Shown here: in pieces, positions 1 through 64,000 of the stretch
Numbering within the stretch: position 1 is the stretch's first letter
Layout: the number at the start of each line of letters is the position of its first letter
Origin: Hymenobacter mellowenesis
Lineage (GTDB): Bacteria; Bacteroidota; Bacteroidia; Cytophagales; Hymenobacteraceae
Direction: 5' to 3'
NCBI RefSeq assembly: GCF_030581005.1
Contig: NZ_JAUQSX010000002.1
Location: forward strand, 124,001 to 188,000
Length of the DNA: 64,000 bases
Position numbers and translations under genes: made by a program
Notes under the pieces: model-generated
Told to the model about the DNA's origin: nothing
Database searches by the model: none
What the model saw: the letters and a program-made list of their open reading frames with translations, nothing else

Positions 1-841
1 CATTGGCTACATTGCGGGCGGCACCAGTACGCTGCGGGTGGGCTCGGGCGGCATTATGCTGCCCAACCACGCGCCGCTGGTGGTGGCTGAACAAATGGGC
101 ACGCTAGCCTCGCTTTATCCCGGTCGGATTGATTTGGGGCTGGGCCGCGCGCCGGGCTCAGACCAGGTGACGGCCCAGGCCATCCAGGGCAGCCGCTTTG
201 GCGGCGCGCAGGATTTTCCGCGCGATATTCAGCAGCTTCAGGCGTATTTCTCGGCGGCGAATAGCACGGCCACGGTGCGCGCCATTCCGGGCGAAGGGCT
301 GGAAGTGCCGATTTACGTGCTAGGCTCCAGCACCGACAGTGCGTATCTGGCGGCGGCGCTGGGCTTGCCGTATGCGTTTGCCAGCCACTTCGCGCCGGGG
401 CAACTGTTTCCGGCCCTGGAGATTTACCGGCAGAACTTCCGGCCGTCGGCTGCGCTGGCTGCGCCCTATGTCATTGCCTGCGTGAACGTGGTGGCCGCCG
501 ACACCGATGCCCAGGCACAGTACCTGGCCACGTCGCTCAAGCAGTTCATGCTGGGCGTTATCAAGGGCCGGCCGGCGCCGCTACAGCCGCCCGTCGAGTC
601 GATGGCCGGGCTGTGGGAACCGGCCCAGCAGTACGCCGTGGAGCAGATGCTGGCTTTCTCCTTTGTTGGCAGCAAGGCCACCATTCAGCAGAAAATGCAG
701 GAATTTGTGGACGAGACGCAGGTGAATGAAATCATGGCCGTGACCAATGTTTTCAGCCATGAGGCGCGGGTGTATTCCTATCAGCTGCTGGCGGAGGCGC
801 TGCGGGGGATTCCGCAGCCCCAGGCGGAGCTGGTGGGGTAA
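1..841 (+). CDS. LLM class flavin-dependent oxidoreductase, 5' end outside window
   Basis: C-terminal part of a luciferase-like monooxygenase; the frame is open from base 2 and the start codon lies upstream of the window. About 280 residues are visible, against roughly 330-340 for the family. The stretch GGIMLPNHAPLVVAEQ followed by LYPGRIDLGLGRAPG is typical of the MsnO8-like subgroup of single-component, FMN-dependent TIM-barrel oxidoreductases. The substrate cannot be told from sequence. No membrane segment or signal is visible, so it is probably cytosolic. The next gene is convergent, and a 10-bp hairpin lies between them. Family assignment is firm; function beyond flavin-dependent oxidation is not. 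Confidence 0.9.
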   Translation, partial: IGYIAGGTSTLRVGSGGIMLPNHAPLVVAEQMGTLASLYPGRIDLGLGRAPGSDQVTAQAIQGSRFGGAQDFPRDIQQLQAYFSAANSTATVRAIPGEGLEVPIYVLGSSTDSAYLAAALGLPYAFASHFAPGQLFPALEIYRQNFRPSAALAAPYVIACVNVVAADTDAQAQYLATSLKQFMLGVIKGRPAPLQPPVESMAGLWEPAQQYAVEQMLAFSFVGSKATIQQKMQEFVDETQVNEIMAVTNVFSHEARVYSYQLLAEALRGIPQPQAELVG

Positions 842-870
842 GGTGGCCGGGACGCGGCAGCAAAACCCAA

Positions 871-903
871 AACGTCATGCTGAGCGAAGCGAAGCATGAC
901 GTT
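871..903. repeat. short family A inverted repeat (hairpin)
   Basis: Perfect 10-bp arms (AACGTCATGC / GCATGACGTT, 871-880 and 894-903) around a 13-base loop, followed by a T-rich run on the + strand. It lies between convergent genes and may serve as their shared terminator. It is the shortest copy of the family A repeat seen repeatedly in this window. Confidence 0.85.
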
Positions 904-927
904 CTTTTTATTTCTGAAACTCCTATC

Positions 928-1302
928 CTAATCCTCCGGGTAGGGCACGAACACAAAATTCGTGAATTCCTCATCGAGCACGAAGAGGCAGCAGAACTCG
1001 TCGGCGTCCTTGTAGGTGGCTTTGAAGGCTTCAATGCCGCCTTCGTCGATGATGCCTTGTTGCACGAAGAGCTCGAGGTAGCTGGCGAAGACGTGCCACT
1101 CCAGGTTCAGCTCATCGGCGTTAACGAGGAGGCCACCAAGGGGCACTTCCTGCTTGGCAAAGACGAAAATGGGGTATTGGCTGAAGTCGCCCTTGCGAAT
1201 CTGGGAAGAGGCTTCGGCAAGCGTGTCGCATACCTTCACGAAATCCTTGGTGATGGTGCCGAGGTATTTGCCGTTGAGTTCGGGGTCGTTGAAGTAGTCC
1301 AT
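928..1302 (-). CDS. hypothetical protein (124 aa)
   Basis: I do not recognise this protein. It is acidic and soluble-looking, has no signal peptide or membrane segment, begins MDYFNDPELNGKYLG and ends FVFVPYPED. The ATG lies two bases after the stop codon of the 56-residue membrane protein upstream, which in turn follows rlmD by 9 bases, so all three are probably co-transcribed. Ordinary GC-rich codon use, in contrast with the AT-rich small gene before it. Being a real gene is well supported by length, spacing and codon use; no function is proposed. Confidence 0.75.
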   Translation of the reverse strand: MDYFNDPELNGKYLGTITKDFVKVCDTLAEASSQIRKGDFSQYPIFVFAKQEVPLGGLLVNADELNLEWHVFASYLELFVQQGIIDEGGIEAFKATYKDADEFCCLFVLDEEFTNFVFVPYPED

Positions 1303-1304
1303 AA

Positions 1305-1475
1305 CTATTTCTTAAATCGAATAAATACAGTCACAATTGAGTATAGGCCAGCAGAAAGCAAAATCACAAATACTGCGAATCCCGCGCCTGTATGCTTGTC
1401 TATTGTGTAGATGTATGCGCTGAGCAACAGTGTTGCTACTATCCAGCAAAACTTAAAAAAAGTTTTAGGTTGCAT
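1305..1475 (-). CDS. small membrane protein (56 aa)
   Basis: An ATG-initiated frame encoding 56 residues, beginning MQPKTFFKFCWIVATLLL and ending FIRFKK. It shows two hydrophobic segments, about residues 9-25 and 32-52, with a short polar turn (IDKHTG) and positive charges at both ends: the look of a two-pass inner-membrane protein. Its stop is two bases before the ATG of the next gene and its start is 9 bases after the rlmD stop, an operon-like packing. The DNA is clearly more AT-rich than its neighbours, which may mean recent acquisition or relaxed codon use. Family unknown. Confidence 0.65.
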   Translation of the reverse strand: MQPKTFFKFCWIVATLLLSAYIYTIDKHTGAGFAVFVILLSAGLYSIVTVFIRFKK

Positions 1476-1483
1476 GACAGACG

Positions 1484-2911
1484 TTACTTCAACTCCAGCG
1501 CCACCACATTCTCCACGTGGTGCGTGTGCGGGAACATATCCACCGGCTGCACGCGGGTGACTTTATACGCGGCATCGAGCAGCTCCAGGTCGCGGGCCTG
1601 GGTGGCGGGGTTGCAGCTGATGTAGACGATGCGGGGGGCGCGCAGCTCCAGGAGGCGGGCCACCACGTCGGGGTGCATGCCGGCGCGGGGCGGGTCGGTG
1701 ATGAGGACGTCGGGGCGGCCGTGGTGGGCGGTGAAGTCGGCGGTGAGGATGTCCTTCATGTCGCCGGCGTAGAACTCGGTGTTGGTGATGTTGTTGATTT
1801 CGGCGTTGACGTGGGCGTCGGCTACGGCCTGCTCCACGTACTCGACGCCGATGACTTTGCGGGCCTGGTGGGCCACGAAGCTGGCGATGGTGCCGGCCCC
1901 GGTGTAGAGGTCATACACGAGTTCATCGCCTTTGAGGTCGGCGAAGTCGCGGGCTACTTTGTATAGCTGGTGAGCGCCTTCGGAGTTGGTTTGGTAGAAG
2001 GACTTAGGGCCGATGCGGAAGCGTAGGCCTTCCATCTCTTCCTCGATGTAGGGCTTGCCGTGGTAGTTCACCACGTCGAGGTCATGGAAGGTTTCGTTGC
2101 CCTTGTCGTTGAGAACGTAGTTGAGGGAGGTGATGCCGGGGAACTTGACCAGCAAGGCGTCGAGCAGGTGCTCGATGCTGGGGTGGGGCCGGTAGCACTG
2201 CAGAATCACCATGATTTCGCCAGTGCTCTGGGCGGTGCGGATGATGAGGTTGCGCAGGTTGCCGGTTTGGCGCACCATGTTGCCAAACTGCAGGCCGTGC
2301 TCGCGGCCGTAGTCGCGCACGAAGAGGCGGATTTCGTTGCTGGGCTCGGCCTGGAGGTGGCAGTGCTGCACGTCGATAATCTTATCGAAGCGGGCGGGGG
2401 TGTGGAAGCCCAGCACGTTGCGGTCGAAGGTCTGGGTGTCGTCGTCGATTTGCTCCTGGGTCAGCCAGCCGTTGTCCGAGAAGGTGTATTCGAGCTTGTT
2501 GCGGTAGTAGGTGCGCTGGGGCGAGGAGAGGATGAACGGAATTTCGGGCAATTCCACCTTGCCAATGCGCGTGAGTTGGTCGACGACCTGCTGCTGCTTG
2601 AAGCGCAGTTGCGAGTCGTAGCCCAGGTGCTGCCACTTGCAGCCGCCGCACACGCCAAAGTGCTGGCAAAACGGCGTGGTGCGCAGCTCCGAATACGTGT
2701 GGAAATGCGTAGGAACGGCTTCCAGAAAGTTCTTTTTGGCGCGGGTGATGCGCAGGTCCACCACGTCGCCGGGGGCCACCTGCGATACGAAGATGACGAG
2801 GTTATCGAGGCGGACCAGGCATTTGCCTTCGGCCACCATGTCCTGAATCAGGATGTTGTGGAGGGCATCGGCGGGTAAGTTTTTAGAGGCTTTCTGGATT
2901 TTGCGGGACAT
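1484..2911 (-). CDS. rlmD: 23S rRNA (uracil-C5)-methyltransferase RlmD/RumA type
   Basis: SAM-dependent methyltransferase of the RumA/TrmA family that makes 5-methyluridine in 23S rRNA. Visible in order: an N-terminal TRAM-like beta barrel (about residues 15-75), the iron-sulfur cysteine cluster CQHFGVCGGC, the SAM-binding DLYTGAGTIA motif, the TDPPRAG motif, and the catalytic cysteine in ISCNPATQARDL. At 475 aa it has normal family length. An in-frame ATG 24 bases upstream (2935) is possible, but a promoter-like TACCTTTG at 2933-2940 would place transcription start near 2926, so MSRKIQK at 2911 is preferred. Which uridine is modified (1939 or 747) is not settled by sequence. Confidence 0.93.
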   Translation of the reverse strand: MSRKIQKASKNLPADALHNILIQDMVAEGKCLVRLDNLVIFVSQVAPGDVVDLRITRAKKNFLEAVPTHFHTYSELRTTPFCQHFGVCGGCKWQHLGYDSQLRFKQQQVVDQLTRIGKVELPEIPFILSSPQRTYYRNKLEYTFSDNGWLTQEQIDDDTQTFDRNVLGFHTPARFDKIIDVQHCHLQAEPSNEIRLFVRDYGREHGLQFGNMVRQTGNLRNLIIRTAQSTGEIMVILQCYRPHPSIEHLLDALLVKFPGITSLNYVLNDKGNETFHDLDVVNYHGKPYIEEEMEGLRFRIGPKSFYQTNSEGAHQLYKVARDFADLKGDELVYDLYTGAGTIASFVAHQARKVIGVEYVEQAVADAHVNAEINNITNTEFYAGDMKDILTADFTAHHGRPDVLITDPPRAGMHPDVVARLLELRAPRIVYISCNPATQARDLELLDAAYKVTRVQPVDMFPHTHHVENVVALELK

Positions 2912-2932
2912 AACGAGCGGGCGATAAGTCCG

Positions 2933-2940
2933 CAAAGGTA
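2933..2940 (-). promoter_or_regulatory. putative -7 element for rlmD
   Basis: Reading TACCTTTG on the minus strand, this matches the Bacteroidota -7 consensus TAnnTTTG. No good TTG is found about 20 bases upstream, so only half of the promoter is recognisable. Its position supports the 2911 start of rlmD. Confidence 0.4.
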
Positions 2941-2978
2941 CGCGGGCCGCCGGGGCCTGCCGCCCACTGCGGGCGCTT

Positions 2979-5015
2979 CTAATCGAGGTAGGGGTTCATA
3001 ATATCATTGGAAAACGCGTAGCCGGGGCGGCGCCAGAACTGCGCCGGGTTCACGCGGCCCGCAAACTCGTTGCTGTACCACACGCGGGGTTTCCCGCTGC
3101 GGGGCCAGCGGCGGGGCGTGAGCCGGGCGCGGAGCTGCGTGGGCTGGCTGCCCGCGTAGGCCGGCACGGCCACTTGCCAGTACTGGCCCGGCGCCAGAAA
3201 CAGGGTGTGGTAGCTGTTGCCGCAGAAGCTGCGGGGCATATATTCAATGTCGCGCCAGGTGCCGGTCAGGTCGCGGGCCTGTAGCACGAGGTCAATCATG
3301 CTGTCCTGGCCATCGAATAGAATGGTATCGGGCGTGGCGTTGCTGATGGTGAGGCGGTGCCCGGCAAATTGCCGCCTAAAAAGCGTGTCGACCACATCCG
3401 TTGCCACGCGCACGCGCAACTGGCCGGCGGTGGCTGGGGCCCCGGGCAAGCGCCGGGGCATATTACCCGAAACTGCCCAGCCGCCCGCCCGTCGAAACTG
3501 CCGCAGGTCGGGCGACGACACGCCGTAGGTGGCCCGGTTCATAATGTCGCTGTTGCGGACCACGCCGGCAGCCTGGGGCCGGGGCGCTTGCCAAAGCAGG
3601 TGGCCGGCGCGGTTGAGGTAGGCATCGCGGCCGTTGATGACGACCGGCAGCAACCCCCGGTAATAAGTATCGGCCACCCGGTTGAAGCGGGGCGGCACCA
3701 GCAGGTCGGTGGTCAGGTCCCAGTAGCCGTGGCGGGTATCGTAGTGGTTGCCGGGCTGGACGGTGGATTTGCTGAAAAACAACAGGTTGCCGACCCGCAG
3801 CACGTCATCGTAAGCAAAGGGCAGGCGGCGGGCCGGGCCCGTAGCCCGGCCGGTTGAATCGACAAGCAGTACCTGAGTTGAATCGAGGCGAACGGCTTCA
3901 ACGCCGTGGTTGAAATAGGGCGCTACAAAGTTGCCAAAGTTGGGGCCGATGGGCTGGCCCAGGGGCTTTGGATGGAGGCGTCGGCCGGCTTTGTCGACCA
4001 GGTACCAGCCACCGGCTTTGGCTTCGGCCCAGGCCCGGCCGTGGTGGTAGGGGCTGAGCGATTCTAATGTAGAATCGGCGAAGAGCTGGCGGCCCTGGCG
4101 GTCGAGCACGGCGGGGAAATCGTCGGAGTTGATGTCGAACGGGCCCGCCGGCCGCCGGCTGATGACCACCACGTTGTCCTGATAAAGCTTGTCGCCGAGA
4201 AAGTAATGCCGCCCTGGGATGGTGGCCAGCACGTGGCCCAGCGTATCGAGCAGCTGCGAATCGGAGTAGTCTTCATCGGGACGGGTGGCGGGCAGGCTGG
4301 CCAGCGCACGGCCATCGGCATAGCCGTTGATATCGTCGTAGCGCCCAAAAGGCACCACTAAGTGGCCGTGCCGGTCGGCCACCCCCAAGCTGGCTTCGCC
4401 CCATTCTAATGTGGTCGTGGTATCGGCCGGACTGTCCGGGTTGTTGCGGGTGCGCAGCCGGGCGGCGCGCTCCAGCCGGAACCGGTTGGCGCCCAGGTAG
4501 CGCACGTCGTGGTACACGGTATCGATGAGCAGGCGCCCGTTGAGGTCGAGCACGCCCTGGCCGTTGAAAATGCTGGAGACAATCAGCTCGACGGGTTGGT
4601 CGTGTTCATCGAGCACCCATTCCAGGCTCGGATAGGTGCCGGCCGTGGTGAGGGCGCGGCCGGTGCGGTCAATCAGTTGGGGTTGGTCGTGGGGCCACAC
4701 GATGGCCCGACCGGCCCGAAATTCGGTGGCAAACTCATAAGTCGGCGGCAGGGCGTAGCGGCCCTGCTGGTCGATGTAGCCATAAAGGCCGCCTTCGCGC
4801 ACGGCGGCCAGCCCCTCGGCAAACGGGCCGCTGCCCCAGTAGCGCGGCTGCAAGGCCACCACGCCAGTCGAATCGAGGTAGCCCCAGCGGCCATTTTCCC
4901 GGAACTGCGTGAGCAGTTTTGGCGCCTCCTTTACTACCCTGGATTGCGGCGCGCAACCCCCGATAATGAGGCAGCAGAAAACAACCATTCGGCAGAAAAA
5001 ACGCGGTATCATCAT
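2979..5015 (-). CDS. WG repeat-containing lipoprotein
   Basis: A 678-aa protein with a lipoprotein signal (hydrophobic stretch then LIIGGC, cysteine at residue 21), so probably attached to the outer or inner membrane facing the periplasm. The body carries WG repeats (PF14903 type): units such as GRWGYLDSTGVVALQPRYW and LYGYIDQQGRYALPPTYE, spaced along roughly residues 40-470, each giving a short beta-stranded module. The C-terminal 200 residues are not obviously repetitive and may be a separate domain. WG repeats occur in surface and cell-envelope proteins of unclear role. It stands alone, with 67 bases to rlmD. Confidence 0.85.
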   Translation of the reverse strand: MMIPRFFCRMVVFCCLIIGGCAPQSRVVKEAPKLLTQFRENGRWGYLDSTGVVALQPRYWGSGPFAEGLAAVREGGLYGYIDQQGRYALPPTYEFATEFRAGRAIVWPHDQPQLIDRTGRALTTAGTYPSLEWVLDEHDQPVELIVSSIFNGQGVLDLNGRLLIDTVYHDVRYLGANRFRLERAARLRTRNNPDSPADTTTTLEWGEASLGVADRHGHLVVPFGRYDDINGYADGRALASLPATRPDEDYSDSQLLDTLGHVLATIPGRHYFLGDKLYQDNVVVISRRPAGPFDINSDDFPAVLDRQGRQLFADSTLESLSPYHHGRAWAEAKAGGWYLVDKAGRRLHPKPLGQPIGPNFGNFVAPYFNHGVEAVRLDSTQVLLVDSTGRATGPARRLPFAYDDVLRVGNLLFFSKSTVQPGNHYDTRHGYWDLTTDLLVPPRFNRVADTYYRGLLPVVINGRDAYLNRAGHLLWQAPRPQAAGVVRNSDIMNRATYGVSSPDLRQFRRAGGWAVSGNMPRRLPGAPATAGQLRVRVATDVVDTLFRRQFAGHRLTISNATPDTILFDGQDSMIDLVLQARDLTGTWRDIEYMPRSFCGNSYHTLFLAPGQYWQVAVPAYAGSQPTQLRARLTPRRWPRSGKPRVWYSNEFAGRVNPAQFWRRPGYAFSNDIMNPYLD

Positions 5016-5123
5016 GGCCGGTTAAGTGAAAAAGCTTGCCGATGGCGCTGGTCAATAATTGGTTTCCAGCGCTTGGATTGCCGCTTTACAACTGCACCAT
5101 ACTTCCACTTATTGCATGTATAA

Positions 5124-5156
5124 AAAAAGGCCTCCCAATTCATGGGAGGCCTTTTT
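5124..5156. terminator. bidirectional terminator hairpin
   Basis: Perfect 14-bp stem (5124-5137 and 5143-5156) with a 5-base loop, flanked by A-run and T-run, so it can work in both directions. It lies just past the stop of the giant minus-strand gene and serves as that gene's terminator. Confidence 0.85.
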
Positions 5157-5175
5157 AGCATTACGGCAGCGTGGT

Positions 5176-8100
5176 CTACTTCACCACCTCGAACCAGTTC
5201 TTGATGCTGGTGCCGTTGGGCAGTTTCAGCAGGTAGAAGTACTGGCCGGGGGCAATGCTGTCGTCGCCACCCCAGTTGTTCTGGTAGTTGGTGGTGGTAT
5301 ACACCTCGCGGCCCCAGCGGTTGAAGATGGTGAAGGTGTTGCCGGGGTAAAGGGCAATGTTGTCAATCACCAGCACATCGTTCAGGCCATCGCGGTTGGG
5401 CGTGATGATGTTGTACACCTTCGTGTCGTTGGCAAAGTCAACCGCCGTTTCGTTTGAGTTCGACAGGCGCTCTGTGGCGTCGGTGCTCACGGCCACCACG
5501 CGGAAGTTCTGCTTGAAGCCCACGCCCGAAGCCAAATTGTTGGCGTCGGTGTTCGATACGATGGTGGTGAGCGTGCCGGCCGGTACGGCCTTGAGCAGGG
5601 TCGAAGTACCGCCATCGACGCGGCGGTAGATGCGGTATTCCTTCACCGTGAAGCCCACGTAGGCGTTCCAGGTCAGCGACACGTTGCCCTGGTCGCGGCC
5701 ACCGGCGCCGGGTAGCGGCGTCGTCACGAGGCGTACCGTCTGCACCACCTGGCTCGATACCAGTGTGCCGCAACCGTTGGTCAGGTCGAGGCGGTACTCG
5801 TAGGAGTTGGCGTTGGCGTCCACGTTATTGGCATCGGTGTAGGTGGTCGAGGCAACCGGCGTCTGGCCTACCGCAACGAAGGCCCCACTGCCCGCCACGC
5901 GGCGCATGATTTGCACTTGGTTGGGGGTGTTGGTGCTGTTTGGGGCGTTCAGGGTCAGGATGATGCGGCTGTTGCTAGCAATGTCAACCGAGCCCAGCGT
6001 GAGGGCCACATTCGGCGCATCGAACAGGATGGTGCGGGTAGCCGCGACGCTGGGGCAAGAGGCCGGGCTGGCGCTCACTTCCTGGGCGCTCACCGAGTAC
6101 GGGCCGGTGGCGTTGAAGCGCACTGTAACGGTGCTGGCCGTGAGCGGCGTCGAGGTGATGGTGCCGCCCACAATGGTCCACTGATAGCTGGCGCCAGCCG
6201 TGGGGTTGGCAATGGCGTACTGCTGGGGCGTGGCCACGTTACACACAAAGCCCGAGCCCGAGATGGTGGGCGTTGCCGGCATGGGGTTCACCGTGAACGG
6301 CGTGGTGTAAAGCGGGCCCGTGCAGCCGGCCGACGTCGTTTCCTGCACCGTGAGGGTGTAGGCGCCGGGAGCGGGCAGGGTAGCCAGCGTGCGGCTGTTG
6401 CCGGTGCCGGCCAGCACGGTGCCGCTCAGGCGGAAGGTGTAGGTCGAACCCGTGAAGCCGCCCGGCAGGGCAAACATCACCGGGCCGCTGCTCTGGCACA
6501 CCCGCGCCGGCGCCGTGATGGCCAGCGTGGTGAGCGGCGAGGGGTTGATGAGCACACGCAGCGTATCCGACACGCCGCGGCAGACGCCGCCGGTGGGGTT
6601 GCTGGTTTCCGTCACCACAATCTTGCCAATGGTGGGCACGGTAACCGGCGCCCAGTTCACGCTCACCGTGTTCTGGAAGGTGCTCACCTGCGTGCCGCCG
6701 ATAATCAGCCAGGAGTAGCTCGAACCGTTGGCAAACGAGCCGCTGGTATAGGTATAGGGGCCATCGGCCTGGCACACCGAGCGGGGCACGGGCGCCACGG
6801 CTACCACGTCGCCGGGGCCGGTGGGGCGCACCGTCTGCAGGCGCTGGTTGATGATGATGGGCAGGGTGGTGGTGTCCGAAGAGCAGCCCTGAGCGTTCAG
6901 GCGGAATACCTTCACGAAGCCGCCCGTCTGGGCCACGCCCCAGTTCACGGTGATGGCGGGCGTGCCCTGACCGGAGGCAATGGTGCCGCCGTTCACCAGC
7001 CAGGTATAGGCCGTGCCGGCCGGGGTGGGCACCGAGTAGGCAATACCCGTGACGGTGGGGCACACCGAAGCTGGGCCTACGATGGGCTCCGGCGCCGGGC
7101 GTGGGTTGATGGTTACCACCACCGTGGCAGTGCTCACGCAGCCGCTGGCAGTGGTGGCCGTCAGGGTGTAGGTGCGGGTGATGGGGGCAGTGCCGGTGTT
7201 CACACCCAGGAGAACGGGCTGGGCCACGGTGGCGCTGCTCAGGTCGGTGGCCGGGCTCCAGCTATAGGTATAGCCGGTGAGCGGGGCCGCACCCAGCGTC
7301 ACGCGCTTGCCATCGCACACGGCCACGGCCGGGCCGGCGTTAGAGATGGAGGCCGGGTTCACGGTCACGGTCACGGTGCTGGTGGCTACGCAGCCGTTGG
7401 CGGTGGTGGCGGTCAGGGTGAAGGTCGTGACGATGGGTGCGTTGGTCGTGTTGGCCAGCGTGAAGGTGGGGTTGGCCACGGTGGCGCTACTCAGGCCGGT
7501 GGCCGGGCTCCAGCTATAGGTAGTGCCGGTGAGCGGGGCCGCACCCAGCGTGACGGCGGTGTTCGAGCAGGTGGTCTGGTTGGCGCCGGCCACCGCCACG
7601 GCGGCGGGATTGACGGTTACTACCACCGTATCGCGTTGGAAGCAGCCGTTGGCTGTCGTCGCCAGCAGAATATACTGCTGGGTGATGTTGGCGCCGGTGG
7701 TGTTCGCCAGCGTCACGGTCGGGGTCAGTACCGAGGCGCTGCTCAGGCCCGTGGCGGGCGTCCAGGCATAGGTGGTGCCGGCTACAGCCGTGCCCGTGCC
7801 GATGGTCGTCGGCACGTTCGAGCAGGTCGTCTTATCCAGACCAGCCTGCGCTACGGCGGCGGGGTTCACGGTTACGGCCACCGTGCTGGTGGCGGTGCAG
7901 CCCTGGGCCGTGGTGGCCGTCAGGGTGTAAGTCGTGGTGATGGGCGCGCCGGTGGTGTTCGCCAGCGTCACGGTCGGGGTCAGTACCGAGGCACTGCTCA
8001 GGCCCGTGGTGGGCGTCCAGGCATAAGTGGTGCCGGCTACAGCCGTGCCCGTGCCAATGGTCGTCGGCACATTCGAGCAGGTCGTTTTAGCCGTACCGGC

Positions 8101-11100
8101 TTGCGCCACGGCGGCCTGGTTCACAGTCACGGCCACGGTGCTGGTGGCGGTGCAGCCGTTGGCGGTGGTAGCTGTCAGGGTGTAGGTGGTGGTGATGGGC
8201 GCGCCGGTGGTGTTGGTCAGCGTAATGGTCGGGTTCAATACCGAGGCGCTGCTCAGGCCCGTGGCCGGGCTCCAGGCGTAGGTGGTGCCGGCTACGGCCG
8301 TGCCGCTGCCCAGCGTAGCGCTGGCGCCCGAGCAGAAGGCTACTGCCGGACCTGCCGCCGCAACTGCAGCCGGGAATATAGTAACAACCACCGTGCTGGT
8401 GGCTGAGCAGCCTTGGGTCGTGGTAGCAGTCAGCGTGTACGTCTGGGTGATGTTAGCGCTGGTAGTGTTGGGCAAGGTCACCGTCGGGTTCAGCACCGAA
8501 GTGCTGCTTAGGCCTGCGGTGGGGCTCCAGGCGTAGGTGGTACCGGCCACGGCCGTGCCGTTGCCAATGGCCACGGGCACGTTCGAGCAGGTTGATTTCG
8601 CCAGGCCCGCATCCGCCACCGCGGCTTGATTCACGGTCACGGCCACTGTGCCCGTAGCCGAGCAGCCATTGGCCGTCGTTGCCGTTAGGGTATAAGTGGT
8701 AGTGATGGGCGCGCCGGTGGTGTTGGTCAGCGTAATGGTCGGGTTCAGCACCGAAGCGCTGCTCAGGCCCGTGGCCGGGCTCCAGGCGTAAGTGGTGCCG
8801 GCTACGGCCGTGCCGCTGCCCAGCGTAGCGCTGGCGCCCGAGCAGAAGGCCACCGCCGGGCCGGGCGCTGCCACTGCGGCCGGGAACACCGTCACGACCA
8901 CCGTGCTGGTAGCCACGCAACCGTTGGCGGTGGTAGCGGTCAGCGTGTAAGTCTGGGTGATGTTGGCGCTGGTCAGGTTGGGCAGGGTCACGGTGGGGTT
9001 GAGCACCGAGGCGCTGCTTAGGCCCGTGGTGGGCGTCCAGGCGTACGTAGTGCCGGCCACGGCTGTGCCGTTGCCAATAGCCACGGGCACGTTCGAGCAG
9101 GTCGATTTCGCCTGGCCCGCATCCGCTACGGCGGCCGGGTTGATGGTCACCACCACCGTGGCGGTGGCCGAGCAGCCGTTGGCCGTGGTGGCGGTCAGGG
9201 TGTAAGCGGTGTTAATTGGCGAGCCGGTGGTGTTGGTGCCGGTCACCGCCGGGTTCAGGATGTTGGGGTTGCTCAGGCCGGTGGTCGGGCTCCAGCTATA
9301 GGTAGTGCCGGCTACCGGCGTAGCCGTACCGCCCAGCGGGGCCGAGGTCGTGCCCGAGCAGAAGCTGATGGCCGGACCGGGCGTGGCCACGGCGGCCGGG
9401 TTGATGGTCACCACCACCGTAGAAGTAGCCGAGCAGCCGTTGGCCGTAGTAGCCGTTACGGTGTACGTCTGGGTGATGGGGGCGCCCGTAGTATTGGGCA
9501 AAGTCACTGTCGGCTGGGCCGCAGTGGCGCTGCTCAGGCCAGTGGCGGGGCTCCAGCTGTAGGTATAGCCGGTGAGGGCCGCTGTGCCGATAGGCGCCGA
9601 TGCCACGCCCGAGCAGGTGCTCAGGGCCGGGCCGGCATTGGCTGTGGCGGCGGGGTTCACCGTCACGCGCACCGTGCCCACGCTTGAGCAGTTGTTGCCG
9701 ATAGATACGGTGAGCGTGTAGGTCGTGACGATAGGAGCATTGGTCGTGTTGGGCAGCGTCACGGTGGGATTGGCCACGGTGGTGCTGCTTAGGCCAGTGG
9801 CCGGGCTCCAGGAATAGGTTGCGCCCGCAATGGGCGTGCCGCCGAGCGGTGTAGAGGCCACGCCGGGGCACACGCTGCGGTCGGCGCCGGCATCGGCGGT
9901 GGGCGGAGGCGTCACGGTCACCGTCACGGTGTTCGAGATGGTGCAGGTGCCGTCGGTGCCCGTGATGGTGTAGGTGGTGGTGGTCGTGGGGTTCACGGTC
10001 ACGGTGGTGCTGGTCGAGTTGAGGCCGCCGCCGCTCCACACGTAGGTCAGGCCCGCCTGGCCCGTCACGGTGAGCGTGGTGCTGCCGCCCAGGCAAATGG
10101 TGGGCGACGCCGCCGCCACCGTCAGGGCGGGCAGCGGGCGAATGTCCACGTTTTTCACCACCGAGTCGGTGGGGCAGCCGCGCGAGGAAATACCGCGCAG
10201 CACCAGCGTACCGGTGGTATTGGCGCTGTTCCAGGTCACGTTCACCGTATTGGTGCCCTGGCCGCTGCTGATGGTACCGTTCCGCACGGTCCAGCTGTAG
10301 GAAGTGGGCGTGGGGCCGGCGGCGGTGTAGGTGCGCACCACGGCCGGGTCGCACACCGTGGCCGGGCCGTTGATGGCGTTGGGGCCCGCCGCGCGGGTTA
10401 CCGTGATGCGGAACACGTCGGAGGCCAGCTTGCCGCCGCAGCCGTTGTCGCGCACCGTGATGGCAATGTCGTAGGGCGTGGCGCGGGCCTGGCCGCAGGC
10501 CGAGTTGTACACGAAGGTGCCCGATACCGTGCCGGTGCCGGTGGCCGTGGCCGTGCCCGTGCCCGTGGTGGCCTGCACCGTGCCCGTGCTGTTATTGAAG
10601 GTGGTATTGAACGGACCACTGCCGTCCAGCAACACGCTGTTGGCCGTGAGCACCAGGGGGTGCCCCGGGGTGCTGGACTGCGTGGCCGTAATCGGAATGC
10701 TCAGCGACTGCCCTTCCTCGATGGTGTAGTTGCGGGGCGTATTAATGGTGGTGGGCAACACGGGCGGCGGCGTGGCCGGACAGGTCGAAACCACCAGCTG
10801 CAAGTCGCGTCGGGTAGTGCCAATCAGCACTTCGCGCCCGTTGATGTTGCGGTATTCCTGCACATCCACCGCCACCACGTAGAGGCCGTTGGTGGTGGCG
10901 CCGTATTTGGCCACGCCGGTGCTGGCGTTGAGCAACGCAAAATTGCCCGCGCCGGTGCCGAAGGGAGTGGCCGCGCTGTAGCTGCTGTTGAAGTACGGAG
11001 TGGTAGAAAAAGTGGGCGGCGAAGTGACTACACTGGTCAGCGCGTTGTAGGGCGTGCCAAAAGAGTACGCCAGCCGGTCGCCATCGGCATCCACCGCGTT

Positions 11101-11727
11101 GTTGAGCGAGATGGTGGTATCGTTCTGGCAAACAATGGCCACGGCCGTGTCCGAGAAAACGGGCGAGCGGTTGGAGATGAGCGGCGGGGCCATGCTCACG
11201 TACAGGGTGAGGTTCTGGCTGCCCGAGTTTGCCAGGTTGGTAATACCGGCGTTGCGCGCGCCTACCGAGTACACGGCGTAGTAGCCATCAAACGATACCG
11301 GCAAGCTCACCACCTGGGTGTACTTGCACAGGTAGAACGGCTGGCTGGGGCCCTGCACGGCGCAGCCCGTGGGCACGGGCGGCGAGATGGGCGGCGGCAG
11401 GTTCGTGTTGGTGGGTGTGGGCAACACCCGCGGAATGTTGAGGTTCTGCAGCACGGCGCCCGTGGTGCGGTTATAAACCGTGACCGGGGCGGTGGTGGGC
11501 GGCGGGGCAATGCCGTTGGGGTTGGCATTGGTGTAGAGGCCGTTGCTGTAGATGGTGACCGTGATTTCGTAGCGAAACGGGGCCGCCGTGGTGCCGTTGG
11601 CGTCGAGGTAGCGGTAGCTCATTTCGCCGCCCAGCAAGTGGGTAGCGCGCGCCGGGGCCATGCCCAGCACAAGCAGCGCCAGCAGCATAATCGACCCAAA
11701 AAAACGCCGTGGTAAGGTTTTAAACAT
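5176..11727 (-). CDS. giant PKD/Ig-like repeat protein with gliding-motility C-terminal domain
   Basis: A 2183-aa secreted protein. A signal peptide (residues 1-28, ending PARA) is followed by a region beginning THLLGGEMSYRYLD, then PKD/Ig-like domains. About residues 611-1547 form eleven tandem repeats of about 85 aa, each with paired cysteines (TCS... and GCS...) and the motif TYxWSPxTGLSS. More Ig/PKD-like domains follow, then fibronectin-like segments, and a final domain (last 90 residues) with ITPNRDGLNDVL and IFNRWGREVY. That last domain is the gliding-motility-associated C-terminal (CHU_C, type B) sorting domain that directs export by the type IX secretion system. It is probably a cell-surface adhesin or gliding component. 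Repeats 4-5 and 6-7 are near-identical in DNA as well as protein. Confidence 0.92.
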   Translation of the reverse strand: MFKTLPRRFFGSIMLLALLVLGMAPARATHLLGGEMSYRYLDANGTTAAPFRYEITVTIYSNGLYTNANPNGIAPPPTTAPVTVYNRTTGAVLQNLNIPRVLPTPTNTNLPPPISPPVPTGCAVQGPSQPFYLCKYTQVVSLPVSFDGYYAVYSVGARNAGITNLANSGSQNLTLYVSMAPPLISNRSPVFSDTAVAIVCQNDTTISLNNAVDADGDRLAYSFGTPYNALTSVVTSPPTFSTTPYFNSSYSAATPFGTGAGNFALLNASTGVAKYGATTNGLYVVAVDVQEYRNINGREVLIGTTRRDLQLVVSTCPATPPPVLPTTINTPRNYTIEEGQSLSIPITATQSSTPGHPLVLTANSVLLDGSGPFNTTFNNSTGTVQATTGTGTATATGTGTVSGTFVYNSACGQARATPYDIAITVRDNGCGGKLASDVFRITVTRAAGPNAINGPATVCDPAVVRTYTAAGPTPTSYSWTVRNGTISSGQGTNTVNVTWNSANTTGTLVLRGISSRGCPTDSVVKNVDIRPLPALTVAAASPTICLGGSTTLTVTGQAGLTYVWSGGGLNSTSTTVTVNPTTTTTYTITGTDGTCTISNTVTVTVTPPPTADAGADRSVCPGVASTPLGGTPIAGATYSWSPATGLSSTTVANPTVTLPNTTNAPIVTTYTLTVSIGNNCSSVGTVRVTVNPAATANAGPALSTCSGVASAPIGTAALTGYTYSWSPATGLSSATAAQPTVTLPNTTGAPITQTYTVTATTANGCSATSTVVVTINPAAVATPGPAISFCSGTTSAPLGGTATPVAGTTYSWSPTTGLSNPNILNPAVTGTNTTGSPINTAYTLTATTANGCSATATVVVTINPAAVADAGQAKSTCSNVPVAIGNGTAVAGTTYAWTPTTGLSSASVLNPTVTLPNLTSANITQTYTLTATTANGCVATSTVVVTVFPAAVAAPGPAVAFCSGASATLGSGTAVAGTTYAWSPATGLSSASVLNPTITLTNTTGAPITTTYTLTATTANGCSATGTVAVTVNQAAVADAGLAKSTCSNVPVAIGNGTAVAGTTYAWSPTAGLSSTSVLNPTVTLPNTTSANITQTYTLTATTTQGCSATSTVVVTIFPAAVAAAGPAVAFCSGASATLGSGTAVAGTTYAWSPATGLSSASVLNPTITLTNTTGAPITTTYTLTATTANGCTATSTVAVTVNQAAVAQAGTAKTTCSNVPTTIGTGTAVAGTTYAWTPTTGLSSASVLTPTVTLANTTGAPITTTYTLTATTAQGCTATSTVAVTVNPAAVAQAGLDKTTCSNVPTTIGTGTAVAGTTYAWTPATGLSSASVLTPTVTLANTTGANITQQYILLATTANGCFQRDTVVVTVNPAAVAVAGANQTTCSNTAVTLGAAPLTGTTYSWSPATGLSSATVANPTFTLANTTNAPIVTTFTLTATTANGCVATSTVTVTVNPASISNAGPAVAVCDGKRVTLGAAPLTGYTYSWSPATDLSSATVAQPVLLGVNTGTAPITRTYTLTATTASGCVSTATVVVTINPRPAPEPIVGPASVCPTVTGIAYSVPTPAGTAYTWLVNGGTIASGQGTPAITVNWGVAQTGGFVKVFRLNAQGCSSDTTTLPIIINQRLQTVRPTGPGDVVAVAPVPRSVCQADGPYTYTSGSFANGSSYSWLIIGGTQVSTFQNTVSVNWAPVTVPTIGKIVVTETSNPTGGVCRGVSDTLRVLINPSPLTTLAITAPARVCQSSGPVMFALPGGFTGSTYTFRLSGTVLAGTGNSRTLATLPAPGAYTLTVQETTSAGCTGPLYTTPFTVNPMPATPTISGSGFVCNVATPQQYAIANPTAGASYQWTIVGGTITSTPLTASTVTVRFNATGPYSVSAQEVSASPASCPSVAATRTILFDAPNVALTLGSVDIASNSRIILTLNAPNSTNTPNQVQIMRRVAGSGAFVAVGQTPVASTTYTDANNVDANANSYEYRLDLTNGCGTLVSSQVVQTVRLVTTPLPGAGGRDQGNVSLTWNAYVGFTVKEYRIYRRVDGGTSTLLKAVPAGTLTTIVSNTDANNLASGVGFKQNFRVVAVSTDATERLSNSNETAVDFANDTKVYNIITPNRDGLNDVLVIDNIALYPGNTFTIFNRWGREVYTTTNYQNNWGGDDSIAPGQYFYLLKLPNGTSIKNWFEVVK
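7085..9893 (-). repeat. eleven tandem ~255-bp coding repeats
   Basis: Within the giant gene, eleven units of about 255 bp encode 85-aa Ig-like modules. Units alternate between an AKSTCSNVP type and a PAVAFCSGA type in the middle of the array. The pair at about 8621-9130 and the pair at about 8111-8620 are close DNA copies, so at least one two-unit (about 510 bp) duplication is recent. Boundaries are approximate, read from the translated repeats. Confidence 0.85.
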
Positions 11728-11763
11728 ATAAAAAGGTAAAGGGAGGGAATGCGGAACGAAAAC

Positions 11764-11785
11764 CCGGCGGCCCGCAGGCCGCCGG
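11764..11785 (-). terminator. terminator hairpin after the GEVED gene
   Basis: Perfect 9-bp GC stem (CCGGCGGCC / GGCCGCCGG) with a 4-base loop. On the minus strand it is followed by a short run of T. It sits between the stop of the GEVED gene and the start of the giant gene. Confidence 0.6.
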
Positions 11786-11828
11786 ATTAGTTGAAGCAGA
11801 TAAATGGGAAAAGCCGACCGGCAGCAGG

Positions 11829-14090
11829 CTACTCGCGCACCACGCGGCGCACGGCGGTTTCGCCTTTGGCGTTGCGCAGCTGCAACATGTACACGCCGGG
11901 GGCGAGGCGGCTCAGGTCCAGCTCGGCATCGGCGGCGGGGCCGAGGCGCAGGCTGGTGGTGAGCAGGGTGGCGCCCAGCAGGTTTTGCACAGTGGCGGCG
12001 TAGGCACCGGTGGCGCTGGCATCGGGCAGGTGCAGGTGTACCCGGCCGTCGGGGGTGGGGGTGGGGTAAACGCTGAGGCTGGGCAGGGCTTGCGCCTCGC
12101 GAGCCGCCAAGGGGCCAAACACCAGCTGGTAGTCTTCCACCTCGGCGTTCAGCAGGTTCACGGTGCAGGCGGTGGGCTGGTTGTTATTGGCCACCACTAT
12201 CACTCGCATCCGGGCGCTGAGGCCAGCGGTGGGGCTCGTCACCGCGAAGGAGGTGGTGTAGGTCGCCGACGAGGGGCCGGCCGTCGTCAGGCCGTTCACC
12301 AGCAGTTCGCCGTTGTCGAATATCCCGTTCTGGTTCTGGTCTACCCATATCGACGTGCGGTGAGCCGCCGCCAGGTTGGTCGTCACCGTGATGTTGACCG
12401 TGCGGCTGGCGCCCATGGCAATGGGCGTGGTGGTATAGTTGCCGTAGCCGCCCGTGGAGTTGCCCGTCGTGTTGTTATATCCCGGCTGCGCGTTGCTCAC
12501 CAGCACCGTCTGGATGCTGAAGGGGCTGGGCTGCTGGACACCGCCGGGCCCCGTGCCCCCGGTGCCGTTGGCGGCGCAGTAGGTGAAGCACGGCAGCTGA
12601 ATGGTGAGGTAGTTGAGGCGCGTGGTGGTGGCCGAGCCGTTCGAGTTGGTGGCCGTCAGGCTCACGGTGTAGGTGCCGGCCGCGGTGTACTGGTGCGAAG
12701 GGTTCTGGGCGGTGCTGGTGGTGCCATCACCGAAATTCCACAGCCACGAAGTGGGCGCGTTCTGGGTGCCGTCGGTGAACTGCACGGGGTTGATGCAGTT
12801 GCCGGCCACGTAGTTGCTCGTGAAGCTCACCAGCGGCGGGGCCGTGTTGGGGCGCGCGATGATGGTGTAATCTTCGGCTTGGCCGCTGGCCTGGCTGGCG
12901 CAGGGACCGGTGCTGTTGCCCACGGCATCGGCAATCACGCGCAGGCGCAGGGGCTGGTTCAGGGTGATGGTGCCGGGCAGGGTGATGGTGGTGGTGGGGC
13001 TCACCGTGTTCAGGGCCACGTAAATCTGCTCACCGCTGGTCAGCGAGCCGTCGTTGTTGCCGTCGAGGTACACGCGGATGTCGTGCGCGTTGGTGCCGCC
13101 CGTGGTGATAATCATCTGGGTGCTCAAACCCACCATCAGCTCGGCGCGCTGCGTGCAGGTGAAGTCCTGGTAGCCCGCGCTGCCATCGGCCGAAGTGTTG
13201 TCGATGGTGCCCAGCCGGAAGCGGGTGATGCCGTAGTTGCCGAAGTAGTTAATCGTAGTGGGCGTGCAGGAGGCCGCCACGGGCACCTGGGTGTTGTAGG
13301 TGATGCTGGTGGTAGCCGTGGTATTGTTGCCGGCCGCGTTGGTCACCCGCAAAGTCACGGCGTAGGTGCCGGCCGTGGTGTAGCAGTGGTTGGGGTTCTG
13401 AATGGTGCTGGTGGTGCCGTCGCCAAACGTCCAGAGCCAAGCCGTGGGCACGTTCTGGCTGGCGTCGGTGAACTGGATGCAGCCGGTGCAGGTGGTGGTG
13501 GCGCTGGTGGTGAAGGCGGCCACCGGCGGGCTGGTGTTGGCCGAGAGCGTCACGCTGTAGTCCTCGTCCTGCGAGTACACCGGCGTGGAGCACGAGGTCG
13601 GAAGCGGGCTGTTGGCGTAGTCGGCGGCCACGCGCATGCGCAGGCGCGAGGTGAGCGTGGCCGTGGCCGGCACCACGAAAGTGCCCGAATGCGTGGTGGC
13701 GTTGTCGGAGCTGAACACCAGCTCGTTGTTGCCGGTGAAGGCGCCGTCGTTGTTGTAGTCTATCCACACGCGCACGTTTTGGGCGGGCGAGGTGGTGCGC
13801 ACACTGATGGGGTAGCTCTGGCCCACCACCAGCGCCGCGTTCTGCGTGCAACTGTAGTCGTGGTAGCCGGCCGTGTACGCCGTGCGGTTGGCCAGCACGG
13901 TGGTGCCCACCGTCACGTTCAGAATCGCCATGCCGTAGATGGATGGGTTGGCGATGCTGGCCGAGCCCGGGGTGCAGGCCGCCGTGACGGGACAGGTCTG
14001 GGCCTCAGCGGCCGACGAGACGCCCAGCGTTAACAGAACGGCCGCTACGCCGGAAGCAATGCGGGACCAAGAACGTAGGAGTGGAAGCAT
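11829..14090 (-). CDS. GEVED/PKD domain protein with T9SS type A sorting domain
   Basis: A 753-aa secreted protein. The start at 14090 (MLPLLRSWSRIAS) gives a clean signal peptide ending AEAQ; an in-frame upstream ATG would add 27 residues with no such signal. Three GEVED-type modules can be seen, each with a VRVWIDYNNDGAF/IRVYLDGNNDGSL/SIWVDQNQNGIF strand and a closing QDEDYSV/QAEDYTI/EVEDYQL. The first two are followed by PKD domains (WLWTFGDGTTST, WLWNFGDGTTST). The last 80 residues carry the LSVYPTPTPDGRVHL start and LAPGVYMLQL of a type A T9SS tail. It is probably a surface or released protein, transcribed in the same direction as the giant repeat protein and 101 bases from it. Confidence 0.92.
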   Translation of the reverse strand: MLPLLRSWSRIASGVAAVLLTLGVSSAAEAQTCPVTAACTPGSASIANPSIYGMAILNVTVGTTVLANRTAYTAGYHDYSCTQNAALVVGQSYPISVRTTSPAQNVRVWIDYNNDGAFTGNNELVFSSDNATTHSGTFVVPATATLTSRLRMRVAADYANSPLPTSCSTPVYSQDEDYSVTLSANTSPPVAAFTTSATTTCTGCIQFTDASQNVPTAWLWTFGDGTTSTIQNPNHCYTTAGTYAVTLRVTNAAGNNTTATTSITYNTQVPVAASCTPTTINYFGNYGITRFRLGTIDNTSADGSAGYQDFTCTQRAELMVGLSTQMIITTGGTNAHDIRVYLDGNNDGSLTSGEQIYVALNTVSPTTTITLPGTITLNQPLRLRVIADAVGNSTGPCASQASGQAEDYTIIARPNTAPPLVSFTSNYVAGNCINPVQFTDGTQNAPTSWLWNFGDGTTSTAQNPSHQYTAAGTYTVSLTATNSNGSATTTRLNYLTIQLPCFTYCAANGTGGTGPGGVQQPSPFSIQTVLVSNAQPGYNNTTGNSTGGYGNYTTTPIAMGASRTVNITVTTNLAAAHRTSIWVDQNQNGIFDNGELLVNGLTTAGPSSATYTTSFAVTSPTAGLSARMRVIVVANNNQPTACTVNLLNAEVEDYQLVFGPLAAREAQALPSLSVYPTPTPDGRVHLHLPDASATGAYAATVQNLLGATLLTTSLRLGPAADAELDLSRLAPGVYMLQLRNAKGETAVRRVVRE

Positions 14091-14379
14091 ACGGTATTTT
14101 GTGGGAAAACAATAGAATTCAATGGATAAATGTAAGGAGAAAATGCCGACCTCAAGGCCGGAATCGGCCATTTTCGGTTTTTATTCGCCCATGTCCCAAA
14201 CGGGTTCGGCCAAAGCTCCTTTTTATCCTCCCGGCGGGCGCCGGTTCCTTGCCTGACTGCCGCCAGCAGGCAGGGTTTAAAAAGCACCGGGCAAAAATCG
14301 CACCATCTGGCCGTAAATTTGGGCGCAACCTGCCTGTTTCGCTTTTTACGGCTTTCGCCAGCCCTCTTCTTTTCACCCC
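14091..14379. promoter_or_regulatory. divergent intergenic region with putative -7 element
   Basis: 289 bases between the divergent GEVED and SDR genes. TAAATTTG at 14314-14321 on the + strand matches TAnnTTTG and would start the SDR transcript near 14327, but no TTG lies 19-21 bases upstream. Nothing else is recognised here. Confidence 0.3.
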
Positions 14380-15189
14380 ATGCCTACTCCTACTGTACTC
14401 ATCACCGGCGGCACTTCGGGCATTGGCCGGGCCTGCGCGCTGGCCTTTGGCCGGGCCGGCTACCAGGTGGCCATCACGGGCCGCGACGAAAAAAAACTCG
14501 CTGAAACCGCTCAGGCCCTGGCCGCCGCCGGCATTGCCCACCTCACGGTGCGGGCCGACGTGGGCGACGAAGCCGCCGCCGAGCGCGCCGTGCAGGAAAC
14601 CGTGGCCCGCTTCGGTGGCCTCGACGTGCTGCTCAACAACGCCGGCATCAGCATGCGCGCCCGCTTTCAGGACGCGGAACTGGATGTGATTAAGAAGCTC
14701 ATGCAAACCAACTTCTTCGGCACCGTTTTCAGCACCAAGTTTGCCCTGCCACACCTGCTCAAAAGCAAGGGCACAGTGGTGGGCATCAGCAGCATTGCAG
14801 GCTACCGCGGTTTGCCAGGCCGCACAGGGTACTCAGCGTCCAAGTTTGCCATGAACGGCTTTCTCGAAGCCCTGCGCACCGAATTGCTCGACCAGGGCGT
14901 GAACGTGCTCACGGCCGCGCCGGGCTTCACCTCCTCCAACATCCGCAATACGGCCTTGGCCGCCGACGGCTCGGCGCAGGGCGAGAGCCCGCGCGACGAG
15001 GGCGCCATGATGAGCAGCGAAGCTGTGGCCGACGAAATCCTGCGGGCCGTGCAGCAGCGCAAGCGCACACTGGTGCTCACGGGCCAGGGCAAGCTGGTGG
15101 TTTTCCTCAACAAATGGCTGCCCGGCCTGAGCGACAAGCTCGTGCTGAATCATTTCCGGAAGGAGGAGAAGGGCGTGGACGTGGGGTAG
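14380..15189 (+). CDS. SDR family oxidoreductase
   Basis: A 269-aa classical short-chain dehydrogenase/reductase. The Rossmann cofactor motif TGGTSGIG (residues 8-15), NNAG near residue 89, the catalytic serine in SSIAGYRG and the YSASK active site (Tyr-x-x-x-Lys) are all present, so the enzyme should be active with NAD(P)H. The region after the active site reads APGFTSSNIRNTAL, as in the DHRS7/YqjQ-like group that acts on ketones or aldehydes, but the substrate is not known. No signal peptide: cytosolic. The gene is single, followed by a nested hairpin and a convergent protease gene. Confidence 0.92.
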   Translation: MPTPTVLITGGTSGIGRACALAFGRAGYQVAITGRDEKKLAETAQALAAAGIAHLTVRADVGDEAAAERAVQETVARFGGLDVLLNNAGISMRARFQDAELDVIKKLMQTNFFGTVFSTKFALPHLLKSKGTVVGISSIAGYRGLPGRTGYSASKFAMNGFLEALRTELLDQGVNVLTAAPGFTSSNIRNTALAADGSAQGESPRDEGAMMSSEAVADEILRAVQQRKRTLVLTGQGKLVVFLNKWLPGLSDKLVLNHFRKEEKGVDVG

Positions 15190-15209
15190 AAGGCGACTCG
15201 TTCTGACGG

Positions 15210-15400
15210 GCGCCTCACCCCCCGACCCCCTCTCCTTGGGGAGAGGAGGAGCTACGGCCGCGCATCTGGCTCCATTGGCAAATGACTTGATAAATCAAAA
15301 AAGCCTCCCGCATTGTGCGGGAGGCTTTTTTGATTTATCATCTAAACTGTCGCCTGGCTCCCCCTCTCCCCAAGGAGAGGGGGGCCGGGGGGTGAGGCGC
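15210..15400. repeat. family D inverted repeat enclosing a terminator
   Basis: Outer arms at 15210-15246 and 15361-15400 (GCGCCTCACCCCCC... and its complement) pair with only a few gaps. Inside them sits the terminator at 15288-15340. It lies between the convergent SDR and S8 protease genes. The same nested design occurs at 26416-26582. Confidence 0.85.
15288..15340. terminator. bidirectional terminator, 25-bp perfect stem
   Basis: Arms 15288-15312 and 15316-15340 are perfectly complementary with a 3-base loop. A GC-rich core is flanked by A-run and T-run on both sides, so it can stop transcription from both convergent genes. Confidence 0.9.
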
Positions 15401-15413
15401 CCCGCCCGGACAA

Positions 15414-17144
15414 CTACAGCGACGCCTTCTGCGCCAGCTTCACCGCCTCGTACATATCCACCACGCCGCCGGTGACGGAGAGGGTGGAGAAATCAACTTC
15501 CTTCTCGGTGCCGGGCACCTGCACTTTGGTGTGGTGCACCTGGGCCGACTGCATGATGATGCGCTTCAAATCGGTGGCCGTGAGCTTGGGGAAGTAGGAC
15601 TTGAGTACTGCCGCCACGCCGGCCGTGACGGGCGAGGCCATGCTGGTGCCGCTTTCATTGCCAAACGTGCTGCCGGGCAGGGTGCTGAAAATGCCCACGC
15701 CGGGCGCGAACACATCGACGGCCTTCTTGCTGTAGTTCGAGAAATCGGCGGGCAGGTTGGCGTTGTCCTTCGGGCCGGAAGCGCCCACGGTGAGCAGGTT
15801 GGGCACCACGCCTTTGTTGATGTAGAACGAGGCCGGATAGTTATCGGTCACGTCGAGGTTATTGTTTTCGTTGCCGGCGGCATGCACCAGCAGCACGTTT
15901 TTGGCGGCGGCGTACTTGAAGGCGGCTTCCACAGCCGGGCGCTGGGGCGAAAATTCCTTGCCGAAGCTCATGTTAATGATGCTGGCGCCGTTGTCGACGG
16001 CGTAGCGGATGGCATTGGCGATGTCCTTGTCGCGCTCGTCGCCGTCGGGCACGGCGCGCACCATCATGATGCGGACCGGGGCGGGGGCCAGGCCCTGCAC
16101 GCCCAGGTTATTGTCGCGCACGGCCGCGATGATGCCCGACACGTGGGTGCCGTGCATGGGGTCGGGGCCGTGGAGGTCGTTGTTGCCATAGTAGCGCTGG
16201 GTGAGGTCGTCGGGGTTGTCCTTCACGATGTCGGCGCGCGGGTTGAACTTCAGATTGAGCGAATTGTCGAGCAGGCTGCGCTCCTGCTTCGCGCCTTCGT
16301 TGAGCTGGGTTATCAGGGCGTCGGCGTCGGCGGCGCCGGTCTGGCGCATCATGTCCAGCATGCCGGCGGCGGCGCGCTTGAGGTTGGGGTCGTCGGTGTT
16401 GGCGTTTTTGAGGGCGGTGGTGTCGAGCTTCTCGGTGCCGAGGGCCTGCTTCATGGCCGCCACCATCTGGGTGAGGGGGCCGGCCATGCTTTCCACGTCC
16501 TGGTTGCGCTGGGTTTCTTCGGCTAGGCGCGCTTTGTAGGCTTTTTCGGCTTTCTGGTAGAGGGCGTAATCGGCCTTTTCGGTGGGCTTCACCGTAGCGG
16601 CGGTTTTGCCCTTGAAGCGCGTCCGGCCGGCCGCTACAATGCGCGTCATCTCTAGCGTTTCGGCGTTCACGTTGCGGCCGTCGGGGCCGCCGAGGAAGTT
16701 CCAGCCGTGTACGTCGTCGATGTAGCCATTTTTGTCGTCGTCGATGCCGTTGCCGGGAATTTCCTTGGCATTGGTCCACAAAATCGGCTTCAAATCGACG
16801 TGGGCCGTGTCGATGCCCGAGTCGATAACGGCTACCACGATGGGCGTCGGCCGCAGCGACTTCAGCAGCTCATTATAGGTGCGGGTGGCGCCCACGCCGG
16901 GTACTTTGTCCTGCTCGGGGTCTTGGAGGTACCACTGGGCGGCGCTCTGGTCGCCGATGGGGGCGGGTTTGGCCGGGGCTGGCGTTTCGGGCGGAATGGC
17001 ATTGGCCACGGCGGGGGCCACCACGGGCGCACTCACCGCCGCCGATACGGCCGGCGAAGAAGCCTGGGGCCGGCGGGCGCAGGAAGAAAACAGCGTGACG
17101 GCCAGCAGCAGAGGCAGCGAAACGCGAGGGAAGGTTGTAGTCAT
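15414..17144 (-). CDS. S8 family serine peptidase, lipoprotein
   Basis: A 576-aa subtilisin-like protease. A lipoprotein signal ends at Cys22 (VTLFSSC), followed by an Ala/Pro-rich linker, so it is likely membrane-anchored outside the cytoplasm. The catalytic triad is intact: Asp108 in VVAVIDSGID, His about 330 in HGTHVSGIIAA, and Ser about 501 in GTSMASPVTAGVAA. About 220 residues separate Asp and His, far more than in ordinary subtilases. The extra part (about 165-315) is helical and charged. Similar insertions occur in some Bacteroidota S8 proteins. Substrate unknown. Confidence 0.93.
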   Translation of the reverse strand: MTTTFPRVSLPLLLAVTLFSSCARRPQASSPAVSAAVSAPVVAPAVANAIPPETPAPAKPAPIGDQSAAQWYLQDPEQDKVPGVGATRTYNELLKSLRPTPIVVAVIDSGIDTAHVDLKPILWTNAKEIPGNGIDDDKNGYIDDVHGWNFLGGPDGRNVNAETLEMTRIVAAGRTRFKGKTAATVKPTEKADYALYQKAEKAYKARLAEETQRNQDVESMAGPLTQMVAAMKQALGTEKLDTTALKNANTDDPNLKRAAAGMLDMMRQTGAADADALITQLNEGAKQERSLLDNSLNLKFNPRADIVKDNPDDLTQRYYGNNDLHGPDPMHGTHVSGIIAAVRDNNLGVQGLAPAPVRIMMVRAVPDGDERDKDIANAIRYAVDNGASIINMSFGKEFSPQRPAVEAAFKYAAAKNVLLVHAAGNENNNLDVTDNYPASFYINKGVVPNLLTVGASGPKDNANLPADFSNYSKKAVDVFAPGVGIFSTLPGSTFGNESGTSMASPVTAGVAAVLKSYFPKLTATDLKRIIMQSAQVHHTKVQVPGTEKEVDFSTLSVTGGVVDMYEAVKLAQKASL

Positions 17145-17334
17145 ATTCTTAATAAGGAGAAGGCTGCGGTCGTAGTGCTGGTGGTTCGCGTTTCCGCACC
17201 GTTAGAACTGTTTGGGCATCGTGCTGGTACGCGAACGACAAAGTTCGCGCTGCTACGCGCTACGTTGGGCCTAAAGACGTGCCTGGTGCGGCCGATGTTG
17301 CGCCCGGCTGCGCGCAGCACGTTTATTTGTGCCC
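17145..17334. promoter_or_regulatory. divergent promoter region, possible leaderless promoter for DUF3667 gene
   Basis: TTG at 17298-17300, a 21-base spacer and TTTATTTG at 17322-17329 resemble the Bacteroidota promoter with one mismatch in the -7 box. Transcription would begin about at the ATG at 17335, giving a leaderless message. The region also holds the 22-base palindromic repeat at 17229-17250. Confidence 0.35.
17229..17250. repeat. 22-base palindromic repeat, copy 1
   Basis: GCGAAC and GTTCGC arms around GACAAA, identical over 22 bases to 52479-52500. A related GTTCGCGTTTCCGC block lies nearby at about 17186-17199, and again (opposite strand) beside the second copy. Confidence 0.6.
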
Positions 17335-18126
17335 ATGTCCGACGCCCCCGCTGCCCCCGATACTGCGTGCCTGAACTGCGGCCACGCCCTGCCGCCGCCC
17401 GGCTGCTTCTGCCCGCAGTGCGGGCAGGCGCCGGCCCACCGCCTAAGCACGGCCCACGTGCTGCACGAGGTGTTGCACGTCTTCACGCACGCCGACAAAG
17501 GGATTTTTGCCTTTGTTCCGCAGGTGTTATTCCGGCCCGGCCGGCTGGTGGCCGACTACCTGGCCGGCCGCCGCAAGCGCCACTTCAACCCCTTTCAGTT
17601 CCTGCTGCTGGTGGTGGGTTTTGCCACCCTGCTCGGCGTGAAGCTGCATTATTACGATGGCGTGGGCGAGGGCGTGGCCGCCTACATGGAACGCACCAAG
17701 CACATCAGCGCCGTGCAGGTGCAGCGCGTCGAGCACTATTTCCACGCCATTGGGGCATTTTTCAATGTGTATTGGCTGGCGCTGCTGCCGGTGCAGGCCC
17801 TGCTGACCTGGGCCGCGTACCGCAGCCGGGGCCTCAACTACGCCGAGTCGGTGCTGGTGCAGGTGGTGATGGGCTGCGCGTTTCAGTTGATTTTGCTGGT
17901 AGCGCTGCCCGCCGCCGTGCTGCTGCACGTGCGGCAGGCCGGCCTGAGCACGGCCATTCTGCAGGCGCTTATCATCATCACCTACCTGGCCCTCATCGGG
18001 CGGCAAGGGCTGGGGCTGGGCTGGCCGGGCGCGCTGGGCCGGGCGGTGCTGGTGGGCTTGGGCGCCGGCTTGCTCAACTACGCCCTCAACTACGCCGCCT
18101 TCAACCTGTACGTGTATCAGGGGTGA
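17335..18126 (+). CDS. DUF3667 domain-containing membrane protein
   Basis: A 263-aa protein with an N-terminal zinc ribbon (CLNCG and CPQCG knuckles within residues 12-32), then the conserved LHEVLHVFTHADKGIFAF and FRPGRLVADYLAGRRKRHFNPFQFLLL of DUF3667. Four or five hydrophobic segments follow (about residues 83-100, 143-160, 172-200, 205-225, 230-255), so it is an inner-membrane protein with a cytoplasmic zinc ribbon. Its function is unknown. A GTG six bases upstream is possible, but the ATG at 17335 fits the promoter position better. Divergent from the S8 protease gene. Confidence 0.88.
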   Translation: MSDAPAAPDTACLNCGHALPPPGCFCPQCGQAPAHRLSTAHVLHEVLHVFTHADKGIFAFVPQVLFRPGRLVADYLAGRRKRHFNPFQFLLLVVGFATLLGVKLHYYDGVGEGVAAYMERTKHISAVQVQRVEHYFHAIGAFFNVYWLALLPVQALLTWAAYRSRGLNYAESVLVQVVMGCAFQLILLVALPAAVLLHVRQAGLSTAILQALIIITYLALIGRQGLGLGWPGALGRAVLVGLGAGLLNYALNYAAFNLYVYQG

Positions 18127-18217
18127 GGAGCGACCAATCGGTCGGGCCGCCTTAGGCGGTCCGACTGGGCAGCCGCGCCATCCGGTAACTTCACGGCCTC
18201 ATTCTGGTTTCCTGCGC

Positions 18218-20836
18218 ATGATTCGTTCCTTACGCCCGCTGCTGGCGGCGCTGCTGCTGCCCCTCACGGCCCTGGCCCAAACGCCCAAAACCTACACCTC
18301 CTCCGAAATCCTGCTGGGCCTCAAGAAGCTCAACGTCCTCGGCTCGGTGATGTACCTCGCCGCCCACCCCGACGACGAAAACACCCGCCTCATCGCCTAT
18401 ATGGCCAACGAGCGCCTGCTCGAAACCAGCTACCTGAGCTGCACCCGCGGCGACGGCGGCCAGAACCTCATCGGCCCCGAACTGCGCGAAGGCCTCGGCG
18501 TGATTCGCACGCAGGAGCTGCTCGCGGCCCGGCGCCTCGACGGCGGCCGGCAGTTCTTCACCCGCGCCAACGACTTCGGCTTCTCCAAAACCTCTGACGA
18601 AACCTTTCGCATCTGGGACAAGGAGCAGGTGCTCGCCGACATGGTGTGGGTCATCCGCCAGCGCCGGCCCGACGTGCTCATCACCCGCTTCCCGCCCGAT
18701 GCCCGCGCCGGCCACGGCCATCACCAGGCCAGCGCCATCCTCGCCGCCGAAGCCTTCGACGCCGCCGGCGACCCCAAGCGCTTCCCCGAACAACTCCAGT
18801 ACGTGCAAGCCTGGCAGCCCAAGCGCCTGCTCTGGAACACCGGCAGCTTCTTCGTGAAGCCCGGCGAAAACATGGACGGCTACCTCCGCCTCGATGCCGG
18901 CGGCTACAACCCCCTGCTAGGCCAGAGCTACGGCGAAATCGCAGCCCGCAGCCGCTCCAACCACCGCAGCCAGGGCTTCGGCTCGGCCGCCCAGCGGGGC
19001 GAGGCGCTGGAGTATTTCCAGCCCGTGAAAGGCGACAAAGCCACCAAAGACCTGTTCGAAGGCGTGGACCAGACCTGGAACCGGGTGCCCGGCGGCGCGG
19101 CCGTGGGCAAGCTCATCGAGGAGGTGATTCGCAAGTATGACCCGAGCAACCCCAGCGCCAGCGTGGCGGGGCTACTGAAGGTGCGGGAGGGGATTGAGGA
19201 ATGTATGAAAGAAACTTACAAGTCATTCCAAAGCCAAGAGAAGCCAACTGAAGCTTCTTTTCAGCGAGAAATTGACATGGTGACAAACACGCATTTCTGG
19301 CTTAGAAGCAAATTTGACCAGACCGATGAGTTACTACGCGCATGTTTGGGCCTCCACTTAGAAGCTACCACTTCTGTCGCTTCTGTAGCGCCGGGAGAGA
19401 AAGTTGAAATTTCGACTGAAGCCTTTCAATTGCCTTCATCGAATGTTTTTCCACAGCGAGTCTATTTAACTCCTAGCAGTGGCGATACGGTCAACTATCC
19501 TCCTTTACTGAAAGGAAGCCAATACACTGGTTCAGGCCGAAGTAAACTCAATTTCACAGCTCCAACCACTTTAGCTTCAACCGCGCCTTACTGGTTGCGA
19601 GAGAAACAGACAGTAGGAATGTATCGCGTTGATGAACAATTATTGCGAGGAAAACCAGAGAATGAATCAGCGCTAACTGCTCATTACACTTTCAGGTATC
19701 GGTACACCGTTTCTGATGCCAAGAAACGCGAGAAGGAAATGCAGGGGACAATTGATTACACCGTCCCCGTCCAATACAAGCACACCGACCCCGTGCTGGG
19801 CGAATTATACCAGCCGCTGGCCGTGGTGCCGCCCGTGCTGGTGAACCTGCCGCCCGCCCGTTCCTACGTCTTCGCCGATGCCCAGCCCAAGACCGTGCCC
19901 GTCACGCTGCGGGCCGGGCGCGCCGGGGTGAGCGGCCGCCTGGCCCTGGCCCTGCCCGCCGGCTGGAAGTGCGCGCCCGCCACCGCCGACTTCGCCCTCG
20001 CCGCCAAAGACGAGGAGCTAACCGTGAACTTCCAGGTGCAGCCCCTGGCCGGCGCCGCGCCCGGCCGCGCCGAGCTGCGCGCCACCGCCACCGTGGCCGG
20101 CCAGGCCTACGCCCGCGGCATCCAGAAAATTGAGTACCCGCACATCCCCACGCAGTTCCTCTTCCCCGAAGCCGTGGCCCCGCTGGTGAAGCTCGACCTG
20201 AAGCGGCGCGGCCAGAACGTGGCCTACCTCATGGGCGCCGGCGACGAAGTGCCCGACGCCCTGCGCCAAATCGGCTACAACGTGACCCTGCTCGAACCCA
20301 AAGACCTCAGCGTCGCCCGCCTCAAGGAATTCGACGCCCTGGTCGTGGGCATCCGCGCCTACAACACCGTCGATGCCCTGAAAACCAAGCAGCCCGAAAT
20401 CCTCAAATACATCGAGCAGGGCGGCAACGTGGTGGTGCAATACGTGGTGAACCGCGGCACCGTGCTGCCCGAAATCGGCCCCTACCCAATGACGCTCTCC
20501 TCTGACCGCGTGACCGTGGAAGACGCCCCCGTGACGCTCACGAAGCACCAGCTGCTGGCCGCCCCCAACAAAATCACCGCCGACGATTTCAAAGGCTGGG
20601 TGCAGGAGCAGGGCCTCTATTACCCCTCGAAATGGGACCCGAAATACCAGACCGTTATTTCGAGCAGCGACCCCGGCGAAACGCCCAAGGAAAGCGCCAT
20701 CTTGGTCACGGACTACGGCAAGGGCCACTACATATACACCGGCCTGTCGCTGTTTCGTGAGTTGCCGGCGGGCGTGCCGGGCGCGTACCGCATTATCACG
20801 AACATGATTTCCTACGGGAAGGAACCGGCGCAGTAA
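18218..20836 (+). CDS. PIG-L family deacetylase with C-terminal ThuA-like region
   Basis: An 872-aa secreted protein with a signal peptide ending ALAQ. The N-terminal deacetylase domain carries the zinc-binding AHPDDE (residues 49-54) and the later histidine motif HGHHQAS. PIG-L enzymes remove N-acetyl groups from sugar-linked substrates such as GlcNAc conjugates. After residue 330 a beta-rich linker leads to a region resembling an alpha/beta amidotransferase-like fold (VAYLMGAGDEVPDALRQIGYNV... LVVGIRAYNT). Such long PIG-L proteins are common in Bacteroidota and likely act on polymers or glycans outside the cytoplasm. DNA from about 19195 to 19745 (residues 326-509) is markedly more AT-rich than the rest. 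Confidence 0.9.
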   Translation: MIRSLRPLLAALLLPLTALAQTPKTYTSSEILLGLKKLNVLGSVMYLAAHPDDENTRLIAYMANERLLETSYLSCTRGDGGQNLIGPELREGLGVIRTQELLAARRLDGGRQFFTRANDFGFSKTSDETFRIWDKEQVLADMVWVIRQRRPDVLITRFPPDARAGHGHHQASAILAAEAFDAAGDPKRFPEQLQYVQAWQPKRLLWNTGSFFVKPGENMDGYLRLDAGGYNPLLGQSYGEIAARSRSNHRSQGFGSAAQRGEALEYFQPVKGDKATKDLFEGVDQTWNRVPGGAAVGKLIEEVIRKYDPSNPSASVAGLLKVREGIEECMKETYKSFQSQEKPTEASFQREIDMVTNTHFWLRSKFDQTDELLRACLGLHLEATTSVASVAPGEKVEISTEAFQLPSSNVFPQRVYLTPSSGDTVNYPPLLKGSQYTGSGRSKLNFTAPTTLASTAPYWLREKQTVGMYRVDEQLLRGKPENESALTAHYTFRYRYTVSDAKKREKEMQGTIDYTVPVQYKHTDPVLGELYQPLAVVPPVLVNLPPARSYVFADAQPKTVPVTLRAGRAGVSGRLALALPAGWKCAPATADFALAAKDEELTVNFQVQPLAGAAPGRAELRATATVAGQAYARGIQKIEYPHIPTQFLFPEAVAPLVKLDLKRRGQNVAYLMGAGDEVPDALRQIGYNVTLLEPKDLSVARLKEFDALVVGIRAYNTVDALKTKQPEILKYIEQGGNVVVQYVVNRGTVLPEIGPYPMTLSSDRVTVEDAPVTLTKHQLLAAPNKITADDFKGWVQEQGLYYPSKWDPKYQTVISSSDPGETPKESAILVTDYGKGHYIYTGLSLFRELPAGVPGAYRIITNMISYGKEPAQ

Positions 20837-20842
20837 TGGATT

Positions 20843-20914
20843 GTAGCGTGGACTCTGCGAGTCCGCGCACTGCAGGACGTTCGCCGATGCGCGGACTCGC
20901 AGAGTCCACGCTAC
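20843..20914. repeat. family B inverted repeat, copy 1
   Basis: Perfect 27-bp arms (20843-20869, 20888-20914; core GTAGCGTGGACTC) with an 18-base loop, 7 bases after the PIG-L stop. Arms are identical to copy 2 after the aspartate kinase gene; loops differ. Confidence 0.95.
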
Positions 20915-20920
20915 ATTTCT

Positions 20921-21021
20921 CGTCTTGCCGGGCGCAGCTGGGGCATCTGGCGTGCGGTAGTTACCCCAATCGTTTGAGGAACTGCCGCGCGCCAGATGCC
21001 TCGGCTGCGCTCGGCATGACG
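20921..21021. repeat. family A inverted repeat, diverged copy
   Basis: Arms 20921-20962 and 20980-21021 (42 bases each) pair along their whole length. Of six differences from perfect complementarity, five are G-U pairs when read as + strand RNA. It lies between PIG-L and the aspartate kinase gene, directly after family B copy 1. Confidence 0.85.
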
Positions 21022-21047
21022 TTCTTTTGTTTTCTGATTACCTTTTC

Positions 21048-21065
21048 AGGCCTGCGGGCCTTTTT
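21048..21065 (+). terminator. short terminator-like hairpin before the aspartate kinase
   Basis: AGGCC-TGCG-GGCCT followed by a run of T, 9 bases before the GTG start of the next gene. It may terminate transcripts from PIG-L or attenuate the kinase gene; the stem is only 5 bp. Confidence 0.4.
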
Positions 21066-21073
21066 ACATACCC

Positions 21074-22450
21074 GTGCTCACAGTTGAAAAAATCGGCGGC
21101 ACCTCGATGACCGCCTTCGCCGACGTCCTCGACAACATCATCTTCCACAAGCGCGAAGGCGCGGCCCTCTACAACCGCGTATTCGTGGTATCGGCCTACG
21201 CCAACGTCACCAACTGGCTGCTCGAAAACAAGAAAACCGGCGAGCCCGGCGTCTACCACCGCATCACTCAGCACCAGGAGTTTCGCTCGGCGCTGCAGCT
21301 GGTGGCGGAGAAGCTGAAGGAGCTGAACAAGGACTACGAGCCGCTGGGATTGAACCTGGCCGTGGCCGATACCTTCATTCAGCACCGCATCGACCAGGCC
21401 CAGACCTACCTCGACAGCCTCGTGAACGTGCTGGCCTCGGGCTACGTCAACAGCGCCAATATCCTGCAGGCGGCCCGCGAAATCCTGGCTTCGATAGGGG
21501 AGGCGCACTCGGCCTTCAACTCGGTTAATATTCTGCAAAGCAAAGGATTGCACGCTACGCTGGTTGACCTCAGTGGCTTCGATGAAGCCCAGGCCCTGAC
21601 CATTGATGAGCGCATCCGTCAGGCTTTTGCCGACATCGATTTCCTGAAAACCATCTGCATCGCCACCGGCTACACCAAGGGCACAGAGGGCATCATGCGC
21701 GAGTTCGACCGCGGTTATTCCGAAGTCACGTTCAGCAAGATTGCCGTGGCCGTGCACCCGCAGGAGGCCATCATTCACAAGGAATACCACCTCAGCTCGG
21801 CCGACCCCAACCTGGTGGGCGTGGACCAGGTGCGGCCCATCGGCTTCACCAACTACGACGTGGCCGACCAGCTGGCCGACGTGGGCATGGAGGCCATTCA
21901 CCCCAAGGCCTCGAAGCCGCTGGAGATAAACGCCATCAACCTGCGCATCAAAAACACCTTCGAGCCCGACCACCCCGGTACGCTCATCACCCGCGATTTT
22001 GTGTCGAAGGAGAAGCACATCGAAGTCATCACCGGCACCGACAAAGTCACCATCATCGACATTCACGACCCGCTGATGGTGGGTGCCGCCGGGTTCGACC
22101 TGCACCTGATGCAGGTGTTTTTCGACCTCGGGGTGAGCTACATCTTCAAGGCCACCAGCGCCAACAGCATCACGCTGCTCATTTGGGAGAAGGACCTCAA
22201 GCCCCAGCTCATGGCCGCCCTCGAAGCCAAGTACGAGAACGTGACCGTGCAAACCGCCGCCCTGGTCTGCCTCATTGGCTCCAACATCGACGAGCCCGGC
22301 CTGCTGGCCCGCGCCGCCAAGGCCCTGGCCGATGCCGGCATCAACATCCGCAGCGCGGGCTTCGCCTTGCGCAAGGTGAACATCCAGTTCATCGTGGGCC
22401 GCGAAGACTACCAAACGGCCATCGTGGCCCTGAACCAGGAGCTGGGCTAG
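21074..22450 (+). CDS. aspartate kinase, Ask_Ect-like
   Basis: Phosphorylates aspartate to aspartyl-4-phosphate, the first step to lysine, threonine, methionine and isoleucine. At 458 aa, it begins VEKIGGTSMTAFADVLDN and continues FVVSAYANVTNWLLE and KKTGEPGVYHRI, wording typical of the subfamily often found with ectoine genes rather than of E. coli LysC. Two ACT-type regulatory modules occupy the C-terminus (about 310-458; for example ALVCLIGSNIDEPGLLARAAKALADAGINI), so feedback control is likely. Start is GTG at 21074, with no better ATG. No ectABC genes are in the window. Family B inverted repeats with identical arms lie on both sides of the gene. Confidence 0.88.
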   Translation: MLTVEKIGGTSMTAFADVLDNIIFHKREGAALYNRVFVVSAYANVTNWLLENKKTGEPGVYHRITQHQEFRSALQLVAEKLKELNKDYEPLGLNLAVADTFIQHRIDQAQTYLDSLVNVLASGYVNSANILQAAREILASIGEAHSAFNSVNILQSKGLHATLVDLSGFDEAQALTIDERIRQAFADIDFLKTICIATGYTKGTEGIMREFDRGYSEVTFSKIAVAVHPQEAIIHKEYHLSSADPNLVGVDQVRPIGFTNYDVADQLADVGMEAIHPKASKPLEINAINLRIKNTFEPDHPGTLITRDFVSKEKHIEVITGTDKVTIIDIHDPLMVGAAGFDLHLMQVFFDLGVSYIFKATSANSITLLIWEKDLKPQLMAALEAKYENVTVQTAALVCLIGSNIDEPGLLARAAKALADAGINIRSAGFALRKVNIQFIVGREDYQTAIVALNQELG

Positions 22451-22452
22451 CC

Positions 22453-22522
22453 GTAGCGTGGACTCTGCGAGTCCGCGCACCCAATGTTCCATGCCTGCGC
22501 GGACTCGCAGAGTCCACGCTAC
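22453..22522. repeat. family B inverted repeat, copy 2
   Basis: Perfect 27-bp arms (22453-22479, 22496-22522) identical to those of copy 1, with an unrelated 16-base loop. It starts 3 bases after the aspartate kinase stop and ends 9 bases before the PAP2 start. Confidence 0.95.
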
Positions 22523-22531
22523 ATTCGCTCC

Positions 22532-23176
22532 ATGACGCTTCGCCAGTTTCTCCTGTTCACGGCCCTCACGCTGCCCGCCTGCGCGCTACTCATCCTATTC
22601 CTCGACCAGCCGATTACCCTGTTCATTCATCGCCACACCGGCTGGGCCGAGCCGTTCTTTTCGGCCTACACCGCCGCGGCTGATAATGCTTACGAGGCGT
22701 CGATGTACACCCATGTATTGGGTCTGCCAGTGCTGTGGATGGGACTTTTGGGGCTTTTTGTGCTGGGACGCTGGGTGCTGAAGCGCCGCTGGGGCACGCT
22801 GGCGCTCATCGTGCTGCTCACCCACATTGCCAGCCAGGGCACCTCCAACGTGCTGAAGGGCACCGTGCATCGGCTGCGGCCGGAGGTGCTATTCAGTGGC
22901 GGATACCCGGGCACCGGGCTCTGGGCCGTCGGCCCGCACAACGACTCGTTCCCTTCGACGCATACCGCTATTTATTTCAGCCTGTTCTGGCCGCTGGCGC
23001 TGGCGTTCCCGCGCTGGCGCGTGCCGCTGCTGGTGCTGCCCGGCATCATCATGCTGGGGCGGCTGGTCATGGGCGCGCACTATCCGTCCGACGTGTGGTT
23101 TTCGGCTTGGCTGGTGGTGGCCTACACCTTCCTGTTTAGCTTGCTGGATAAGCCGCGCGGTATCAGGGGGGGGTAA
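22532..23176 (+). CDS. PAP2 family phosphatase
   Basis: A 214-aa membrane phosphatase of the PAP2 superfamily, which removes phosphate from lipid phosphates such as phosphatidate or undecaprenyl pyrophosphate. The three signatures are present: KGTVHRLRP, FPSTHTAIYF (in place of PSGH) and GRLVMGAHYPSD with the catalytic histidine. About six membrane segments, with the active site expected on the periplasmic side. The start MTLRQFLLF at 22532 is chosen because an upstream in-frame ATG (22484) lies inside the inverted repeat and would add residues encoded by that repeat. The substrate is not predictable. Confidence 0.9.
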   Translation: MTLRQFLLFTALTLPACALLILFLDQPITLFIHRHTGWAEPFFSAYTAAADNAYEASMYTHVLGLPVLWMGLLGLFVLGRWVLKRRWGTLALIVLLTHIASQGTSNVLKGTVHRLRPEVLFSGGYPGTGLWAVGPHNDSFPSTHTAIYFSLFWPLALAFPRWRVPLLVLPGIIMLGRLVMGAHYPSDVWFSAWLVVAYTFLFSLLDKPRGIRGG

Positions 23177-23273
23177 AGACGCGCCACTTCGCGTCTTGCC
23201 GTTGAACGATACTGTTCGGACGCGCCCGCTTTTCCCGAACGGTGCGGTTCCGAAGACGCGAAGTGGCGCGTCT
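23177..23273. repeat. family C inverted repeat
   Basis: Perfect 21-bp arms (23177-23197 and 23253-23273; core GACGCGCCACTTCGCGTC), starting immediately after the PAP2 stop, with a 55-base spacer that contains a further GAACG/CGTTC-like fold. Confidence 0.93.
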
Positions 23274-23338
23274 CTACAACCCCAATTACCCAATACCGTT
23301 CAGCCCCCAACCGGCCCGCGCCAGGCTTTCGCTTTTGC

Positions 23339-24226
23339 ATGAGAAAATTACCCTTCGCCACTTCGCTGGCGCTGATAATGCTGCTGGCCCTGGCCGGCTG
23401 CACCGCCACCAAGCCCGTGGCCAATCCCAAACTGGTGGTGCTGGGCCACGCCGGCTCCGGCTTTTATACCCCCATCAGCCCCTTCAATTACCGGCCGCCG
23501 AGCAGCTGGCGCGGCATCCGGCGCGCCCTGCTGCGCGGGGCTGATGGCGTCGAAATCGACCTCCAAATGAGCCGCGACAGCGTGGTGATGCTCTACCACG
23601 ACCAGAAAATGGAGGACGGCAGTACCGCCTTGGGCTGCATCAGCCAGCGCACGGCGGCCGAAATCACGCAGGCCCGCTACCGCGGCGGCTTCCCCTACGA
23701 CCTCATCCAGAAGGAGCGCCCCATCAGCTTCGACACGCTGCTGGCCCGCCTCAACCGCCGCCCCAGTTTCCCCTACATCCACCTCGACCTGCACGAGGAC
23801 GACCAGTGCCTGCCCGCCGGCCACCAGCACGACCGCACCCCGCTGCTCGTCCGTCAGATTGCCCGCTGCCTGGCCCGCTACCACGTGCCGCCCGCCAACG
23901 TCCTCTTCATCACCCAGGAAGGCCCTACCATCGGGCTGGCCCGCGCCGCCATGCCCGGCGTGCGCATCGGTCTCGAAATCGCCTCTGATGAGTTCGCCAC
24001 CGGCCTGCAGGTAGCCAAAACGCAGAAAGTCCATACTGTGGTGCTCGACGCCGACCGCGTGACGCCCGAGCAAAGCGCGCAGGCACACGCCGCCGGCCTC
24101 ACGGTAGTCGTCTTCGGCGGCCGCTCGCCCAAGGACCTGCGCCGCGTGCTCGCCACTCAGCCCGATGAGATTGAGGTCGATAACGTGAAGCGCCTGCTCA
24201 TCATGCAGGGCCGGGGGCCGAAGTAG
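23339..24226 (+). CDS. glycerophosphodiester phosphodiesterase family lipoprotein
   Basis: A 295-aa GDPD-family protein that would hydrolyse glycerophosphodiesters to glycerol-3-phosphate and an alcohol. The lipoprotein signal MRKLPFATSLALIMLLALAGC gives Cys21. The catalytic pocket is recognisable: GHAGSG (usual H-R-G has become H-A-G), GADGVEIDLQMSRDSVVMLYHD with the metal-binding Glu-x-Asp and the second catalytic His. The barrel continues to VVFGGRSPKDLRRVLATQPDEIEVDN. The Arg after the first His is replaced by Ala, which may change substrate or reduce activity. Single gene, flanked by inverted repeats C and A. Confidence 0.85.
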   Translation: MRKLPFATSLALIMLLALAGCTATKPVANPKLVVLGHAGSGFYTPISPFNYRPPSSWRGIRRALLRGADGVEIDLQMSRDSVVMLYHDQKMEDGSTALGCISQRTAAEITQARYRGGFPYDLIQKERPISFDTLLARLNRRPSFPYIHLDLHEDDQCLPAGHQHDRTPLLVRQIARCLARYHVPPANVLFITQEGPTIGLARAAMPGVRIGLEIASDEFATGLQVAKTQKVHTVVLDADRVTPEQSAQAHAAGLTVVVFGGRSPKDLRRVLATQPDEIEVDNVKRLLIMQGRGPK

Positions 24227-24265
24227 GAAAGGGGGAATAGAGTGGGAGGTAGGACAAAAAGAGAA

Positions 24266-24365
24266 CGTCATGCTGAGCGCAGCCGAAGCATCTCTACCGC
24301 GTGAGTAATTCAATCGACAGGATTTACTTACGCAGTAAAGATGCTTCGCTGCGCTCTGCATGACG
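24266..24365. repeat. family A inverted repeat
   Basis: Arms 24266-24308 and 24324-24365 (core CGTCATGCTGAGCGCAGC...GAAGCATCT) pair with one bulge and a few mismatches. It lies after the GDPD gene and before the CocE/NonD gene. Confidence 0.9.
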
Positions 24366-24455
24366 GCCTTTTAGCCAGAGCAGGCCGTCCGGCTGCAAAG
24401 CATTAATTTGAACTTCTACCTTTACCGCCACTCTCCCACTCAAATCTTACGCAGC

Positions 24456-26393
24456 ATGAAATCCCTTTTACTGTTTGCGGTGGTGCTTGGCGCCGCGGCA
24501 ACCCACGCCCAGGCCCAGCAGGTAGGAGCTCCGTACCCGGTGTGGTCCGATGTTGATAAGGCCCGCTACGCCACCATCATAGCCGATACTTCCTACATCA
24601 AGGAGCATTATAAAAAGTCGGAGTTTCAGGTTCCGATGCGTGATGGGGTGAAGCTCTATACCATCGTGTACGCGCCCAATGACGCCGACAAGGTGCGCTA
24701 CCCCATCATGCTGAACCGCACGCCCTACGCAATCGGGCCCTATAAGTCGGCCCGGATGAAGCTGAACCTCGGCCCCAGCACCGAGATGATGCACGAGGGC
24801 TACATTTTCGTGTACCAGGACGTGCGCGGGCGCTACATGAGCGAGGGCACCTTCATCGACGTGCGCCCCGAAAAGGAGGTGCATAAGAGCAAAACCGACG
24901 TGGACGAAGGCACCGACACCTTCGACACCATCGAGTGGCTGCTCAAGAACAAGCAGGCCCCCAAAAACAACGGCCGCGTGGGCCAGTGGGGCATCAGCTA
25001 CCCCGGCTACTACACCGCCACCGGCCTGCTGGCCCGCCACCCGGCCCTGAAAGCCGCCTCGCCCCAGGCGCCCATCGCCGACTGGTTTTGGGACGATTTC
25101 CACCACAACGGTGCGTTTTTCCTGCCCCACGCCTTCAATTTCCTGGCCTCGTTCGGCCTGCCCCGGCCGCAGCCCACACCCACCGGCAACCCCGCCTTCA
25201 AGCATGGTACGCCCGACGGCTACGATTTCTTTATGAAGATGGGCCCGCTGAAAAACGCCGATGCCCGCTACTACAAGGGCCAGGTGGGCTTCTGGAACGA
25301 CCTGGTAGAGCACCCCAACTACGACGAGTTCTGGCAGGCCCGCGACCTGCGCCCCCACCTCAAAAACCTGCAGCCTGGCACGGCCGTGCTCACCGTGGGC
25401 GGCTTCAACGACGCCGAGGACTTATTCGGCGCTCTGCACATCTACAGCGCCATTGAAAAACAGAATCCCGGCCTGCGCAACAGCCTCGTGATGGGCCCCT
25501 GGGTGCACGGCGGCTGGGCGCGCGGCCCGGGCGAAATCGTGGGCAACGTGGCCTACGGCGCGGCGCCCTCGCTCTATTACCAGAAAGACATCGAAGCCCC
25601 GTTTTTCAAGGCCTACCTGAAAGACGGCAAGCCCGCCAACCTGCCCGAAGCCACCGTGTTTGAGAGCGGCACCAACCAGTGGCGCACCTTCGACGCCTGG
25701 CCGCCCAAAGCCGCGCAGGATAAGATGCTTTATTTCCAGCCCAACGGCAAAATCAGCTTCGAAAAGCCCACCAGCGGCACCGAATTCGACCAGTTTGTAA
25801 GCGACCCGGCTCACCCCGTGCCCTTCTCCGAAGCCACCACCACGGGCATGACCCGCGAGTACATGACCGACGACCAGCGCTTCGCCAGCCGCCGCCCCGA
25901 CGTGCTCACCTACCAAACCGACGTCCTCACCGCCCCGCTCACCCTGGCCGGCCCCATCGAGGCGCTGTTACAAGTGGCCACCACCGGCACCGATGCCGAC
26001 TGGGTGGTGAAAATCATCGACGTGTACCCCGACAATACCCCCGACAACCCACGCGTCAACCCCAGCGTGCACCTCGGCGGCTACCAGCAAATGGTGCGCT
26101 CCGAGGTCATGCGCGCCCGTTTCCGCAACAGCTTCTCCAAACCGGAGCCCTTCACGCCCGGCCAAATCACCGCCGTGCCCTTCACTGTGCAGGACCTCAT
26201 GCACACCTTCCAGCCCGGCCACCGCCTCATGGTGCAGGTGCAAAGCACCTGGTTCCCGCTGGTAGATAGGAACCCGCAGAAGTATGTGGATAACATCTAC
26301 AAAGCTGACGAGGCCGATTTCCAGGCCGCCACGCACCGGCTGTATCACTCGGCAGCCAATGCCTCGCAGCTGGCGGTGAAGGTGTTGCCGTAG
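24456..26393 (+). CDS. CocE/NonD family hydrolase
   Basis: A 645-aa secreted alpha/beta hydrolase of the CocE/NonD (X-Pro dipeptidyl-peptidase S15-like) family. Starting at 24456 (MKSLLLFAVVLG) gives a signal peptide ending AQAQ; the 16 residues before it in frame are not signal-like. The nucleophile serine is in GQWGISYPGYYTA, the acid probably in GGFNDAEDLFG and the histidine in GPWVHGGWARG, all in the expected order. The C-terminal third is the beta-jelly-roll XPD_C domain (VQVQSTWFPLVDRNP). These enzymes cleave esters, acylated beta-lactam side chains or Xaa-Pro peptides; which applies here is unknown. Confidence 0.93.
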   Translation: MKSLLLFAVVLGAAATHAQAQQVGAPYPVWSDVDKARYATIIADTSYIKEHYKKSEFQVPMRDGVKLYTIVYAPNDADKVRYPIMLNRTPYAIGPYKSARMKLNLGPSTEMMHEGYIFVYQDVRGRYMSEGTFIDVRPEKEVHKSKTDVDEGTDTFDTIEWLLKNKQAPKNNGRVGQWGISYPGYYTATGLLARHPALKAASPQAPIADWFWDDFHHNGAFFLPHAFNFLASFGLPRPQPTPTGNPAFKHGTPDGYDFFMKMGPLKNADARYYKGQVGFWNDLVEHPNYDEFWQARDLRPHLKNLQPGTAVLTVGGFNDAEDLFGALHIYSAIEKQNPGLRNSLVMGPWVHGGWARGPGEIVGNVAYGAAPSLYYQKDIEAPFFKAYLKDGKPANLPEATVFESGTNQWRTFDAWPPKAAQDKMLYFQPNGKISFEKPTSGTEFDQFVSDPAHPVPFSEATTTGMTREYMTDDQRFASRRPDVLTYQTDVLTAPLTLAGPIEALLQVATTGTDADWVVKIIDVYPDNTPDNPRVNPSVHLGGYQQMVRSEVMRARFRNSFSKPEPFTPGQITAVPFTVQDLMHTFQPGHRLMVQVQSTWFPLVDRNPQKYVDNIYKADEADFQAATHRLYHSAANASQLAVKVLP

Positions 26394-26415
26394 CAAATAC
26401 TGGCGGCGCGCCCGG

Positions 26416-26582
26416 GGAAACCTCACCCCCAGCCCCTCTCCCGCGGAGAGGGGAGCCACGGCGGGGTGGACGCCAGACTACATCCCAAAAAGAAAGCCCC
26501 GATTCCGTCAGGAATCGGGGCTTTTTCATAAAATTCGTCAGGCTCCCCTCTCTTTTGGATAGGGGCTGGGGGTGAGGTTTCC
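26416..26582. repeat. family D inverted repeat enclosing a terminator
   Basis: 42-base arms at 26416-26457 and 26541-26582 (GGAAACCTCACCCCC...) pair with a few mismatches in the inner part, around the terminator at 26493-26524. It lies between convergent genes, the same arrangement as at 15210-15400. Confidence 0.9.
26493..26526. terminator. bidirectional terminator hairpin
   Basis: Perfect 14-bp stem (26493-26506, 26511-26524) with a 4-base loop, flanked by A-rich and T-rich runs, between the convergent CocE/NonD and DUF2911 genes. Confidence 0.9.
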
Positions 26583-26605
26583 CCAGGCGTGCCGTTCGGG
26601 CTGAA

Positions 26606-27496
26606 TTACTTGCCCATCTTCTTGGCTTGCGCCATCAGTTCCTCGTTCATTTTCACGTACTCACCGTTCGGCGGCGTGGCGGCCAAGGCGGCTTTCTTCG
26701 AGGCTTCAGCGGCTTTGGTGGCGCCGGCGTAGTCCTTCATTTTCAGGCGGATTTTTGCTTCCGTGTTCAGATTCCAGTACTTGGTGGGCTCGGCGGCGTT
26801 GGCCTTTTCCATCCAGGTCACGGCCTGCTTCAGGTCCTTGTTGTTGTCGTAGTAGTACACGGCGGCGGCGGCCAGGTCAGCCGGGGCGGGGGTGGCGGCT
26901 TTGATGACTTTCTCGTCAATCTGGGCCATTACCTTGCTTTCCACATCGGCGGTGATTTTGAATTTGGCGCCGGTGTTTTCCCACTGCATGTCCACGTTGG
27001 CCGTGGCGGGCGTCAGATCGGTGAAGGCGATGGTGAAGGTTTCCACCTTGTTGCTCACCTTGTAGGGCTTGATGGTGAAGCGGGCCACGTCCTGGTCGTC
27101 CTTGAAACCGTCCACATCAGCGCCTTGCTTGAGGCTTTTATTCAGCACCACGGTCCACTCGCCGGGGCGCGGCACGGTGTAGATGCCGTATTCGCCGGCC
27201 GGAATCTTCTTGCCTTCGATGGTCACGTCATCGGAAAATTTGATGCTGGTGGTGGCGTTGGCGCCGGTGCGCCAGCGCTTGCCATTGGGCACCAGCGAGT
27301 TGTCGCTGCCGAAAATGCTGCGGCCCTTGGCGCTGGGCCGCGAGTACACAATGGTTACATCCGTCAGGCCCACGCGCTGCGTAATGGTGCTTTGGGGACT
27401 GGCGGCGGGCGTGCGGATTTGGGCGTGCGCGGCCGGCGCGGCCAGCAGAGTAGCCGCTACCACGGCAACGGAGAAACTTGCGAAGTGCTTGCTCAT
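26606..27496 (-). CDS. DUF2911 domain-containing secreted protein
   Basis: A 296-aa protein with a signal peptide ending AHAQ. The DUF2911 domain spans about residues 30-190, including VTIVYSRPSAKGRSIFG, GKRWRTGANATTSIKFSDDV and IPAGEYGIYTVPRPGEWTVVLNK. The last 90 residues are helical (LKQAVTWMEKANAAEPTKYW, IRLKMKDYAGATKAAEASKK) and look like two TPR-type repeats. DUF2911 proteins are common in Bacteroidota and are presumed periplasmic; no activity is established to my knowledge. Single gene. Confidence 0.9.
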   Translation of the reverse strand: MSKHFASFSVAVVAATLLAAPAAHAQIRTPAASPQSTITQRVGLTDVTIVYSRPSAKGRSIFGSDNSLVPNGKRWRTGANATTSIKFSDDVTIEGKKIPAGEYGIYTVPRPGEWTVVLNKSLKQGADVDGFKDDQDVARFTIKPYKVSNKVETFTIAFTDLTPATANVDMQWENTGAKFKITADVESKVMAQIDEKVIKAATPAPADLAAAAVYYYDNNKDLKQAVTWMEKANAAEPTKYWNLNTEAKIRLKMKDYAGATKAAEASKKAALAATPPNGEYVKMNEELMAQAKKMGK

Positions 27497-27607
27497 CAGT
27501 AAGGAGAGAGTGAGGGGGATTTGTTGAGGGGCTAAAAATACGAAACCCGCGCTTGGGGCGCGGGTTGAATGCTTTACTGGTTCGGATTATGAGGAAATGG
27601 GCAGTAT

Positions 27608-28264
27608 TTATCTTCCCTGAGCCATCAGCTCAAAACGGTTGATTCCAATGTCTTGAAGGATGTCTATCAGGTGCATAACTCTACCTGCTCCGGCATTGGC
27701 ATCTATTCTTATGTAAACGGACATATGCCTTTTTAGAATCAAATCTGTTTCGATTTTCGCTGCTGCAACATATTCTTGCAACTGCTTGTCGCTAAGCAGA
27801 TTCAATTTTCTTGATTGAGTTGGTTCAGGCTGTTGCTGTGAACCTAGGCAGAGTAATGCAGGAAGCGCTTCTGCATTAACGGAAAGCCAAGCCAACTTAT
27901 TCGCTTGAGCTTTTTGCTGGTTATTGAGTTGAATGCCGTGGTTCGCACAAACTCTTTGGGTAACAGCAGCGCGTATTGCGCCCGCCGTTGGTTTACCAGG
28001 TTCAAACTCTTGAATTCCGAAAGAGAAATTATTCGTATGGTCAATGCTGATGACTGGATTAGAGCCCGTCCCATCGCGCCAGCAGACTGCGTTATTAAAT
28101 GGCAATTGGGCGTCTTTAACTACACCATGACTGGGACTTTCAAAACGTCCAGTAGGCAGGAACATAAAGCTTACCAGCAGGAGCACACTTACAAATGGCA
28201 TCAAATCTGGCAATGTAATGCATCGGGTTCTATTAGATTGAATGCTTATCCTTGTCCTTCTCAT
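27608..28264 (-). CDS. ExbD/TolR-like membrane protein
   Basis: A 218-aa protein with one N-terminal membrane segment preceded by ITLPDLMPFVSVLLLVSFMF, in which the aspartate matches the proton-path Asp of ExbD/TolR. The end, SVYIRIDANAGAGRVMHLIDILQDIGINRFELMA, matches the C-terminal periplasmic fold of the family. The middle (about 60-150) is longer than in usual ExbD (about 130-140 aa). ExbD works with ExbB to energise TonB, but no exbB lies beside it, and the nearest TonB-like gene is 2.2 kb away. The DNA is clearly less GC-rich than its neighbours. Confidence 0.7.
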   Translation of the reverse strand: MRRTRISIQSNRTRCITLPDLMPFVSVLLLVSFMFLPTGRFESPSHGVVKDAQLPFNNAVCWRDGTGSNPVISIDHTNNFSFGIQEFEPGKPTAGAIRAAVTQRVCANHGIQLNNQQKAQANKLAWLSVNAEALPALLCLGSQQQPEPTQSRKLNLLSDKQLQEYVAAAKIETDLILKRHMSVYIRIDANAGAGRVMHLIDILQDIGINRFELMAQGR

Positions 28265-28278
28265 TGGCTTAAATAATT

Positions 28279-28318
28279 ATGGCCCTTGCTTCGTTGATTT
28301 CAACGAAGCAAGGGCCAT
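28279..28318 (-). terminator. terminator hairpin after the ABC exporter
   Basis: Perfect 19-bp stem (28279-28297, 28300-28318), followed on the minus strand by a weak AT-rich run (ATAATTATTT). It lies past the stop of the ABC exporter gene. Confidence 0.75.
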
Positions 28319-28340
28319 GTCAAGTATTCAAAACCAACTC

Positions 28341-30191
28341 CTACGTCAATTCAAACTGCAGTCGCAGCAAATTCGCGTACAGCCCCCCTTCGCGCTCGCT
28401 CAGCTCCTCGTGCGACCCGGCTTCCACGATGCGACCGCCGTCAATTACCAGGATTTTATCAACCTTGCGAATGGTCGAAAGGCGGTGCGCGATAATGAGG
28501 CTGGTGCGGTGCTGCATCAACTCATCAAGGGCGCCTTGCACTAGCTTTTCGCTTTCGCTATCGAGCGAAGACGTGGCTTCGTCTAGAATCAGGATGGCGG
28601 GGTTTTTCAGGATGGCGCGGGCGATGGCCACGCGCTGGCGCTGCCCGCCCGAGAGCTTGATGCCCCGGTCACCCACCACCGTATCGAGCGCCTCCGGGAA
28701 GGCCTGGATGAACTGCCAAGCGTTGGCGCGCTGGGCGGCTTCGATGATTTCGGCGTCGGAGGCGCCGGGCTTGCCGTAGGCAATGTTCTCGCGGATGGTG
28801 CCGCCGAAGAGCAGCGTTTCCTGCGGCACAATGCCGATGTGGCGGCGCAGGGCCGTCAGGTCATAGGCGTCCACATCGTGCCCGTCCACGATAATTCGGC
28901 CGCCGCTGAGCGGATAAAACTGCATCAGCAGGCCCGCAATGGTGCTTTTGCCGGCGCCACTGGGGCCCACGAGGGCAATTTTCTCGCCCGCCGAAATGTG
29001 GAAATTAATGTCCTTGAGCACCGGCACGTCGGGCCGGGTGGGGTAGCGGAAGGCCACGTGCTCGTACCGGATATCGCCCTGAATGCGGGCCGGGGTGAGC
29101 CCCACGGCCGGCTCGATGTGCGTGGGCTCGGGGGCTTCGTCCAGAATTTCGAGGATGCGCTCGGAGGCCCCCAGCGTGGTTTGCACCTTGCCGTAGAGCT
29201 CGCCCAGGCCCGCCACCGAGGCCCCGATGTAGGCGGTGAGGATGATAAACGTTACCAAATCGCCAATATCGAGGTGGTTGGGGTCGCTCAGCGGGGCATG
29301 CACCAGCGTGGCGCCGCGCCACAGCACCAGGATGATGCCGCCAAACAGGCCGATGATGACAAACGACACAAAGCCGCCGCGGTACAAATTGCTCTGTAGG
29401 GCGGCTCGCACCACCTTGCCCAGCGAGGCGTTGTAGCGGGCGGTTTCAAACCGCTCATTGGTGAAAGCCTTCACCGAATTGATGGCTTGCAGGGTTTCCT
29501 CCACAATGGTGTTGGTGTGGGCCAACTCCTGCTGCACGGTCTTCGACAGGTTGCGGATTTTGCGCCCAAACAGGCCCGCCGCCAGCACAATGGGCGGGAA
29601 GGTGAGCAGCATAAACGCCGACAGCCGCCACGACACGAACATAATCAGGGCAATGCCGACGACGAGCGTGAACACCTGCCGGAACAGCTCGGCCAGGGTG
29701 AGCGAAAACGAGTCCTGAATCTGGCCCACGTCGCTGGTAATGCGCGAGGTGATGGCGCCCACGCGGTTTTTTTCAAAAAACGGAATGGGCAACTGCACAA
29801 ACTTGGCGTAGAGCGCCTGCCGAATGTCGCGCACCGAAAACTCGCTCACCTGCGTGAAAAACCAGATGCGCCCGAACGAAAACAGGCCCTGCAACACCGT
29901 CACCAGGAACAGCATCAGCGCAATGCGGTTGATGTCGAGCACCAGCCCGCCGGGCAGCACCAGCGGCTTGTCGGTGGCCGCGTTCACGAGCTTGCCCGCA
30001 ATCCACGGAAACGACATGGTGCTGATGCTGCTGAGCACCAGCAGCACCATGCCGATAATGAATTTGCTGCGGTAGGGCAGCACGTAGCGGAAAATCCGCA
30101 GGCCGCGCCGCAACGACTCTCTGTTTACTTTGGGTTTGGGCAGGTCGGCGGTTGCGTCGTTGCCGCTGGTATTGAGTCCACTACGGGCCAT
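28341..30191 (-). CDS. ABC transporter, fused permease and ATPase (MsbA-like)
   Basis: A 616-aa half-transporter that should work as a homodimer exporter in the inner membrane. Six membrane helices lie in residues about 35-330. The nucleotide-binding domain (about 370-616) has Walker A GPSGAGKS, the Q-loop, signature LSGGQRQR, Walker B ILILDEATSSLD and H-loop IAHRLST, all intact. It resembles lipid/multidrug exporters of the MsbA/BmrA type. The N-terminal 30 residues (rich in Asn, Pro and charges) are an extra cytosolic lead. Substrate unknown. It begins 230 bases after the TonB gene, with a family A hairpin between. Confidence 0.93.
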   Translation of the reverse strand: MARSGLNTSGNDATADLPKPKVNRESLRRGLRIFRYVLPYRSKFIIGMVLLVLSSISTMSFPWIAGKLVNAATDKPLVLPGGLVLDINRIALMLFLVTVLQGLFSFGRIWFFTQVSEFSVRDIRQALYAKFVQLPIPFFEKNRVGAITSRITSDVGQIQDSFSLTLAELFRQVFTLVVGIALIMFVSWRLSAFMLLTFPPIVLAAGLFGRKIRNLSKTVQQELAHTNTIVEETLQAINSVKAFTNERFETARYNASLGKVVRAALQSNLYRGGFVSFVIIGLFGGIILVLWRGATLVHAPLSDPNHLDIGDLVTFIILTAYIGASVAGLGELYGKVQTTLGASERILEILDEAPEPTHIEPAVGLTPARIQGDIRYEHVAFRYPTRPDVPVLKDINFHISAGEKIALVGPSGAGKSTIAGLLMQFYPLSGGRIIVDGHDVDAYDLTALRRHIGIVPQETLLFGGTIRENIAYGKPGASDAEIIEAAQRANAWQFIQAFPEALDTVVGDRGIKLSGGQRQRVAIARAILKNPAILILDEATSSLDSESEKLVQGALDELMQHRTSLIIAHRLSTIRKVDKILVIDGGRIVEAGSHEELSEREGGLYANLLRLQFELT

Positions 30192-30285
30192 CGGGTCTTA
30201 TCTAATCAACTAATTATAACGCGGCAATTTCCGCCGCCGGGCATGAGGCGCGGGTGAAGGGCTGGAATGAGAGCATCGCCCGGCA

Positions 30286-30376
30286 GCCCGTCATGCAGAG
30301 CGCAGCGAAGCATCTCGCGTGCTTCAACTAATTACTAACACAAGCGAGATGCTTCGCTGCGCTCTGCATGACGGGC
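30286..30376. repeat. family A inverted repeat, perfect 33-bp arms
   Basis: Arms 30286-30318 and 30344-30376 are perfectly complementary, with a 25-base spacer. It lies downstream of the TonB gene and upstream of the ABC exporter gene (both minus strand). Confidence 0.95.
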
Positions 30377-30421
30377 TATTAATACTGACCACGCTCCTAA
30401 TACTGACCACGCTCCGCCCCA

Positions 30422-30925
30422 CTACTTCACGCGCCGGCCCGACGCGGGCGAGGGCCGGTTATTCATTTCAATCTTCATGTTGCCCGCACCGCCAAACGGT
30501 ACCGGCAGCTGGATGAGCACGGGTAGCGGCCGCCCGCGCCGCATGGCCGGTTGCCAGCCCGTGAGCAGCGGCACCACGCGCAGGGCCTCGGCGTCGCACT
30601 CCGGCGAGAGCGACTTCGCCACCACCGGGTTGCTCACCGTGCCGTCCGCATTCACCGTGGCCGTTACCAGCACGATTCCGCTAAGCTGTTTGACGCGCGC
30701 GGCCTCGGGATATTTTATGTTATCCAGAAAAAACAGGCCCAGGGCCTGCTCCCCGCCCGGGTACACCGGGGCGCGGTCGGGGCGATTGGCGGCTGGGTGG
30801 GCCTGCACCTGCATGTTATCGGCCTTGAGGATAATGGGCTGTTGCGGGGCGGCGGGGGCCGTTTGGGCCAGCGCAGCCGCAGCCGAGGCCAGCACCAGCA
30901 GTCCGGAAAGGATAGTCTTATTCAT
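30422..30925 (-). CDS. TonB C-terminal domain protein
   Basis: A 167-aa protein. Starting at 30925 (MNKTILSGLLVLAS) gives a signal peptide ending LAQ, so it is exported rather than membrane-spanning like classical TonB. The C-terminal TonB fold is seen in PVYPGGEQALGLFFLDNIKYPEAARVKQLSGIVLVTATVNADGTVSNPVV and WQPAMRRGRPLPVLIQLPV. Small TonB-domain proteins of this kind are frequent in Bacteroidota, and energy transduction is not proven for them. An in-frame ATG 24 bases upstream (30949) is less likely. Confidence 0.85.
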   Translation of the reverse strand: MNKTILSGLLVLASAAAALAQTAPAAPQQPIILKADNMQVQAHPAANRPDRAPVYPGGEQALGLFFLDNIKYPEAARVKQLSGIVLVTATVNADGTVSNPVVAKSLSPECDAEALRVVPLLTGWQPAMRRGRPLPVLIQLPVPFGGAGNMKIEMNNRPSPASGRRVK

Positions 30926-31004
30926 GAAATACGAAGTAGTTGGTAGCAAGTAGTCAGATGCAAAGAAGCGCTTACTACTCGCTGCTTTAATTCTGCGTAC
31001 TGGC

Positions 31005-32507
31005 TTAAACCGCGGTTTGCGGAAGGGGGTTCACGGCCGCTGGGCGCGAGATGGCCAGCAGGCCCAGATAGACAAGCGCGCCGTTGAGCAATAGGATTTC
31101 GAAGCCGAATTTGTAACCGTTCAGCCACTCCACGGAGTGCGTCACGATGAGCAGCGTGAGCAGCACGGCCGCCGTGCAGGTGGGCAGCACCAACCGGTCG
31201 CGCAGCTGCCGCCGGGTGAGGATGCCGAAGGCGAACAGGCCCAGCAACGGCCCGTAAGTGAAGCCGGCGGCCTTGTACACGGCATCAATGAGGCTTTGCT
31301 CGTTGAGGGCGCGGAAGATGAGGATGATGACGATGAGCACCACCGACCAGCCCAGGTGCGTGAGCTGGCGCAGGCGCGTCTGCCGAGCCTCGGGGTACTT
31401 CTGAATGTCGAGAAAATCAACGCAGAACGAGGTGGTGAGCGAAGTCAGCGCCGAGTCGGCCGAGGCGTAGGTGACGGCGATGATGCCCAGAATGAAGATG
31501 ATGCCGGCCGTGAGCGAGAACTGCGTGGTGGCCAGGAAGGGGAATACCTTGTCGGTATCGAGCGTGCCTTTCAGGTTCAGCAGCTGCGGCAGCTCGGTGA
31601 GCTTAATGCCGCGGGCGGCGGCGTACTGGTACATGAGCACGCCCAGCGTGAGGAATAGCACATTGACGCTCACAATGACGGGTGTGAACCAGAACAGGTT
31701 CTTCTGGGCCTCGCCGAGGCTGCGGCAGCTCAGGTTTTTCTGCATCAGGTCCTGGTCGAGGCCCGTCATCACGATGGTGATGAACATGCCCGAGGCGAAC
31801 TGCTTCCAGAAGAATTTATCGTCGCGTACATCCGAGAAATAGATTTGCGACATCGGGCTTTCGCGCACCGACTGCACCAGTTGCTTGAAGGAGTAGTTCA
31901 GCGCATCGGCCATGAAGTAAATGCTCAGCGCCACGCAGCTCAGCATGGCCAGCGTTTGGAAAGTGTCGGTCCAGAGAATGGTTTTCAGCCCACCCTTAAA
32001 AGTGTAGAGGTAGATGAACAGGATGCTGACCACCACCGTCACGGCAAACGGCACGCCCATGGCATCGAACACTGCTAACTGTAGCACGCCCGCTACCAGG
32101 TACAGCCGCAGGGCCGAGCCCAAAGAGCGCGAAATCAGGAAAAACAGCGCGCCCGTCTTGTAGCTCCAGTAGCCAAAGCGCTGGTCCAGATACGAATAGA
32201 TGCTCACCAGCCGCAGCCGGTAGTAGAGCGGCATCAGTACCGTGCCAATCACCACATAGCCCGCCACAAAGCCAAGGGCCACAGCCAGATAGCTCCAGCT
32301 TTTGCCGTACACGTTGCCTGGCACCGAGATGAACGTAACGCCCGACAGCGAAGTGCCAATCATGGCAAACGCCACCATGTACCACGGCGCGTTGCGGTTG
32401 GCCACGAAAAAGCTTTCGCTGGTAGCCCCGCGCGAGGTGAGCACCGCAATGATGATTAGAACGGCGAAATAGCCCGCAACCAGGCTCAATACTAAAGTTG
32501 GCGACAT
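31005..32507 (-). CDS. sodium:solute symporter (SSS family)
   Basis: A 500-aa integral membrane protein with about 13 hydrophobic helices, of the SSS/LeuT-fold family that takes up solutes such as sugars, sialic acid, amino acids or choline with sodium. It begins ALTSRGATSESFFVANRNAPWYMVAFAMIGTSLSG-like, matching the family's first helices and their sodium site region, and has the RSLGSALRLYLVAG stretch. The substrate cannot be told. A -7-like TACTTTTG (minus strand, 32564-32571) lies 57 bases before the start. Confidence 0.9.
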   Translation of the reverse strand: MSPTLVLSLVAGYFAVLIIIAVLTSRGATSESFFVANRNAPWYMVAFAMIGTSLSGVTFISVPGNVYGKSWSYLAVALGFVAGYVVIGTVLMPLYYRLRLVSIYSYLDQRFGYWSYKTGALFFLISRSLGSALRLYLVAGVLQLAVFDAMGVPFAVTVVVSILFIYLYTFKGGLKTILWTDTFQTLAMLSCVALSIYFMADALNYSFKQLVQSVRESPMSQIYFSDVRDDKFFWKQFASGMFITIVMTGLDQDLMQKNLSCRSLGEAQKNLFWFTPVIVSVNVLFLTLGVLMYQYAAARGIKLTELPQLLNLKGTLDTDKVFPFLATTQFSLTAGIIFILGIIAVTYASADSALTSLTTSFCVDFLDIQKYPEARQTRLRQLTHLGWSVVLIVIILIFRALNEQSLIDAVYKAAGFTYGPLLGLFAFGILTRRQLRDRLVLPTCTAAVLLTLLIVTHSVEWLNGYKFGFEILLLNGALVYLGLLAISRPAAVNPLPQTAV

Positions 32508-32511
32508 GAGG

Positions 32512-32616
32512 TGAGGTGGTGAAATGGTGAGATGGTGAGTGTCATCGCCACGTTACCAATGGGCAAAAGTACCGCTTTGCCGGGGGCTTTGCATCACTCC
32601 CCATTTCACCGCCTCA
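32512..32616. repeat. inverted repeat upstream of the symporter gene
   Basis: 16-base arms at 32512-32527 and 32601-32616 (TGAGGTGGTGAAATGG and complement) with one mismatch, around a 73-base spacer that contains the putative -7 element. It fills the gap between the symporter start and the MBL-fold gene's stop. Confidence 0.7.
32564..32571 (-). promoter_or_regulatory. putative -7 element for the symporter gene
   Basis: TACTTTTG on the minus strand fits TAnnTTTG. No TTG is visible at the proper spacing upstream. It lies within the spacer of the flanking inverted repeat. Confidence 0.3.
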
Positions 32617-32619
32617 CCG

Positions 32620-33666
32620 CTACTCCCACTCCGGCCAGCGCAGCACCTCGCCCACGGCGGGGGCGTGCAGCTCGCCGCGCAGCATGCCCCCGGCCGCTAC
32701 GTCGGTGAGCTGGCGTAGGGGCTCGGAGGCGGGCTCGTCGGCCAAGGCGAAGGTGCCGTAGTGCATGGGCACCACGTGGCCAGCGCGCAGCACGTTGGCG
32801 GCTTTAGCGGCTTCGTGGGGGTTGACGTGGCTTTTGGCCATCATGTAAGCCGGTTTGTAGGCCCCGATGGGCATCAGAGCAATATCGATGGGGCCGAAGC
32901 GGGCTTCGATGGCCTCGAAATGGTCGGCGTAGGCCGTGTCGCCAGCGAAGTAGATGAGTTTGTCGGCTTGGCGGGCGCGAATCAGAAAACTGCCCCACAG
33001 CACTTGGTTCAAATCAGTTAGGCCGCGGCGGTGCCAGTGGGCGGCCGGGAGGAAATAAACGTCTACAGGAGGGTCGTTGGGTTCCGACCAGCCCAGCCCT
33101 TTCCAATCAATCTGATACTGCTGCCACCAGCCTGCCTCCTGTACACTGTAGAACGGAGCCATTTTACGAAGCAACGGCTCCATGCGGAGTGGGGCTAATA
33201 CATGCATAGCGCGGTTCTGTTGCGCGAGCAGCTTCACGGATTGCTCGTCGAGGTGGTCGCGGTGGCCGTGGCTGAGAAGCAGGAAGTCAATGTCCGTCAA
33301 GTTCTCGGGACGGCAGGGCAGCGGGTGGCGTCGTCTCAGCCCCAATGATGAAAACAACACTGGGTCGAAGAGAAAGGTAGTGGCTTCGATGCGGAGTAAA
33401 AACGTGGAATGCCCCAGCCACACCAGCCCGTCATCGGTGCTTTTTAGAAAGGCCGTGCAGTCCACTACGGTGGGCGCCCAGGTGTCGGCTTTTTTTTCGG
33501 CCTTTTGCGGGTTGGTGGCCAGCTGCCACTTCAGCACCGTCCCGAAGCTGGGCTCGAACAGGTCCTCGCCGTTGGCAAATTCGTTGCCGAATAGCTTGTT
33601 GCCGGGGTAGCCGGGCCGCACGGTGGGCAACGCTTCGTTGCGGAGGTAGGAAATGCGTGGGGGCAT
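32620..33666 (-). CDS. MBL-fold metallo-hydrolase (NAPE-PLD/UlaG-like)
   Basis: A 348-aa metallo-beta-lactamase-fold enzyme. The zinc motif HGHRDHLD (HxHxDH) is in LLLSHGHRDHLDEQSV, and further metal ligands are likely in FAGDTAYADHF and VPMHYGTFAL. The layout, with an N-terminal WLGHSTFLLRIEATTFLFDPVL and GDTAY..H, is that of the NAPE-PLD/UlaG group, which includes phosphodiesterases acting on N-acyl phosphatidylethanolamine. No signal peptide, so probably cytosolic. The product is unknown. It starts 85 bases past the stop of the ABC ATPase gene, with a family A hairpin between. Confidence 0.92.
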   Translation of the reverse strand: MPPRISYLRNEALPTVRPGYPGNKLFGNEFANGEDLFEPSFGTVLKWQLATNPQKAEKKADTWAPTVVDCTAFLKSTDDGLVWLGHSTFLLRIEATTFLFDPVLFSSLGLRRRHPLPCRPENLTDIDFLLLSHGHRDHLDEQSVKLLAQQNRAMHVLAPLRMEPLLRKMAPFYSVQEAGWWQQYQIDWKGLGWSEPNDPPVDVYFLPAAHWHRRGLTDLNQVLWGSFLIRARQADKLIYFAGDTAYADHFEAIEARFGPIDIALMPIGAYKPAYMMAKSHVNPHEAAKAANVLRAGHVVPMHYGTFALADEPASEPLRQLTDVAAGGMLRGELHAPAVGEVLRWPEWE

Positions 33667-33694
33667 ATCAGATTGGCTACTTTGGAATGTAAAA

Positions 33695-33729
33695 GCACGT
33701 CATGTCGGGCTTGATGAGACATGACGTGC
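33695..33729. repeat. family A-like short inverted repeat
   Basis: Perfect 12-bp arms (GCACGTCATGTC, 33695-33706; complement 33718-33729) with an 11-base loop, followed by T-rich sequence. It could terminate the ABC cluster on the minus strand. Confidence 0.85.
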
Positions 33730-33751
33730 TGTTTTAATTGCCAACGCAGCT

Positions 33752-34576
33752 CTATGTTTTGCGAATTTCGTCTTTCAGGTGCTCAATGAGCTGCACAAAT
33801 TCCGGCCGGGCCTGAATGCCGGGCTGCCAGGCCAGGCCCATCTGGGCCAGGTTGTACTGGTGCTGCTTGCTGATGGTGGCCCCCGCCAGGCACTGCCCGG
33901 CGGCGTCGCGCTCGGGGCCCAGCAGCCACAGGGTGTCCGAGAGGGCCGTGGTGGTGGCCAAATCGTGCGAAACGATGACGACGGTGTTCAACTCATCCAG
34001 GGTCGTGACTTCGAGGATGATTTTCTTTACCTCGTCAATCATGGCAATGTCGAGGCCGGAAAAAGGCTCGTCCAGGATGATGAGGTGCTCGGAGCAGAGC
34101 AGCTGCTGGGCAATGGCCGCCCGCTGCCGTTGTCCGCCGGAGAGCTGGGCCGGGTACTTGCGCCGGTGCGGAGCCAGGTCGAAGCGGGTGAGGAAGTCCT
34201 CGGCGCGGGCCTTGGCTTCGGCCGGGGCGTGCTTGCGGCCCGCCGCCACCAGCAGGTTGTCGAGCAGGGTGCGGTGGTCGAACAACGGGTAGCGCTGCTG
34301 CACGAAACCCACGTCGCCGGGGCACACCGGGCGCGGCGGGTCGGCCACCAGCACGGTGCCGGTGGTGGGGGGCAGCAGCCCGGCAATAATGCGGCACAGC
34401 ACCGATTTACCGATGCCCGAGCGCCCGTAAAAACCCACCACTTGCCCCTGGCTCAGGCCCGGCCGCACCACGTTGAGCACATCCAGGCTGATGTCGCGCA
34501 GGATGACTTCGCCCCCGAACTGCATGGAAATGTCCCGCAGTGTCAGAATAGGCTCTTTGTAAGAAAAATCTGTCAT
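33752..34576 (-). CDS. ABC transporter ATP-binding protein (taurine/nitrate type)
   Basis: A 274-aa ATPase of the nitrate/sulfonate/taurine importer class. Walker A GRSGIGKS, signature LSGGQRQR, Walker B LIILDEPFSGLD and H-loop VVIVSHD are intact. The C-terminal 50 residues (LAGATISKQHQYNLAQMGLAWQPGIQARPEFVQLIEHL) are an extra tail not part of the minimal NBD. It is translationally coupled to the permease: its ATG shares one base with the permease stop (TAATG). As the last gene of the five-gene cluster it should power the permease, with the OmpA-fused substrate-binding protein as the likely partner. Confidence 0.9.
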   Translation of the reverse strand: MTDFSYKEPILTLRDISMQFGGEVILRDISLDVLNVVRPGLSQGQVVGFYGRSGIGKSVLCRIIAGLLPPTTGTVLVADPPRPVCPGDVGFVQQRYPLFDHRTLLDNLLVAAGRKHAPAEAKARAEDFLTRFDLAPHRRKYPAQLSGGQRQRAAIAQQLLCSEHLIILDEPFSGLDIAMIDEVKKIILEVTTLDELNTVVIVSHDLATTTALSDTLWLLGPERDAAGQCLAGATISKQHQYNLAQMGLAWQPGIQARPEFVQLIEHLKDEIRKT

Positions 34577-35355
34577 TATTTGGCCGCTCTGAGTTCGGAG
34601 TAAGGAAAGAAAGTGCGGCGCAGGAATTCAAACACGTAATCCTGGAGTGCGCCCGTGGCCAGAATAATTAGCTGAATGGCCACTACCCCCGCCAGATGCA
34701 AATAGCGGTTCTGCTTGTAGAGCAACAGGCCGATGCCGCCCTCGGACTGGTAGAGGGTTTCGACCAGCGTAATCATGGTCCAGATGATGGCGAAGTTCTG
34801 GCGCACGACCTCGAGCATTTCGTCGAGCTTGCCCAGCACCACCACTTCGTAGAAACTGCGCCATTCGCTCATGCCCAAGGTGCGGGCGTGGTCCATCTCC
34901 TCCTGGGTGGTCGTGAGAATCACGCTCGTCATGCCCGTGACCAAGTACACGGTAGCCCCGAAGATGAGCACCGAAAGCTTGACCTGGTGGCCCGAGCTCA
35001 CCATCAGGGCCATGAAAAAGGTCAGGCCGGTGAGGGTGAGGTAGCGCATTTTGGAGGCCGCGTAGGCGATGGGCCGGAAAAAGGGCAGCGCCGTGAGGTA
35101 GGAGATGAGCAGCGCCAGCACCGTGGCAATGCCCAGGGCGCCCAACGCGGTGGTCAGGCTGGCCCACAGCTCCTGAATCAGGCCCTGCGTGGTCACCAAA
35201 TCTTTGAAAGAAGCCACCACTTCCCCCAGCGTGGGAAACAGCTGCAGCGGATAAAATAGCCACAGCAGCAGCAGAAAAGCCACCTGGCAGGCCACCATGG
35301 TGAGGAATACGCCCGGCCGCGGCTTGGCATTGGGCACGAATAAGTCTTTTAACAT
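34576..35355 (-). CDS. ABC transporter permease (taurine/nitrate type)
   Basis: A 259-aa inner-membrane permease of the BPD_transp_1 family, about six helices. The EAA loop that docks the ATPase is visible as EEMDHARTLGMSEWRSFYEVVVLGKLDEML. It overlaps the ATPase gene by one base (TAATG), so the two are coupled. Between it and the upstream OmpA-fusion gene there are 149 bases holding a perfect 44-bp hairpin, which may reduce its expression relative to the upstream genes. Class agrees with the ATPase; substrate unknown. Confidence 0.9.
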   Translation of the reverse strand: MLKDLFVPNAKPRPGVFLTMVACQVAFLLLLWLFYPLQLFPTLGEVVASFKDLVTTQGLIQELWASLTTALGALGIATVLALLISYLTALPFFRPIAYAASKMRYLTLTGLTFFMALMVSSGHQVKLSVLIFGATVYLVTGMTSVILTTTQEEMDHARTLGMSEWRSFYEVVVLGKLDEMLEVVRQNFAIIWTMITLVETLYQSEGGIGLLLYKQNRYLHLAGVVAIQLIILATGALQDYVFEFLRRTFFPYSELRAAK

Positions 35356-35386
35356 AGCGGATTGGAAAGGAGGAAATTGAAAAGCA

Positions 35387-35486
35387 AGAACGTCATGCTG
35401 AGCGGAGTCGAAGCATCTCTACCGCAGTAGCAATTCGATTTACTACTGCGGTAGAGATGCTTCGACTCCGCTCAGCATGACGTTCT
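35387..35486. repeat. family A inverted repeat, perfect 44-bp arms
   Basis: Arms 35387-35430 and 35443-35486 are perfectly complementary over 44 bases, with a 12-base spacer: the longest perfect copy in the window. It lies inside the apparent ABC/OmpA operon, between the OmpA-fusion gene and the permease gene. Confidence 0.97.
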
Positions 35487-35504
35487 GGAAGAAGAAAATA
35501 GCGC

Positions 35505-37283
35505 TTAGTTGCCCAGCACAATTTCAACCCGGCGGTTCTTGGCTTTGCCTGCGGGCGTGCTGTTGCTCACCAGGGGCTCGGTGGCGCCGTGGGCATACAC
35601 CTGAATGCGTCCTTCGGGGAAGGCGCTGCTGCTTTTGCGCTCCAGCCACTGGCGCACGGCCATGGCGCGGTCCTCGCTGAGCTGCTGGTTGCGGCTGGGG
35701 TCGCCGGAATTGTCGGTGTGGCCGTGCACGGCCACTTTCAGGCTGCCGGCCACCACCAGGTCATCAAACAACTGGTTCAGCTCACGCTCAGCGGCGGGGG
35801 TGAAGGTGCTCTGGCCGCTGTTGAACTCGATGTTCCAGGCTCTCTTGCTCACGTTGCGGCGGATTTCATCGCCGGCGGCAAACTTCTGGGTTTCGGCCGG
35901 AGCCACGGTCTTACCCTTGTAGCGCTCCTGAATGTTGCGCAGCAGCGTCAGGTCGAGCATGTCGTTCAGCGGCACGTAGCTGGGCAGCTCTTTGGGGTAG
36001 AGCTTGCTCTGCACGTCGCCAAAGGCCTTGTACACCGAGGCGTAGATGTTGGTGCCGCCTTCGTTCAGGCCAAACAGGTTGAGGTTGTCGGCGAAGTTGA
36101 ACACCTTGCTGCCGCCCAGCTCCACCACGTCGCCGTTGCGGTCGGCCTCGCTCACGCCTTTGTAGTATTTCAGCCAGTAGGCACCGTTCTTGTCCTTGTC
36201 GCCATACACATCGGCCGAAATGTCGGCGGCGCGGCTCAGGGCCTCGGGGTGCGATTTCACCTGGTCGCCGGCCACAGCATGGGCCAGCATAATGCCTTCC
36301 ACCTCTTTCTGGTGGGCATCGTACCAGCGCTTGGTGGTCACCATGATGTTGGGCATCTGGTTGGAGTACTCCTTGGTGCTCACAATGCTCACTAAGCCGC
36401 CTTTTTGCTTGGCGATGTTCACGTCGCCGGGCGTCCAGGTGGCCACGGCGTCGGCCACCACGTCCACTTTCACGCCGGTGTTTTTGCCGTCCACAATCTT
36501 GTCGCGGCTTTCGGGCTTGCCGAGGATGTATTTCTCGGCGGCCACCAAGAAGTCACTCGACGACATGAAGTTAACGGCCTGCGGGTCGTAGGTGGTTTCG
36601 TCGGGGTTCACTTTCAGGCCGTTGTCGGCGCACCACTTCAGGGCGATGTTCTGGTCGCCGTCGCGCAGGTAGCAGGCAATGGTTTTGCCCAGCGCCAGCT
36701 TGGGGTTGTCAAGCCACTCTTTCGGGCCCATTAGCTTGTCCTCACCGAAGCTTTTGCCCACCGAGTAGGGAATGATTTGCAGTTGGGTGCCGGCCTTTTT
36801 CAGCTCCGTTTGCACGGCCGAGAAGCCGGGCAGGCCGTCGCCCATGATGCTCACAATCAGGCCCGGGGTGGCGGGGTTGCTCTGCAAGTCCGCCGCGTTT
36901 TTCACCAGGTCAGCCTGCATTTTCGATACGTCGTCCTGGCGCACAATCTGCAAATCCAAACCGTTGGCAGCCATGGCCGAGCCGGTGGTGGAGCGCGGGC
37001 CGCCGTTGGCCAGCATGCCGGCCATCTGGCTGTTCCAGGCCATCACCTCCCACACTACGGGCGTGCCCTTTTCGGCGGGCGCGGTGCCGGGCAGCGGGGC
37101 CAGCGGCACCACGGTGTTCACGCCGTTGCCGCCGGTGGCCGTGGGCAGCTCAATGGAGTTGAGCAACACCGACTCGGTGGCCGCTTTCTTAAAAAGCAGG
37201 TTGCTGGAGGTGAGCTTGTTGATGCCAAAATACAGCCCTACCAGGATGATAATGGCAATGAGAACTTTACCGCGTGTGGTCAT
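35505..37283 (-). CDS. substrate-binding protein fused to OmpA peptidoglycan-binding domain
   Basis: A 592-aa protein. One N-terminal membrane segment (residues 6-22, after MTTRGK) without a clear cleavage site suggests an inner-membrane anchor. Residues about 70-440 resemble a periplasmic substrate-binding protein of the nitrate/taurine/phosphate type (PVVWEVMAWNSQMAGMLANGG, NVSK-like helices, GVKVDVVADAVATWTPGDVNIAK). The last 120 residues are an OmpA domain (IEFNSGQSTFTPAAERELNQL, VHGHTDNSGDPSRNQQLSEDRAMAVRQWL, GKAKNRRVEIVL) with the Asp and Arg that bind diaminopimelate. It could thus link the inner membrane to peptidoglycan while presenting a solute site to the downstream permease. The substrate-binding fold is inferred; the OmpA part is certain. 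Confidence 0.82.
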   Translation of the reverse strand: MTTRGKVLIAIIILVGLYFGINKLTSSNLLFKKAATESVLLNSIELPTATGGNGVNTVVPLAPLPGTAPAEKGTPVVWEVMAWNSQMAGMLANGGPRSTTGSAMAANGLDLQIVRQDDVSKMQADLVKNAADLQSNPATPGLIVSIMGDGLPGFSAVQTELKKAGTQLQIIPYSVGKSFGEDKLMGPKEWLDNPKLALGKTIACYLRDGDQNIALKWCADNGLKVNPDETTYDPQAVNFMSSSDFLVAAEKYILGKPESRDKIVDGKNTGVKVDVVADAVATWTPGDVNIAKQKGGLVSIVSTKEYSNQMPNIMVTTKRWYDAHQKEVEGIMLAHAVAGDQVKSHPEALSRAADISADVYGDKDKNGAYWLKYYKGVSEADRNGDVVELGGSKVFNFADNLNLFGLNEGGTNIYASVYKAFGDVQSKLYPKELPSYVPLNDMLDLTLLRNIQERYKGKTVAPAETQKFAAGDEIRRNVSKRAWNIEFNSGQSTFTPAAERELNQLFDDLVVAGSLKVAVHGHTDNSGDPSRNQQLSEDRAMAVRQWLERKSSSAFPEGRIQVYAHGATEPLVSNSTPAGKAKNRRVEIVLGN

Positions 37284-37382
37284 TTAGAAAAAAGGTGGAA
37301 AATGTGCTGAACGTGGGCAATGTAAGAAGTGAGTAAGTGAGCTGGGGCTGAGAGGGTTCATTTAGCCCATTGTCGTATTCCC

Positions 37383-38384
37383 TTAGTCAAGGAGTTTGCC
37401 GTAGGCGTCGTCAGAGGCTTTGGTAGTGGCCGCCGCGCTGCTGAGGCGCACCGGAGCCTCGTTATCCATAATGGCGTTGAAGTCGCCGTTCTGGTACTTG
37501 CTGAGCAGGGCCTGGCCCTTTTCGGACATGACGCCGTTCTGGATGTCCATCTCCTTGACGAACTCCTGCGAGTAGCGCATGGCCTGCTTAATCTGGCCCA
37601 GCTGCTGGGCCATGTCCTGGGCTACGCGGTCGGTGGCCAGGTCGAAGAAGTACTTCTTGTCCGGGTCGCCGCGCAAAATGTTCATCGCGGCCCGCATGCC
37701 CGAGCTGGTGCGCTTGACGAGTTCGTACTCATCTTTGAGCAGGTTGACCTTAAACTTGGAGCCGTCAATCTGGCGCAGGGCAGCTTTCAGAATCTGGCGC
37801 ATGACCACGCTCACGTTGGCCGTGGTGGTAGCCATGGGCTGCAGGCGCTTGTTGTAGTCTTCGAGCTGGGCGGCGCGGCTGGCGTAGCTTCCGGCCATGT
37901 CCTTCTCGCCCTGGCGGGCGGCCGAATCGGCCAAGGCCAGGTATTCCTGCATCTGGGTGCGGTTGGCGTCCATCTTGCGCTTCACCAGCTGGCTGGCGCC
38001 TTCGATGTGGCCCACTTCCTCCTCCATATTGCGGGCTTCTTTCTCGGTGTTCGAGATGTAGTCCTCCATGATGCCGATGGGGTCAGTGTTCACAAACAAG
38101 CCCGCGGCCGTCCGAAAAATGCGCTGCCCCAGATACCACAGCCCGGCCTGAATGCGCTTATTCGTCGCCAACAAAAACAGCACGAACAGTACCCCCAGGC
38201 CAATGCCCAGCTTCACCGTATCGAAAACGATATCAACCAAGTAGGGCAGAATCTGGCCCCAATAGTACACGCCCATGCCGGCCAACACGGCCACAAAAAC
38301 CCAGGCGGCCACTTTTTCAGGCTTTTGCCAGGAGGGAAGGCCGTCGGATGGCGATGGCGGACCCAGTAAAGGTGTATTCATCAA
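37383..38384 (-). CDS. two-TM protein with long coiled coil (PspA-like look)
   Basis: A 333-aa protein. Residues 24-48 (KVAAWVFVAVLAGMGVYYWG) and about 52-75 (FDTVKLGIGLGVLFVLFLLA) are two membrane segments. The rest is almost wholly alpha-helical and charged, beginning IMEDYISNTEKEARNMEEEVGHIEGASQLVKRKMDANRTQM, with a later helix pair around KVNLLKDEYELVKRTSSGMRAAMNIL. The helical hairpin with repeated Arg/Glu and Ala pattern recalls PspA/IM30 proteins, but the two helical TMs are not usual for PspA and the relation is only by eye. The C-terminus ends in a low-complexity tail. Same operon as the OmpA fusion. Confidence 0.7.
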   Translation of the reverse strand: MMNTPLLGPPSPSDGLPSWQKPEKVAAWVFVAVLAGMGVYYWGQILPYLVDIVFDTVKLGIGLGVLFVLFLLATNKRIQAGLWYLGQRIFRTAAGLFVNTDPIGIMEDYISNTEKEARNMEEEVGHIEGASQLVKRKMDANRTQMQEYLALADSAARQGEKDMAGSYASRAAQLEDYNKRLQPMATTTANVSVVMRQILKAALRQIDGSKFKVNLLKDEYELVKRTSSGMRAAMNILRGDPDKKYFFDLATDRVAQDMAQQLGQIKQAMRYSQEFVKEMDIQNGVMSEKGQALLSKYQNGDFNAIMDNEAPVRLSSAAATTKASDDAYGKLLD

Positions 38385-38402
38385 ACAGGGTAAAGGTTTC
38401 TG

Positions 38403-39092
38403 TTACTTGGCAGTGTTCAAAAAGGCTTCCGCAGCCTTGTGGTGCGCTTGCAGTTCCGACAGCGCGGCGGAATTCGCCAGTTCGTAGCTGGCCAGGGCGG
38501 CCTGGGTTTTCTGGCGCTCCTCGGCCAACTGCTGCTGGGTCTGAAGGAGCTGTTGCTGCTTGGCCTGGAGCTGACGGGTGAGTTCGGCGAGGTCGGCGGC
38601 CAGCTTCTTTTCCTGGGCCGTGAGCTGCACTACCGCGCTGGGCGCTGCACCGGGCACGGTCACCTCGCCCATTTTCTCGCGGTGCCGGCTCAGCACTTTG
38701 TCGCGGTCGGTGGCCAGGGCCTGCTCAAACTGCGACGCCGACGCCAGCAGCGCCGGCACCGTGCTGCCATTCACCGCCGAGAAGGCGTTGAAAGCCGTTT
38801 GGTAGAGCAACGGGCCCGACATACCGGCCGCGGCCATGCTCTTCACCATCTTCATGTAGGCTCCGAAATCCTTGCCATCGCCGGCCAGCAGGCCCGCAAT
38901 GTGGTCGAGGTGGCGTTGTTCGGCCTGCGTCACGGCCGGCGCTGTAAAAGGCGCCGGCGTAGAACCTGCCGCCGTTGGCTGTTGCGAGGTCCCGAATTGC
39001 GTGGTGGGCGGGGTATTCGCCGCCGGCGCCCCTTCCTCGGGCTCAATAAAAAACTCTTTGGCGGCGTGGGTGAGCTTCTCGAAGATTTCCAT
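38403..39092 (-). CDS. hypothetical soluble coiled-coil protein
   Basis: A 229-aa protein I do not recognise. N-terminal 20 residues (MEIFEKLTHAAKEFF) could be an amphipathic helix; then a Pro/Thr/Ala-rich linker (residues 20-50), a helical domain (about 55-135), and a C-terminal coiled coil rich in Gln and Lys (LTAQEKKLAADLAELTRQLQAKQQQLLQTQQQLAEERQKTQ). No signal or membrane segment, so cytoplasmic. It is the first gene of the five-gene cluster, 18 bases before the two-TM protein gene. Confidence 0.75.
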   Translation of the reverse strand: MEIFEKLTHAAKEFFIEPEEGAPAANTPPTTQFGTSQQPTAAGSTPAPFTAPAVTQAEQRHLDHIAGLLAGDGKDFGAYMKMVKSMAAAGMSGPLLYQTAFNAFSAVNGSTVPALLASASQFEQALATDRDKVLSRHREKMGEVTVPGAAPSAVVQLTAQEKKLAADLAELTRQLQAKQQQLLQTQQQLAEERQKTQAALASYELANSAALSELQAHHKAAEAFLNTAK

Positions 39093-39186
39093 AAAAAGAA
39101 AGGAATAAAACGCGTGGCAGGACGAAGCGAAAGGGTGAAATTAAACGATATAAGCTGGCATCGTGCTAAAAGCAACGAGGCCCAGC

Positions 39187-39194
39187 CAAAGGTA
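39187..39194 (-). promoter_or_regulatory. putative -7 element for the five-gene cluster
   Basis: TACCTTTG on the minus strand fits TAnnTTTG and lies about 95 bases before the first gene of the cluster. No TTG is seen at the proper distance upstream. Confidence 0.3.
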
Positions 39195-39232
39195 AATATA
39201 TTAGCCACTCCGCCGCGCTATAGCCGACGTAA

Positions 39233-39289
39233 AAAAGGCCCTGCCGAACGACCAGCGCCATCGCACTAGTCTTTTCGGCAGGGCCTTTT
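39233..39289. terminator. terminator after the M61 peptidase gene
   Basis: Perfect 15-bp stem (39233-39247, 39275-39289) with a 27-base loop and A-run/T-run flanks. It lies past the stop of the M61 gene (minus strand) and upstream of the five-gene cluster. Confidence 0.8.
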
Positions 39290-39304
39290 GAAACTCAGGA
39301 CTGC

Positions 39305-41170
39305 TTAATTGGACGCCTGGCTGGCCAGCCACGCTTCGCGCAACGCCTTCTGAGCCGGCGAGTACACCATTTTCTCCACCGATTCCACCGGCTTCACGCC
39401 CACATTGGGGTCTTCGGCCAGAATGAGCTGGGTGGTGCGCTCCACGCCGCCGCGGGTTTTCACCTTCACAAACACCACGTCGCTGGGTGAGTGCTTGTGC
39501 AGCACGCCGTCGAGGTCGCCGCGGCTTTTGAGCTCCTTGCCGTCGAGCACCAGCAGCTGGTCGCCGCGGTCGATGCCGGCCTTGTAGAGGCCCGAGCCGA
39601 TGGTGGTGTTATAGGCCACAATGCAGCGGCCTTCCTCGTCGAACTCCACCTGGTTGGGCAGGGCGGCGCCCAGCACGCGGGTCGGAATCACGGCCAGGCC
39701 AGCCACCAGCAGGTTTTCGCTAAAGCGGGGCGTCTCGCGGCCGTACACGTATTGCCGGAAAAAGCGCCCGGCAAACACCGTGTCCTTGCTCACCTCGCCC
39801 AGCACGCGCTGCAAATCCTTCACCGTGTAGGGCGCAGCCGGCGCGTAGTTTTCCTGCTTCGAGCCAAACTCCTGCCACATGGCCTGCATGAACTTGTCGA
39901 GCGACGAGCGGTGGAACTGACGCAGCTGCATGTCGAGCACCAGCGCCAGGCCGGCGCCCTGCGTGTAGTAGGAGAGGGTGGTGTTCACCGCGTTGGTGGG
40001 CGCGCTGCTGGCGGCGCCGTCGATGAAAGCGGCCTGCCGGCTCATGTCGATGGCCGAGGCGTAGCGGGCGCCAGGGGCGTTCTGGCGCTGGTTCACCCAG
40101 CCGCTGATATCCTCGAAAAACTCTTCGTCCTCAATCAGCTTGGCCCGGCGCAGGCTCAGTCGGCCGTAGTACTGCGTGAAGCCTTCGGCAAACCACAGGG
40201 CGTCGCTCATGTTGGCCCGCTGGAAGTCAAACGGTTCCAGGTCGCGCGGGCGCAGGCGCTCCACGTTCCAGGCGTGGAAAAACTCGTGCGCCACCGTGCC
40301 CAGGTTGCGGGTAGCGTCCTCGTCTTTGAGGGTGCGCGAGCTGGTGACGGAGGTCGAGTTGCGGTGTTCCATGCCGTCGCCGGTGGCCTGGCTCAGGTAG
40401 TCGGCCACGAAAGTGTAGCGCCCGAAGTCAAACTTCGGCAGCTCGCCAAAAATCGCCTTTTCCTCCTTCACCACCTTCTGCACTTTCTTGGCATAGGCGT
40501 CAATTTCACTGTTTGAACCCTGGTAAAGCACCGACAGCTCAATGGTCTGGTCGCCCTCTTGCCAGCTGCGCAACTGCTGCGCCCCCAAGGACACCGGGCT
40601 ATCCATCAAATACTGAAAGTTCGGCGCCGAATACGCCATTTTATCAGCGCCGGAGCGCAGCTGCGTGGCCACTTTCCAGTTGGCAGGCAGGTCGAATTTG
40701 ATTTCGGCCGCCCGGTCTTCCAGGCCGGTGGCGTAGCAGAGCGCGGCCGGCAGGTTGAGGTGGGCGTGCTGCTGGTCGATGCCCACGTAGGTGCCGTCGG
40801 TCTGGTCGCCGTACAGGGTGTAGCTGAAAATGACGGTGCCGTCGGCGGCCGGCGTCACGTCCCAGCCGTAAGGGTCGGGCCGGTTCAGCGGCAGCGGGTG
40901 GTTGGCACCGTCGGTGGCCACCACGTAGTACACGTTTTTTGAAAAATCGTGCACCGAGTAGCGGCCCGGCGAGCTGCGGGCCATGCGCACGTGCAGCGGC
41001 CCGCCGGGCAGCCCCGAAAAAGTAGCCGTCACCTTGGCCTCGTGGTGCACCGCGTTGGGGAAAGCCATGGTGTAGCGCACCGCCGGCCCCGGGGTCGCCG
41101 CCGACTGCGCAGTGGCATCAAGGGACTCCAGGGCAAGCAGCGCCAGTAGAATAGGGACGAGGTTTTTCAT
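39305..41170 (-). CDS. M61 family metallopeptidase with PDZ domain
   Basis: A 621-aa secreted zinc peptidase (glycyl aminopeptidase-like). Starting at 41170 (MKNLVPILLALLALES) gives a signal peptide ending ATAQ; the upstream in-frame extension has no signal character. Zinc motif HEFFHAWN with a downstream Glu (FAEGFTQYY) is intact near the middle. A PDZ domain follows (GLYKAGIDRGDQLLVLDGKEL). The N-terminal third is a beta-rich M61_N domain. These enzymes release N-terminal glycine or alanine from peptides in the periplasm. Single gene. Confidence 0.93.
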   Translation of the reverse strand: MKNLVPILLALLALESLDATAQSAATPGPAVRYTMAFPNAVHHEAKVTATFSGLPGGPLHVRMARSSPGRYSVHDFSKNVYYVVATDGANHPLPLNRPDPYGWDVTPAADGTVIFSYTLYGDQTDGTYVGIDQQHAHLNLPAALCYATGLEDRAAEIKFDLPANWKVATQLRSGADKMAYSAPNFQYLMDSPVSLGAQQLRSWQEGDQTIELSVLYQGSNSEIDAYAKKVQKVVKEEKAIFGELPKFDFGRYTFVADYLSQATGDGMEHRNSTSVTSSRTLKDEDATRNLGTVAHEFFHAWNVERLRPRDLEPFDFQRANMSDALWFAEGFTQYYGRLSLRRAKLIEDEEFFEDISGWVNQRQNAPGARYASAIDMSRQAAFIDGAASSAPTNAVNTTLSYYTQGAGLALVLDMQLRQFHRSSLDKFMQAMWQEFGSKQENYAPAAPYTVKDLQRVLGEVSKDTVFAGRFFRQYVYGRETPRFSENLLVAGLAVIPTRVLGAALPNQVEFDEEGRCIVAYNTTIGSGLYKAGIDRGDQLLVLDGKELKSRGDLDGVLHKHSPSDVVFVKVKTRGGVERTTQLILAEDPNVGVKPVESVEKMVYSPAQKALREAWLASQASN

Positions 41171-41327
41171 AAGATAGAAATGATAGCGAAACAAGGTATT
41201 GGTCCGGCAACACGCCAGCTGCACCGGTACAAAGTTGCGGAAAATTTACAATAGAATTTAAGATTCTGCGTAGTTGAACCCGATTTATAATGATAAAATT
41301 ATGTTTTAAAGATATGCAGGCCAACTA

Positions 41328-42035
41328 TTAAATATCAGAGACAGAGCCAGCCCGAGTTTCCGCAAAGACCACGGCCTCCATTGCCTTGCCAAAAAAAAGG
41401 GACGACTGCTGCGGCTGCATGCCCAGGTGGCCCAATTCCGCTCGCAAATTGGCTAGGGTGCGCGCCCGTAGGCCGGTAGTCAGCCGAAAAAACAGGTACA
41501 TAGCCGCCAGCAGCCACCGCCGCCAGCCGCGCCGCGCGGGCCGGAAATCGGCCAGCAGCCACGGCGCGCCCGCTCGCTGCGCCTCCCGTAGCCGGGCCAG
41601 GGCCGCCGGCAGCTCAGGTCCGGCAATGCAATCGAGCACGAAGAAGGTGATGAGGGCGTCGAACCGCTCCACTGGTTCAAGGGCCGCCTGGGTGCCGTGC
41701 CGGAATTCTACCTGGCCGGCTGCTTGCGGCCATTCGCGCTGCAGGCGGGCCTGGGCGCGGGCCAGCATCCGGGGCGAGGCTTCGAGGTAAAGCACCGTGG
41801 CGTGGGGCCGGCGGCGCAGCACTTCGGTCAGCACCCAGCCCGTGCCCCCGCCCAAGATGAGCAGGTGGGGACAAGTCGTATCCGGCAGGCCGTTCAGGGC
41901 CGATTGCTGCGCCTGGCGCTGGGCCGGCCCGAATACCAGGTTCGCCAGCGCATCATAGCACCACGCCACGCGGTCGAAACCGGTGGGGTTTTCCGCCTCG
42001 ACGGGCTCCGGGTAGGACTTAAGTGGCTCAAACAT
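41328..42035 (-). CDS. class I SAM-dependent methyltransferase
   Basis: A 235-aa methyltransferase. The SAM-binding motif I is LLILGGGTGWVLTEVL (GGGTG), followed by the acidic residue of VLYLEASPRML and motif IV FDALITFFVLDCI. The N-terminal FDRVAWCYDALANLVFG is like UbiE/methyltransferase-11 lids. Near the end LRARTLANLRAELGHLGMQPQQ is helical. No membrane segment; acts in the cytosol on an unknown small molecule or lipid. It is divergent from the tRNA-Leu and its promoter. Confidence 0.88.
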   Translation of the reverse strand: MFEPLKSYPEPVEAENPTGFDRVAWCYDALANLVFGPAQRQAQQSALNGLPDTTCPHLLILGGGTGWVLTEVLRRRPHATVLYLEASPRMLARAQARLQREWPQAAGQVEFRHGTQAALEPVERFDALITFFVLDCIAGPELPAALARLREAQRAGAPWLLADFRPARRGWRRWLLAAMYLFFRLTTGLRARTLANLRAELGHLGMQPQQSSLFFGKAMEAVVFAETRAGSVSDI

Positions 42036-42141
42036 GCGAAAAAACGCCGGGCCATGAAAAAAATATCATGCAGCAAGTAACTGAGAAACAATCGGCGGTG
42101 CCCTCCAGCCGGGCCGCCAGCCGAAAAAAAAGGAGTAAAAG

Positions 42142-42173
42142 TTGCGCCGGGGTGAAATGGAGCTATATCTTTG
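42142..42173 (+). promoter_or_regulatory. promoter of tRNA-Leu
   Basis: TTG at 42142-42144, 21-base spacer, TATCTTTG at 42166-42173: a full match to the Bacteroidota promoter. Start is expected near 42179, about 50 bases before the mature tRNA. Confidence 0.8.
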
Positions 42174-42227
42174 CACCATCAAAAGGCCGCACTCCTTCAC
42201 TGGTAGCGCGGCTTTTTAGCCCCAACT

Positions 42228-42309
42228 GCGCTTGTGGCGAAATTGGTAGACGCGCTGTCTTCAGGCGGCAGTTCCGCAAGGTGTGAGAGTTCGAGTCTCT
42301 CCGAGCGCA
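42228..42309 (+). tRNA. tRNA-Leu (anticodon CAG)
   Basis: 82-base type II tRNA. The acceptor GCGCTTG pairs with CGAGCGC, the D arm has TGGCGAAATTGGTAGACGC, the anticodon stem CTGTC/GGCAG encloses TTCAGGC (anticodon CAG), a long variable arm follows, and the T arm GAGAG-TTCGAGT-CTCTC is perfect. No CCA is encoded. A promoter lies upstream and a terminator just downstream. Confidence 0.95.
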
Positions 42310-42316
42310 CGTTTAG

Positions 42317-42343
42317 AAAAGCCAGCCCCTAGGGCTGGCTTTT
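42317..42343 (+). terminator. terminator of tRNA-Leu
   Basis: 12-bp stem AAAAGCCAGCCC / GGGCTGGCTTTT with a 3-base loop and T-rich tail, 8 bases after the tRNA. Confidence 0.88.
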
Positions 42344-42391
42344 TCTGTTTTACGTATTCTTCTCATTCACCACACCCCGGAGCTTAGGCCC

Positions 42392-43069
42392 ATGAATCGC
42401 CTTACTTCCCGCTTACTCACGCTGGCCGGCCTGATTACGGCCGAAGTTGCGTTGGGCCTGGCCTTGTTCATGGCCGCGTTTGCTGGGTTTTTTTATATGG
42501 CGCGGGTGGTGTTCGTGCACCATTCCCAAGCCCTCGACACGTGGGCCTTTGCCACCGTCGATGCCTGGCAGAAAGCGAATACTTGGTCAGCCGGGCCCAT
42601 CAATTTCGTCACGTTTTTCGCCTCCCTGCCGTTTCTGCTGCCGGCCAGCATCATTGGGCCGCTCCTCATGCGCCGCTTCGGCCATCCGCGCGAGGCTTGG
42701 GAATGGATGCTGGCTATGGCCGGCAGCGTGCTGCTCAACCAACTCCTGAAACTGTATTTCCACCGGCCCCGTCCGGTCAATACCCTGCTGCATACTTACG
42801 GCATGAGTTTTCCGAGTGGCCACGCCATGCTGGGGCTCACGTTCTACGGCTGCCTGGCCTGGCTGCTGGCCCGGCATCTGCGGCAGCGCCGCTGGGTGGC
42901 ACCGCTGCTGTTGTGGGCTGGGCTAATTGGGGTCACGCGGGTGTGCCTGCACGCTCATTATGCTACCGATGTGCTGGCGGGCTTTGCCGGCGGCGCGGCC
43001 TGGCTGGTGGCATTTCGTGCCGGTTTGAAACTGTTCTGGAAAGAGGAAAAGGCAGTGCTAACGCAATAA
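42392..43069 (+). CDS. PAP2 family phosphatase (second copy)
   Basis: A 225-aa membrane protein of the PAP2 superfamily with all three signatures: KLYFHRPRP, FPSGHAMLGLTFYG and RVCLHAHYATDVLAGF. About six membrane helices with two N-terminal ones before the catalytic part. Probably removes a phosphate from a lipid phosphate or pyrophosphate in the periplasm. It differs in sequence from the PAP2 at 22532, with more standard motifs. It is tail to tail with the GAF gene, 33 bases apart. Confidence 0.92.
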   Translation: MNRLTSRLLTLAGLITAEVALGLALFMAAFAGFFYMARVVFVHHSQALDTWAFATVDAWQKANTWSAGPINFVTFFASLPFLLPASIIGPLLMRRFGHPREAWEWMLAMAGSVLLNQLLKLYFHRPRPVNTLLHTYGMSFPSGHAMLGLTFYGCLAWLLARHLRQRRWVAPLLLWAGLIGVTRVCLHAHYATDVLAGFAGGAAWLVAFRAGLKLFWKEEKAVLTQ

Positions 43070-43102
43070 TGATGTAAGAACGTCGTATCGAGCCTCGCTG
43101 CT

Positions 43103-45466
43103 CTACACAATGCGCACCCGCACGCGTAGTGCTAGCAGGCCTTTCACGCCTTGCAATTCTTCCAGCTCCAACTCCTCCACGCCGGGCTCCAGCAGGCCGC
43201 GGTCCTGCAGATAGTCGATGTATTCGTAATACTCCACGGCTTCGCGGGTTTGGGCGTAGACGAGGGCAATGACACCGGGCTGGGTGAGGCGCTCGCCGGT
43301 GCCCAGCACGGTGGCTTTGTCGATGCGCTTCTTGATGATTTCGTAGCGGATGTTGTAGGCGCCGTCCACGTCGAACTGCCGCTCATCCTGGCGGAAGCGG
43401 ATGCTTAGCGGCTGGCCATGAATGAGGATAAGCTGGGTCGTGTCGAGCGGTACGGGCAGCGTTTCCTTCAGCGCGGCGGTGCGGCGCGTGATTTCCACCA
43501 TGGTCAGCAGCTGCCACAGGCGCAGGTTCTTCAGGAAAACCAGGTCAAACGGCTTGTTTTCCACCAGCGTGCTCCCCACGTAGATGTTGAACTCCACGCC
43601 ATCGGTTTTGTAGCGCTGGAAGTAGTGCGGAAACATCAACTGGGCCTTCTCCTCTTCCTCGTCGAGGTAGTCGCTCACCGCGTCGTTGAGCGTGGTCACG
43701 CTCGTCTCAAAATCCTGCCGCCGCTTGTAAAGAATGCCCAGCTTGGGGTCAATATTGCTCCAGTATTTGGTGATAATGGGGCGCAGCTCGGGCGTGTGCG
43801 CCGCCAAATACTCAAACAGCGGCTCCACCTCACGCTTCAGCGAGTCGTAAATATTGGCTTCGTCGCCGGTCAGCATGCCGTCGTGCAGGCGCTTCAGGTT
43901 CTTGGTGACGTAGAACTTCAGCTCGTCCAGAATTGGCAACTCCTGAAATTCGGAGGCTTTTTTCAGGACTTTGTTGGCCAACGTGAGGTGCTCAATGAGG
44001 TCGCCCTGAATGGCTTCGTTGCGCACCGTGCTGCTGCTGCGGATGTCGCAGGAGCCGTGCAGCGGGTACACGTCTTCAAACACAATGGCTTCCATCTCGG
44101 CCGTGCGGTTGCCGGCGTCGAGCTTGCTGAGCAGGTTGCGGGCCGCGTCCATAAACCGCCATTCCATGGTGGGGTGGATGGCCGTAAACTTCTCGCGGAT
44201 AACCGATTGCACCCGGGCTTGCAAGTCCTCGGCGTTGCGCTTCACCGCCACCGCAAACAGCGGCACAAACTGCGCCACCTTGTCCATGTCGAATTCGTCG
44301 AGCGTGTCGGCCTGCGGCGTGCCCAGCTCCAGCAGGCCCACCGTGTCGTTGCCGTAGGGCAGCAAGGCCAGGATGGCCGAATTAATGCCCAGGCCCACAA
44401 TCTGCTGGCGCAGGTCTTCCGGAATGTCGGCCGTGGCCACGTCCTTCAGCACCAGCGGCTCCCGCTCGCGCAGCAGCCGGTCGTATATCTGCCGGAAGCT
44501 ACCGTCGGCGGTGTTGCTCTGTACCTGCTTGGTGAGAAAGCTGTGGTTGATTTTGTGCCCAAAATCCACAAAGGCCCGTTTTTTCTCATCATAGGCGGCA
44601 ATACCTAGCTGCAGCGAGGGCTGGGCAAACAGCACCCGCAGCTTCTCCTGAATCTGCTCGAAGCGGGCCGGGATTTGCAGCACGTCGCGTTCCAGCAGGT
44701 CGTATTTCAACTCGGAGAGAATTTCCTGCTCGGTGATGTCCACCAGATGCAGCAGGTTAAAGCCCTCCAGCTCGAAGTGCTCGGGCGGCAGCAGTTCGCG
44801 CCACAGCTCGGGTCGGTGGCGGTTGTGTACCAGCATTTCCAGCTGCTCGGGCGTGAGCACGGGCGGCTCGCCCACCACTTTCACCGTGATGAAATCGGAG
44901 TTGAAATCGACGCCGTAGTGGCGGTACAAACCAATTTTGTAGTCGGGCACGGTGAAGACAATGGTGCCCAGCGGCGGAATCTCGGCCCCGTACACCCGGT
45001 TCAGCACCAAGTGGTAAGCCATCAGGCCCATCTGGCGCTCCATGGCCACCATGTCAATGTTCAGCGGCTGCTTAATGATGCGGTCCTTGTTCAGCATCAC
45101 CTCTTCAAACAACTTGGTGGAGTAGAAGCAGTACCGCTGAAACGGCCCAATCACGCCGCTGATGTCGGAAGCAAACGAGGCCGGCGGAAACACGGCCAGC
45201 ATCAGCGTCTCCACAAAGTCGCAGTTGCATTCCAGCACCGAGGCATCGGCCAGGGGGCCGCGGCTCCAGGGGGCCTGCGCCACCTGCTGGCCAATGGCTT
45301 CGGCCAACAGCCGCACGCCGGCGTTGGTCGATTCCTCCCGCTTTTTCCAGTAGGCAATTAGCGGCTCCAGGCTGAGCGTGGAGCGGAACGGAAACGAGGT
45401 GGGGGCGGCGTTGGTGCGCGAATCGGGCACCGCCAGGGCCAGGGACAGAGGAGAATCGACAGCCAT
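43103..45466 (-). CDS. large GAF domain-containing protein
   Basis: A 787-aa soluble protein. The middle (about 280-430) looks like a GAF sensor fold (LGINSAILALLPYGNDTVGLLELGT). N- and C-terminal parts are helical and not recognised (for example DFETSVTTLNDAVSDYLDEEEEKAQLMFPHYFQRYKTDGVEFNIYVG). No kinase, HD-GYP, GGDEF or DNA-binding output domain is seen. Similar long GAF proteins occur in Bacteroidota without known role. Two starts are possible: 45487 (MAVFLVPMAVDSP) and 45466 (MAVDSPLSLAL); the second is chosen since the first adds only seven hydrophobic residues. Confidence 0.82.
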   Translation of the reverse strand: MAVDSPLSLALAVPDSRTNAAPTSFPFRSTLSLEPLIAYWKKREESTNAGVRLLAEAIGQQVAQAPWSRGPLADASVLECNCDFVETLMLAVFPPASFASDISGVIGPFQRYCFYSTKLFEEVMLNKDRIIKQPLNIDMVAMERQMGLMAYHLVLNRVYGAEIPPLGTIVFTVPDYKIGLYRHYGVDFNSDFITVKVVGEPPVLTPEQLEMLVHNRHRPELWRELLPPEHFELEGFNLLHLVDITEQEILSELKYDLLERDVLQIPARFEQIQEKLRVLFAQPSLQLGIAAYDEKKRAFVDFGHKINHSFLTKQVQSNTADGSFRQIYDRLLREREPLVLKDVATADIPEDLRQQIVGLGINSAILALLPYGNDTVGLLELGTPQADTLDEFDMDKVAQFVPLFAVAVKRNAEDLQARVQSVIREKFTAIHPTMEWRFMDAARNLLSKLDAGNRTAEMEAIVFEDVYPLHGSCDIRSSSTVRNEAIQGDLIEHLTLANKVLKKASEFQELPILDELKFYVTKNLKRLHDGMLTGDEANIYDSLKREVEPLFEYLAAHTPELRPIITKYWSNIDPKLGILYKRRQDFETSVTTLNDAVSDYLDEEEEKAQLMFPHYFQRYKTDGVEFNIYVGSTLVENKPFDLVFLKNLRLWQLLTMVEITRRTAALKETLPVPLDTTQLILIHGQPLSIRFRQDERQFDVDGAYNIRYEIIKKRIDKATVLGTGERLTQPGVIALVYAQTREAVEYYEYIDYLQDRGLLEPGVEELELEELQGVKGLLALRVRVRIV

Positions 45467-45544
45467 AGGGACAAGAAACACCGCCATTCGCCCAATCGTT
45501 GCAGCGCGGCAAAAGCTATACGTGCCAAGTCTCTGGCACGGCCA

Positions 45545-46078
45545 TTAGGGAATTAGCAGGTAGGGCTTTTCCTTTAAGTTGACAGACTTTGTTACCCCAC
45601 TGCTATCGTAAGCCACCGTTTTGGTGGTGTTAATGTAGGTAGTGCAACACCCGTCGGCCACCAAGCGGCCCTGAATGCGGATGCCATTGATGACGAAAGC
45701 CGTAGTAGGCACGCCCTTGTTTATGCCGCCGGGGTGGGCCAGGTACTGCACCACGTAGAGGTAATTGGCCAGGTTCGCGTTGGCGACGCGCGCAAACGGG
45801 GTGTTGTTGTTGATGAGAATGGAGTCGCCCCCGACCGGCGCCGCGCCGCGCACCAGCGTCACCGTTTCGGGGCGGACGATGCCGGTAGTGTCCTTCGGGT
45901 AGCGCAAAATGGTCAGCGTATCGAGGTCGTTCACCGCGTATCGGGACGAGAAGCGCAGCTTCACGGCATCGGCCAGCGGGTCTTCGGCCTCGCACTCATT
46001 ATTGGCGCAGCAGCCGCCCCAGAGCGCGGTGCTGAGCAGGGCAAAGGCAGAAAGACGAAGGGAGTGCGAAAGAGCCAT
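45545..46078 (-). CDS. hypothetical lipoprotein
   Basis: A 177-aa protein of unknown family. The N-terminus LSLSAFALLSTALWGGC-like gives a possible lipobox at Cys22-23, followed by CANNECEAEDP, so the mature protein begins with several cysteines. The rest is beta-rich, including VKLRFSSRYAVNDLDTLTILRYP and YLYVVQYL, and ends KEKPYLLIP. Probably envelope-located. It is separated from the 219-aa gene upstream by 99 bases; a promoter-like TACCTTTG lies just 8 bases before the ATG. Confidence 0.75.
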   Translation of the reverse strand: MALSHSLRLSAFALLSTALWGGCCANNECEAEDPLADAVKLRFSSRYAVNDLDTLTILRYPKDTTGIVRPETVTLVRGAAPVGGDSILINNNTPFARVANANLANYLYVVQYLAHPGGINKGVPTTAFVINGIRIQGRLVADGCCTTYINTTKTVAYDSSGVTKSVNLKEKPYLLIP

Positions 46079-46085
46079 AGCACCT

Positions 46086-46093
46086 CAAAGGTA
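46086..46093 (-). promoter_or_regulatory. putative -7 element, possibly giving a leaderless mRNA
   Basis: TACCTTTG on the minus strand; the expected transcription start is about at the ATG at 46078. No clear TTG upstream. Confidence 0.35.
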
Positions 46094-46177
46094 AGGCCCG
46101 AGGCACTCTCCGACGGGGAGCACACCTCGGGCCAGGCCGGGTTGATGTTAAAAGGCGGCGGCTGCGAGCCGGGCCGC

Positions 46178-46837
46178 TTAGCGGCTGCCAGTCACGACGG
46201 ACGACGACGGCAGGGTGGGGTTGTCTACGGCGCCGCCGGCCAGGAGCAGGGGCCGCAGGCGGGCCGTGGCCGTATCGAGCTGGGGCCGAATCTGGGCCAT
46301 GGCGCCGCGCAGGGCAATGATGTCGGCCAGGCGCGGGGCGGTGGTTTGGGAATAGCCGTGGTACATGGCCACTTTCACTTCCGACGTGCCGGTGCCGGCA
46401 TAGGAGCCCAGCAGGTTGCCGGCGGCGTCGCTCACCTGCACTTCGGCCTGCAGCGTGGTCTTATACCATTCGAGCGGAATGCCCAGCACGGCCGGAATCA
46501 TGAACGTGAGTACCTGCAGGCCCTGCACGGCGCGGCCGGTGCGCAGGGTTTTCACTTTTTTCACCACCAGCTTGGCGTAGCCGAAAGTGGCCGAATCGGT
46601 GGGCTCCGTCAGGTTGATGTGGCACTCTTGCTGGAACAACTTCAGCGGGTCTTCGGGAAGGGCACCGTCGTTCATCGCGAGTGGACCCTGGTCGGCCAGA
46701 ATTTCCAGGGCCGGCAGACGCTTGGCGATGGAGGCCGTGGGCGTGCTGCGCATCTGGTTTTTTACCGACACACAAGCAGGGGCTGCTAATATGGCCGGCG
46801 CAAGGGCCAGCAGCACGAGTCGACGAGTCAATTTCAT
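46178..46837 (-). CDS. hypothetical exported protein
   Basis: A 219-aa protein of unknown family with an N-terminal signal (MKLTRRLVLLALAPAILAAPAC), possibly a lipoprotein at Cys22, though Pro at -2 makes the lipobox weak. A central hydrophobic stretch (TFMIPAVLGIPLEWYKTTLQAEVQV) and a later GSYAGTGTSEVKVAMYHGYS resemble small envelope lipoproteins. The C-terminal 40 residues are low complexity. Same strand as the following 177-aa lipoprotein and may be related in role. Confidence 0.72.
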   Translation of the reverse strand: MKLTRRLVLLALAPAILAAPACVSVKNQMRSTPTASIAKRLPALEILADQGPLAMNDGALPEDPLKLFQQECHINLTEPTDSATFGYAKLVVKKVKTLRTGRAVQGLQVLTFMIPAVLGIPLEWYKTTLQAEVQVSDAAGNLLGSYAGTGTSEVKVAMYHGYSQTTAPRLADIIALRGAMAQIRPQLDTATARLRPLLLAGGAVDNPTLPSSSVVTGSR

Positions 46838-47032
46838 AGCACTAATGAATCAGGAAGCGGAAAAAGGGAAAGGCGAAAGCTGAAAAGTGCAATAAAGCCG
46901 GGTGGAAGTAGCACTAAGCGCTTTAAGTAGTAGCTAAATTAACGGTTTCAGTCGGCAAGGTGTTCAAAATTCGGCGAATGGCGCGAAAAAGTCCCTGACC
47001 GGAACGAAAAAAGCCGGCCAGATTGACTCAAA

Positions 47033-48436
47033 TCAATGCGCCAATTCGGGCTGTTCGGCCACGGCTGTGGGGTCGGGTCCCACGTAATCGTCCACAAATT
47101 CACCTTCCCAGCGGGCCACCACGGCCGAGGCCAGGCAGTTGCCCAGCACGTTCACGGCGGTGCGGGCCATGTCCATCAGCGCATCAATGCCGAGGATGAT
47201 GAACACCGGCCACGGCGGCAGGTTGAACGACGGCAGTGTGGCCAGCAGAATAACGAGCGAAGCGCGCGGCACGCCCGCCACGCCCTTGCTGGTGAGCATG
47301 AGGGTGAAGACGAGCAGCATCTGGTCGCCAAACGACAGCGGCACGCCCGCCGCCTGGGCCACAAACACCGAAGCCAGTGATAGATAGAGCGTCGTGCCGT
47401 CGAGGTTGAAGGAGTAGCCCGTGGGCATCACGAAGGCCACAATGCGGCGCGGCACCCCGATGCTTTCCATGGCTTCCATGGCGCGGGGTAGGGCCGCTTC
47501 GCTGGAAGTGGTGGCGAAGGCAATGCTCATGGGCTCGGCCACGGCCGCGACGAAGCGGCGCAGCGGAATGCGCATGAGCAGCGCCACGGGCAGCAAAATG
47601 AGCAGAATGAAGGCAATGAGCGCGCCGTAGAGCGTAAGCAGCAACTGGAAGGCGTTGAGCAGCGGCCCGAAGCCGAGCTTGGCCACCGTGTAAGCCATGG
47701 CGCCGCCCACGCCCAGCGGCGCGAAGTACATCACCACGTTGGTGAACTTGAACATGACCTCCGACAGGCTCTCGCAGAACTCCAGCATCACGCGGCGGGG
47801 CCGTTCGGGCGTGAGCGCCAGGCCGATGGCGAACAGAATAGCGAAAATAACCACCTGCAGCACCTGCCCCTCGGCCACCGACTTGGCAATGTTTTCGGGG
47901 AAGATGTGCAGGATGATTTCGGCCACCGTCTGGGGCGCGGCCGCGGTAATGGCTTCTTCCTTGATGCCGGCCTGGCTGATGCCCACGCCGGCTTTGGTGA
48001 GGTTGATGGCTGCCAGGCCGATGAACAGGGCGAACGTGGTGACGATTTCGAAGTACACCAGCGCCTTCAGGCCCATGCGGCCCACCTGCTTGAGGTTGGC
48101 GTGGCCGGCAATGCCAACCACCAGCGTACCAAAAACCAGCGGCGCGATGATGGTTTTAACCAGCCGTAAGAAAGCGTCGCTCAGTACCTTAAGGTTGAGT
48201 GCTACCTCGGGCGCATCGTGGCCCAGCTCGATGCCGACCAGCATGGCCAGCACAATCCAGAGCGTGAGGGAGCGGCGGGGGTACACGGCCGCCGCCAGCG
48301 CCAGCAGCGCCAGCCAGCGCGCGGCCAGCAGCGCCGGCTCGGGCAGGGCTACTATGTGATTAGCGTTGAGCGCGGTAAGCAGGCCGGCCAGCAGCAGGAA
48401 TACCAGGGCAATGGGGAGTAAACGGGATTTTGCCAT
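47033..48436 (-). CDS. dicarboxylate/amino acid:cation symporter (DAACS)
   Basis: A 467-aa inner-membrane symporter of the GltP/DctA family, which takes up glutamate, aspartate or C4-dicarboxylates with protons or sodium. The substrate-binding region is visible in FATTSSEAALPRAMEAMESIGVPRRIVAFVMPTGYSFNLDGTTLYL, with the serine-rich hairpin turn and the NLDGT motif. The N-terminal 60 residues add two or three helices before the usual family start (WIVLAMLVGIELGHDAP). Single gene. Which acid is taken up is not decided by sequence. Confidence 0.93.
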   Translation of the reverse strand: MAKSRLLPIALVFLLLAGLLTALNANHIVALPEPALLAARWLALLALAAAVYPRRSLTLWIVLAMLVGIELGHDAPEVALNLKVLSDAFLRLVKTIIAPLVFGTLVVGIAGHANLKQVGRMGLKALVYFEIVTTFALFIGLAAINLTKAGVGISQAGIKEEAITAAAPQTVAEIILHIFPENIAKSVAEGQVLQVVIFAILFAIGLALTPERPRRVMLEFCESLSEVMFKFTNVVMYFAPLGVGGAMAYTVAKLGFGPLLNAFQLLLTLYGALIAFILLILLPVALLMRIPLRRFVAAVAEPMSIAFATTSSEAALPRAMEAMESIGVPRRIVAFVMPTGYSFNLDGTTLYLSLASVFVAQAAGVPLSFGDQMLLVFTLMLTSKGVAGVPRASLVILLATLPSFNLPPWPVFIILGIDALMDMARTAVNVLGNCLASAVVARWEGEFVDDYVGPDPTAVAEQPELAH

Positions 48437-48670
48437 GCTTTTGGAAAAAGGGCAGGGTGGGGGAATGAGGCCCTAAAGAACGGCATTATCCAGCCAGCAG
48501 CACGATTGTGGCCGCAATTGCCCGGCGCCCAGGGGATGAAATAACCGGCCTTCTACCCAAAGACAGCCCTTAAAAACCCGGCGCAAGTGGCCTTTTTCGT
48601 GAGCGGTGCGTAGCTGTGGTGTTTTCGCTGCATCTTCGGCGCCCCATTCCGCGGCCTCGCTTTCTCCTCC

Positions 48671-49678
48671 ATGCCCACCTGGACCCTTACTGCCCATTCG
48701 CTGCCCCTGCGCTTCGTGTGGAAAATATCGCGCAACGCTTCTTCCAGCAAAACCAACCTGCTTTTGCAGGCGGCCGGCCACGGACACACCGGCCTGGGCG
48801 AAGCCGCGCCCAACGTACGCTATAACGAAACCCCGGAACTGCTGAGCCAGCAGTTTGCCGCCCTGCAAGCCCACGGCCTCTCCGACGTGGCTACCCTGGC
48901 CGGCCTCGATGCCCTGCTGGCAGCCCGGCCCGTGGCGCACGCCCTCAGCTTCGCGCTGGAGTCGGCGCTGGTGCAGTGGCTGGCCGCGCAGGCCGGCCAG
49001 CCGGTGTGGCAATGGCTGGGCGTGCCCGCGCCAGCGCCGGCCGTGCCCACGGCCTTCTCGCTGCCCATTATGGAGGTGGGGGAGGTGGCCGGCTTCCTGC
49101 GCGAGCTGGACATGCAGCGCTTTGAACTCATCAAGATTAAAGTGAACCAAGCCGAGGGGCTCGACCTGCTGCGCGAAGTGGCGCGGACGCTGCCCGGCCA
49201 CTCCCTGCTGGTGGACGGCAACGAGGCGTGGCCCGACGCCGACGCCGTGCTGCAATTTCTGGAGCAAGCCGCCGCCCTGCCCGGCCTCAACCTGCGCTTT
49301 CTGGAGCAGCCGCTGCCGGCCGCCTTCACCGACCATTATCGTTACCTAAAGCCGCGCAGCATCGTGCCGCTGCTAGCCGATGAATCGGTGACGGACGCGG
49401 CCGACTTTGCCGACATCGCGCAGCAGTTCCACGGCGTCAACGTGAAGCTGATGAAGGCCGGCGGCTACCGGCGCGGCATCGAGCTGCTGCGCAACACTCG
49501 CGCCCACGGCCTTATTCCCATGCTGGGCTGCATGGTCGAAACATCGGTGGGCATTGCGGCGGCCCTGCAAATCAGCGCCCTGGCCGATGTGCACGACCTC
49601 GATGGCTTCCTCATCGTGAAAGATGAGCCCTTTGGCCTCGTGACCGAAGCGGCCGGGCAGCTGCGGCTGCTGGCGTGA
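48671..49678 (+). CDS. dipeptide epimerase (enolase superfamily)
   Basis: A 335-aa enolase-superfamily enzyme. The general base pair is KIKV, the metal ligands are in LVDGNEAW, EQPLP and LLADESV, and the second base lysine is in VNVKLMKAGG. The end GCMVETSVGIAAALQISAL and DLDGFLIV is that of L-Ala-D/L-Glu epimerases and related dipeptide epimerases, which recycle peptidoglycan peptides. o-Succinylbenzoate synthase is the main alternative but usually lacks this ending. Cytosolic. It is single and convergent with the DUF6799 gene. Confidence 0.88.
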   Translation: MPTWTLTAHSLPLRFVWKISRNASSSKTNLLLQAAGHGHTGLGEAAPNVRYNETPELLSQQFAALQAHGLSDVATLAGLDALLAARPVAHALSFALESALVQWLAAQAGQPVWQWLGVPAPAPAVPTAFSLPIMEVGEVAGFLRELDMQRFELIKIKVNQAEGLDLLREVARTLPGHSLLVDGNEAWPDADAVLQFLEQAAALPGLNLRFLEQPLPAAFTDHYRYLKPRSIVPLLADESVTDAADFADIAQQFHGVNVKLMKAGGYRRGIELLRNTRAHGLIPMLGCMVETSVGIAAALQISALADVHDLDGFLIVKDEPFGLVTEAAGQLRLLA

Positions 49679-49706
49679 GGCAGCTGATTGAATCAGGCAA
49701 AATTCT

Positions 49707-49790
49707 CATGCTGAGCGCAGTCGAAGCATCTTTAATGCGCCAGTAATTATTTGCTTCTGCACGCGAGATGCTTCGGCTGCGCTCAGCATG
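49707..49790. repeat. family A inverted repeat
   Basis: 25-base arms at 49707-49731 and 49766-49790 with one U-G pair; inner parts differ from other copies. It lies between the convergent epimerase and DUF6799 genes. Confidence 0.9.
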
Positions 49791-49817
49791 GCCGCTCTTT
49801 TCGACTGGTACAGCGTG

Positions 49818-50396
49818 CTATTTCGGCGAGTTCAGCTGCGAATTGATTTGCGTAAGCTGGTCGTCGATGGATTTGGTATCGGGCAGGTCGGTGCGGCCCT
49901 GGCTCAGCAGCTGCACTTTTTGCGTCAGCAGTTCCACTTTTTTCTGGAGCAGGCCCACCTGAACGGCGGGGTCGGAGAAACCGGGGCCGCGCTCGGTGTA
50001 GGTTTCGTAACGAGCGCCGTTGGCCCCGGGAATGCCGGCGGCAGCATCGCCCCGGGCGGCGGCGGCACTGCTGGGCGTGGCAAACACCACGCCGCCGTCG
50101 GGACGCACGTAGTCGCCGTCGTGGAGCGTGATTTTCTTCCCTTTGGGGTTTATTTTGTCGGCGGGCATTTCCACGATGCCGTTTTTGTAATTGATTTTAA
50201 CGCCGTTGCGCAATTTTACATTTTGTGTGAGCGGCGTGATTTGGCTGCCTTCGCGCCGCACCACTTCGCCATCTTTCATGAGAAACTGGGTGTTGGCGGT
50301 GGTTTGGACCGGAAAGCCGCCGTCCTGGGCAGCCGCGAGGCGGGGCGAGGCGGCCAGGCAGCCGGCCACAGAAGCAATCAACAGGAAGCGAAACAT
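49818..50396 (-). CDS. DUF6799-type secreted protein
   Basis: A 192-aa protein starting at 50396 (MFRFLLIASVAGCLAA) with a signal peptide ending AAAQ. The body has repeating beta units (TQFLMKDGEVVRREGSQITPLTQNVKLRNGVKINYKNGIV, ITLHDGDYVRPDGGVVF) as in DUF6799 of Bacteroidota, and a C-terminal coiled coil (VGLLQKKVELLTQKVQLLSQ). The long in-frame extension upstream to 50906 is antisense to marR and is not used. Envelope-located; role unknown. Confidence 0.82.
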   Translation of the reverse strand: MFRFLLIASVAGCLAASPRLAAAQDGGFPVQTTANTQFLMKDGEVVRREGSQITPLTQNVKLRNGVKINYKNGIVEMPADKINPKGKKITLHDGDYVRPDGGVVFATPSSAAAARGDAAAGIPGANGARYETYTERGPGFSDPAVQVGLLQKKVELLTQKVQLLSQGRTDLPDTKSIDDQLTQINSQLNSPK

Positions 50397-50501
50397 AGCT
50401 GTAAGGAAATGTGAATGATGCCGGGGAATACGTTTTTGCGGCTGCCACGGCCATATTTCGCTATCGAACCAAACTTTTTTTAACAATTTATGGGAACGAT
50501 G

Positions 50502-50532
50502 TTGCGACATTAAATGTATGTACATAAATTTG
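50502..50532 (+). promoter_or_regulatory. promoter of marR with overlapping palindrome
   Basis: TTG 50502-50504, 20-base spacer, TAAATTTG 50525-50532: a full Bacteroidota promoter match, start expected near 50538. The perfect palindrome TATGTACATA at 50517-50526 lies in the spacer and touches the -7 box, a good position for a MarR operator. It makes the upstream ATG at 50518 untranscribed, which supports the 50554 start. Confidence 0.75.
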
Positions 50533-50553
50533 CAACCGATTCCACTGCCTCTT

Positions 50554-51045
50554 ATGCGCATCGAAGACGAAATCAAGCAGCCCACTTTCCGCGACGAGTA
50601 CCAGAAGGCCATCATCAACCTGGTGTACACCACCGGTTGGTTGCAGCTGCGCCAAGCCACCGCGTTTAAGACGTTTGGCCTCACGCTGCCGCAGTTCAAC
50701 ATTCTGCGCATTCTGCGGGGCCAGCACCCGCTGCCCGCTACCGTGGCGCTGCTCATCGACCGCATGCTGGACAAAACCAGCAACGCCTCCCGCATCGTGG
50801 ACCGGCTGGAGGAAAAGAAGCTCGTGACCCGCACCGTGTGCCCCGCCAACCGCCGGGCCGTGGACATCCGCATTACCCCGGCTGGCCTGGAGCTGCTGAA
50901 AACCATTGAGGATTCCGGCCTGATGGAAAAGAATGGTACCCAGTTTCTTACCCCCGACGAAGCCCGTCAGCTGAATGTCTTGCTCGACAAAATCCGCACC
51001 GAGGACGGCGACGGGACAACCCTGCACCAGCCTTCCTGCGAGTAG
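50554..51045 (+). CDS. MarR family transcriptional regulator
   Basis: A 163-aa winged-helix regulator. Helix-turn-helix region: GLTLPQFNILRILRGQHPLPATVALLIDRMLDKTSNASRIVDRLEEKKLV, with the wing TRTVCPANRRAVDIRITPAG. The start MRIEDEIKQP at 50554 follows the promoter start. It is transcribed together with or just before the YceI gene, a pairing common in Hymenobacter-like genomes, and likely represses it and itself through the palindrome in its promoter. Ligand unknown. Confidence 0.92.
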   Translation: MRIEDEIKQPTFRDEYQKAIINLVYTTGWLQLRQATAFKTFGLTLPQFNILRILRGQHPLPATVALLIDRMLDKTSNASRIVDRLEEKKLVTRTVCPANRRAVDIRITPAGLELLKTIEDSGLMEKNGTQFLTPDEARQLNVLLDKIRTEDGDGTTLHQPSCE

Positions 51046-51120
51046 GGGTTGGCACGTTTTTTAGTGGCTGCCCAGCCACGCTTTATTTCAGAATTACCCT
51101 TTTTTTACTTTTTTCTTCAA

Positions 51121-51765
51121 ATGAAAAATCTCCTGTTGCCCGCTTTGTTCGCTGTTGCTGTACTGGGCGCCGCCCCCGCTGCTTCGGCCCAAAAAAATAA
51201 CAGCGCCAAAATGGCCACCAACGCCCCCGCCTACGCCGTGCAGCCGCAGCTGAGCACCCTGGGCTGGGAAGGTAAAGCCGTGACGCACGGCCACAACGGA
51301 ACCATGAACTTCAGCTCGGGCGAGCTGCTGGTGAAAGGCAACGCCATTGTGGGCGGCACCGTGACCGTGGACATGAAAACCATGAAGGCCACCGACATCA
51401 AAGACGAAAGCAGCCAAGGCAAATTTGTGGGCCACATGAGCAGCGACGACTTCTTCGGCGTGGCTACGTACCCCACTTCGACCTTCAAAATCGTGAGCGT
51501 AGCCCCCATCAAAGGCGCCGCTAAAGAGGCCGACAACGCCACCATCACCGGTGACATGACCATCAAAGGCGTGACGCAGCGCATCAGTTTCCCCGCCAAA
51601 GTGGGCGTGAAAGGCGACCTGGCCTCGGCCACCGGCAAAGTGACCATCGACCGCACCAAATTCGGCCTGAAGTACGGCTCGAAGTCGTTCTTCGAGAGCA
51701 TCGGCGACAAAGCCATCTACGACACGTTCGACCTGACGTTCAACGTGATTGCCAAGAAAGCCTAA
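51121..51765 (+). CDS. YceI family lipid-binding protein
   Basis: A 214-aa periplasmic protein with a signal peptide (MKNLLLPALFAVAVLGAAPAASAQ). The YceI fold, a lipocalin-like barrel that binds polyisoprenoids, is visible in LSTLGWEGKAVTHGHNGTMNFSSGELLVKGNAIVGGTVTVDMKTM, GKFVGHMSSDDFFGVATYPTSTFKIVS and ITGDMTIKGVTQRISFPAKV. Start at 51121, 76 bases after marR, so the two are probably an operon under MarR control. Terminated by the hairpin at 51828-51855. Confidence 0.94.
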   Translation: MKNLLLPALFAVAVLGAAPAASAQKNNSAKMATNAPAYAVQPQLSTLGWEGKAVTHGHNGTMNFSSGELLVKGNAIVGGTVTVDMKTMKATDIKDESSQGKFVGHMSSDDFFGVATYPTSTFKIVSVAPIKGAAKEADNATITGDMTIKGVTQRISFPAKVGVKGDLASATGKVTIDRTKFGLKYGSKSFFESIGDKAIYDTFDLTFNVIAKKA

Positions 51766-51827
51766 TTACGAATTCGCTCGGATTCCACGGATTTTGTGGA
51801 CGTTGCCTTGCGAGCCGATTAACAATG

Positions 51828-51855
51828 AAAAAGCCCGCCATTTGGCGGGCTTTTT
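51828..51855. terminator. bidirectional terminator hairpin
   Basis: 13-bp stem (51828-51840, 51843-51855) with a 2-base loop and A/T-run flanks between the convergent YceI and the next gene. Confidence 0.9.
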
Positions 51856-52413
51856 TTATTCTGGAATTTCGAGCTTTCGGGGTAGCTCGAAGCTAAGGTT
51901 GTGGCTTTTGCTGCGGCTGTGCAGCTGGCGCAGGATTTCGTCGATGTCGTCCTTGTATTCTACCCACAGGTCTTCGTGCAGGCTCTTGAGGACGAGGGCC
52001 GGGAGCTTGGCCGCCAGCCGGGCCGTGGCCCGGTAGAAACCGTCATAAACGCTGTCGAACTGGCCGGAGTAGTTGTCGATGCACTGGCGCAGGATGTAGA
52101 GGAGCAGGTCGATTTCGAGCTGCTTGTTTTTGGTGATGCGGCGGGCCCGGGCGGCCTCCTGCATGCTGGCCCGCACGGCTTTCACGAGGCTACGGTTGAG
52201 CAGGCGCCCGGTCACGGCCACGTTGAACAGCTCGTGAATGCGGTCGGCGGTTTCTTCTTGAATCTGGCCGAGCGTGACGTCGGCCAGCAGCTCGAACCGG
52301 TAGGTTTCGTAGAGCTCGGCGTCGCGGCGCACGGCGCGCAGGAGCAGGGCCTCCTTTTCGGGCTCGGAGAGGCGCTTGAGGGCTTTTTTGAAGTCGGCGG
52401 AAGGAACGGGCAT
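51856..52413 (-). CDS. conserved hypothetical protein (Bacteroidota)
   Basis: A 185-aa soluble helical protein with no recognised domain. The start MPVPSADFKKALKRL at 52413 is favoured; the frame is open to 52491 but the extra 26 residues are Pro/Arg-rich and poorly conserved-looking. Helical body: LSEPEKEALLLRAVRRDAELYETYRFELLADVTLGQIQEETADRIHELF, ending EDLWVEYKDDIDEILRQLHSRSKSHNLSFELPRKLEIPE. It is divergent from clpS. Function unknown. Confidence 0.75.
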   Translation of the reverse strand: MPVPSADFKKALKRLSEPEKEALLLRAVRRDAELYETYRFELLADVTLGQIQEETADRIHELFNVAVTGRLLNRSLVKAVRASMQEAARARRITKNKQLEIDLLLYILRQCIDNYSGQFDSVYDGFYRATARLAAKLPALVLKSLHEDLWVEYKDDIDEILRQLHSRSKSHNLSFELPRKLEIPE

Positions 52414-52478
52414 GGGCGACGGAAGGGGAGTAGGGCGAACAGATGGTTCGCGGGCCGAAACGAGCGGGCGGCGCGGAA

Positions 52479-52500
52479 ACGCGAACGACAAAGTTCGCGC
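52479..52500. repeat. 22-base palindromic repeat, copy 2
   Basis: Identical to 17229-17250 (GCGAAC and GTTCGC arms around GACAAA). It lies between the divergent hypothetical and clpS genes, beside a GCGGAAACGCGAAC block that is the reverse of the one near copy 1. Confidence 0.6.
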
Positions 52501-52576
52501 AGCAAAGCTCCTTCCAGCGAAACGAATCTGCGCCGTTTACAGTTATCAGGAGCTGCCCCGCGCGGGCTTTCCTGCG

Positions 52577-52584
52577 TAAATTTG
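52577..52584 (+). promoter_or_regulatory. putative -7 element for clpS, possibly leaderless
   Basis: TAAATTTG fits the consensus; transcription would begin within a few bases of the ATG at 52589. No TTG is present about 20 bases upstream. Confidence 0.4.
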
Positions 52585-52588
52585 CTTT

Positions 52589-52870
52589 ATGAATACTCGC
52601 CCCCAAATTGAGCACGATGAAGACGTTCTGGTGCTCGAAGAAGAACTGGAGCTGCGCAACCTCGTGGTGTACAACGACGACATCAACACCTTCGACCACG
52701 TCATCAAAACCCTGATGGACGTGTGTGGCCACCAGCCCGAGCAGGCCGAGCAGTGCACTCTGCTCATCCACTACAAAGGCAAGTGCGCCGTGAAAGTGGG
52801 CACCTACGAAGAGCTGGAGCCCATGTGCACGGCCATTCACGACCGCGGCATTTCGGCCGACGTTATTTGA
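52589..52870 (+). CDS. clpS: ATP-dependent Clp protease adaptor ClpS
   Basis: A 93-aa adaptor that delivers N-degron substrates to ClpAP/ClpCP. The typical RNLVVYNDDINTFDHVIKTLMDVCGHQPEQAEQCTLLIHYKGKCAVKVG contains the NDDxNTF substrate pocket and the conserved His/Lys region; the family length is about 90-110 aa. The first 20 acidic residues (QIEHDEDVLVLEEELE) are the flexible N-terminal extension. recR follows on the same strand with 93 bases and a hairpin between. Confidence 0.97.
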   Translation: MNTRPQIEHDEDVLVLEEELELRNLVVYNDDINTFDHVIKTLMDVCGHQPEQAEQCTLLIHYKGKCAVKVGTYEELEPMCTAIHDRGISADVI

Positions 52871-52888
52871 TGTGAAAACGTGACGATG

Positions 52889-52953
52889 TGAAAATGTGTT
52901 GATTTCCAATTGCACAGCTTCATTTCGCTCATTTCCACATCAACACATTTTCA
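52889..52953. repeat. inverted repeat between clpS and recR
   Basis: Perfect 15-bp arms (52889-52903, 52939-52953; TGAAAATGTGTTGAT) with a 35-base spacer, AT-rich, ending 11 bases before the recR start. It may be a weak terminator for clpS. Confidence 0.75.
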
Positions 52954-52963
52954 TATTTTTTGA

Positions 52964-53578
52964 ATGGAGTTTCCTTCCAAACTGATTGAAAACGCGGTGG
53001 GCGAGCTTTCCCGCCTGCCTGGCATTGGCCGCAAAACGGCGTTGCGGCTTGCCCTGCACCTGCTCAAGGCCGAGATGGATACCACCGCTTCGCTGGCCGA
53101 AGCGCTGGCCAAAATGCGCTTTGAAATCACCTATTGCAAAACCTGCCACAGCATTTCCGATTCGGAGGAGTGCGGTATTTGTGCCAATAAGCTGCGCGAC
53201 CACAGCCTGGTGTGCGTGGTGTCGGATGTGCGCGACGTCATTGCCATCGAAAACACCGGCCAGTACAAGGGCGTGTACCACGTGCTGGGCGGCGTGATTT
53301 CGCCCATTGAAGGTATCGGCCCGTCCGATTTGCACATCGATTCGCTGGTGGAGCGGGCCGCGGCCGAAGACTCGGAGGTGCGCGAGGTCATCCTGGCCAT
53401 TTCGCCCACCATGGAAGGCGACACCACCGCCTTCTACCTCTCGCGCCGTCTGCGCGACCTGCCCAACGTGCACATCAGCACCATCGCGCGCGGCATCCCG
53501 ATGGGCGGCGAGCTGGAATACGCCGACGAAATCACCCTCGGCCGCAGCATTGTAGACCGCCTGCGCCAGGCGCGGTAA
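52964..53578 (+). CDS. recR: recombination protein RecR
   Basis: A 204-aa DNA-repair protein of the RecFOR pathway that forms a clamp on DNA and with RecO helps load RecA. HhH region GELSRLPGIGRKTALRLALHLL, C4 zinc finger CKTCHSISDSEECGIC, and the Toprim domain LVCVVSDVRDVIAIENTGQYKGVYHVLGGVISPIEGIGPSDL are in order, and the last helix region ARGIPMGGELEYADEITLGRSI is standard. Length normal. Start ATG at 52964. Confidence 0.97.
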   Translation: MEFPSKLIENAVGELSRLPGIGRKTALRLALHLLKAEMDTTASLAEALAKMRFEITYCKTCHSISDSEECGICANKLRDHSLVCVVSDVRDVIAIENTGQYKGVYHVLGGVISPIEGIGPSDLHIDSLVERAAAEDSEVREVILAISPTMEGDTTAFYLSRRLRDLPNVHISTIARGIPMGGELEYADEITLGRSIVDRLRQAR

Positions 53579-53796
53579 GAATTGCCTCCTGCCTGTCATT
53601 GCGAGCAGAGCGAAGCAACCGAAGGTCAGCATAGCTAATCCGTCCTGTTCTCAGCGACCAACCCAATGGTGTCATAAGCCCCGGTTCTGCAAATGAACCG
53701 GGGCTTTTTGCTGCCCTTGCACTGCGCCGCCGTCGGCAAACCTTTCGCGCCATAGCAAGTTGCTGAAGCTTTGAATTCTACAAGCAAGCTGCTGCC
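53579..53796. other. intergenic region recR to AraC gene
   Basis: 218 bases holding the terminator at 53676-53710, one arm of a family A-like repeat near 53592-53630, and the motif TTCTACAAG-C-AAGCTG at 53776-53791 which recurs after the AraC gene. No further gene seen. Confidence 0.5.
53676..53710 (+). terminator. terminator after recR
   Basis: 12-bp stem AAGCCCCGGTTC / GAACCGGGGCTT with a 7-base loop and a short T-run. It follows a single-arm fragment with CATTGCGAGCAGAGCGAAGC (53597-53616), a half copy of the family A type. Confidence 0.85.
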
Positions 53797-54741
53797 ATGA
53801 CGACCACCGCGCTCAATACCCTCTACCAAGAGCTGGCTCCCTGCCTTGGCCCCGACCTGACAACCCTGCTGCCCGGCGGAATTCAGCGCGAAGTTGGGCA
53901 CTTCAACGTATTTGATTTGGCCGATTTATGGGACGCTACCCGGCTGCGGCCCGACACATCGTACCCCTGCCGCTCATTCTATAAAATCAGTTTGCTGCGC
54001 AGCCACAGCCACGCTGAGTACGCCGACCAAACCATTGCCATTGCCCCCGATGCCCTGGTGATTTCGACACCCAAAGTGTCGTTCCAGTGGCGGCCTTCCG
54101 AGCCGCAGCAGGGGCAATTCTGCCTATTCACGGCTGAGTTTCTGCTGCCGGTTCTGGGTGGGCTCACCCCTGACGAGTTGCCGCTGTTCCGGGCCGACGG
54201 CTACCTCGTGTTTCAGCTGACACCGGCCGAAACGGCGCGGGCGACGGGCATTTTTACTCAGATGCGCGAGGAGCTGGCGTCCGACTACGCCCACAAGTAC
54301 GACCTGCTGCGGGCCTACGTGCTGGAGCTGCTGCACCTGGGCCAGAAGCGGCAGCCGGCCACCACGCTGCACCCCGTTCACACGGCCGCCGCCCGGCTGG
54401 CCTCGCGCTTCGTGGAGCTGCTGGAGCGGCAGTTTCCGCTCACCACGCCCCAGCAGCGCGTGCAGCTGCGCACAGCCAAGGACTTTGCCGACCACCTGGC
54501 CGTGCACGTCAACCACCTCAACAAGGTGCTCAAGGACAGCACCGGGCGCACCACCACCGACCTCATCGGCGGGCGGCTGGCGCAGGAAGCCAAGGTGCTG
54601 CTGCGCGAGTCGGAATGGACGCTTTGGGAAATTGCCGACAGCCTGGGCTTCGTGGATGTGGCCCACTTCTCGCACTTTTTCCGCCGCTACGCCACCGTGA
54701 GCCCCGGTGCTTTTCGGACGCAGCACGCCGTGCCGGTTTGA
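53797..54741 (+). CDS. AraC family transcriptional regulator
   Basis: A 314-aa regulator. The N-terminal cupin-like sensor part (about residues 30-175) is followed by a C-terminal AraC HTH domain (about 210-310): AKDFADHLAVHVNHLNKVLKDSTGRTTTDLI, then LLRESEWTLWEIADSLGFVDVAHFSHFFRRYATVSPGAFR. It probably controls the SDR gene that follows on the same strand 93 bases later, a common AraC-SDR arrangement. Inducer unknown. No membrane segment. Confidence 0.92.
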   Translation: MTTTALNTLYQELAPCLGPDLTTLLPGGIQREVGHFNVFDLADLWDATRLRPDTSYPCRSFYKISLLRSHSHAEYADQTIAIAPDALVISTPKVSFQWRPSEPQQGQFCLFTAEFLLPVLGGLTPDELPLFRADGYLVFQLTPAETARATGIFTQMREELASDYAHKYDLLRAYVLELLHLGQKRQPATTLHPVHTAAARLASRFVELLERQFPLTTPQQRVQLRTAKDFADHLAVHVNHLNKVLKDSTGRTTTDLIGGRLAQEAKVLLRESEWTLWEIADSLGFVDVAHFSHFFRRYATVSPGAFRTQHAVPV

Positions 54742-54757
54742 TTTCTACAAGAAGCTG
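54741..54757 (+). promoter_or_regulatory. possible AraC binding motif, downstream copy
   Basis: TTCTACAAG followed by AAGCTG; the same two blocks (with one extra base between) occur at 53776-53791, just before the AraC start. They lie just upstream of the AraC gene and the SDR gene respectively. Only two copies, so weak evidence. Confidence 0.3.
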
Positions 54758-54834
54758 ATTGGCCGGTACAACACGGCCGTCAGCAGGCCGGGGGACCTTT
54801 GTCGTGTTCAATCAACACCCCAAATACCCTCCCC

Positions 54835-55587
54835 ATGAATACTTCCAAAATCGCCCTCGTCACCGGCGGCAGCCGCGGCCTGGGCAAAGACATGGCCCTG
54901 AAACTAGCCCAGCAGGGCATCGACGTTATCCTGACCTACCGCAGCCAGCAGGCCGAAGCTGCCGGCGTAGTAGCCGAAATAGAAGCGCTGGGCCGCCGCG
55001 CCGTGGCCCTGCCGCTGGATGCGGCCGACCTCAGCACCTTCGCGGCGTTTTTTGCCCAGGTCACCACGGCGCTGGCCGATACTTTCGGCACCGACCGATT
55101 CGACTTCCTCATCAATAACGCCGGCACCAGCCTCACCGCCCCCATTACCGAGAACACCGAGGCGCAGTTTGACGAGATGCTCAACATTCATTTCAAGGGC
55201 GTGTATTTTCTCACTCAGAAAGCCTTGCCGCTACTGCGCGACGGCGGCCGGATTATCAACATTTCCTCCGGTACCACGCGCGTTGCTTTCGACGGTACCT
55301 CGGCCTACGCCAGCATGAAAGGCGCGGTGGAAGTATTCACGCGCTATCTGGCCCTGGAGCTGGGCCCGCGGGGCATTGCGGCCAACGTGGTGGCGCCCGG
55401 GGCCGTGTTTGGCGGTGGCGCCATGACGGACACGCCCGAAATCCGTGCCTACGTGGCCCAGATTACGGCCCTGGGCCGCGTGGCCGAGCCCGACGACATC
55501 GGCGGCATCGTCGCCTTCCTCTGCACCGATGCCGCGCGGTGGCTCAACGGCCAGCGCCTCGAAGCCACGGGCGGCATGATGCTATAA
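54835..55587 (+). CDS. SDR family oxidoreductase (second)
   Basis: A 250-aa short-chain dehydrogenase. TGGSRGLG cofactor motif (residues 10-17), NNAG near residue 97, catalytic Ser in NISSGTTR and YASMKGA active site (Tyr-x-x-x-Lys), all intact. The end GRVAEPDDIGGIVAFLCTDAARWLNGQRLEATGGMML is the usual SDR C-terminus. The start at 54835 is chosen because the upstream GTG (54799) adds 12 residues before MNTSKIALVTGG. Probably reduces a carbonyl compound under control of the AraC regulator. Confidence 0.93.
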   Translation: MNTSKIALVTGGSRGLGKDMALKLAQQGIDVILTYRSQQAEAAGVVAEIEALGRRAVALPLDAADLSTFAAFFAQVTTALADTFGTDRFDFLINNAGTSLTAPITENTEAQFDEMLNIHFKGVYFLTQKALPLLRDGGRIINISSGTTRVAFDGTSAYASMKGAVEVFTRYLALELGPRGIAANVVAPGAVFGGGAMTDTPEIRAYVAQITALGRVAEPDDIGGIVAFLCTDAARWLNGQRLEATGGMML

Positions 55588-55651
55588 GGCAGGCGCTGCG
55601 CGCGCCTCCCCGTTGCCTGAGAGCGATGGCAGCGCGGCTACTTTACTTTTG

Positions 55652-55693
55652 AGCACAAGGCCCCGGTTCTGAATAGAGCCGGGGCCTTGTGCT
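55652..55693. terminator. terminator hairpin after the SDR gene
   Basis: Perfect 15-bp stem (55652-55666, 55679-55693), AGCACAAGGCCCCGG and complement, with a 12-base loop. It lies 65 bases past the SDR stop; the T-run is short. Confidence 0.75.
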
Positions 55694-55851
55694 ATTACGA
55701 CGTACTTGTTTGGCCGGAAATATTCGTTTTACCGACGCAGGCTGAACTGGACGCCTGACAGGAGTTCCTTTCGCTATTCCGGTCCCGGCTGGGGCCCCGA
55801 AAGAAGCTTCCGTAGCCGCTGGCTGGGCGGCGCTGCTTAATTTCGCCCGCT

Positions 55852-57867
55852 GTGGTAAAGCTCTCCGTCATCATTGTCAACTACAACGTCTGCTACTTTC
55901 TGGAGCAGGCGCTACTGTCTGTGCGGCGGGCGGTGGAGAAGCTGGGCCAGCCCGTGGAGGTTTTTGTGGTGGATAATAACTCGGCTGATGGCTCGGTGGC
56001 CATGGTGCGCGAGCGTTTTCCCGAGGTCATCCTCATCGCCAACCGCGACAACCCGGGCTTCTCGAAGGGCAACAACCAGGCCCTGCGCCGCGCCACCGGC
56101 CAGTACCAACTGCTCCTCAACCCTGATACGGTGGTGGAGGAAGACACCTTCCGGGCCTGCTGCGCCTTCCTGGACGAGCACCCCAACTGCGGCGGCCTGG
56201 GCGTGAAAATGCTCGATGGGCAAGGCCATTTCCTGCCCGAGAGCAAGCGCGCGCTGCCCACGCCGGCGGTAGCGTTTTACAAGATGTTTGGGCTGGCGAG
56301 TGTATTTCCGAAGTCGCGCACGTTTGGCCGCTACCATCTGGGTTTTCTCGATAAAGACGAAACCCACGAAATAGAAGTGCTCAGCGGCGCCTTTATGCTG
56401 CTGCGCAAGGAGGCGCTGGACCAGGTGGGGCTGCTTGACGAAGACTATTTCATGTACGGCGAGGACATCGACCTCTCGTACCGCCTCACCCAGGGCGGCT
56501 GGAAAAACTATTATTTCCCCGGCACCCGCATCATTCACTACAAGGGCGAAAGCACCAAGCGCACGAGCGTGAACTACGTATTCGTGTTTTACCGGGCCAT
56601 GGTGATTTTCGCGCAAAAGCACTTCGCGCCGGGCCGGGCGGGCCTGTTTTCGCTGCTGATAAACGCCGCAATCTGGCTACGGGCCGGCGCGGCCGTGCTG
56701 GAGCGGCTGGCCGTCCGCATTGCCCCGCTGCTGCTCGATGCCGGCCTGATTTGGGGCGGCATGTACTTCCTGAAAACGTACTGGGAGCACAACCACAAGT
56801 TTGTGCCCGGCGCCTACCCGCCCCAATACATGGAGGTGGCCGTGCCCGTCTACATCGTGGTCTGGCTGGTGTCGGTGTATCTGAGCGGGGGCTACGACCC
56901 GCCCATTCGGACCTCCCGGGTGGCGCGCGGGGCCTTTGTGGGCACGCTGGTGATTTCGGCAGCTTCGAACTACTTGGATGCCTGGCGCTTCTCAAAAGCC
57001 CTGATAATTCTGGGTGGCGTGTGGACGGTGGCGGCGCTGGTGGGCCGGCAGGTGCTGGTGCACTTCCTGCGCTACCGCGACCTGCGCCTGACCGAGCGCC
57101 GCCAGAAAAATATCGCCATCGTCGGCTCCGGCCCCGAAAGCCGCCGCGTGCGCCGCCTGCTCGAAGCCGCCGGCGTGCAGGCCCGCGTCATCGGCTACGT
57201 GGCCGTAGCGCCCGTCGAAACCCTGGTGGCCGCTACCGTGGAAGCAACTTATTCGCACCGCTACGACGCGCCCGAACCGCCCGAAGAACCGCTGGGTGAG
57301 TTGCGTCAGCTGGGCGACATTATTCGCCTTTACGCCCTCGATGAGCTGATTTTCTGCGGCAAAGACCTGCCCGCCAGCCGCATCATCGCCCTCATGCTGA
57401 GCCTGCCCACCCACCCGCCGGTGGCCTACAAAATCCTGCCCGAAGACAGCCAGTACATCATCGGCAGCAGCAGCAAGGACGCGCCCGGCGACTACTACAC
57501 CCTCGACATTGCCCTGAACCTCTACCAGCCCCGGCAAGCCCGCGCCAAGCGCCTGCTCGACGTGCTGCTCAGCACCGGCCTGCTGGGGCTGGCCCCACTG
57601 CTGCTGTGGTTTCATCCGCAGAAAGCGGGTTTCCTAAGCAACTGTGCAGCCGTGCTGCTGGGCCGGCGCACCTGGGTGGGCCTACGCTACACACCAGGCC
57701 CGGCCCGCGCCGTGCCCGCCGTGGTGTCGCCGGCCGATGCGGCGGTGTCGGCCGCGCCGCTCAACGACACCACCAAGCGCCGCCTGGAGCTGCTCTACGC
57801 CAAGGACTACGAGCCCGCCACGGACCTAAGCGTGCTCTGGCGCTGCTGGCGCCGCATGGGGGAGTAG
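55852..57867 (+). CDS. GT2 glycosyltransferase fused to sugar-phosphotransferase-like membrane region
   Basis: A 671-aa protein with a GTG start. Residues 1-250 are a GT2 domain (LSVIIVNYN, VVDNNSADGS, NPGFSKGNNQALRRATGQY, LNPDTVV and GEDIDLSYR) like rhamnosyltransferases. Four or five membrane helices follow (about 255-410), then a Rossmann part (NIAIVGSGPESRRVRRLLEAAG, 425-560). The final part (KRLLDVLLSTGLLGLAPLLL, then RRTWVGL and LLYAKDYEPATDLSVLWRCW) recalls WcaJ/CpsE-type sugar-1-phosphate transferases, but the catalytic Asp-Glu/Arg stretch is not seen. So the GT2 looks active and the second half degenerate or reassigned. Likely acts in exopolysaccharide or LPS assembly at the membrane. 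Confidence 0.85.
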   Translation: MVKLSVIIVNYNVCYFLEQALLSVRRAVEKLGQPVEVFVVDNNSADGSVAMVRERFPEVILIANRDNPGFSKGNNQALRRATGQYQLLLNPDTVVEEDTFRACCAFLDEHPNCGGLGVKMLDGQGHFLPESKRALPTPAVAFYKMFGLASVFPKSRTFGRYHLGFLDKDETHEIEVLSGAFMLLRKEALDQVGLLDEDYFMYGEDIDLSYRLTQGGWKNYYFPGTRIIHYKGESTKRTSVNYVFVFYRAMVIFAQKHFAPGRAGLFSLLINAAIWLRAGAAVLERLAVRIAPLLLDAGLIWGGMYFLKTYWEHNHKFVPGAYPPQYMEVAVPVYIVVWLVSVYLSGGYDPPIRTSRVARGAFVGTLVISAASNYLDAWRFSKALIILGGVWTVAALVGRQVLVHFLRYRDLRLTERRQKNIAIVGSGPESRRVRRLLEAAGVQARVIGYVAVAPVETLVAATVEATYSHRYDAPEPPEEPLGELRQLGDIIRLYALDELIFCGKDLPASRIIALMLSLPTHPPVAYKILPEDSQYIIGSSSKDAPGDYYTLDIALNLYQPRQARAKRLLDVLLSTGLLGLAPLLLWFHPQKAGFLSNCAAVLLGRRTWVGLRYTPGPARAVPAVVSPADAAVSAAPLNDTTKRRLELLYAKDYEPATDLSVLWRCWRRMGE

Positions 57868-57878
57868 GCCGTACAGTT

Positions 57879-57970
57879 GCGCGGACTTTGCAGTCTGCGT
57901 CCCTGACGGAAACCCGAACGACGCCCGCACGGCTTTAACGGCGCGGGGACGCGGACTGCGAAGTCCGCGC
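57879..57970. repeat. family B-like inverted repeat, copy 3
   Basis: 25-base arms at 57879-57903 and 57946-57970 (GCGCGGACTTTGCAG and complement) with two U-G pairs on the + strand; related to the inner half of family B. It follows the GT2 stop. Confidence 0.85.
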
Positions 57971-57986
57971 TACTTCTTACCGGCCT

Positions 57987-57994
57987 TACCTTTG
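57987..57994 (+). promoter_or_regulatory. putative -7 element for the aminotransferase gene
   Basis: TACCTTTG, 23 bases before the ATG; consensus TAnnTTTG. No TTG at the right spacing. Confidence 0.35.
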
Positions 57995-58016
57995 CTGCTC
58001 CAATTGCGCCCTCTTT

Positions 58017-59240
58017 ATGTCTGAAACTGCTGCCCCCGCCATCACTTCCCCGCTATCCGACCGGGTCACGGTCATGCAGGAATCGGCCACCATTGCCATG
58101 GCCAAAAAAAGCCGGGAGCTGGTAGCCAAAGGCTTCGACGTCATCAACCTCAGCTTTGGCGAGCCCGACTTTCAAACGCCGCAATACATCAAGGACGCCG
58201 CCAAGCAGGCCCTCGATGACGGCTTCACGTTCTACACGCCCGTGGCCGGCATCCCGGAGCTGCGGCAGGCCATCTGCGACAAATTCCGGCGCGACAACCA
58301 GCTCGATTTCCAGCCCAACCAGATTGTGGTGAGCACCGGCGCCAAGCAAGCTCTGGCCAACGCCGTGATGAGCCTAGTAAACCCGGGCGAGGAAGTCATC
58401 GTGTTTTCACCCTATTGGGTGAGCTACGAGGAGATGGTGAAGCTGGCCGACGGCGTGGCCGTGACGCTGGTGGGCACTCTAGAAAACGAGTATAAGGTGA
58501 CCGCCGCGCAACTCGAAGCCGCCATCACGCCCCGCACCAAGCTTATCATGTATTCCTCGCCCTGCAACCCCACGGGCGCCGTTTTCAGCCGCGCGGAGCT
58601 CGGCGCCATTGCCGAAGTGCTGGCCCGCCACCCCCAGATTTATGCGCTGGCCGATGAGATTTATGAGTACATCAACTTCGTGGGCGAGCACGCCAGCCTG
58701 GCCCAGTTCCCCGAAGTGGCCGACCGGGTGATTACCGTGAACGGTTTCTCGAAAGGCTACGCCATGACCGGCTGGCGCCTGGGCTACCTGGCCGCTCGCC
58801 CCGACATTGCCTACGCCTGCGAGAAAATGCAGAGCCAGATTACCTCCGGCACCTGCTCCATCGCGCAGCGCGCCGGCTTGGCCGCCCTGCGCGGCGGCCG
58901 CGCCTCGGCCGATGAAATGGTGGCCGCCTACCGCCGCCGCCGCGATTTGGTGCTCGACATCGTGAAGGACATTCCCGGCTTCATCACGCCCACGCCCAGC
59001 GGCGCCTTCTACATCTTTCCGGAAGTCTCGGCCTACTTTGGCCGCACCGCGCCTGACGGCAGCTCCATCAGCACGTCCATGGATTTGGCAATGTACCTGC
59101 TGAACGACGCGCTGGTATCGGCCGTGTCGGGCGAGGCATTTGGGGCGCCGGAGTGCATGCGCTTCAGCACCGCTGCCTCGGATGAGAAGCTGACGGAGGC
59201 GTTTCGGCGGGTGAAAGCCAGCTTGGCCAAGCTGGCGTAG
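58017..59240 (+). CDS. pyridoxal-phosphate aminotransferase (class I, aspartate aminotransferase-like)
   Basis: A 407-aa class I/II aminotransferase that probably moves an amino group between aspartate and 2-oxoglutarate. NPTGAVFS is the cofactor region, and the Schiff-base lysine is in NGFSKGYAMTGWRLGY. N-terminal FGEPDFQTPQYIKDAAKQALDDGFTFYTPVAGIPELRQAI is typical of the AspAT subgroup 1b. Cytosolic, no signal. The aspartate kinase gene is far away (36 kb), so no operon. Substrate range is inferred from family. Confidence 0.93.
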   Translation: MSETAAPAITSPLSDRVTVMQESATIAMAKKSRELVAKGFDVINLSFGEPDFQTPQYIKDAAKQALDDGFTFYTPVAGIPELRQAICDKFRRDNQLDFQPNQIVVSTGAKQALANAVMSLVNPGEEVIVFSPYWVSYEEMVKLADGVAVTLVGTLENEYKVTAAQLEAAITPRTKLIMYSSPCNPTGAVFSRAELGAIAEVLARHPQIYALADEIYEYINFVGEHASLAQFPEVADRVITVNGFSKGYAMTGWRLGYLAARPDIAYACEKMQSQITSGTCSIAQRAGLAALRGGRASADEMVAAYRRRRDLVLDIVKDIPGFITPTPSGAFYIFPEVSAYFGRTAPDGSSISTSMDLAMYLLNDALVSAVSGEAFGAPECMRFSTAASDEKLTEAFRRVKASLAKLA

Positions 59241-59251
59241 TTAGTTTACAA

Positions 59252-59360
59252 CAGAACGTCATGCAGAGCGCAGCGAAGCATCTCGCGTGCCGCCACTGAC
59301 TCAATCAATAGGTTTACCATTGCACGCGAGATGCTTCGCTGCGCTCTGCATGACGTTCTG
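59252..59360. repeat. family A inverted repeat, perfect 39-bp arms
   Basis: Arms 59252-59290 and 59322-59360 are perfectly complementary, with a 31-base spacer. It lies between the aminotransferase and heptose kinase genes (both +). Confidence 0.96.
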
Positions 59361-59386
59361 TTGACCGTCGCAAATTCAGCGAAACC

Positions 59387-60391
59387 TTGCCTACACCTTC
59401 CCTCACCGACCTTTTCAACGATTTTAACCGCCTCCGCGTGCTCATCATCGGCGATGTGATGGTGGATGCCTACGTGTGGGGCCGGGCCACGCGCCTCTCG
59501 CCCGAGGCGCCCGTGCCCGTGGTGCACGTGGCCCGCACCGAAAACCGCCTCGGCGGGGCCGCCAACGTGGCCCTGAACGTGCAGGCCCTCGGCGCCACGC
59601 CGCTGCTCTGCGCCGTCATCGGCACCGACGCGGGCGGCGACCAGCTGCTGCAACTGCTGCACGACAGCGACCTGCCCGCCGATGGCATCATCCGCAGCGC
59701 CAGCCGGCCCACCACCGTGAAGCAGCGCATTCTGGCCCAAGGGCAGCAGCTGCTGCGCATCGACTCCGAGGTGGAAACCGACTTGGATACCAACGAAAGC
59801 GCGCAACTGCTCTCGGCCTACGACGACCTGCTGGCCCGCGCCGACGTGGTGGTGTTCGAGGACTACGACAAGGGCGTGCTCAGCGAAGCCATTATCACGG
59901 AGTGCATTGCCCGGGCCCGGCAGCGCAACATCCCCACGGTGGTGGACCCCAAGAAAAAGAACTTCCTGGCCTACCGCCACTGCACGCTCTTCAAGCCCAA
60001 CCTGAAAGAGCTGCGCGAAGGCCTGAAGCTGGAATTCGGCGACCCGGTGGCCGACCGCGCCGGCTTTGAGGCAGCCGTGGTGCGATTGAAAGAAGAATTA
60101 ACGCCCGAAATTGTGCTGGTGACGCTTTCCGAGTACGGCGTATTTGCCCAGCAAAACGGCCAGAAAACCTATCTGCCGGCCCACCTGCGCACCATTTCCG
60201 ACGTGTCGGGCGCGGGCGATACCGTCATCAGCATCGCGGCGCTGTGCGTGGCGCTGGGCCGGCCGGCAGCCTTCACGGCGGCGCTGGCCAACCTGGGCGG
60301 CGGGCTGGTGTGCGAGCAGGTAGGCGTGGTGCCCGTGGAGAAACAGCGGCTGTTGGAAGAAGCGCAGGAGGCGGGGCTTGCGCTTCGCTAG
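59387..60391 (+). CDS. rfaE1: D-glycero-beta-D-manno-heptose-7-phosphate kinase (PfkB family)
   Basis: A 334-aa PfkB-family kinase matching the HldA/RfaE1 half of HldE: LRVLIIGDVMVDAYVWGRATRLSPEAPVPVVHV, NRLGGAANVALNVQALGA, VVDPKKKNFLAYR, TLFKPNLKELREGL and SDVSGAGDTVISIAALCVALG with the catalytic Asp. It phosphorylates heptose-7-phosphate at C1 in LPS precursor synthesis. No nucleotidyltransferase half is attached. The start is TTG at 59387 (then CCT ACA CCT TCC). A perfect family A hairpin separates it from the aminotransferase. Confidence 0.9.
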   Translation: MPTPSLTDLFNDFNRLRVLIIGDVMVDAYVWGRATRLSPEAPVPVVHVARTENRLGGAANVALNVQALGATPLLCAVIGTDAGGDQLLQLLHDSDLPADGIIRSASRPTTVKQRILAQGQQLLRIDSEVETDLDTNESAQLLSAYDDLLARADVVVFEDYDKGVLSEAIITECIARARQRNIPTVVDPKKKNFLAYRHCTLFKPNLKELREGLKLEFGDPVADRAGFEAAVVRLKEELTPEIVLVTLSEYGVFAQQNGQKTYLPAHLRTISDVSGAGDTVISIAALCVALGRPAAFTAALANLGGGLVCEQVGVVPVEKQRLLEEAQEAGLALR

Positions 60392-60494
60392 CCACCACAG
60401 AGATACCGACAGGATTGGGCCATTTCCGCAGGCGCTGAAACCAACATTTTTTGACGTTGCGCGGTAATGTTGCTGCGACGAATCGTCTGGATGC

Positions 60495-61094
60495 ATGAAA
60501 GCCTTTTTCTTTTCGCTCGTTGGTAAGGTGCTATCGGTGGCAGGCCACGAATTGCTACCGCTGCAAGGCAAGCCACAGCCTTCCGCTCCTTCGCCAGTTC
60601 TGACTTCTTCCCTTACCCTTGACCGGCTCCTGTGGCTGCGGGACCAGCCCCTTCCGGCCGCCAACCGCTACCTGCAAAGCCGGGGCTGGAAGTTTATCAG
60701 CGAAGACAACGACACCCAGGCCCCCGACCCTAGGTATGCCCGCACCGCGTACATCTGGACCTATCCCAGGCCAGAATCGGCCGGGGTGGCGGACACGCTC
60801 ATGCTTTCGACGGGGAAGTTTCCGCTGGAAATGGGAATGCTGCGCTACCATTCTCCCAAACGGGACGAATATGCGCGGATTTGGGCTGCGGTGAAAGCCC
60901 GCCGTTTACCTTATTCAGACCATAGCGGACCGGCAAATAGCGACTTCATGGTTTTCGATGGGCCGCATCAGCACATCTTTCTTTCTTTTGAAGCCAAAGG
61001 GACCGGGCATAATTATGAGGTCGGCATTGAGTACCGAGACCCTAAAATGGTCGAATTTCTGCCGCCACCCATGCCACCCAAACGGCGTCGGTAG
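60495..61094 (+). CDS. hypothetical protein (199 aa)
   Basis: Not recognised. The N-terminus MKAFFFSLVGKVLSVAGHE is mildly hydrophobic, with no clear signal peptide. The remainder includes LTLDRLLWLRDQPLPAANRYLQSRGWKFISEDND and GPHQHIFLSFEAKGTGHNYEVGIEYRDPKMVEF, which look like a compact alpha/beta domain, then a basic tail PKRRR. Slightly lower GC than its neighbours. It is followed convergently by the acetyltransferase gene, 27 bases away. Confidence 0.68.
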   Translation: MKAFFFSLVGKVLSVAGHELLPLQGKPQPSAPSPVLTSSLTLDRLLWLRDQPLPAANRYLQSRGWKFISEDNDTQAPDPRYARTAYIWTYPRPESAGVADTLMLSTGKFPLEMGMLRYHSPKRDEYARIWAAVKARRLPYSDHSGPANSDFMVFDGPHQHIFLSFEAKGTGHNYEVGIEYRDPKMVEFLPPPMPPKRRR

Positions 61095-61121
61095 CCAACC
61101 AGCCAGTGGGCCGACGCAGCA

Positions 61122-61679
61122 TCAGGCCGCGAGGTTCCTGATAACCCGTGCCGGGTTGCCCACGGCCAGCGAATAGGGTGGGATGTCCTTGATGACGACC
61201 GAACCTGCTCCGATGACGCAGCCCGGGCCGATGGTGACGCCGGGGCAGACGATACTGCCGCCGCCCAGCCAGCAGTCGTCGCCGATGGTGATGGGGCGGG
61301 CCAGCTCCAGGGTGCGGCGCACTCCGGCGTCGAGCGGGTGAGTGGCGGCGTAGAGCTGCACGCCGGGGCCGAACAGCACGTTGGAGCCGATGGTGATTTT
61401 GGCCGCGTCGAGCACCACGCAGTTGACGTTGAAATACACGTTGTCGCCGCAGTGGAGGTGGCTGCCGTAGTCGCAGTGGAAGGGCGGCTCGACCCACAGG
61501 TTGCGGCCAGCGTGGGGGATGAGCTCGGCCAGAATGGCGCGGGCGGCATCGATGACGAGGTATTCCGTGACGTTGAGGCGGTGCAGGAGGCGCTTGGCGC
61601 GGGTGCGGGCCTGCAGCAGCTCAGGGTCGAAGGCGGCGTAAAGCTCGCCGGCCAGCATTTTCTCCTGCTCAGTGGGCAT
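61122..61679 (-). CDS. sugar O-acetyltransferase (maltose acetyltransferase type)
   Basis: A 185-aa left-handed beta-helix acetyltransferase of the Maa/NodL group that uses acetyl-CoA to acetylate sugars. The N-terminal mac domain is MPTEQEKMLAGELYAAFDPELLQARTRAKRLLHRLN; hexapeptide repeats follow (FHCDYGSHLHCGDNVYFNVNCVVLDAAKITIGSNVLFGPGV, ATHPLDA, ITIGDDCWLGGGSIVCPGVTIGPGCVIGAGSVVIKDIPPYSL). The His-containing ATHP segment is the catalytic region. Cytosolic, single gene. Confidence 0.93.
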   Translation of the reverse strand: MPTEQEKMLAGELYAAFDPELLQARTRAKRLLHRLNVTEYLVIDAARAILAELIPHAGRNLWVEPPFHCDYGSHLHCGDNVYFNVNCVVLDAAKITIGSNVLFGPGVQLYAATHPLDAGVRRTLELARPITIGDDCWLGGGSIVCPGVTIGPGCVIGAGSVVIKDIPPYSLAVGNPARVIRNLAA

Positions 61680-61724
61680 GGTAGCGGGAAGTGTTGGAAG
61701 AACGGTTTGGTCTGGGGCGGAGGC

Positions 61725-62978
61725 TTAGCGGGTCAGCTGGTCGCGGAGCCAGCGCTGGGTTTCGGGGCCAGCCTCCTGGGCTACGGTGGTCAGGAAGGCT
61801 TCGGTTGTGGCGGTTTTTTGCGCGGCCGTGGCGGCCATGATGCGCACAAACAGTTCATTGCCCACGCGGGTGCTTAGGGCGTGCAGCACGGCCGTGCCTT
61901 TGGCATACACCACGCGGCGGGCGGTGTGGTAGTCGTGGGTGGCTTTGTCGAAGCCAATAATGGCCGGGGCGCCGGCGGCCGAAGCCAGCCGCTGGGCCAG
62001 CTCTGTCCGAAAGCCGGTGGTATCGCCGCTGGCTTGCAGGTAGAGCAGGCTGGAATAGGTGGCGAAGCCTTCGTTCAGCCACTCCTCGTAGCCGCTGATG
62101 GAGCCGTAGCTCCACCACTTGTGGCTGATTTCGTGCGCCAGAATTAGGCGGTCGTCGCGTTTGCGCACGTCGAAATCAGCATAGGTGATGTCGACGGCGT
62201 TGTCGAGCAGGCCGGCGGCGTTGCGGTTGGTGCCGGGCAGCAGCACCGTGAAGCGCGGGATGGTGTCGCGCCGACCGATGGTCTGGTTGTAGAAAGCGAC
62301 AATTTGCGTGGCTTGGGCCAGCAGCAAAGTATCGGCCGGAAGCAGGGCGCCGGCCTTTATCACCGTGATGGGCGGGCCCGGCGGGGCCGATGCCAGCCGC
62401 TGAAAATCGCGGGAAATCAGCGCCGTGGGCTCAAGGGCCGCGGTGGTGCCCCGAAATCTGAAGCGCCCGCCGCGGTGCGCCGCCGGGTGCCGGGTGCTCA
62501 CCACGTCGTAGCCGGCTGGCACCCGCACTTCCAACTCGTATTTTGTCAGCTCGTCTTCCTTATAGGGCAGGAAGGGCACCCAGACGGTATTTCGGCTGAA
62601 TTCCAGCACCTGGTCCGTGGCGTACCGGGCGGTGAGGTTGCCTTCGTAGGTGACGGTGATTTGCCTCGGCCGCAGGTCGCCAGACGGGTATTGAAGCGTG
62701 ATGCCCTGCAGCGTATCCTGAAATCCGGCGTACCAGTAAGGCTTCGTCACAACCTGCCAAGCCCGCGGGCTGCGCACCGACAGCACCCGGAAGCTGCGGT
62801 TCAGATTCAACAGCACGGGGGCGGGAGCGGCCCCGGCGGGCAGCCGTAGGGTATAGCGGCACCAGAAATGCTTGCTGCCGGGCTCCACCCGAAGCAGAAT
62901 CTGCGCGCTGGGCTGGGCACGAGTTACCGGGACCCAGCCCAGCAGCCCGAGCAGGAAAATCAGCAGTTGTCTCGGCAC
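61725..62978 (-). CDS. M1 family metallopeptidase
   Basis: A 417-aa secreted gluzincin with signal peptide (ending TRAQ) after a GTG start. Zinc motif HEISHKWWSYG near residue 280 and downstream Glu in EEWLNEGFATYSSLLYL are intact. The N-terminal part is beta-rich as in M1_N. It is shorter than typical M1 aminopeptidases (600-900 aa) and lacks the C-terminal armadillo domain, as in compact Bacteroidota members. The GTG start shares one base with the PhnA stop (TAGTG), so the two are translationally coupled, an odd pairing of a cytosolic and a secreted protein. Confidence 0.87.
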   Translation of the reverse strand: MPRQLLIFLLGLLGWVPVTRAQPSAQILLRVEPGSKHFWCRYTLRLPAGAAPAPVLLNLNRSFRVLSVRSPRAWQVVTKPYWYAGFQDTLQGITLQYPSGDLRPRQITVTYEGNLTARYATDQVLEFSRNTVWVPFLPYKEDELTKYELEVRVPAGYDVVSTRHPAAHRGGRFRFRGTTAALEPTALISRDFQRLASAPPGPPITVIKAGALLPADTLLLAQATQIVAFYNQTIGRRDTIPRFTVLLPGTNRNAAGLLDNAVDITYADFDVRKRDDRLILAHEISHKWWSYGSISGYEEWLNEGFATYSSLLYLQASGDTTGFRTELAQRLASAAGAPAIIGFDKATHDYHTARRVVYAKGTAVLHALSTRVGNELFVRIMAATAAQKTATTEAFLTTVAQEAGPETQRWLRDQLTR

Positions 62979-63187
62979 TAGGCTTTCTTCAGAAACTCGG
63001 TTTTGAGCACCATGGTACTGCCGCCAGCGCGGCCTTCAATCTCGGCGGGGCTGTTGGTGAGGCGGATGTTTTTGACCAGCGTGCCGCGCTTGAGGGTAAG
63101 CGAGGAGCCTTTTACCTTGAGGTCTTTGATGAGGATGACGGAATCGCCTTCGGCGAGCAGGGCGCCGTTGCTGTCTTTTACGTCCAT
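62978..63187 (-). CDS. PhnA domain protein (YjdM-like)
   Basis: A 69-aa protein matching the C-terminal PhnA domain: MDVKDSNGALLAEGDSVILIKDLKVKGSSLTLKRGTLVKNIRLTNSPAEIEGR, an SH3-like small barrel. The zinc-ribbon half found in full-length YjdM is absent; single-domain forms of this length are common in Bacteroidota. Its name in other bacteria links it to phosphonate genes, but no phosphonate function is established. It overlaps the next gene by one base. Confidence 0.9.
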   Translation of the reverse strand: MDVKDSNGALLAEGDSVILIKDLKVKGSSLTLKRGTLVKNIRLTNSPAEIEGRAGGSTMVLKTEFLKKA

Positions 63188-63233
63188 GTGAGAGGAGGGA
63201 TAATTGGAGAGGTTCCGTGGTCGGGGTAAACGC

Positions 63234-63336
63234 TGAACGCTGTAGGGGAGGGGCCTGCCCCCGCCCGGTCATTGAACGGAATCGTGGAAACGAAGCAAAC
63301 GCCCGGGCGGGGGCAAGCCCCGCCCCTACATCGTTC
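63234..63336. repeat. family E inverted repeat
   Basis: Arms of about 30-36 bases (63234-63270, 63302-63336; core GTAGGGGAGGGGCCTGCC and complement) with a few mismatches, extended outward by TGAACG/CGTTCA. It lies upstream of phnA and downstream of the small TM gene (both minus). Confidence 0.88.
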
Positions 63337-63349
63337 AAACAGCGCTGAC

Positions 63350-63541
63350 CTAGCGCCGGAAAAGCAGCAGGTAGGCCAGGAAAAATACGGGCGAGAGGCT
63401 GCCCAGCGTCACGAGCACCACCATGGCCGTTTCGATGCCCGAGCGCTCCGACTTGCGCAGGTACCAGCGCCACATGAACACCAATAGCGCCAGTAGCAGG
63501 GCCAGGGTGAGGTAAAAGACTGGGCTGAAGGTGGGGGCCAT
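63350..63541 (-). CDS. small membrane protein (63 aa)
   Basis: A 63-aa protein with two hydrophobic segments (about residues 8-24 and 38-60: FYLTLALLLALLVFMW, MVVLVTLGSLSPVFFLAYLLLF) joined by a basic loop (RWYLRKSERSG). Family unknown. It starts 12 bases before the stop region of the next upstream gene, so the two are likely co-transcribed. Confidence 0.65.
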   Translation of the reverse strand: MAPTFSPVFYLTLALLLALLVFMWRWYLRKSERSGIETAMVVLVTLGSLSPVFFLAYLLLFRR

Positions 63542-63552
63542 GCGAATGTTTC

Positions 63553-64000
63553 TTAGGTGAACTTGTTGCCCGCGGCGTACAGGTCAAAGTTAATTTCCAG
63601 GTTTAATGTTGCCAGCCTCTGTATTTCGCTTTTGCCCAGTACAATACCACCGAGCATCGTGTTGCCGTTGTGAAAAACGACATAGGCCCGGATAGCACCA
63701 TTGGCGTTTTCAGCCAATTTTTTGACCCCCGTAGCGTCTTGCTCCAGTAGCGTCAGCAGTTTCTTGATTTTTCCCTCGGGAGTGCCCGGTTCAGGATTTG
63801 GTTCAAATGTTAGAAAGCTAATGCCCTCGGGAGTTTCATCGGTTTCCGTTGGAAATAAGCGCGTGAAGCCAAGAAGCTGCGGCAAGCTGTGGGTTTCGGA
63901 ATAAGCCTCAAAAGAAACCCGGGCAAAGGCGGCCGTATCGGCCCAAACAACTTGGACCCGGGGCTCGGTGGTGAGCTGCACCGCGAAATAGAAAGCCTCG
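63553..64000 (-). CDS. hypothetical protein, 5' end beyond window
   Basis: An open frame reaching the window edge. The first visible residues read EAFYFAVQLTTEPRVQV, continuing without a stop, so the true start is beyond 64000; a GTG at 63981 is a less likely start. It continues WADTAAFARVSFEAYSETHSLPQLL and ends INFDLYAAGNKFT. Not recognised; soluble; less GC-rich than its neighbours. Confidence 0.65.
   Translation of the reverse strand, partial: EAFYFAVQLTTEPRVQVVWADTAAFARVSFEAYSETHSLPQLLGFTRLFPTETDETPEGISFLTFEPNPEPGTPEGKIKKLLTLLEQDATGVKKLAENANGAIRAYVVFHNGNTMLGGIVLGKSEIQRLATLNLEINFDLYAAGNKFT

Follow-up and report, generated by a model that had tools for sequence, protein, structure and literature searches.

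PspA systems serve the response to envelope stress, as treated by Ravi et al. (2024; mSystems, PMC11237479). A single sentence in section 18 of that paper mentions operons in which PspA/Snf7 proteins with transmembrane (TM) segments are encoded together with an ABC ATPase, a permease, a PBPB-OmpA protein and an AAA+ ATPase (example OGG56892.1). For one PspA-Snf7 neighbourhood of Bacteroidetes (CBH24266.1) the paper also notes a third gene with a coiled-coil product, and it proposes that the AAA+ protein drives assembly or disassembly of the PspA/Snf7-type polymer; its main text nowhere uses Ppx, exopolyphosphatase, ASKHA, taurine, NMT1 or "C-terminal motif". A five-gene cluster of this kind lies in the 64,000-nucleotide stretch of Hymenobacter mellowenesis DNA analysed here (the window). 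An initial annotation made from the sequence knew of no described system of such composition, a statement that section 18 of Ravi et al. (2024) overturns.

Gene layout and protein families

The five ORFs encode a coiled-coil protein (cc), a PspA-like protein (psp), a solute-binding protein with an OmpA end (SBP-OmpA), an ABC permease and an ABC ATPase (Table 1). Their coordinates bear out the initial annotation of five minus-strand genes in which permease and ATPase overlap at TAATG, sharing one base. The "close spacing" also claimed applies to cc and psp, which are 18 nt apart, but only partly to the cluster, since gaps of 99 and 149 nt separate psp from SBP and SBP from permease; most of the 149 nt is taken up by a near-perfect palindrome. 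A hairpin and T-run closes both the ATPase gene and the M61 peptidase gene upstream, so the five genes appear to form a single transcription unit of their own. The -7-like box (TTTACCTTTG), which resembles the consensus TAnnTTTG, is conserved among the paralogues that form a clade with the window copy; no -33 box was found with it ahead of cc. A sigma-54 reading of the box that precedes the clade of the second copy was not adopted: that box has TTGG where the sigma-54 consensus has TTGC, and across the genome its pattern shows no enrichment (271 matches versus 275 in the reversed control, with up to 1 mismatch).

Table 1. Positions of genes and non-coding elements in and around the cluster
Feature	Position in window	Strand	Description
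Hairpin and T-run	39230..39289	(-)	after upstream M61 peptidase gene
Promoter -7-like box, TTTACCTTTG	39187..39196	(-)	~104 nt ahead of cc start
cc	38403..39092	(-)	229 aa; conserved N-terminal amphipathic-looking segment (M.IF..L..AAK.FF.E), variable linker; C-terminal half rich in coiled-coil-like sequence
psp	37383..38384	(-)	333 aa from TTG, ATG one codon on (332 aa); predicted TM segments 25-43, 56-74; PspA/Vipp1-like helical hairpin 102-157, 161-234; variable linker, then conserved C-terminal motif AYGKLLD
SBP-OmpA	35505..37283	(-)	592 aa; predicted TM helix at the N-terminus (about 3-26) as anchor; residues about 75-465, solute-binding domain of TauA/NrtA type; residues 487-584, OmpA domain at the C-terminus
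Near-perfect palindrome	35386..35486	(-)	between SBP-OmpA and permease; member of genome-wide repeat family
ABC permease	34576..35355	(-)	259 aa; distant SsuC/TauC relative; EAA-like loop at residues 152-176
ABC ATPase	33752..34576	(-)	274 aa; TauB relative; Walker A and B, LSGGQ, D-loop and H-loop intact
Hairpin and TTTT	33691..33730	(-)	directly after ATPase gene; likely unit end

That psp is PspA/Vipp1-like, as had been proposed, is supported with moderate strength. Against Pfam PspA_IM30 the window protein scores 29.8 bits (E 5.8e-7), below the curated cut-off of 33.9, and membership of the family comes through the orthologue of H. rubidus (37.3 bits, above the cut-off; the second H. rubidus copy, at 31.2, lies below it) rather than through the window protein itself. 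PF04012 was matched by 7 of 13 diverse psp members (E<=0.01). In Foldseek searches with a psp model (pLDDT 62), Vipp1/PspA stood among the leading rows (probability 1.00, E about 1e-2), with no row below E 0.001; the model superposed on 7o3w with an rmsd of 1.4 over 135 residues (Z 10.5) and reached a TMt of 0.75 against 4whe, BAR domains being equal or better in VIA-align. The hhalign comparison of psp with E. coli PspA alone was not significant (E 0.24), and a sequence search of the PDB with psp gave one match, at E 0.97. Two TM segments are predicted in the window psp and its homologue in genome G084, and 2 or 3 across 11 psp proteins; all 33 psp proteins examined share one short C-terminal motif, which is new here. 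No Pfam family matched cc above its cut-off, and cc is not claimed as a PspA relative, hhalign being not significant against either E. coli PspA or psp.

The binding-protein fold suspected in the 35505 protein was recovered by Foldseek, where its binding domain (6ssy, E 2.6e-9; 2g29, E 1.4e-8) is like TauA, NrtA, SsuA and THI5. Pfam NMT1 matches the window SBP weakly (E 0.076); the SBPs of two divergent full clusters (L172 and L173) exceed the NMT1 cut-off (54.1 and 47.5 versus 20.5 bits). When SBP profile A3 was compared with the PDB, the best 60 of 84 rows matched the OmpA end. A separate 60/60 tally is made up mostly of OmpA matches, and only full-length ones, 18/60, are counted. Because A3 matches to the two divergent SBPs could stem from the OmpA end, that search was repeated with the binding domain alone, which matched them at E 2.3e-12 and 8.1e-10, the next protein lying at 0.34. 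Profile A9, which includes both, aligned with E. coli TauA in hhalign at E 8e-5 (probability 61%). The OmpA end matches PF00691 above its cut-off (E 2e-19), in agreement with the initial annotation, and has HTDN and LSEDRA, which presumably hold the peptidoglycan-contact Asp and Arg. The membrane anchor noted earlier is seen as a predicted N-terminal TM segment, and no lipobox cysteine occurs in the SBP-OmpA N-terminus. The ATPase motifs are complete and the permease has an EAA-like loop, as in type I ABC importers of the TauABC/NrtABCD type.

Distribution of the cluster and of the cc-psp pair

A whole second copy of the cluster is present on the same contig, with identities of 56% (cc), 82% (psp), 87% (SBP), 87% (permease) and 72% (ATPase). 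A profile of the SBP domain, to which 3 of the 14 SBP-bearing genomes had themselves given rows, found SBP at 15 loci in those 14 of 395 class genomes. Psp, permease and ATPase accompany SBP at all 15, in the order psp-SBP-permease-ATPase, and cc was recognised at 14 by similarity and at 1 by position. Given the second copy and the order kept at every locus, the five genes are a real unit, above chance. None of the outcomes by which the initial annotation would have been refuted was seen: the families co-occur, psp is related to PspA with moderate support, and the 35505 protein has a binding-protein fold. The overlap between psp and SBP (P 2e-19) was set aside because the psp profile was built from SBP neighbours; the non-circular evidence is adjacency in the SBP-found loci together with unlinked psp in genomes where the system is split. 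Two loci (L145 and L146) carry the transporter genes with no psp alongside, despite more than 7 kb of upstream sequence each, indicating that scaffold and pump can be encoded apart. All three split-system genomes keep cc-psp elsewhere, a further new observation. Strong psp matches (E<=1e-15) occur in 16 of 395 genomes of a phylum sample, all of the same class or nearer, and of 25 class genomes in which psp matched strongly, 9 showed no SBP-permease-ATPase alongside it. Between window and G084, identity is 37% for the ATPase, slightly above the 35% of SBP, and 33%, 22% and 25% for permease, psp and cc. A plasmid search with SBP-OmpA gave 493 records, none at 80% coverage of that protein; 40 records listed of the 493 match in or near the OmpA end.

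Elsewhere, cc-psp adjoins a TM-anchored Ppx/GppA-like protein, and the N-terminal anchors of the SBP and Ppx-like neighbours are homologous. That cc-psp is a module also found with a Ppx/GppA-like protein bearing a homologous anchor is likewise new here. In three Hymenobacter loci, the SBP/ABC and Ppx-like modules stand side by side on one strand; at 10 of 15 further psp places neither an SBP nor a Ppx-like neighbour is present. G084, G286 and G557 have a linked AAA+ ATPase gene after the cluster, and strong unlinked relatives of it (E<=1.1e-67) occur in G183, G236, G248, G352 and G508. A search of five Hymenobacter genomes (G000, G072, G314, G484, G509) gave no close AAA+ relative, the best matches being ~700-aa ORFs at 2e-10 to 2e-9.

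A candidate mechanism and its alternatives

The cluster's anatomy fits the initial proposal, in which a sensor or a transporter would be linked to a scaffold for membrane stress. From what was computed (families, domain order, predicted TM segments, ABC motifs, gene order, genome co-occurrence and an anchor common to a second predicted periplasmic protein) we infer detailed topology, wall binding, transport, substrate, polymerisation and the docking of the anchor and the psp C-terminal motif. Our tentative model, to which we give slightly less than an even chance, is that a PspA-like membrane scaffold organises a type I ABC importer docked to the wall. A TM hairpin would hold psp in the inner membrane with the PspA/Vipp1-like coiled coil on the cytoplasmic side, and psp and cc together would form the scaffold. 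The N-terminal anchor would bring SBP-OmpA into this patch, with the binding domain standing in the periplasm and the OmpA end gripping peptidoglycan, so that the binding site would be fixed between membrane and wall; the catching protein is held at the inner membrane and probably also at the cell wall. The solute handed to the permease and ATPase would be small, of a kind with sulfonates, nitrate, bicarbonate or thiamine precursors; these two proteins, with one gene each, would act as homodimers, and the transporter is likely to be a nutrient-uptake pump. The role of psp and cc would be to cluster and brace the membrane where it contacts the wall.

In a simple importer it would be strange to find the binding domain fused to OmpA, and cc-psp also adjoins another anchored protein; together with the envelope-stress role given to PspA systems in PMC11237479, these observations could point to a sensor, in which SBP-OmpA, as a bridge, would sense either the distance to the wall or a solute derived from it, and the ABC pair would signal to a PspA-like scaffold that protects the membrane. 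We consider this unlikely. None of the five genes encodes a regulator or kinase, and permease and ATPase have intact ABC motifs, which favours transport over pure sensing; the transporter parts (33-37% between window and G084) are better kept than psp and cc, which is what one would expect were transport the invariant function. A conventional importer, unusually tethered, with psp and cc co-encoded just to stabilise the membrane round an abundant complex without contacting it, agrees with the psp-free transporter loci (L145, L146) and with the further psp places that have neither neighbour. It seems improbable, however, when the anchor is common to SBP-OmpA and Ppx-like neighbours and psp is present in all three genomes where it is unlinked.

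ESCRT-III proteins have docking motifs at the C-terminal end after a linker, and the conserved psp motif has the same placement. This, with the linked AAA+ genes of three genomes and the strong unlinked ones of five, would suit an ESCRT-III-like remodelling machine in which the psp polymer is assembled or taken apart by an ATPase, of the ABC type here and of the AAA+ type in relatives, as PMC11237479 proposes for AAA+. Such a machine is very improbable here, given that the five Hymenobacter genomes searched have no close AAA+ relative and that the motif is kept in psp proteins with no adjoining ATPase detected. A broader view, possible but doubtful, is that cc-psp is a general inner-membrane chassis in one Bacteroidota class: a TM-anchored ESCRT-III-like scaffold that would take interchangeable periplasmic modules by one common N-terminal anchor, whether a Ppx/GppA-like ASKHA domain or SBP-OmpA together with its ABC pump. 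The scaffold's conserved C-terminal peptide would bring in a partner from the cytoplasm, as ESCRT-III tail motifs do. Bacterial ESCRT-III relatives are known mainly as soluble repair proteins. If the wall-docked importer is correct, a TM-anchored relative that has an accessory protein of its own and is tied to a wall-pinned pump would constitute a membrane-wall contact platform that in relatives includes a second anchored periplasmic protein.

Comparison with described systems

The operon mentioned in section 18 of PMC11237479 shares with the window cluster a TM-bearing PspA/Snf7 relative, ABC ATPase, permease and SBP-OmpA. It differs by its linked AAA+ ATPase, none adjoining the window copy or locus L039, and the window cluster is led by cc, unlike the operon of that description. 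Classical PspA and Vipp1 have the helical hairpin alpha1-alpha2/3 also predicted in the psp model; soluble PspA is without a TM segment, whereas psp has two ahead of the hairpin, as well as a variable linker and a C-terminal motif that the end of E. coli PspA does not have. The SBP fold, permease and ATPase families are common to the cluster and to TauABC, SsuABC and NrtABCD, which do not share its co-encoded PspA-like protein; importers of the TauABC/NrtABCD type use a free or lipid-anchored SBP, in contrast to the TM anchor and OmpA end found here. Pal, YiaD and MotB, as OmpA-C-like wall anchors, have an OmpA domain with the HTDN...N..LS..RA residues that are also present in SBP-OmpA; these known anchors use a barrel, a lipoprotein or a motor stator, whereas in SBP-OmpA the OmpA domain is fused to a solute-binding domain.

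Cluster layout and transporter genes

The five minus-strand genes stand where the initial annotation placed them and are transcribed in the order cc (a coiled-coil protein), psp (a two-TM PspA/Vipp1-like protein), SBP-OmpA (a TM-anchored TauA/NrtA-type solute-binding domain fused to an OmpA domain), permease and ATPase, the last two overlapping as TAATG with one base common to both. Both the M61 peptidase gene upstream and the ATPase gene are followed by a hairpin with a T-run, and the gene after the ATPase encodes a metallo-beta-lactamase fold. The binding domain is 96% identical to that of four named Hymenobacter loci, and in one of these (L070, Hymenobacter sp. CA1UV-4) psp and cc are 97% and 96% identical to those of the window. 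The contig carries the whole cluster a second time (L039), at a distance of about 112 kb.

Positions and loci of the cluster, its copies and related arrangements (fractions refer to the 15 strong psp places outside the genomes with a profile-detected SBP)
Feature	Locus	Position	Remark
Five-gene cluster	window, minus strand	33752-39092
SBP-permease gap	window	35386-35486	near-perfect palindrome, -95 kcal/mol
Second complete copy	L039, source genome	G000:C19:45967-47742
167-168-aa protein near psp	L167	4737-5240
167-168-aa protein near psp	L168	5076-5579
167-168-aa protein near psp	L169	6332-6838
167-168-aa protein near psp	L232	4479-4982
Complete cluster, divergent SBP	L172, L173		2/15
cc-psp, then TM-anchored 348-361-aa protein	L167, L168, L170		3/15
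cc-psp without SBP or anchored protein	L174, L175, L178, L179, L180		5/15
psp, no cc detected beside it	L169, L171, L176, L177, L181		5/15

The ATPase matches ABC_tran in Pfam (E 2.6e-26) and is identical to E. coli TauB at 72/220 positions (E 1e-26); its ATPase motifs are present. The permease is a distant BPD_transp_1 relative, below the Pfam cut-off, with an EAA-like loop and a weak match to E. coli TauC (E 7e-5). SBP-OmpA begins with a hydrophobic helix without a lipobox cysteine, and Pfam recognizes its OmpA domain (E 2e-19) and, weakly, NMT1 (E 0.076). The binding-protein fold proposed for this product (the 35505 protein) was borne out by an AlphaFold2 model (44 sequences, pLDDT 74) matching TauA, NrtA, SsuA, CmpA, PqqT and THI5-like proteins; in Foldseek its C-terminal end matches TagL/YfiB-type domains. 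The two top Foldseek rows, both 6aeo (the TssL periplasmic domain, in a maltose-binding protein-TssL chain), were discounted at TM-scores of 0.21-0.24. The family is tied to known binding proteins because the divergent SBPs of L172 and L173 exceed the NMT1 cut-off (54.1 and 47.5 vs 20.5 bits) and match an OmpA-free binding-domain profile (2.3e-12 and 8.1e-10; next protein 0.34).

Within the source genome, a 20-mer from the palindrome in the SBP-permease gap recurs 238 times forward and 241 times in reverse (up to 2 mismatches), vs 0 for a reversed control. Among Hymenobacter copies (L068-L144 and four further loci; the cluster's own gaps only), hairpins with z below -4 occupy 62/74 SBP-permease, 30/42 permease-ATPase, 44/79 psp-SBP and 4/20 cc-psp gaps, and the 74 SBP-permease gaps fall into 18 unrelated blastn clusters, a pattern pointing to a site that is retained while its sequence is exchanged.

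The PspA-like protein

The psp product (the 37383 protein) has TM segments at residues 25-43 and 56-74 and matches PspA_IM30 at E 5.8e-7 with 29.8 bits, short of the cut-off of 33.9, which is passed by the H. rubidus orthologue (37.3 bits) and not by the second copy in that species (31.2). Seven of 13 diverse members match this family at E<=0.01; hhalign against E. coli PspA alone remained below significance. From a poor model (pLDDT 62), Foldseek returned prominent Vipp1 and PspA rows (probability 1.00, E about 1e-2), none below 1e-3, beneath a BAR domain as the top row. VIA-align superposed the model on Vipp1 7o3w over 135 residues (Z 10.5, rmsd 1.4) and gave higher Z scores to BAR domains (11-12) and to axonemal proteins (13.6 at most). 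The PspA_IM30 match and the Vipp1/PspA rows lend moderate support to the suggested PspA relationship, and psp is probably a member of the PspA/Vipp1 superfamily.

Behind a variable linker, the C-terminus ends in [YFI]xx[LFIM][LF] plus 0-2 residues in 28/28 proteins of the first set; across 1,000 shuffles of the last 45 residues the number of matches averaged 0.27 and never exceeded 3/28. The expression was drafted after viewing 24 psp proteins, and all nine later ones match too, four of them within the first set and five from outside it. Overall it is present in 33/33, several of them close relatives and hence partly non-independent lineages, and in the 45 rows of alignment A5, nearly all from Hymenobacter; it is not present at the end of E. 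coli PspA.

Conservation and other partners

An SBP-domain profile (four rows from three of the 14 positive genomes), searched at E<=1e-10 against 395 class genomes, found 14 genomes and 15 places, the weakest at 4.5e-131. The five families described as one cluster do co-occur: the order psp-SBP-permease-ATPase holds at all 15 loci, with cc recognized by similarity in 14 (window counted) and by position in one (L063). Two extra ORFs occupy the psp/SBP interval of L067. A contig scan gave 312 relatives, and 77 of the 80 loci listed are titled Hymenobacter or Hymenobacteraceae. Across 94 loci (L039-L041, L057-L147; phmmer E<=1e-3), all five genes were detected in 66 and psp plus SBP in 89; at twelve Hymenobacter loci whose sequence extends 3.8 kb or more beyond the SBP on the upstream side, cc was undetectable. 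No psp adjoins SBP in L145 (Fibrella) and L146 (a Chitinophagales MAG), each with more than 7 kb of upstream sequence; of the other three psp-less loci, L078 and L141 stop where their contigs do, and the upstream flank of L147 is about 1.2 kb. Full-length SBP-OmpA is carried by 18/60 family genomes (genus 13/15, others 5/45; OmpA-only matches left out). The window copy belongs to an SBP clade of 10 members (support 0.98), L039 to a different one; record titles place both kinds in several species, e.g. H. rubidus, H. caeli and H. terrenus.

Second-copy loci carry a conserved box, CGGCA[CT]N5TTGGCA, 46-71 nt upstream of cc (L081 at -46, L094 at -51). GGCAC-N5-TTG[GC] is exact in 33/50, and a slightly longer pattern occurs with 1 mismatch in 16 more and 2 mismatches in 1. 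None of 12 loci within or close to the window's clade has the box, and in nine of them TTTACnTTTG precedes cc. The box resembles a -24/-12 promoter in sequence, yet is off consensus; RpoN is present.

The psp profile is strong (E<=6e-55) in 25 of the 395 genomes, at 30 places; another 14 genomes give weak matches (2e-9 to 4e-7), within ORFs of 245-266 aa. Of the strong places, 15 belong to genomes other than the 14 with the SBP, and all of these were examined. All three genomes with psp-less SBP-permease-ATPase carry psp elsewhere (E 8e-66, 9e-65, 4e-70) with cc beside it; a PF04012 search missed psp in two of them. The anchored protein is Ppx/GppA-like, always below cut-off (L168 E 6.1e-6, L170 3.4e-4; no match at 0.05 for L167), and also adjoins the unlinked cc-psp in two of the three split-system genomes (L232, L234). 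In L069, L071 and L072, of the window's own paralogue clade, its gene lies 67, 88 and 222 nt 3' of the ATPase gene; none lies within the 64-kb window.

A profile of ten SBP-OmpA N-termini picked out the five Ppx-like proteins among 455 proteins (E 1.6e-9 to 1.1e-7; next non-family protein 0.11), and with the L145/L146 rows omitted matched the five at 1.8e-5 to 4.4e-4 among 7,911 ORFs. The only other non-SBP matches below 0.1 in those ORFs were three Hymenobacter ORFs (2e-5 to 3e-4; next 0.67), themselves the Ppx-like protein at 65-67% identity to that of L167. Two unrelated domains, both predicted periplasmic and both accompanied by cc-psp, thus have a homologous anchor in common.

The Ppx/GppA-like ASKHA protein carries DIGSGNTKISW in L167, L168, L170, L232, L234, L069, L071 and L072, and its predicted side is the periplasm, where ATP is not expected. 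The 167-168-aa protein has a similar-looking start in all four loci, 4-5 predicted TM segments in L167-L169 and no Pfam match in the two scanned (L167, L169). In the vicinity of the cc-psp pair of L174, Pfam identifies a Na/Pi-cotransporter with PhoU domains, and a neighbour of the pair in L178 has a similar start.

Possible function and relation to described operons

The families, their order, the TM segments, the motifs and the co-occurrence are computed features of the system. We tentatively favour over its rivals a wall-docked importer held by the PspA-like scaffold, its chances a little short of even; wall binding, transport, polymerization and docking would complete it. That the assembly is a sensor instead seems rather unlikely, and an ordinary importer with the scaffold as bystander slightly more so, while a remodelling machine driven by the ATPase is improbable.

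A literature search listed no paper joining Ppx/GppA with at least three of PspA, ESCRT-III, OmpA and an anchored protein. The main text of PMC11237479 (Ravi et al., 2024) has no words for a Ppx-like partner, the binding-protein family or the C-terminal motif, and that of PMC9239133 mentions neither OmpA nor a permease. An AAA+ ATPase related to the one that Ravi et al. (2024) place in such operons comes after the cluster in three genomes (G084, G286 and G557) and has strong unlinked relatives in five others (G183, G236, G248, G352 and G508); in five Hymenobacter genomes its best matches are no better than 2e-10. The initial annotation knew of no described system of this composition; PMC11237479 already mentions operons that join a TM-bearing PspA/Snf7 relative to an ABC ATPase, a permease and a PBPB-OmpA protein (example OGG56892.1), in passages that contain no experiment.
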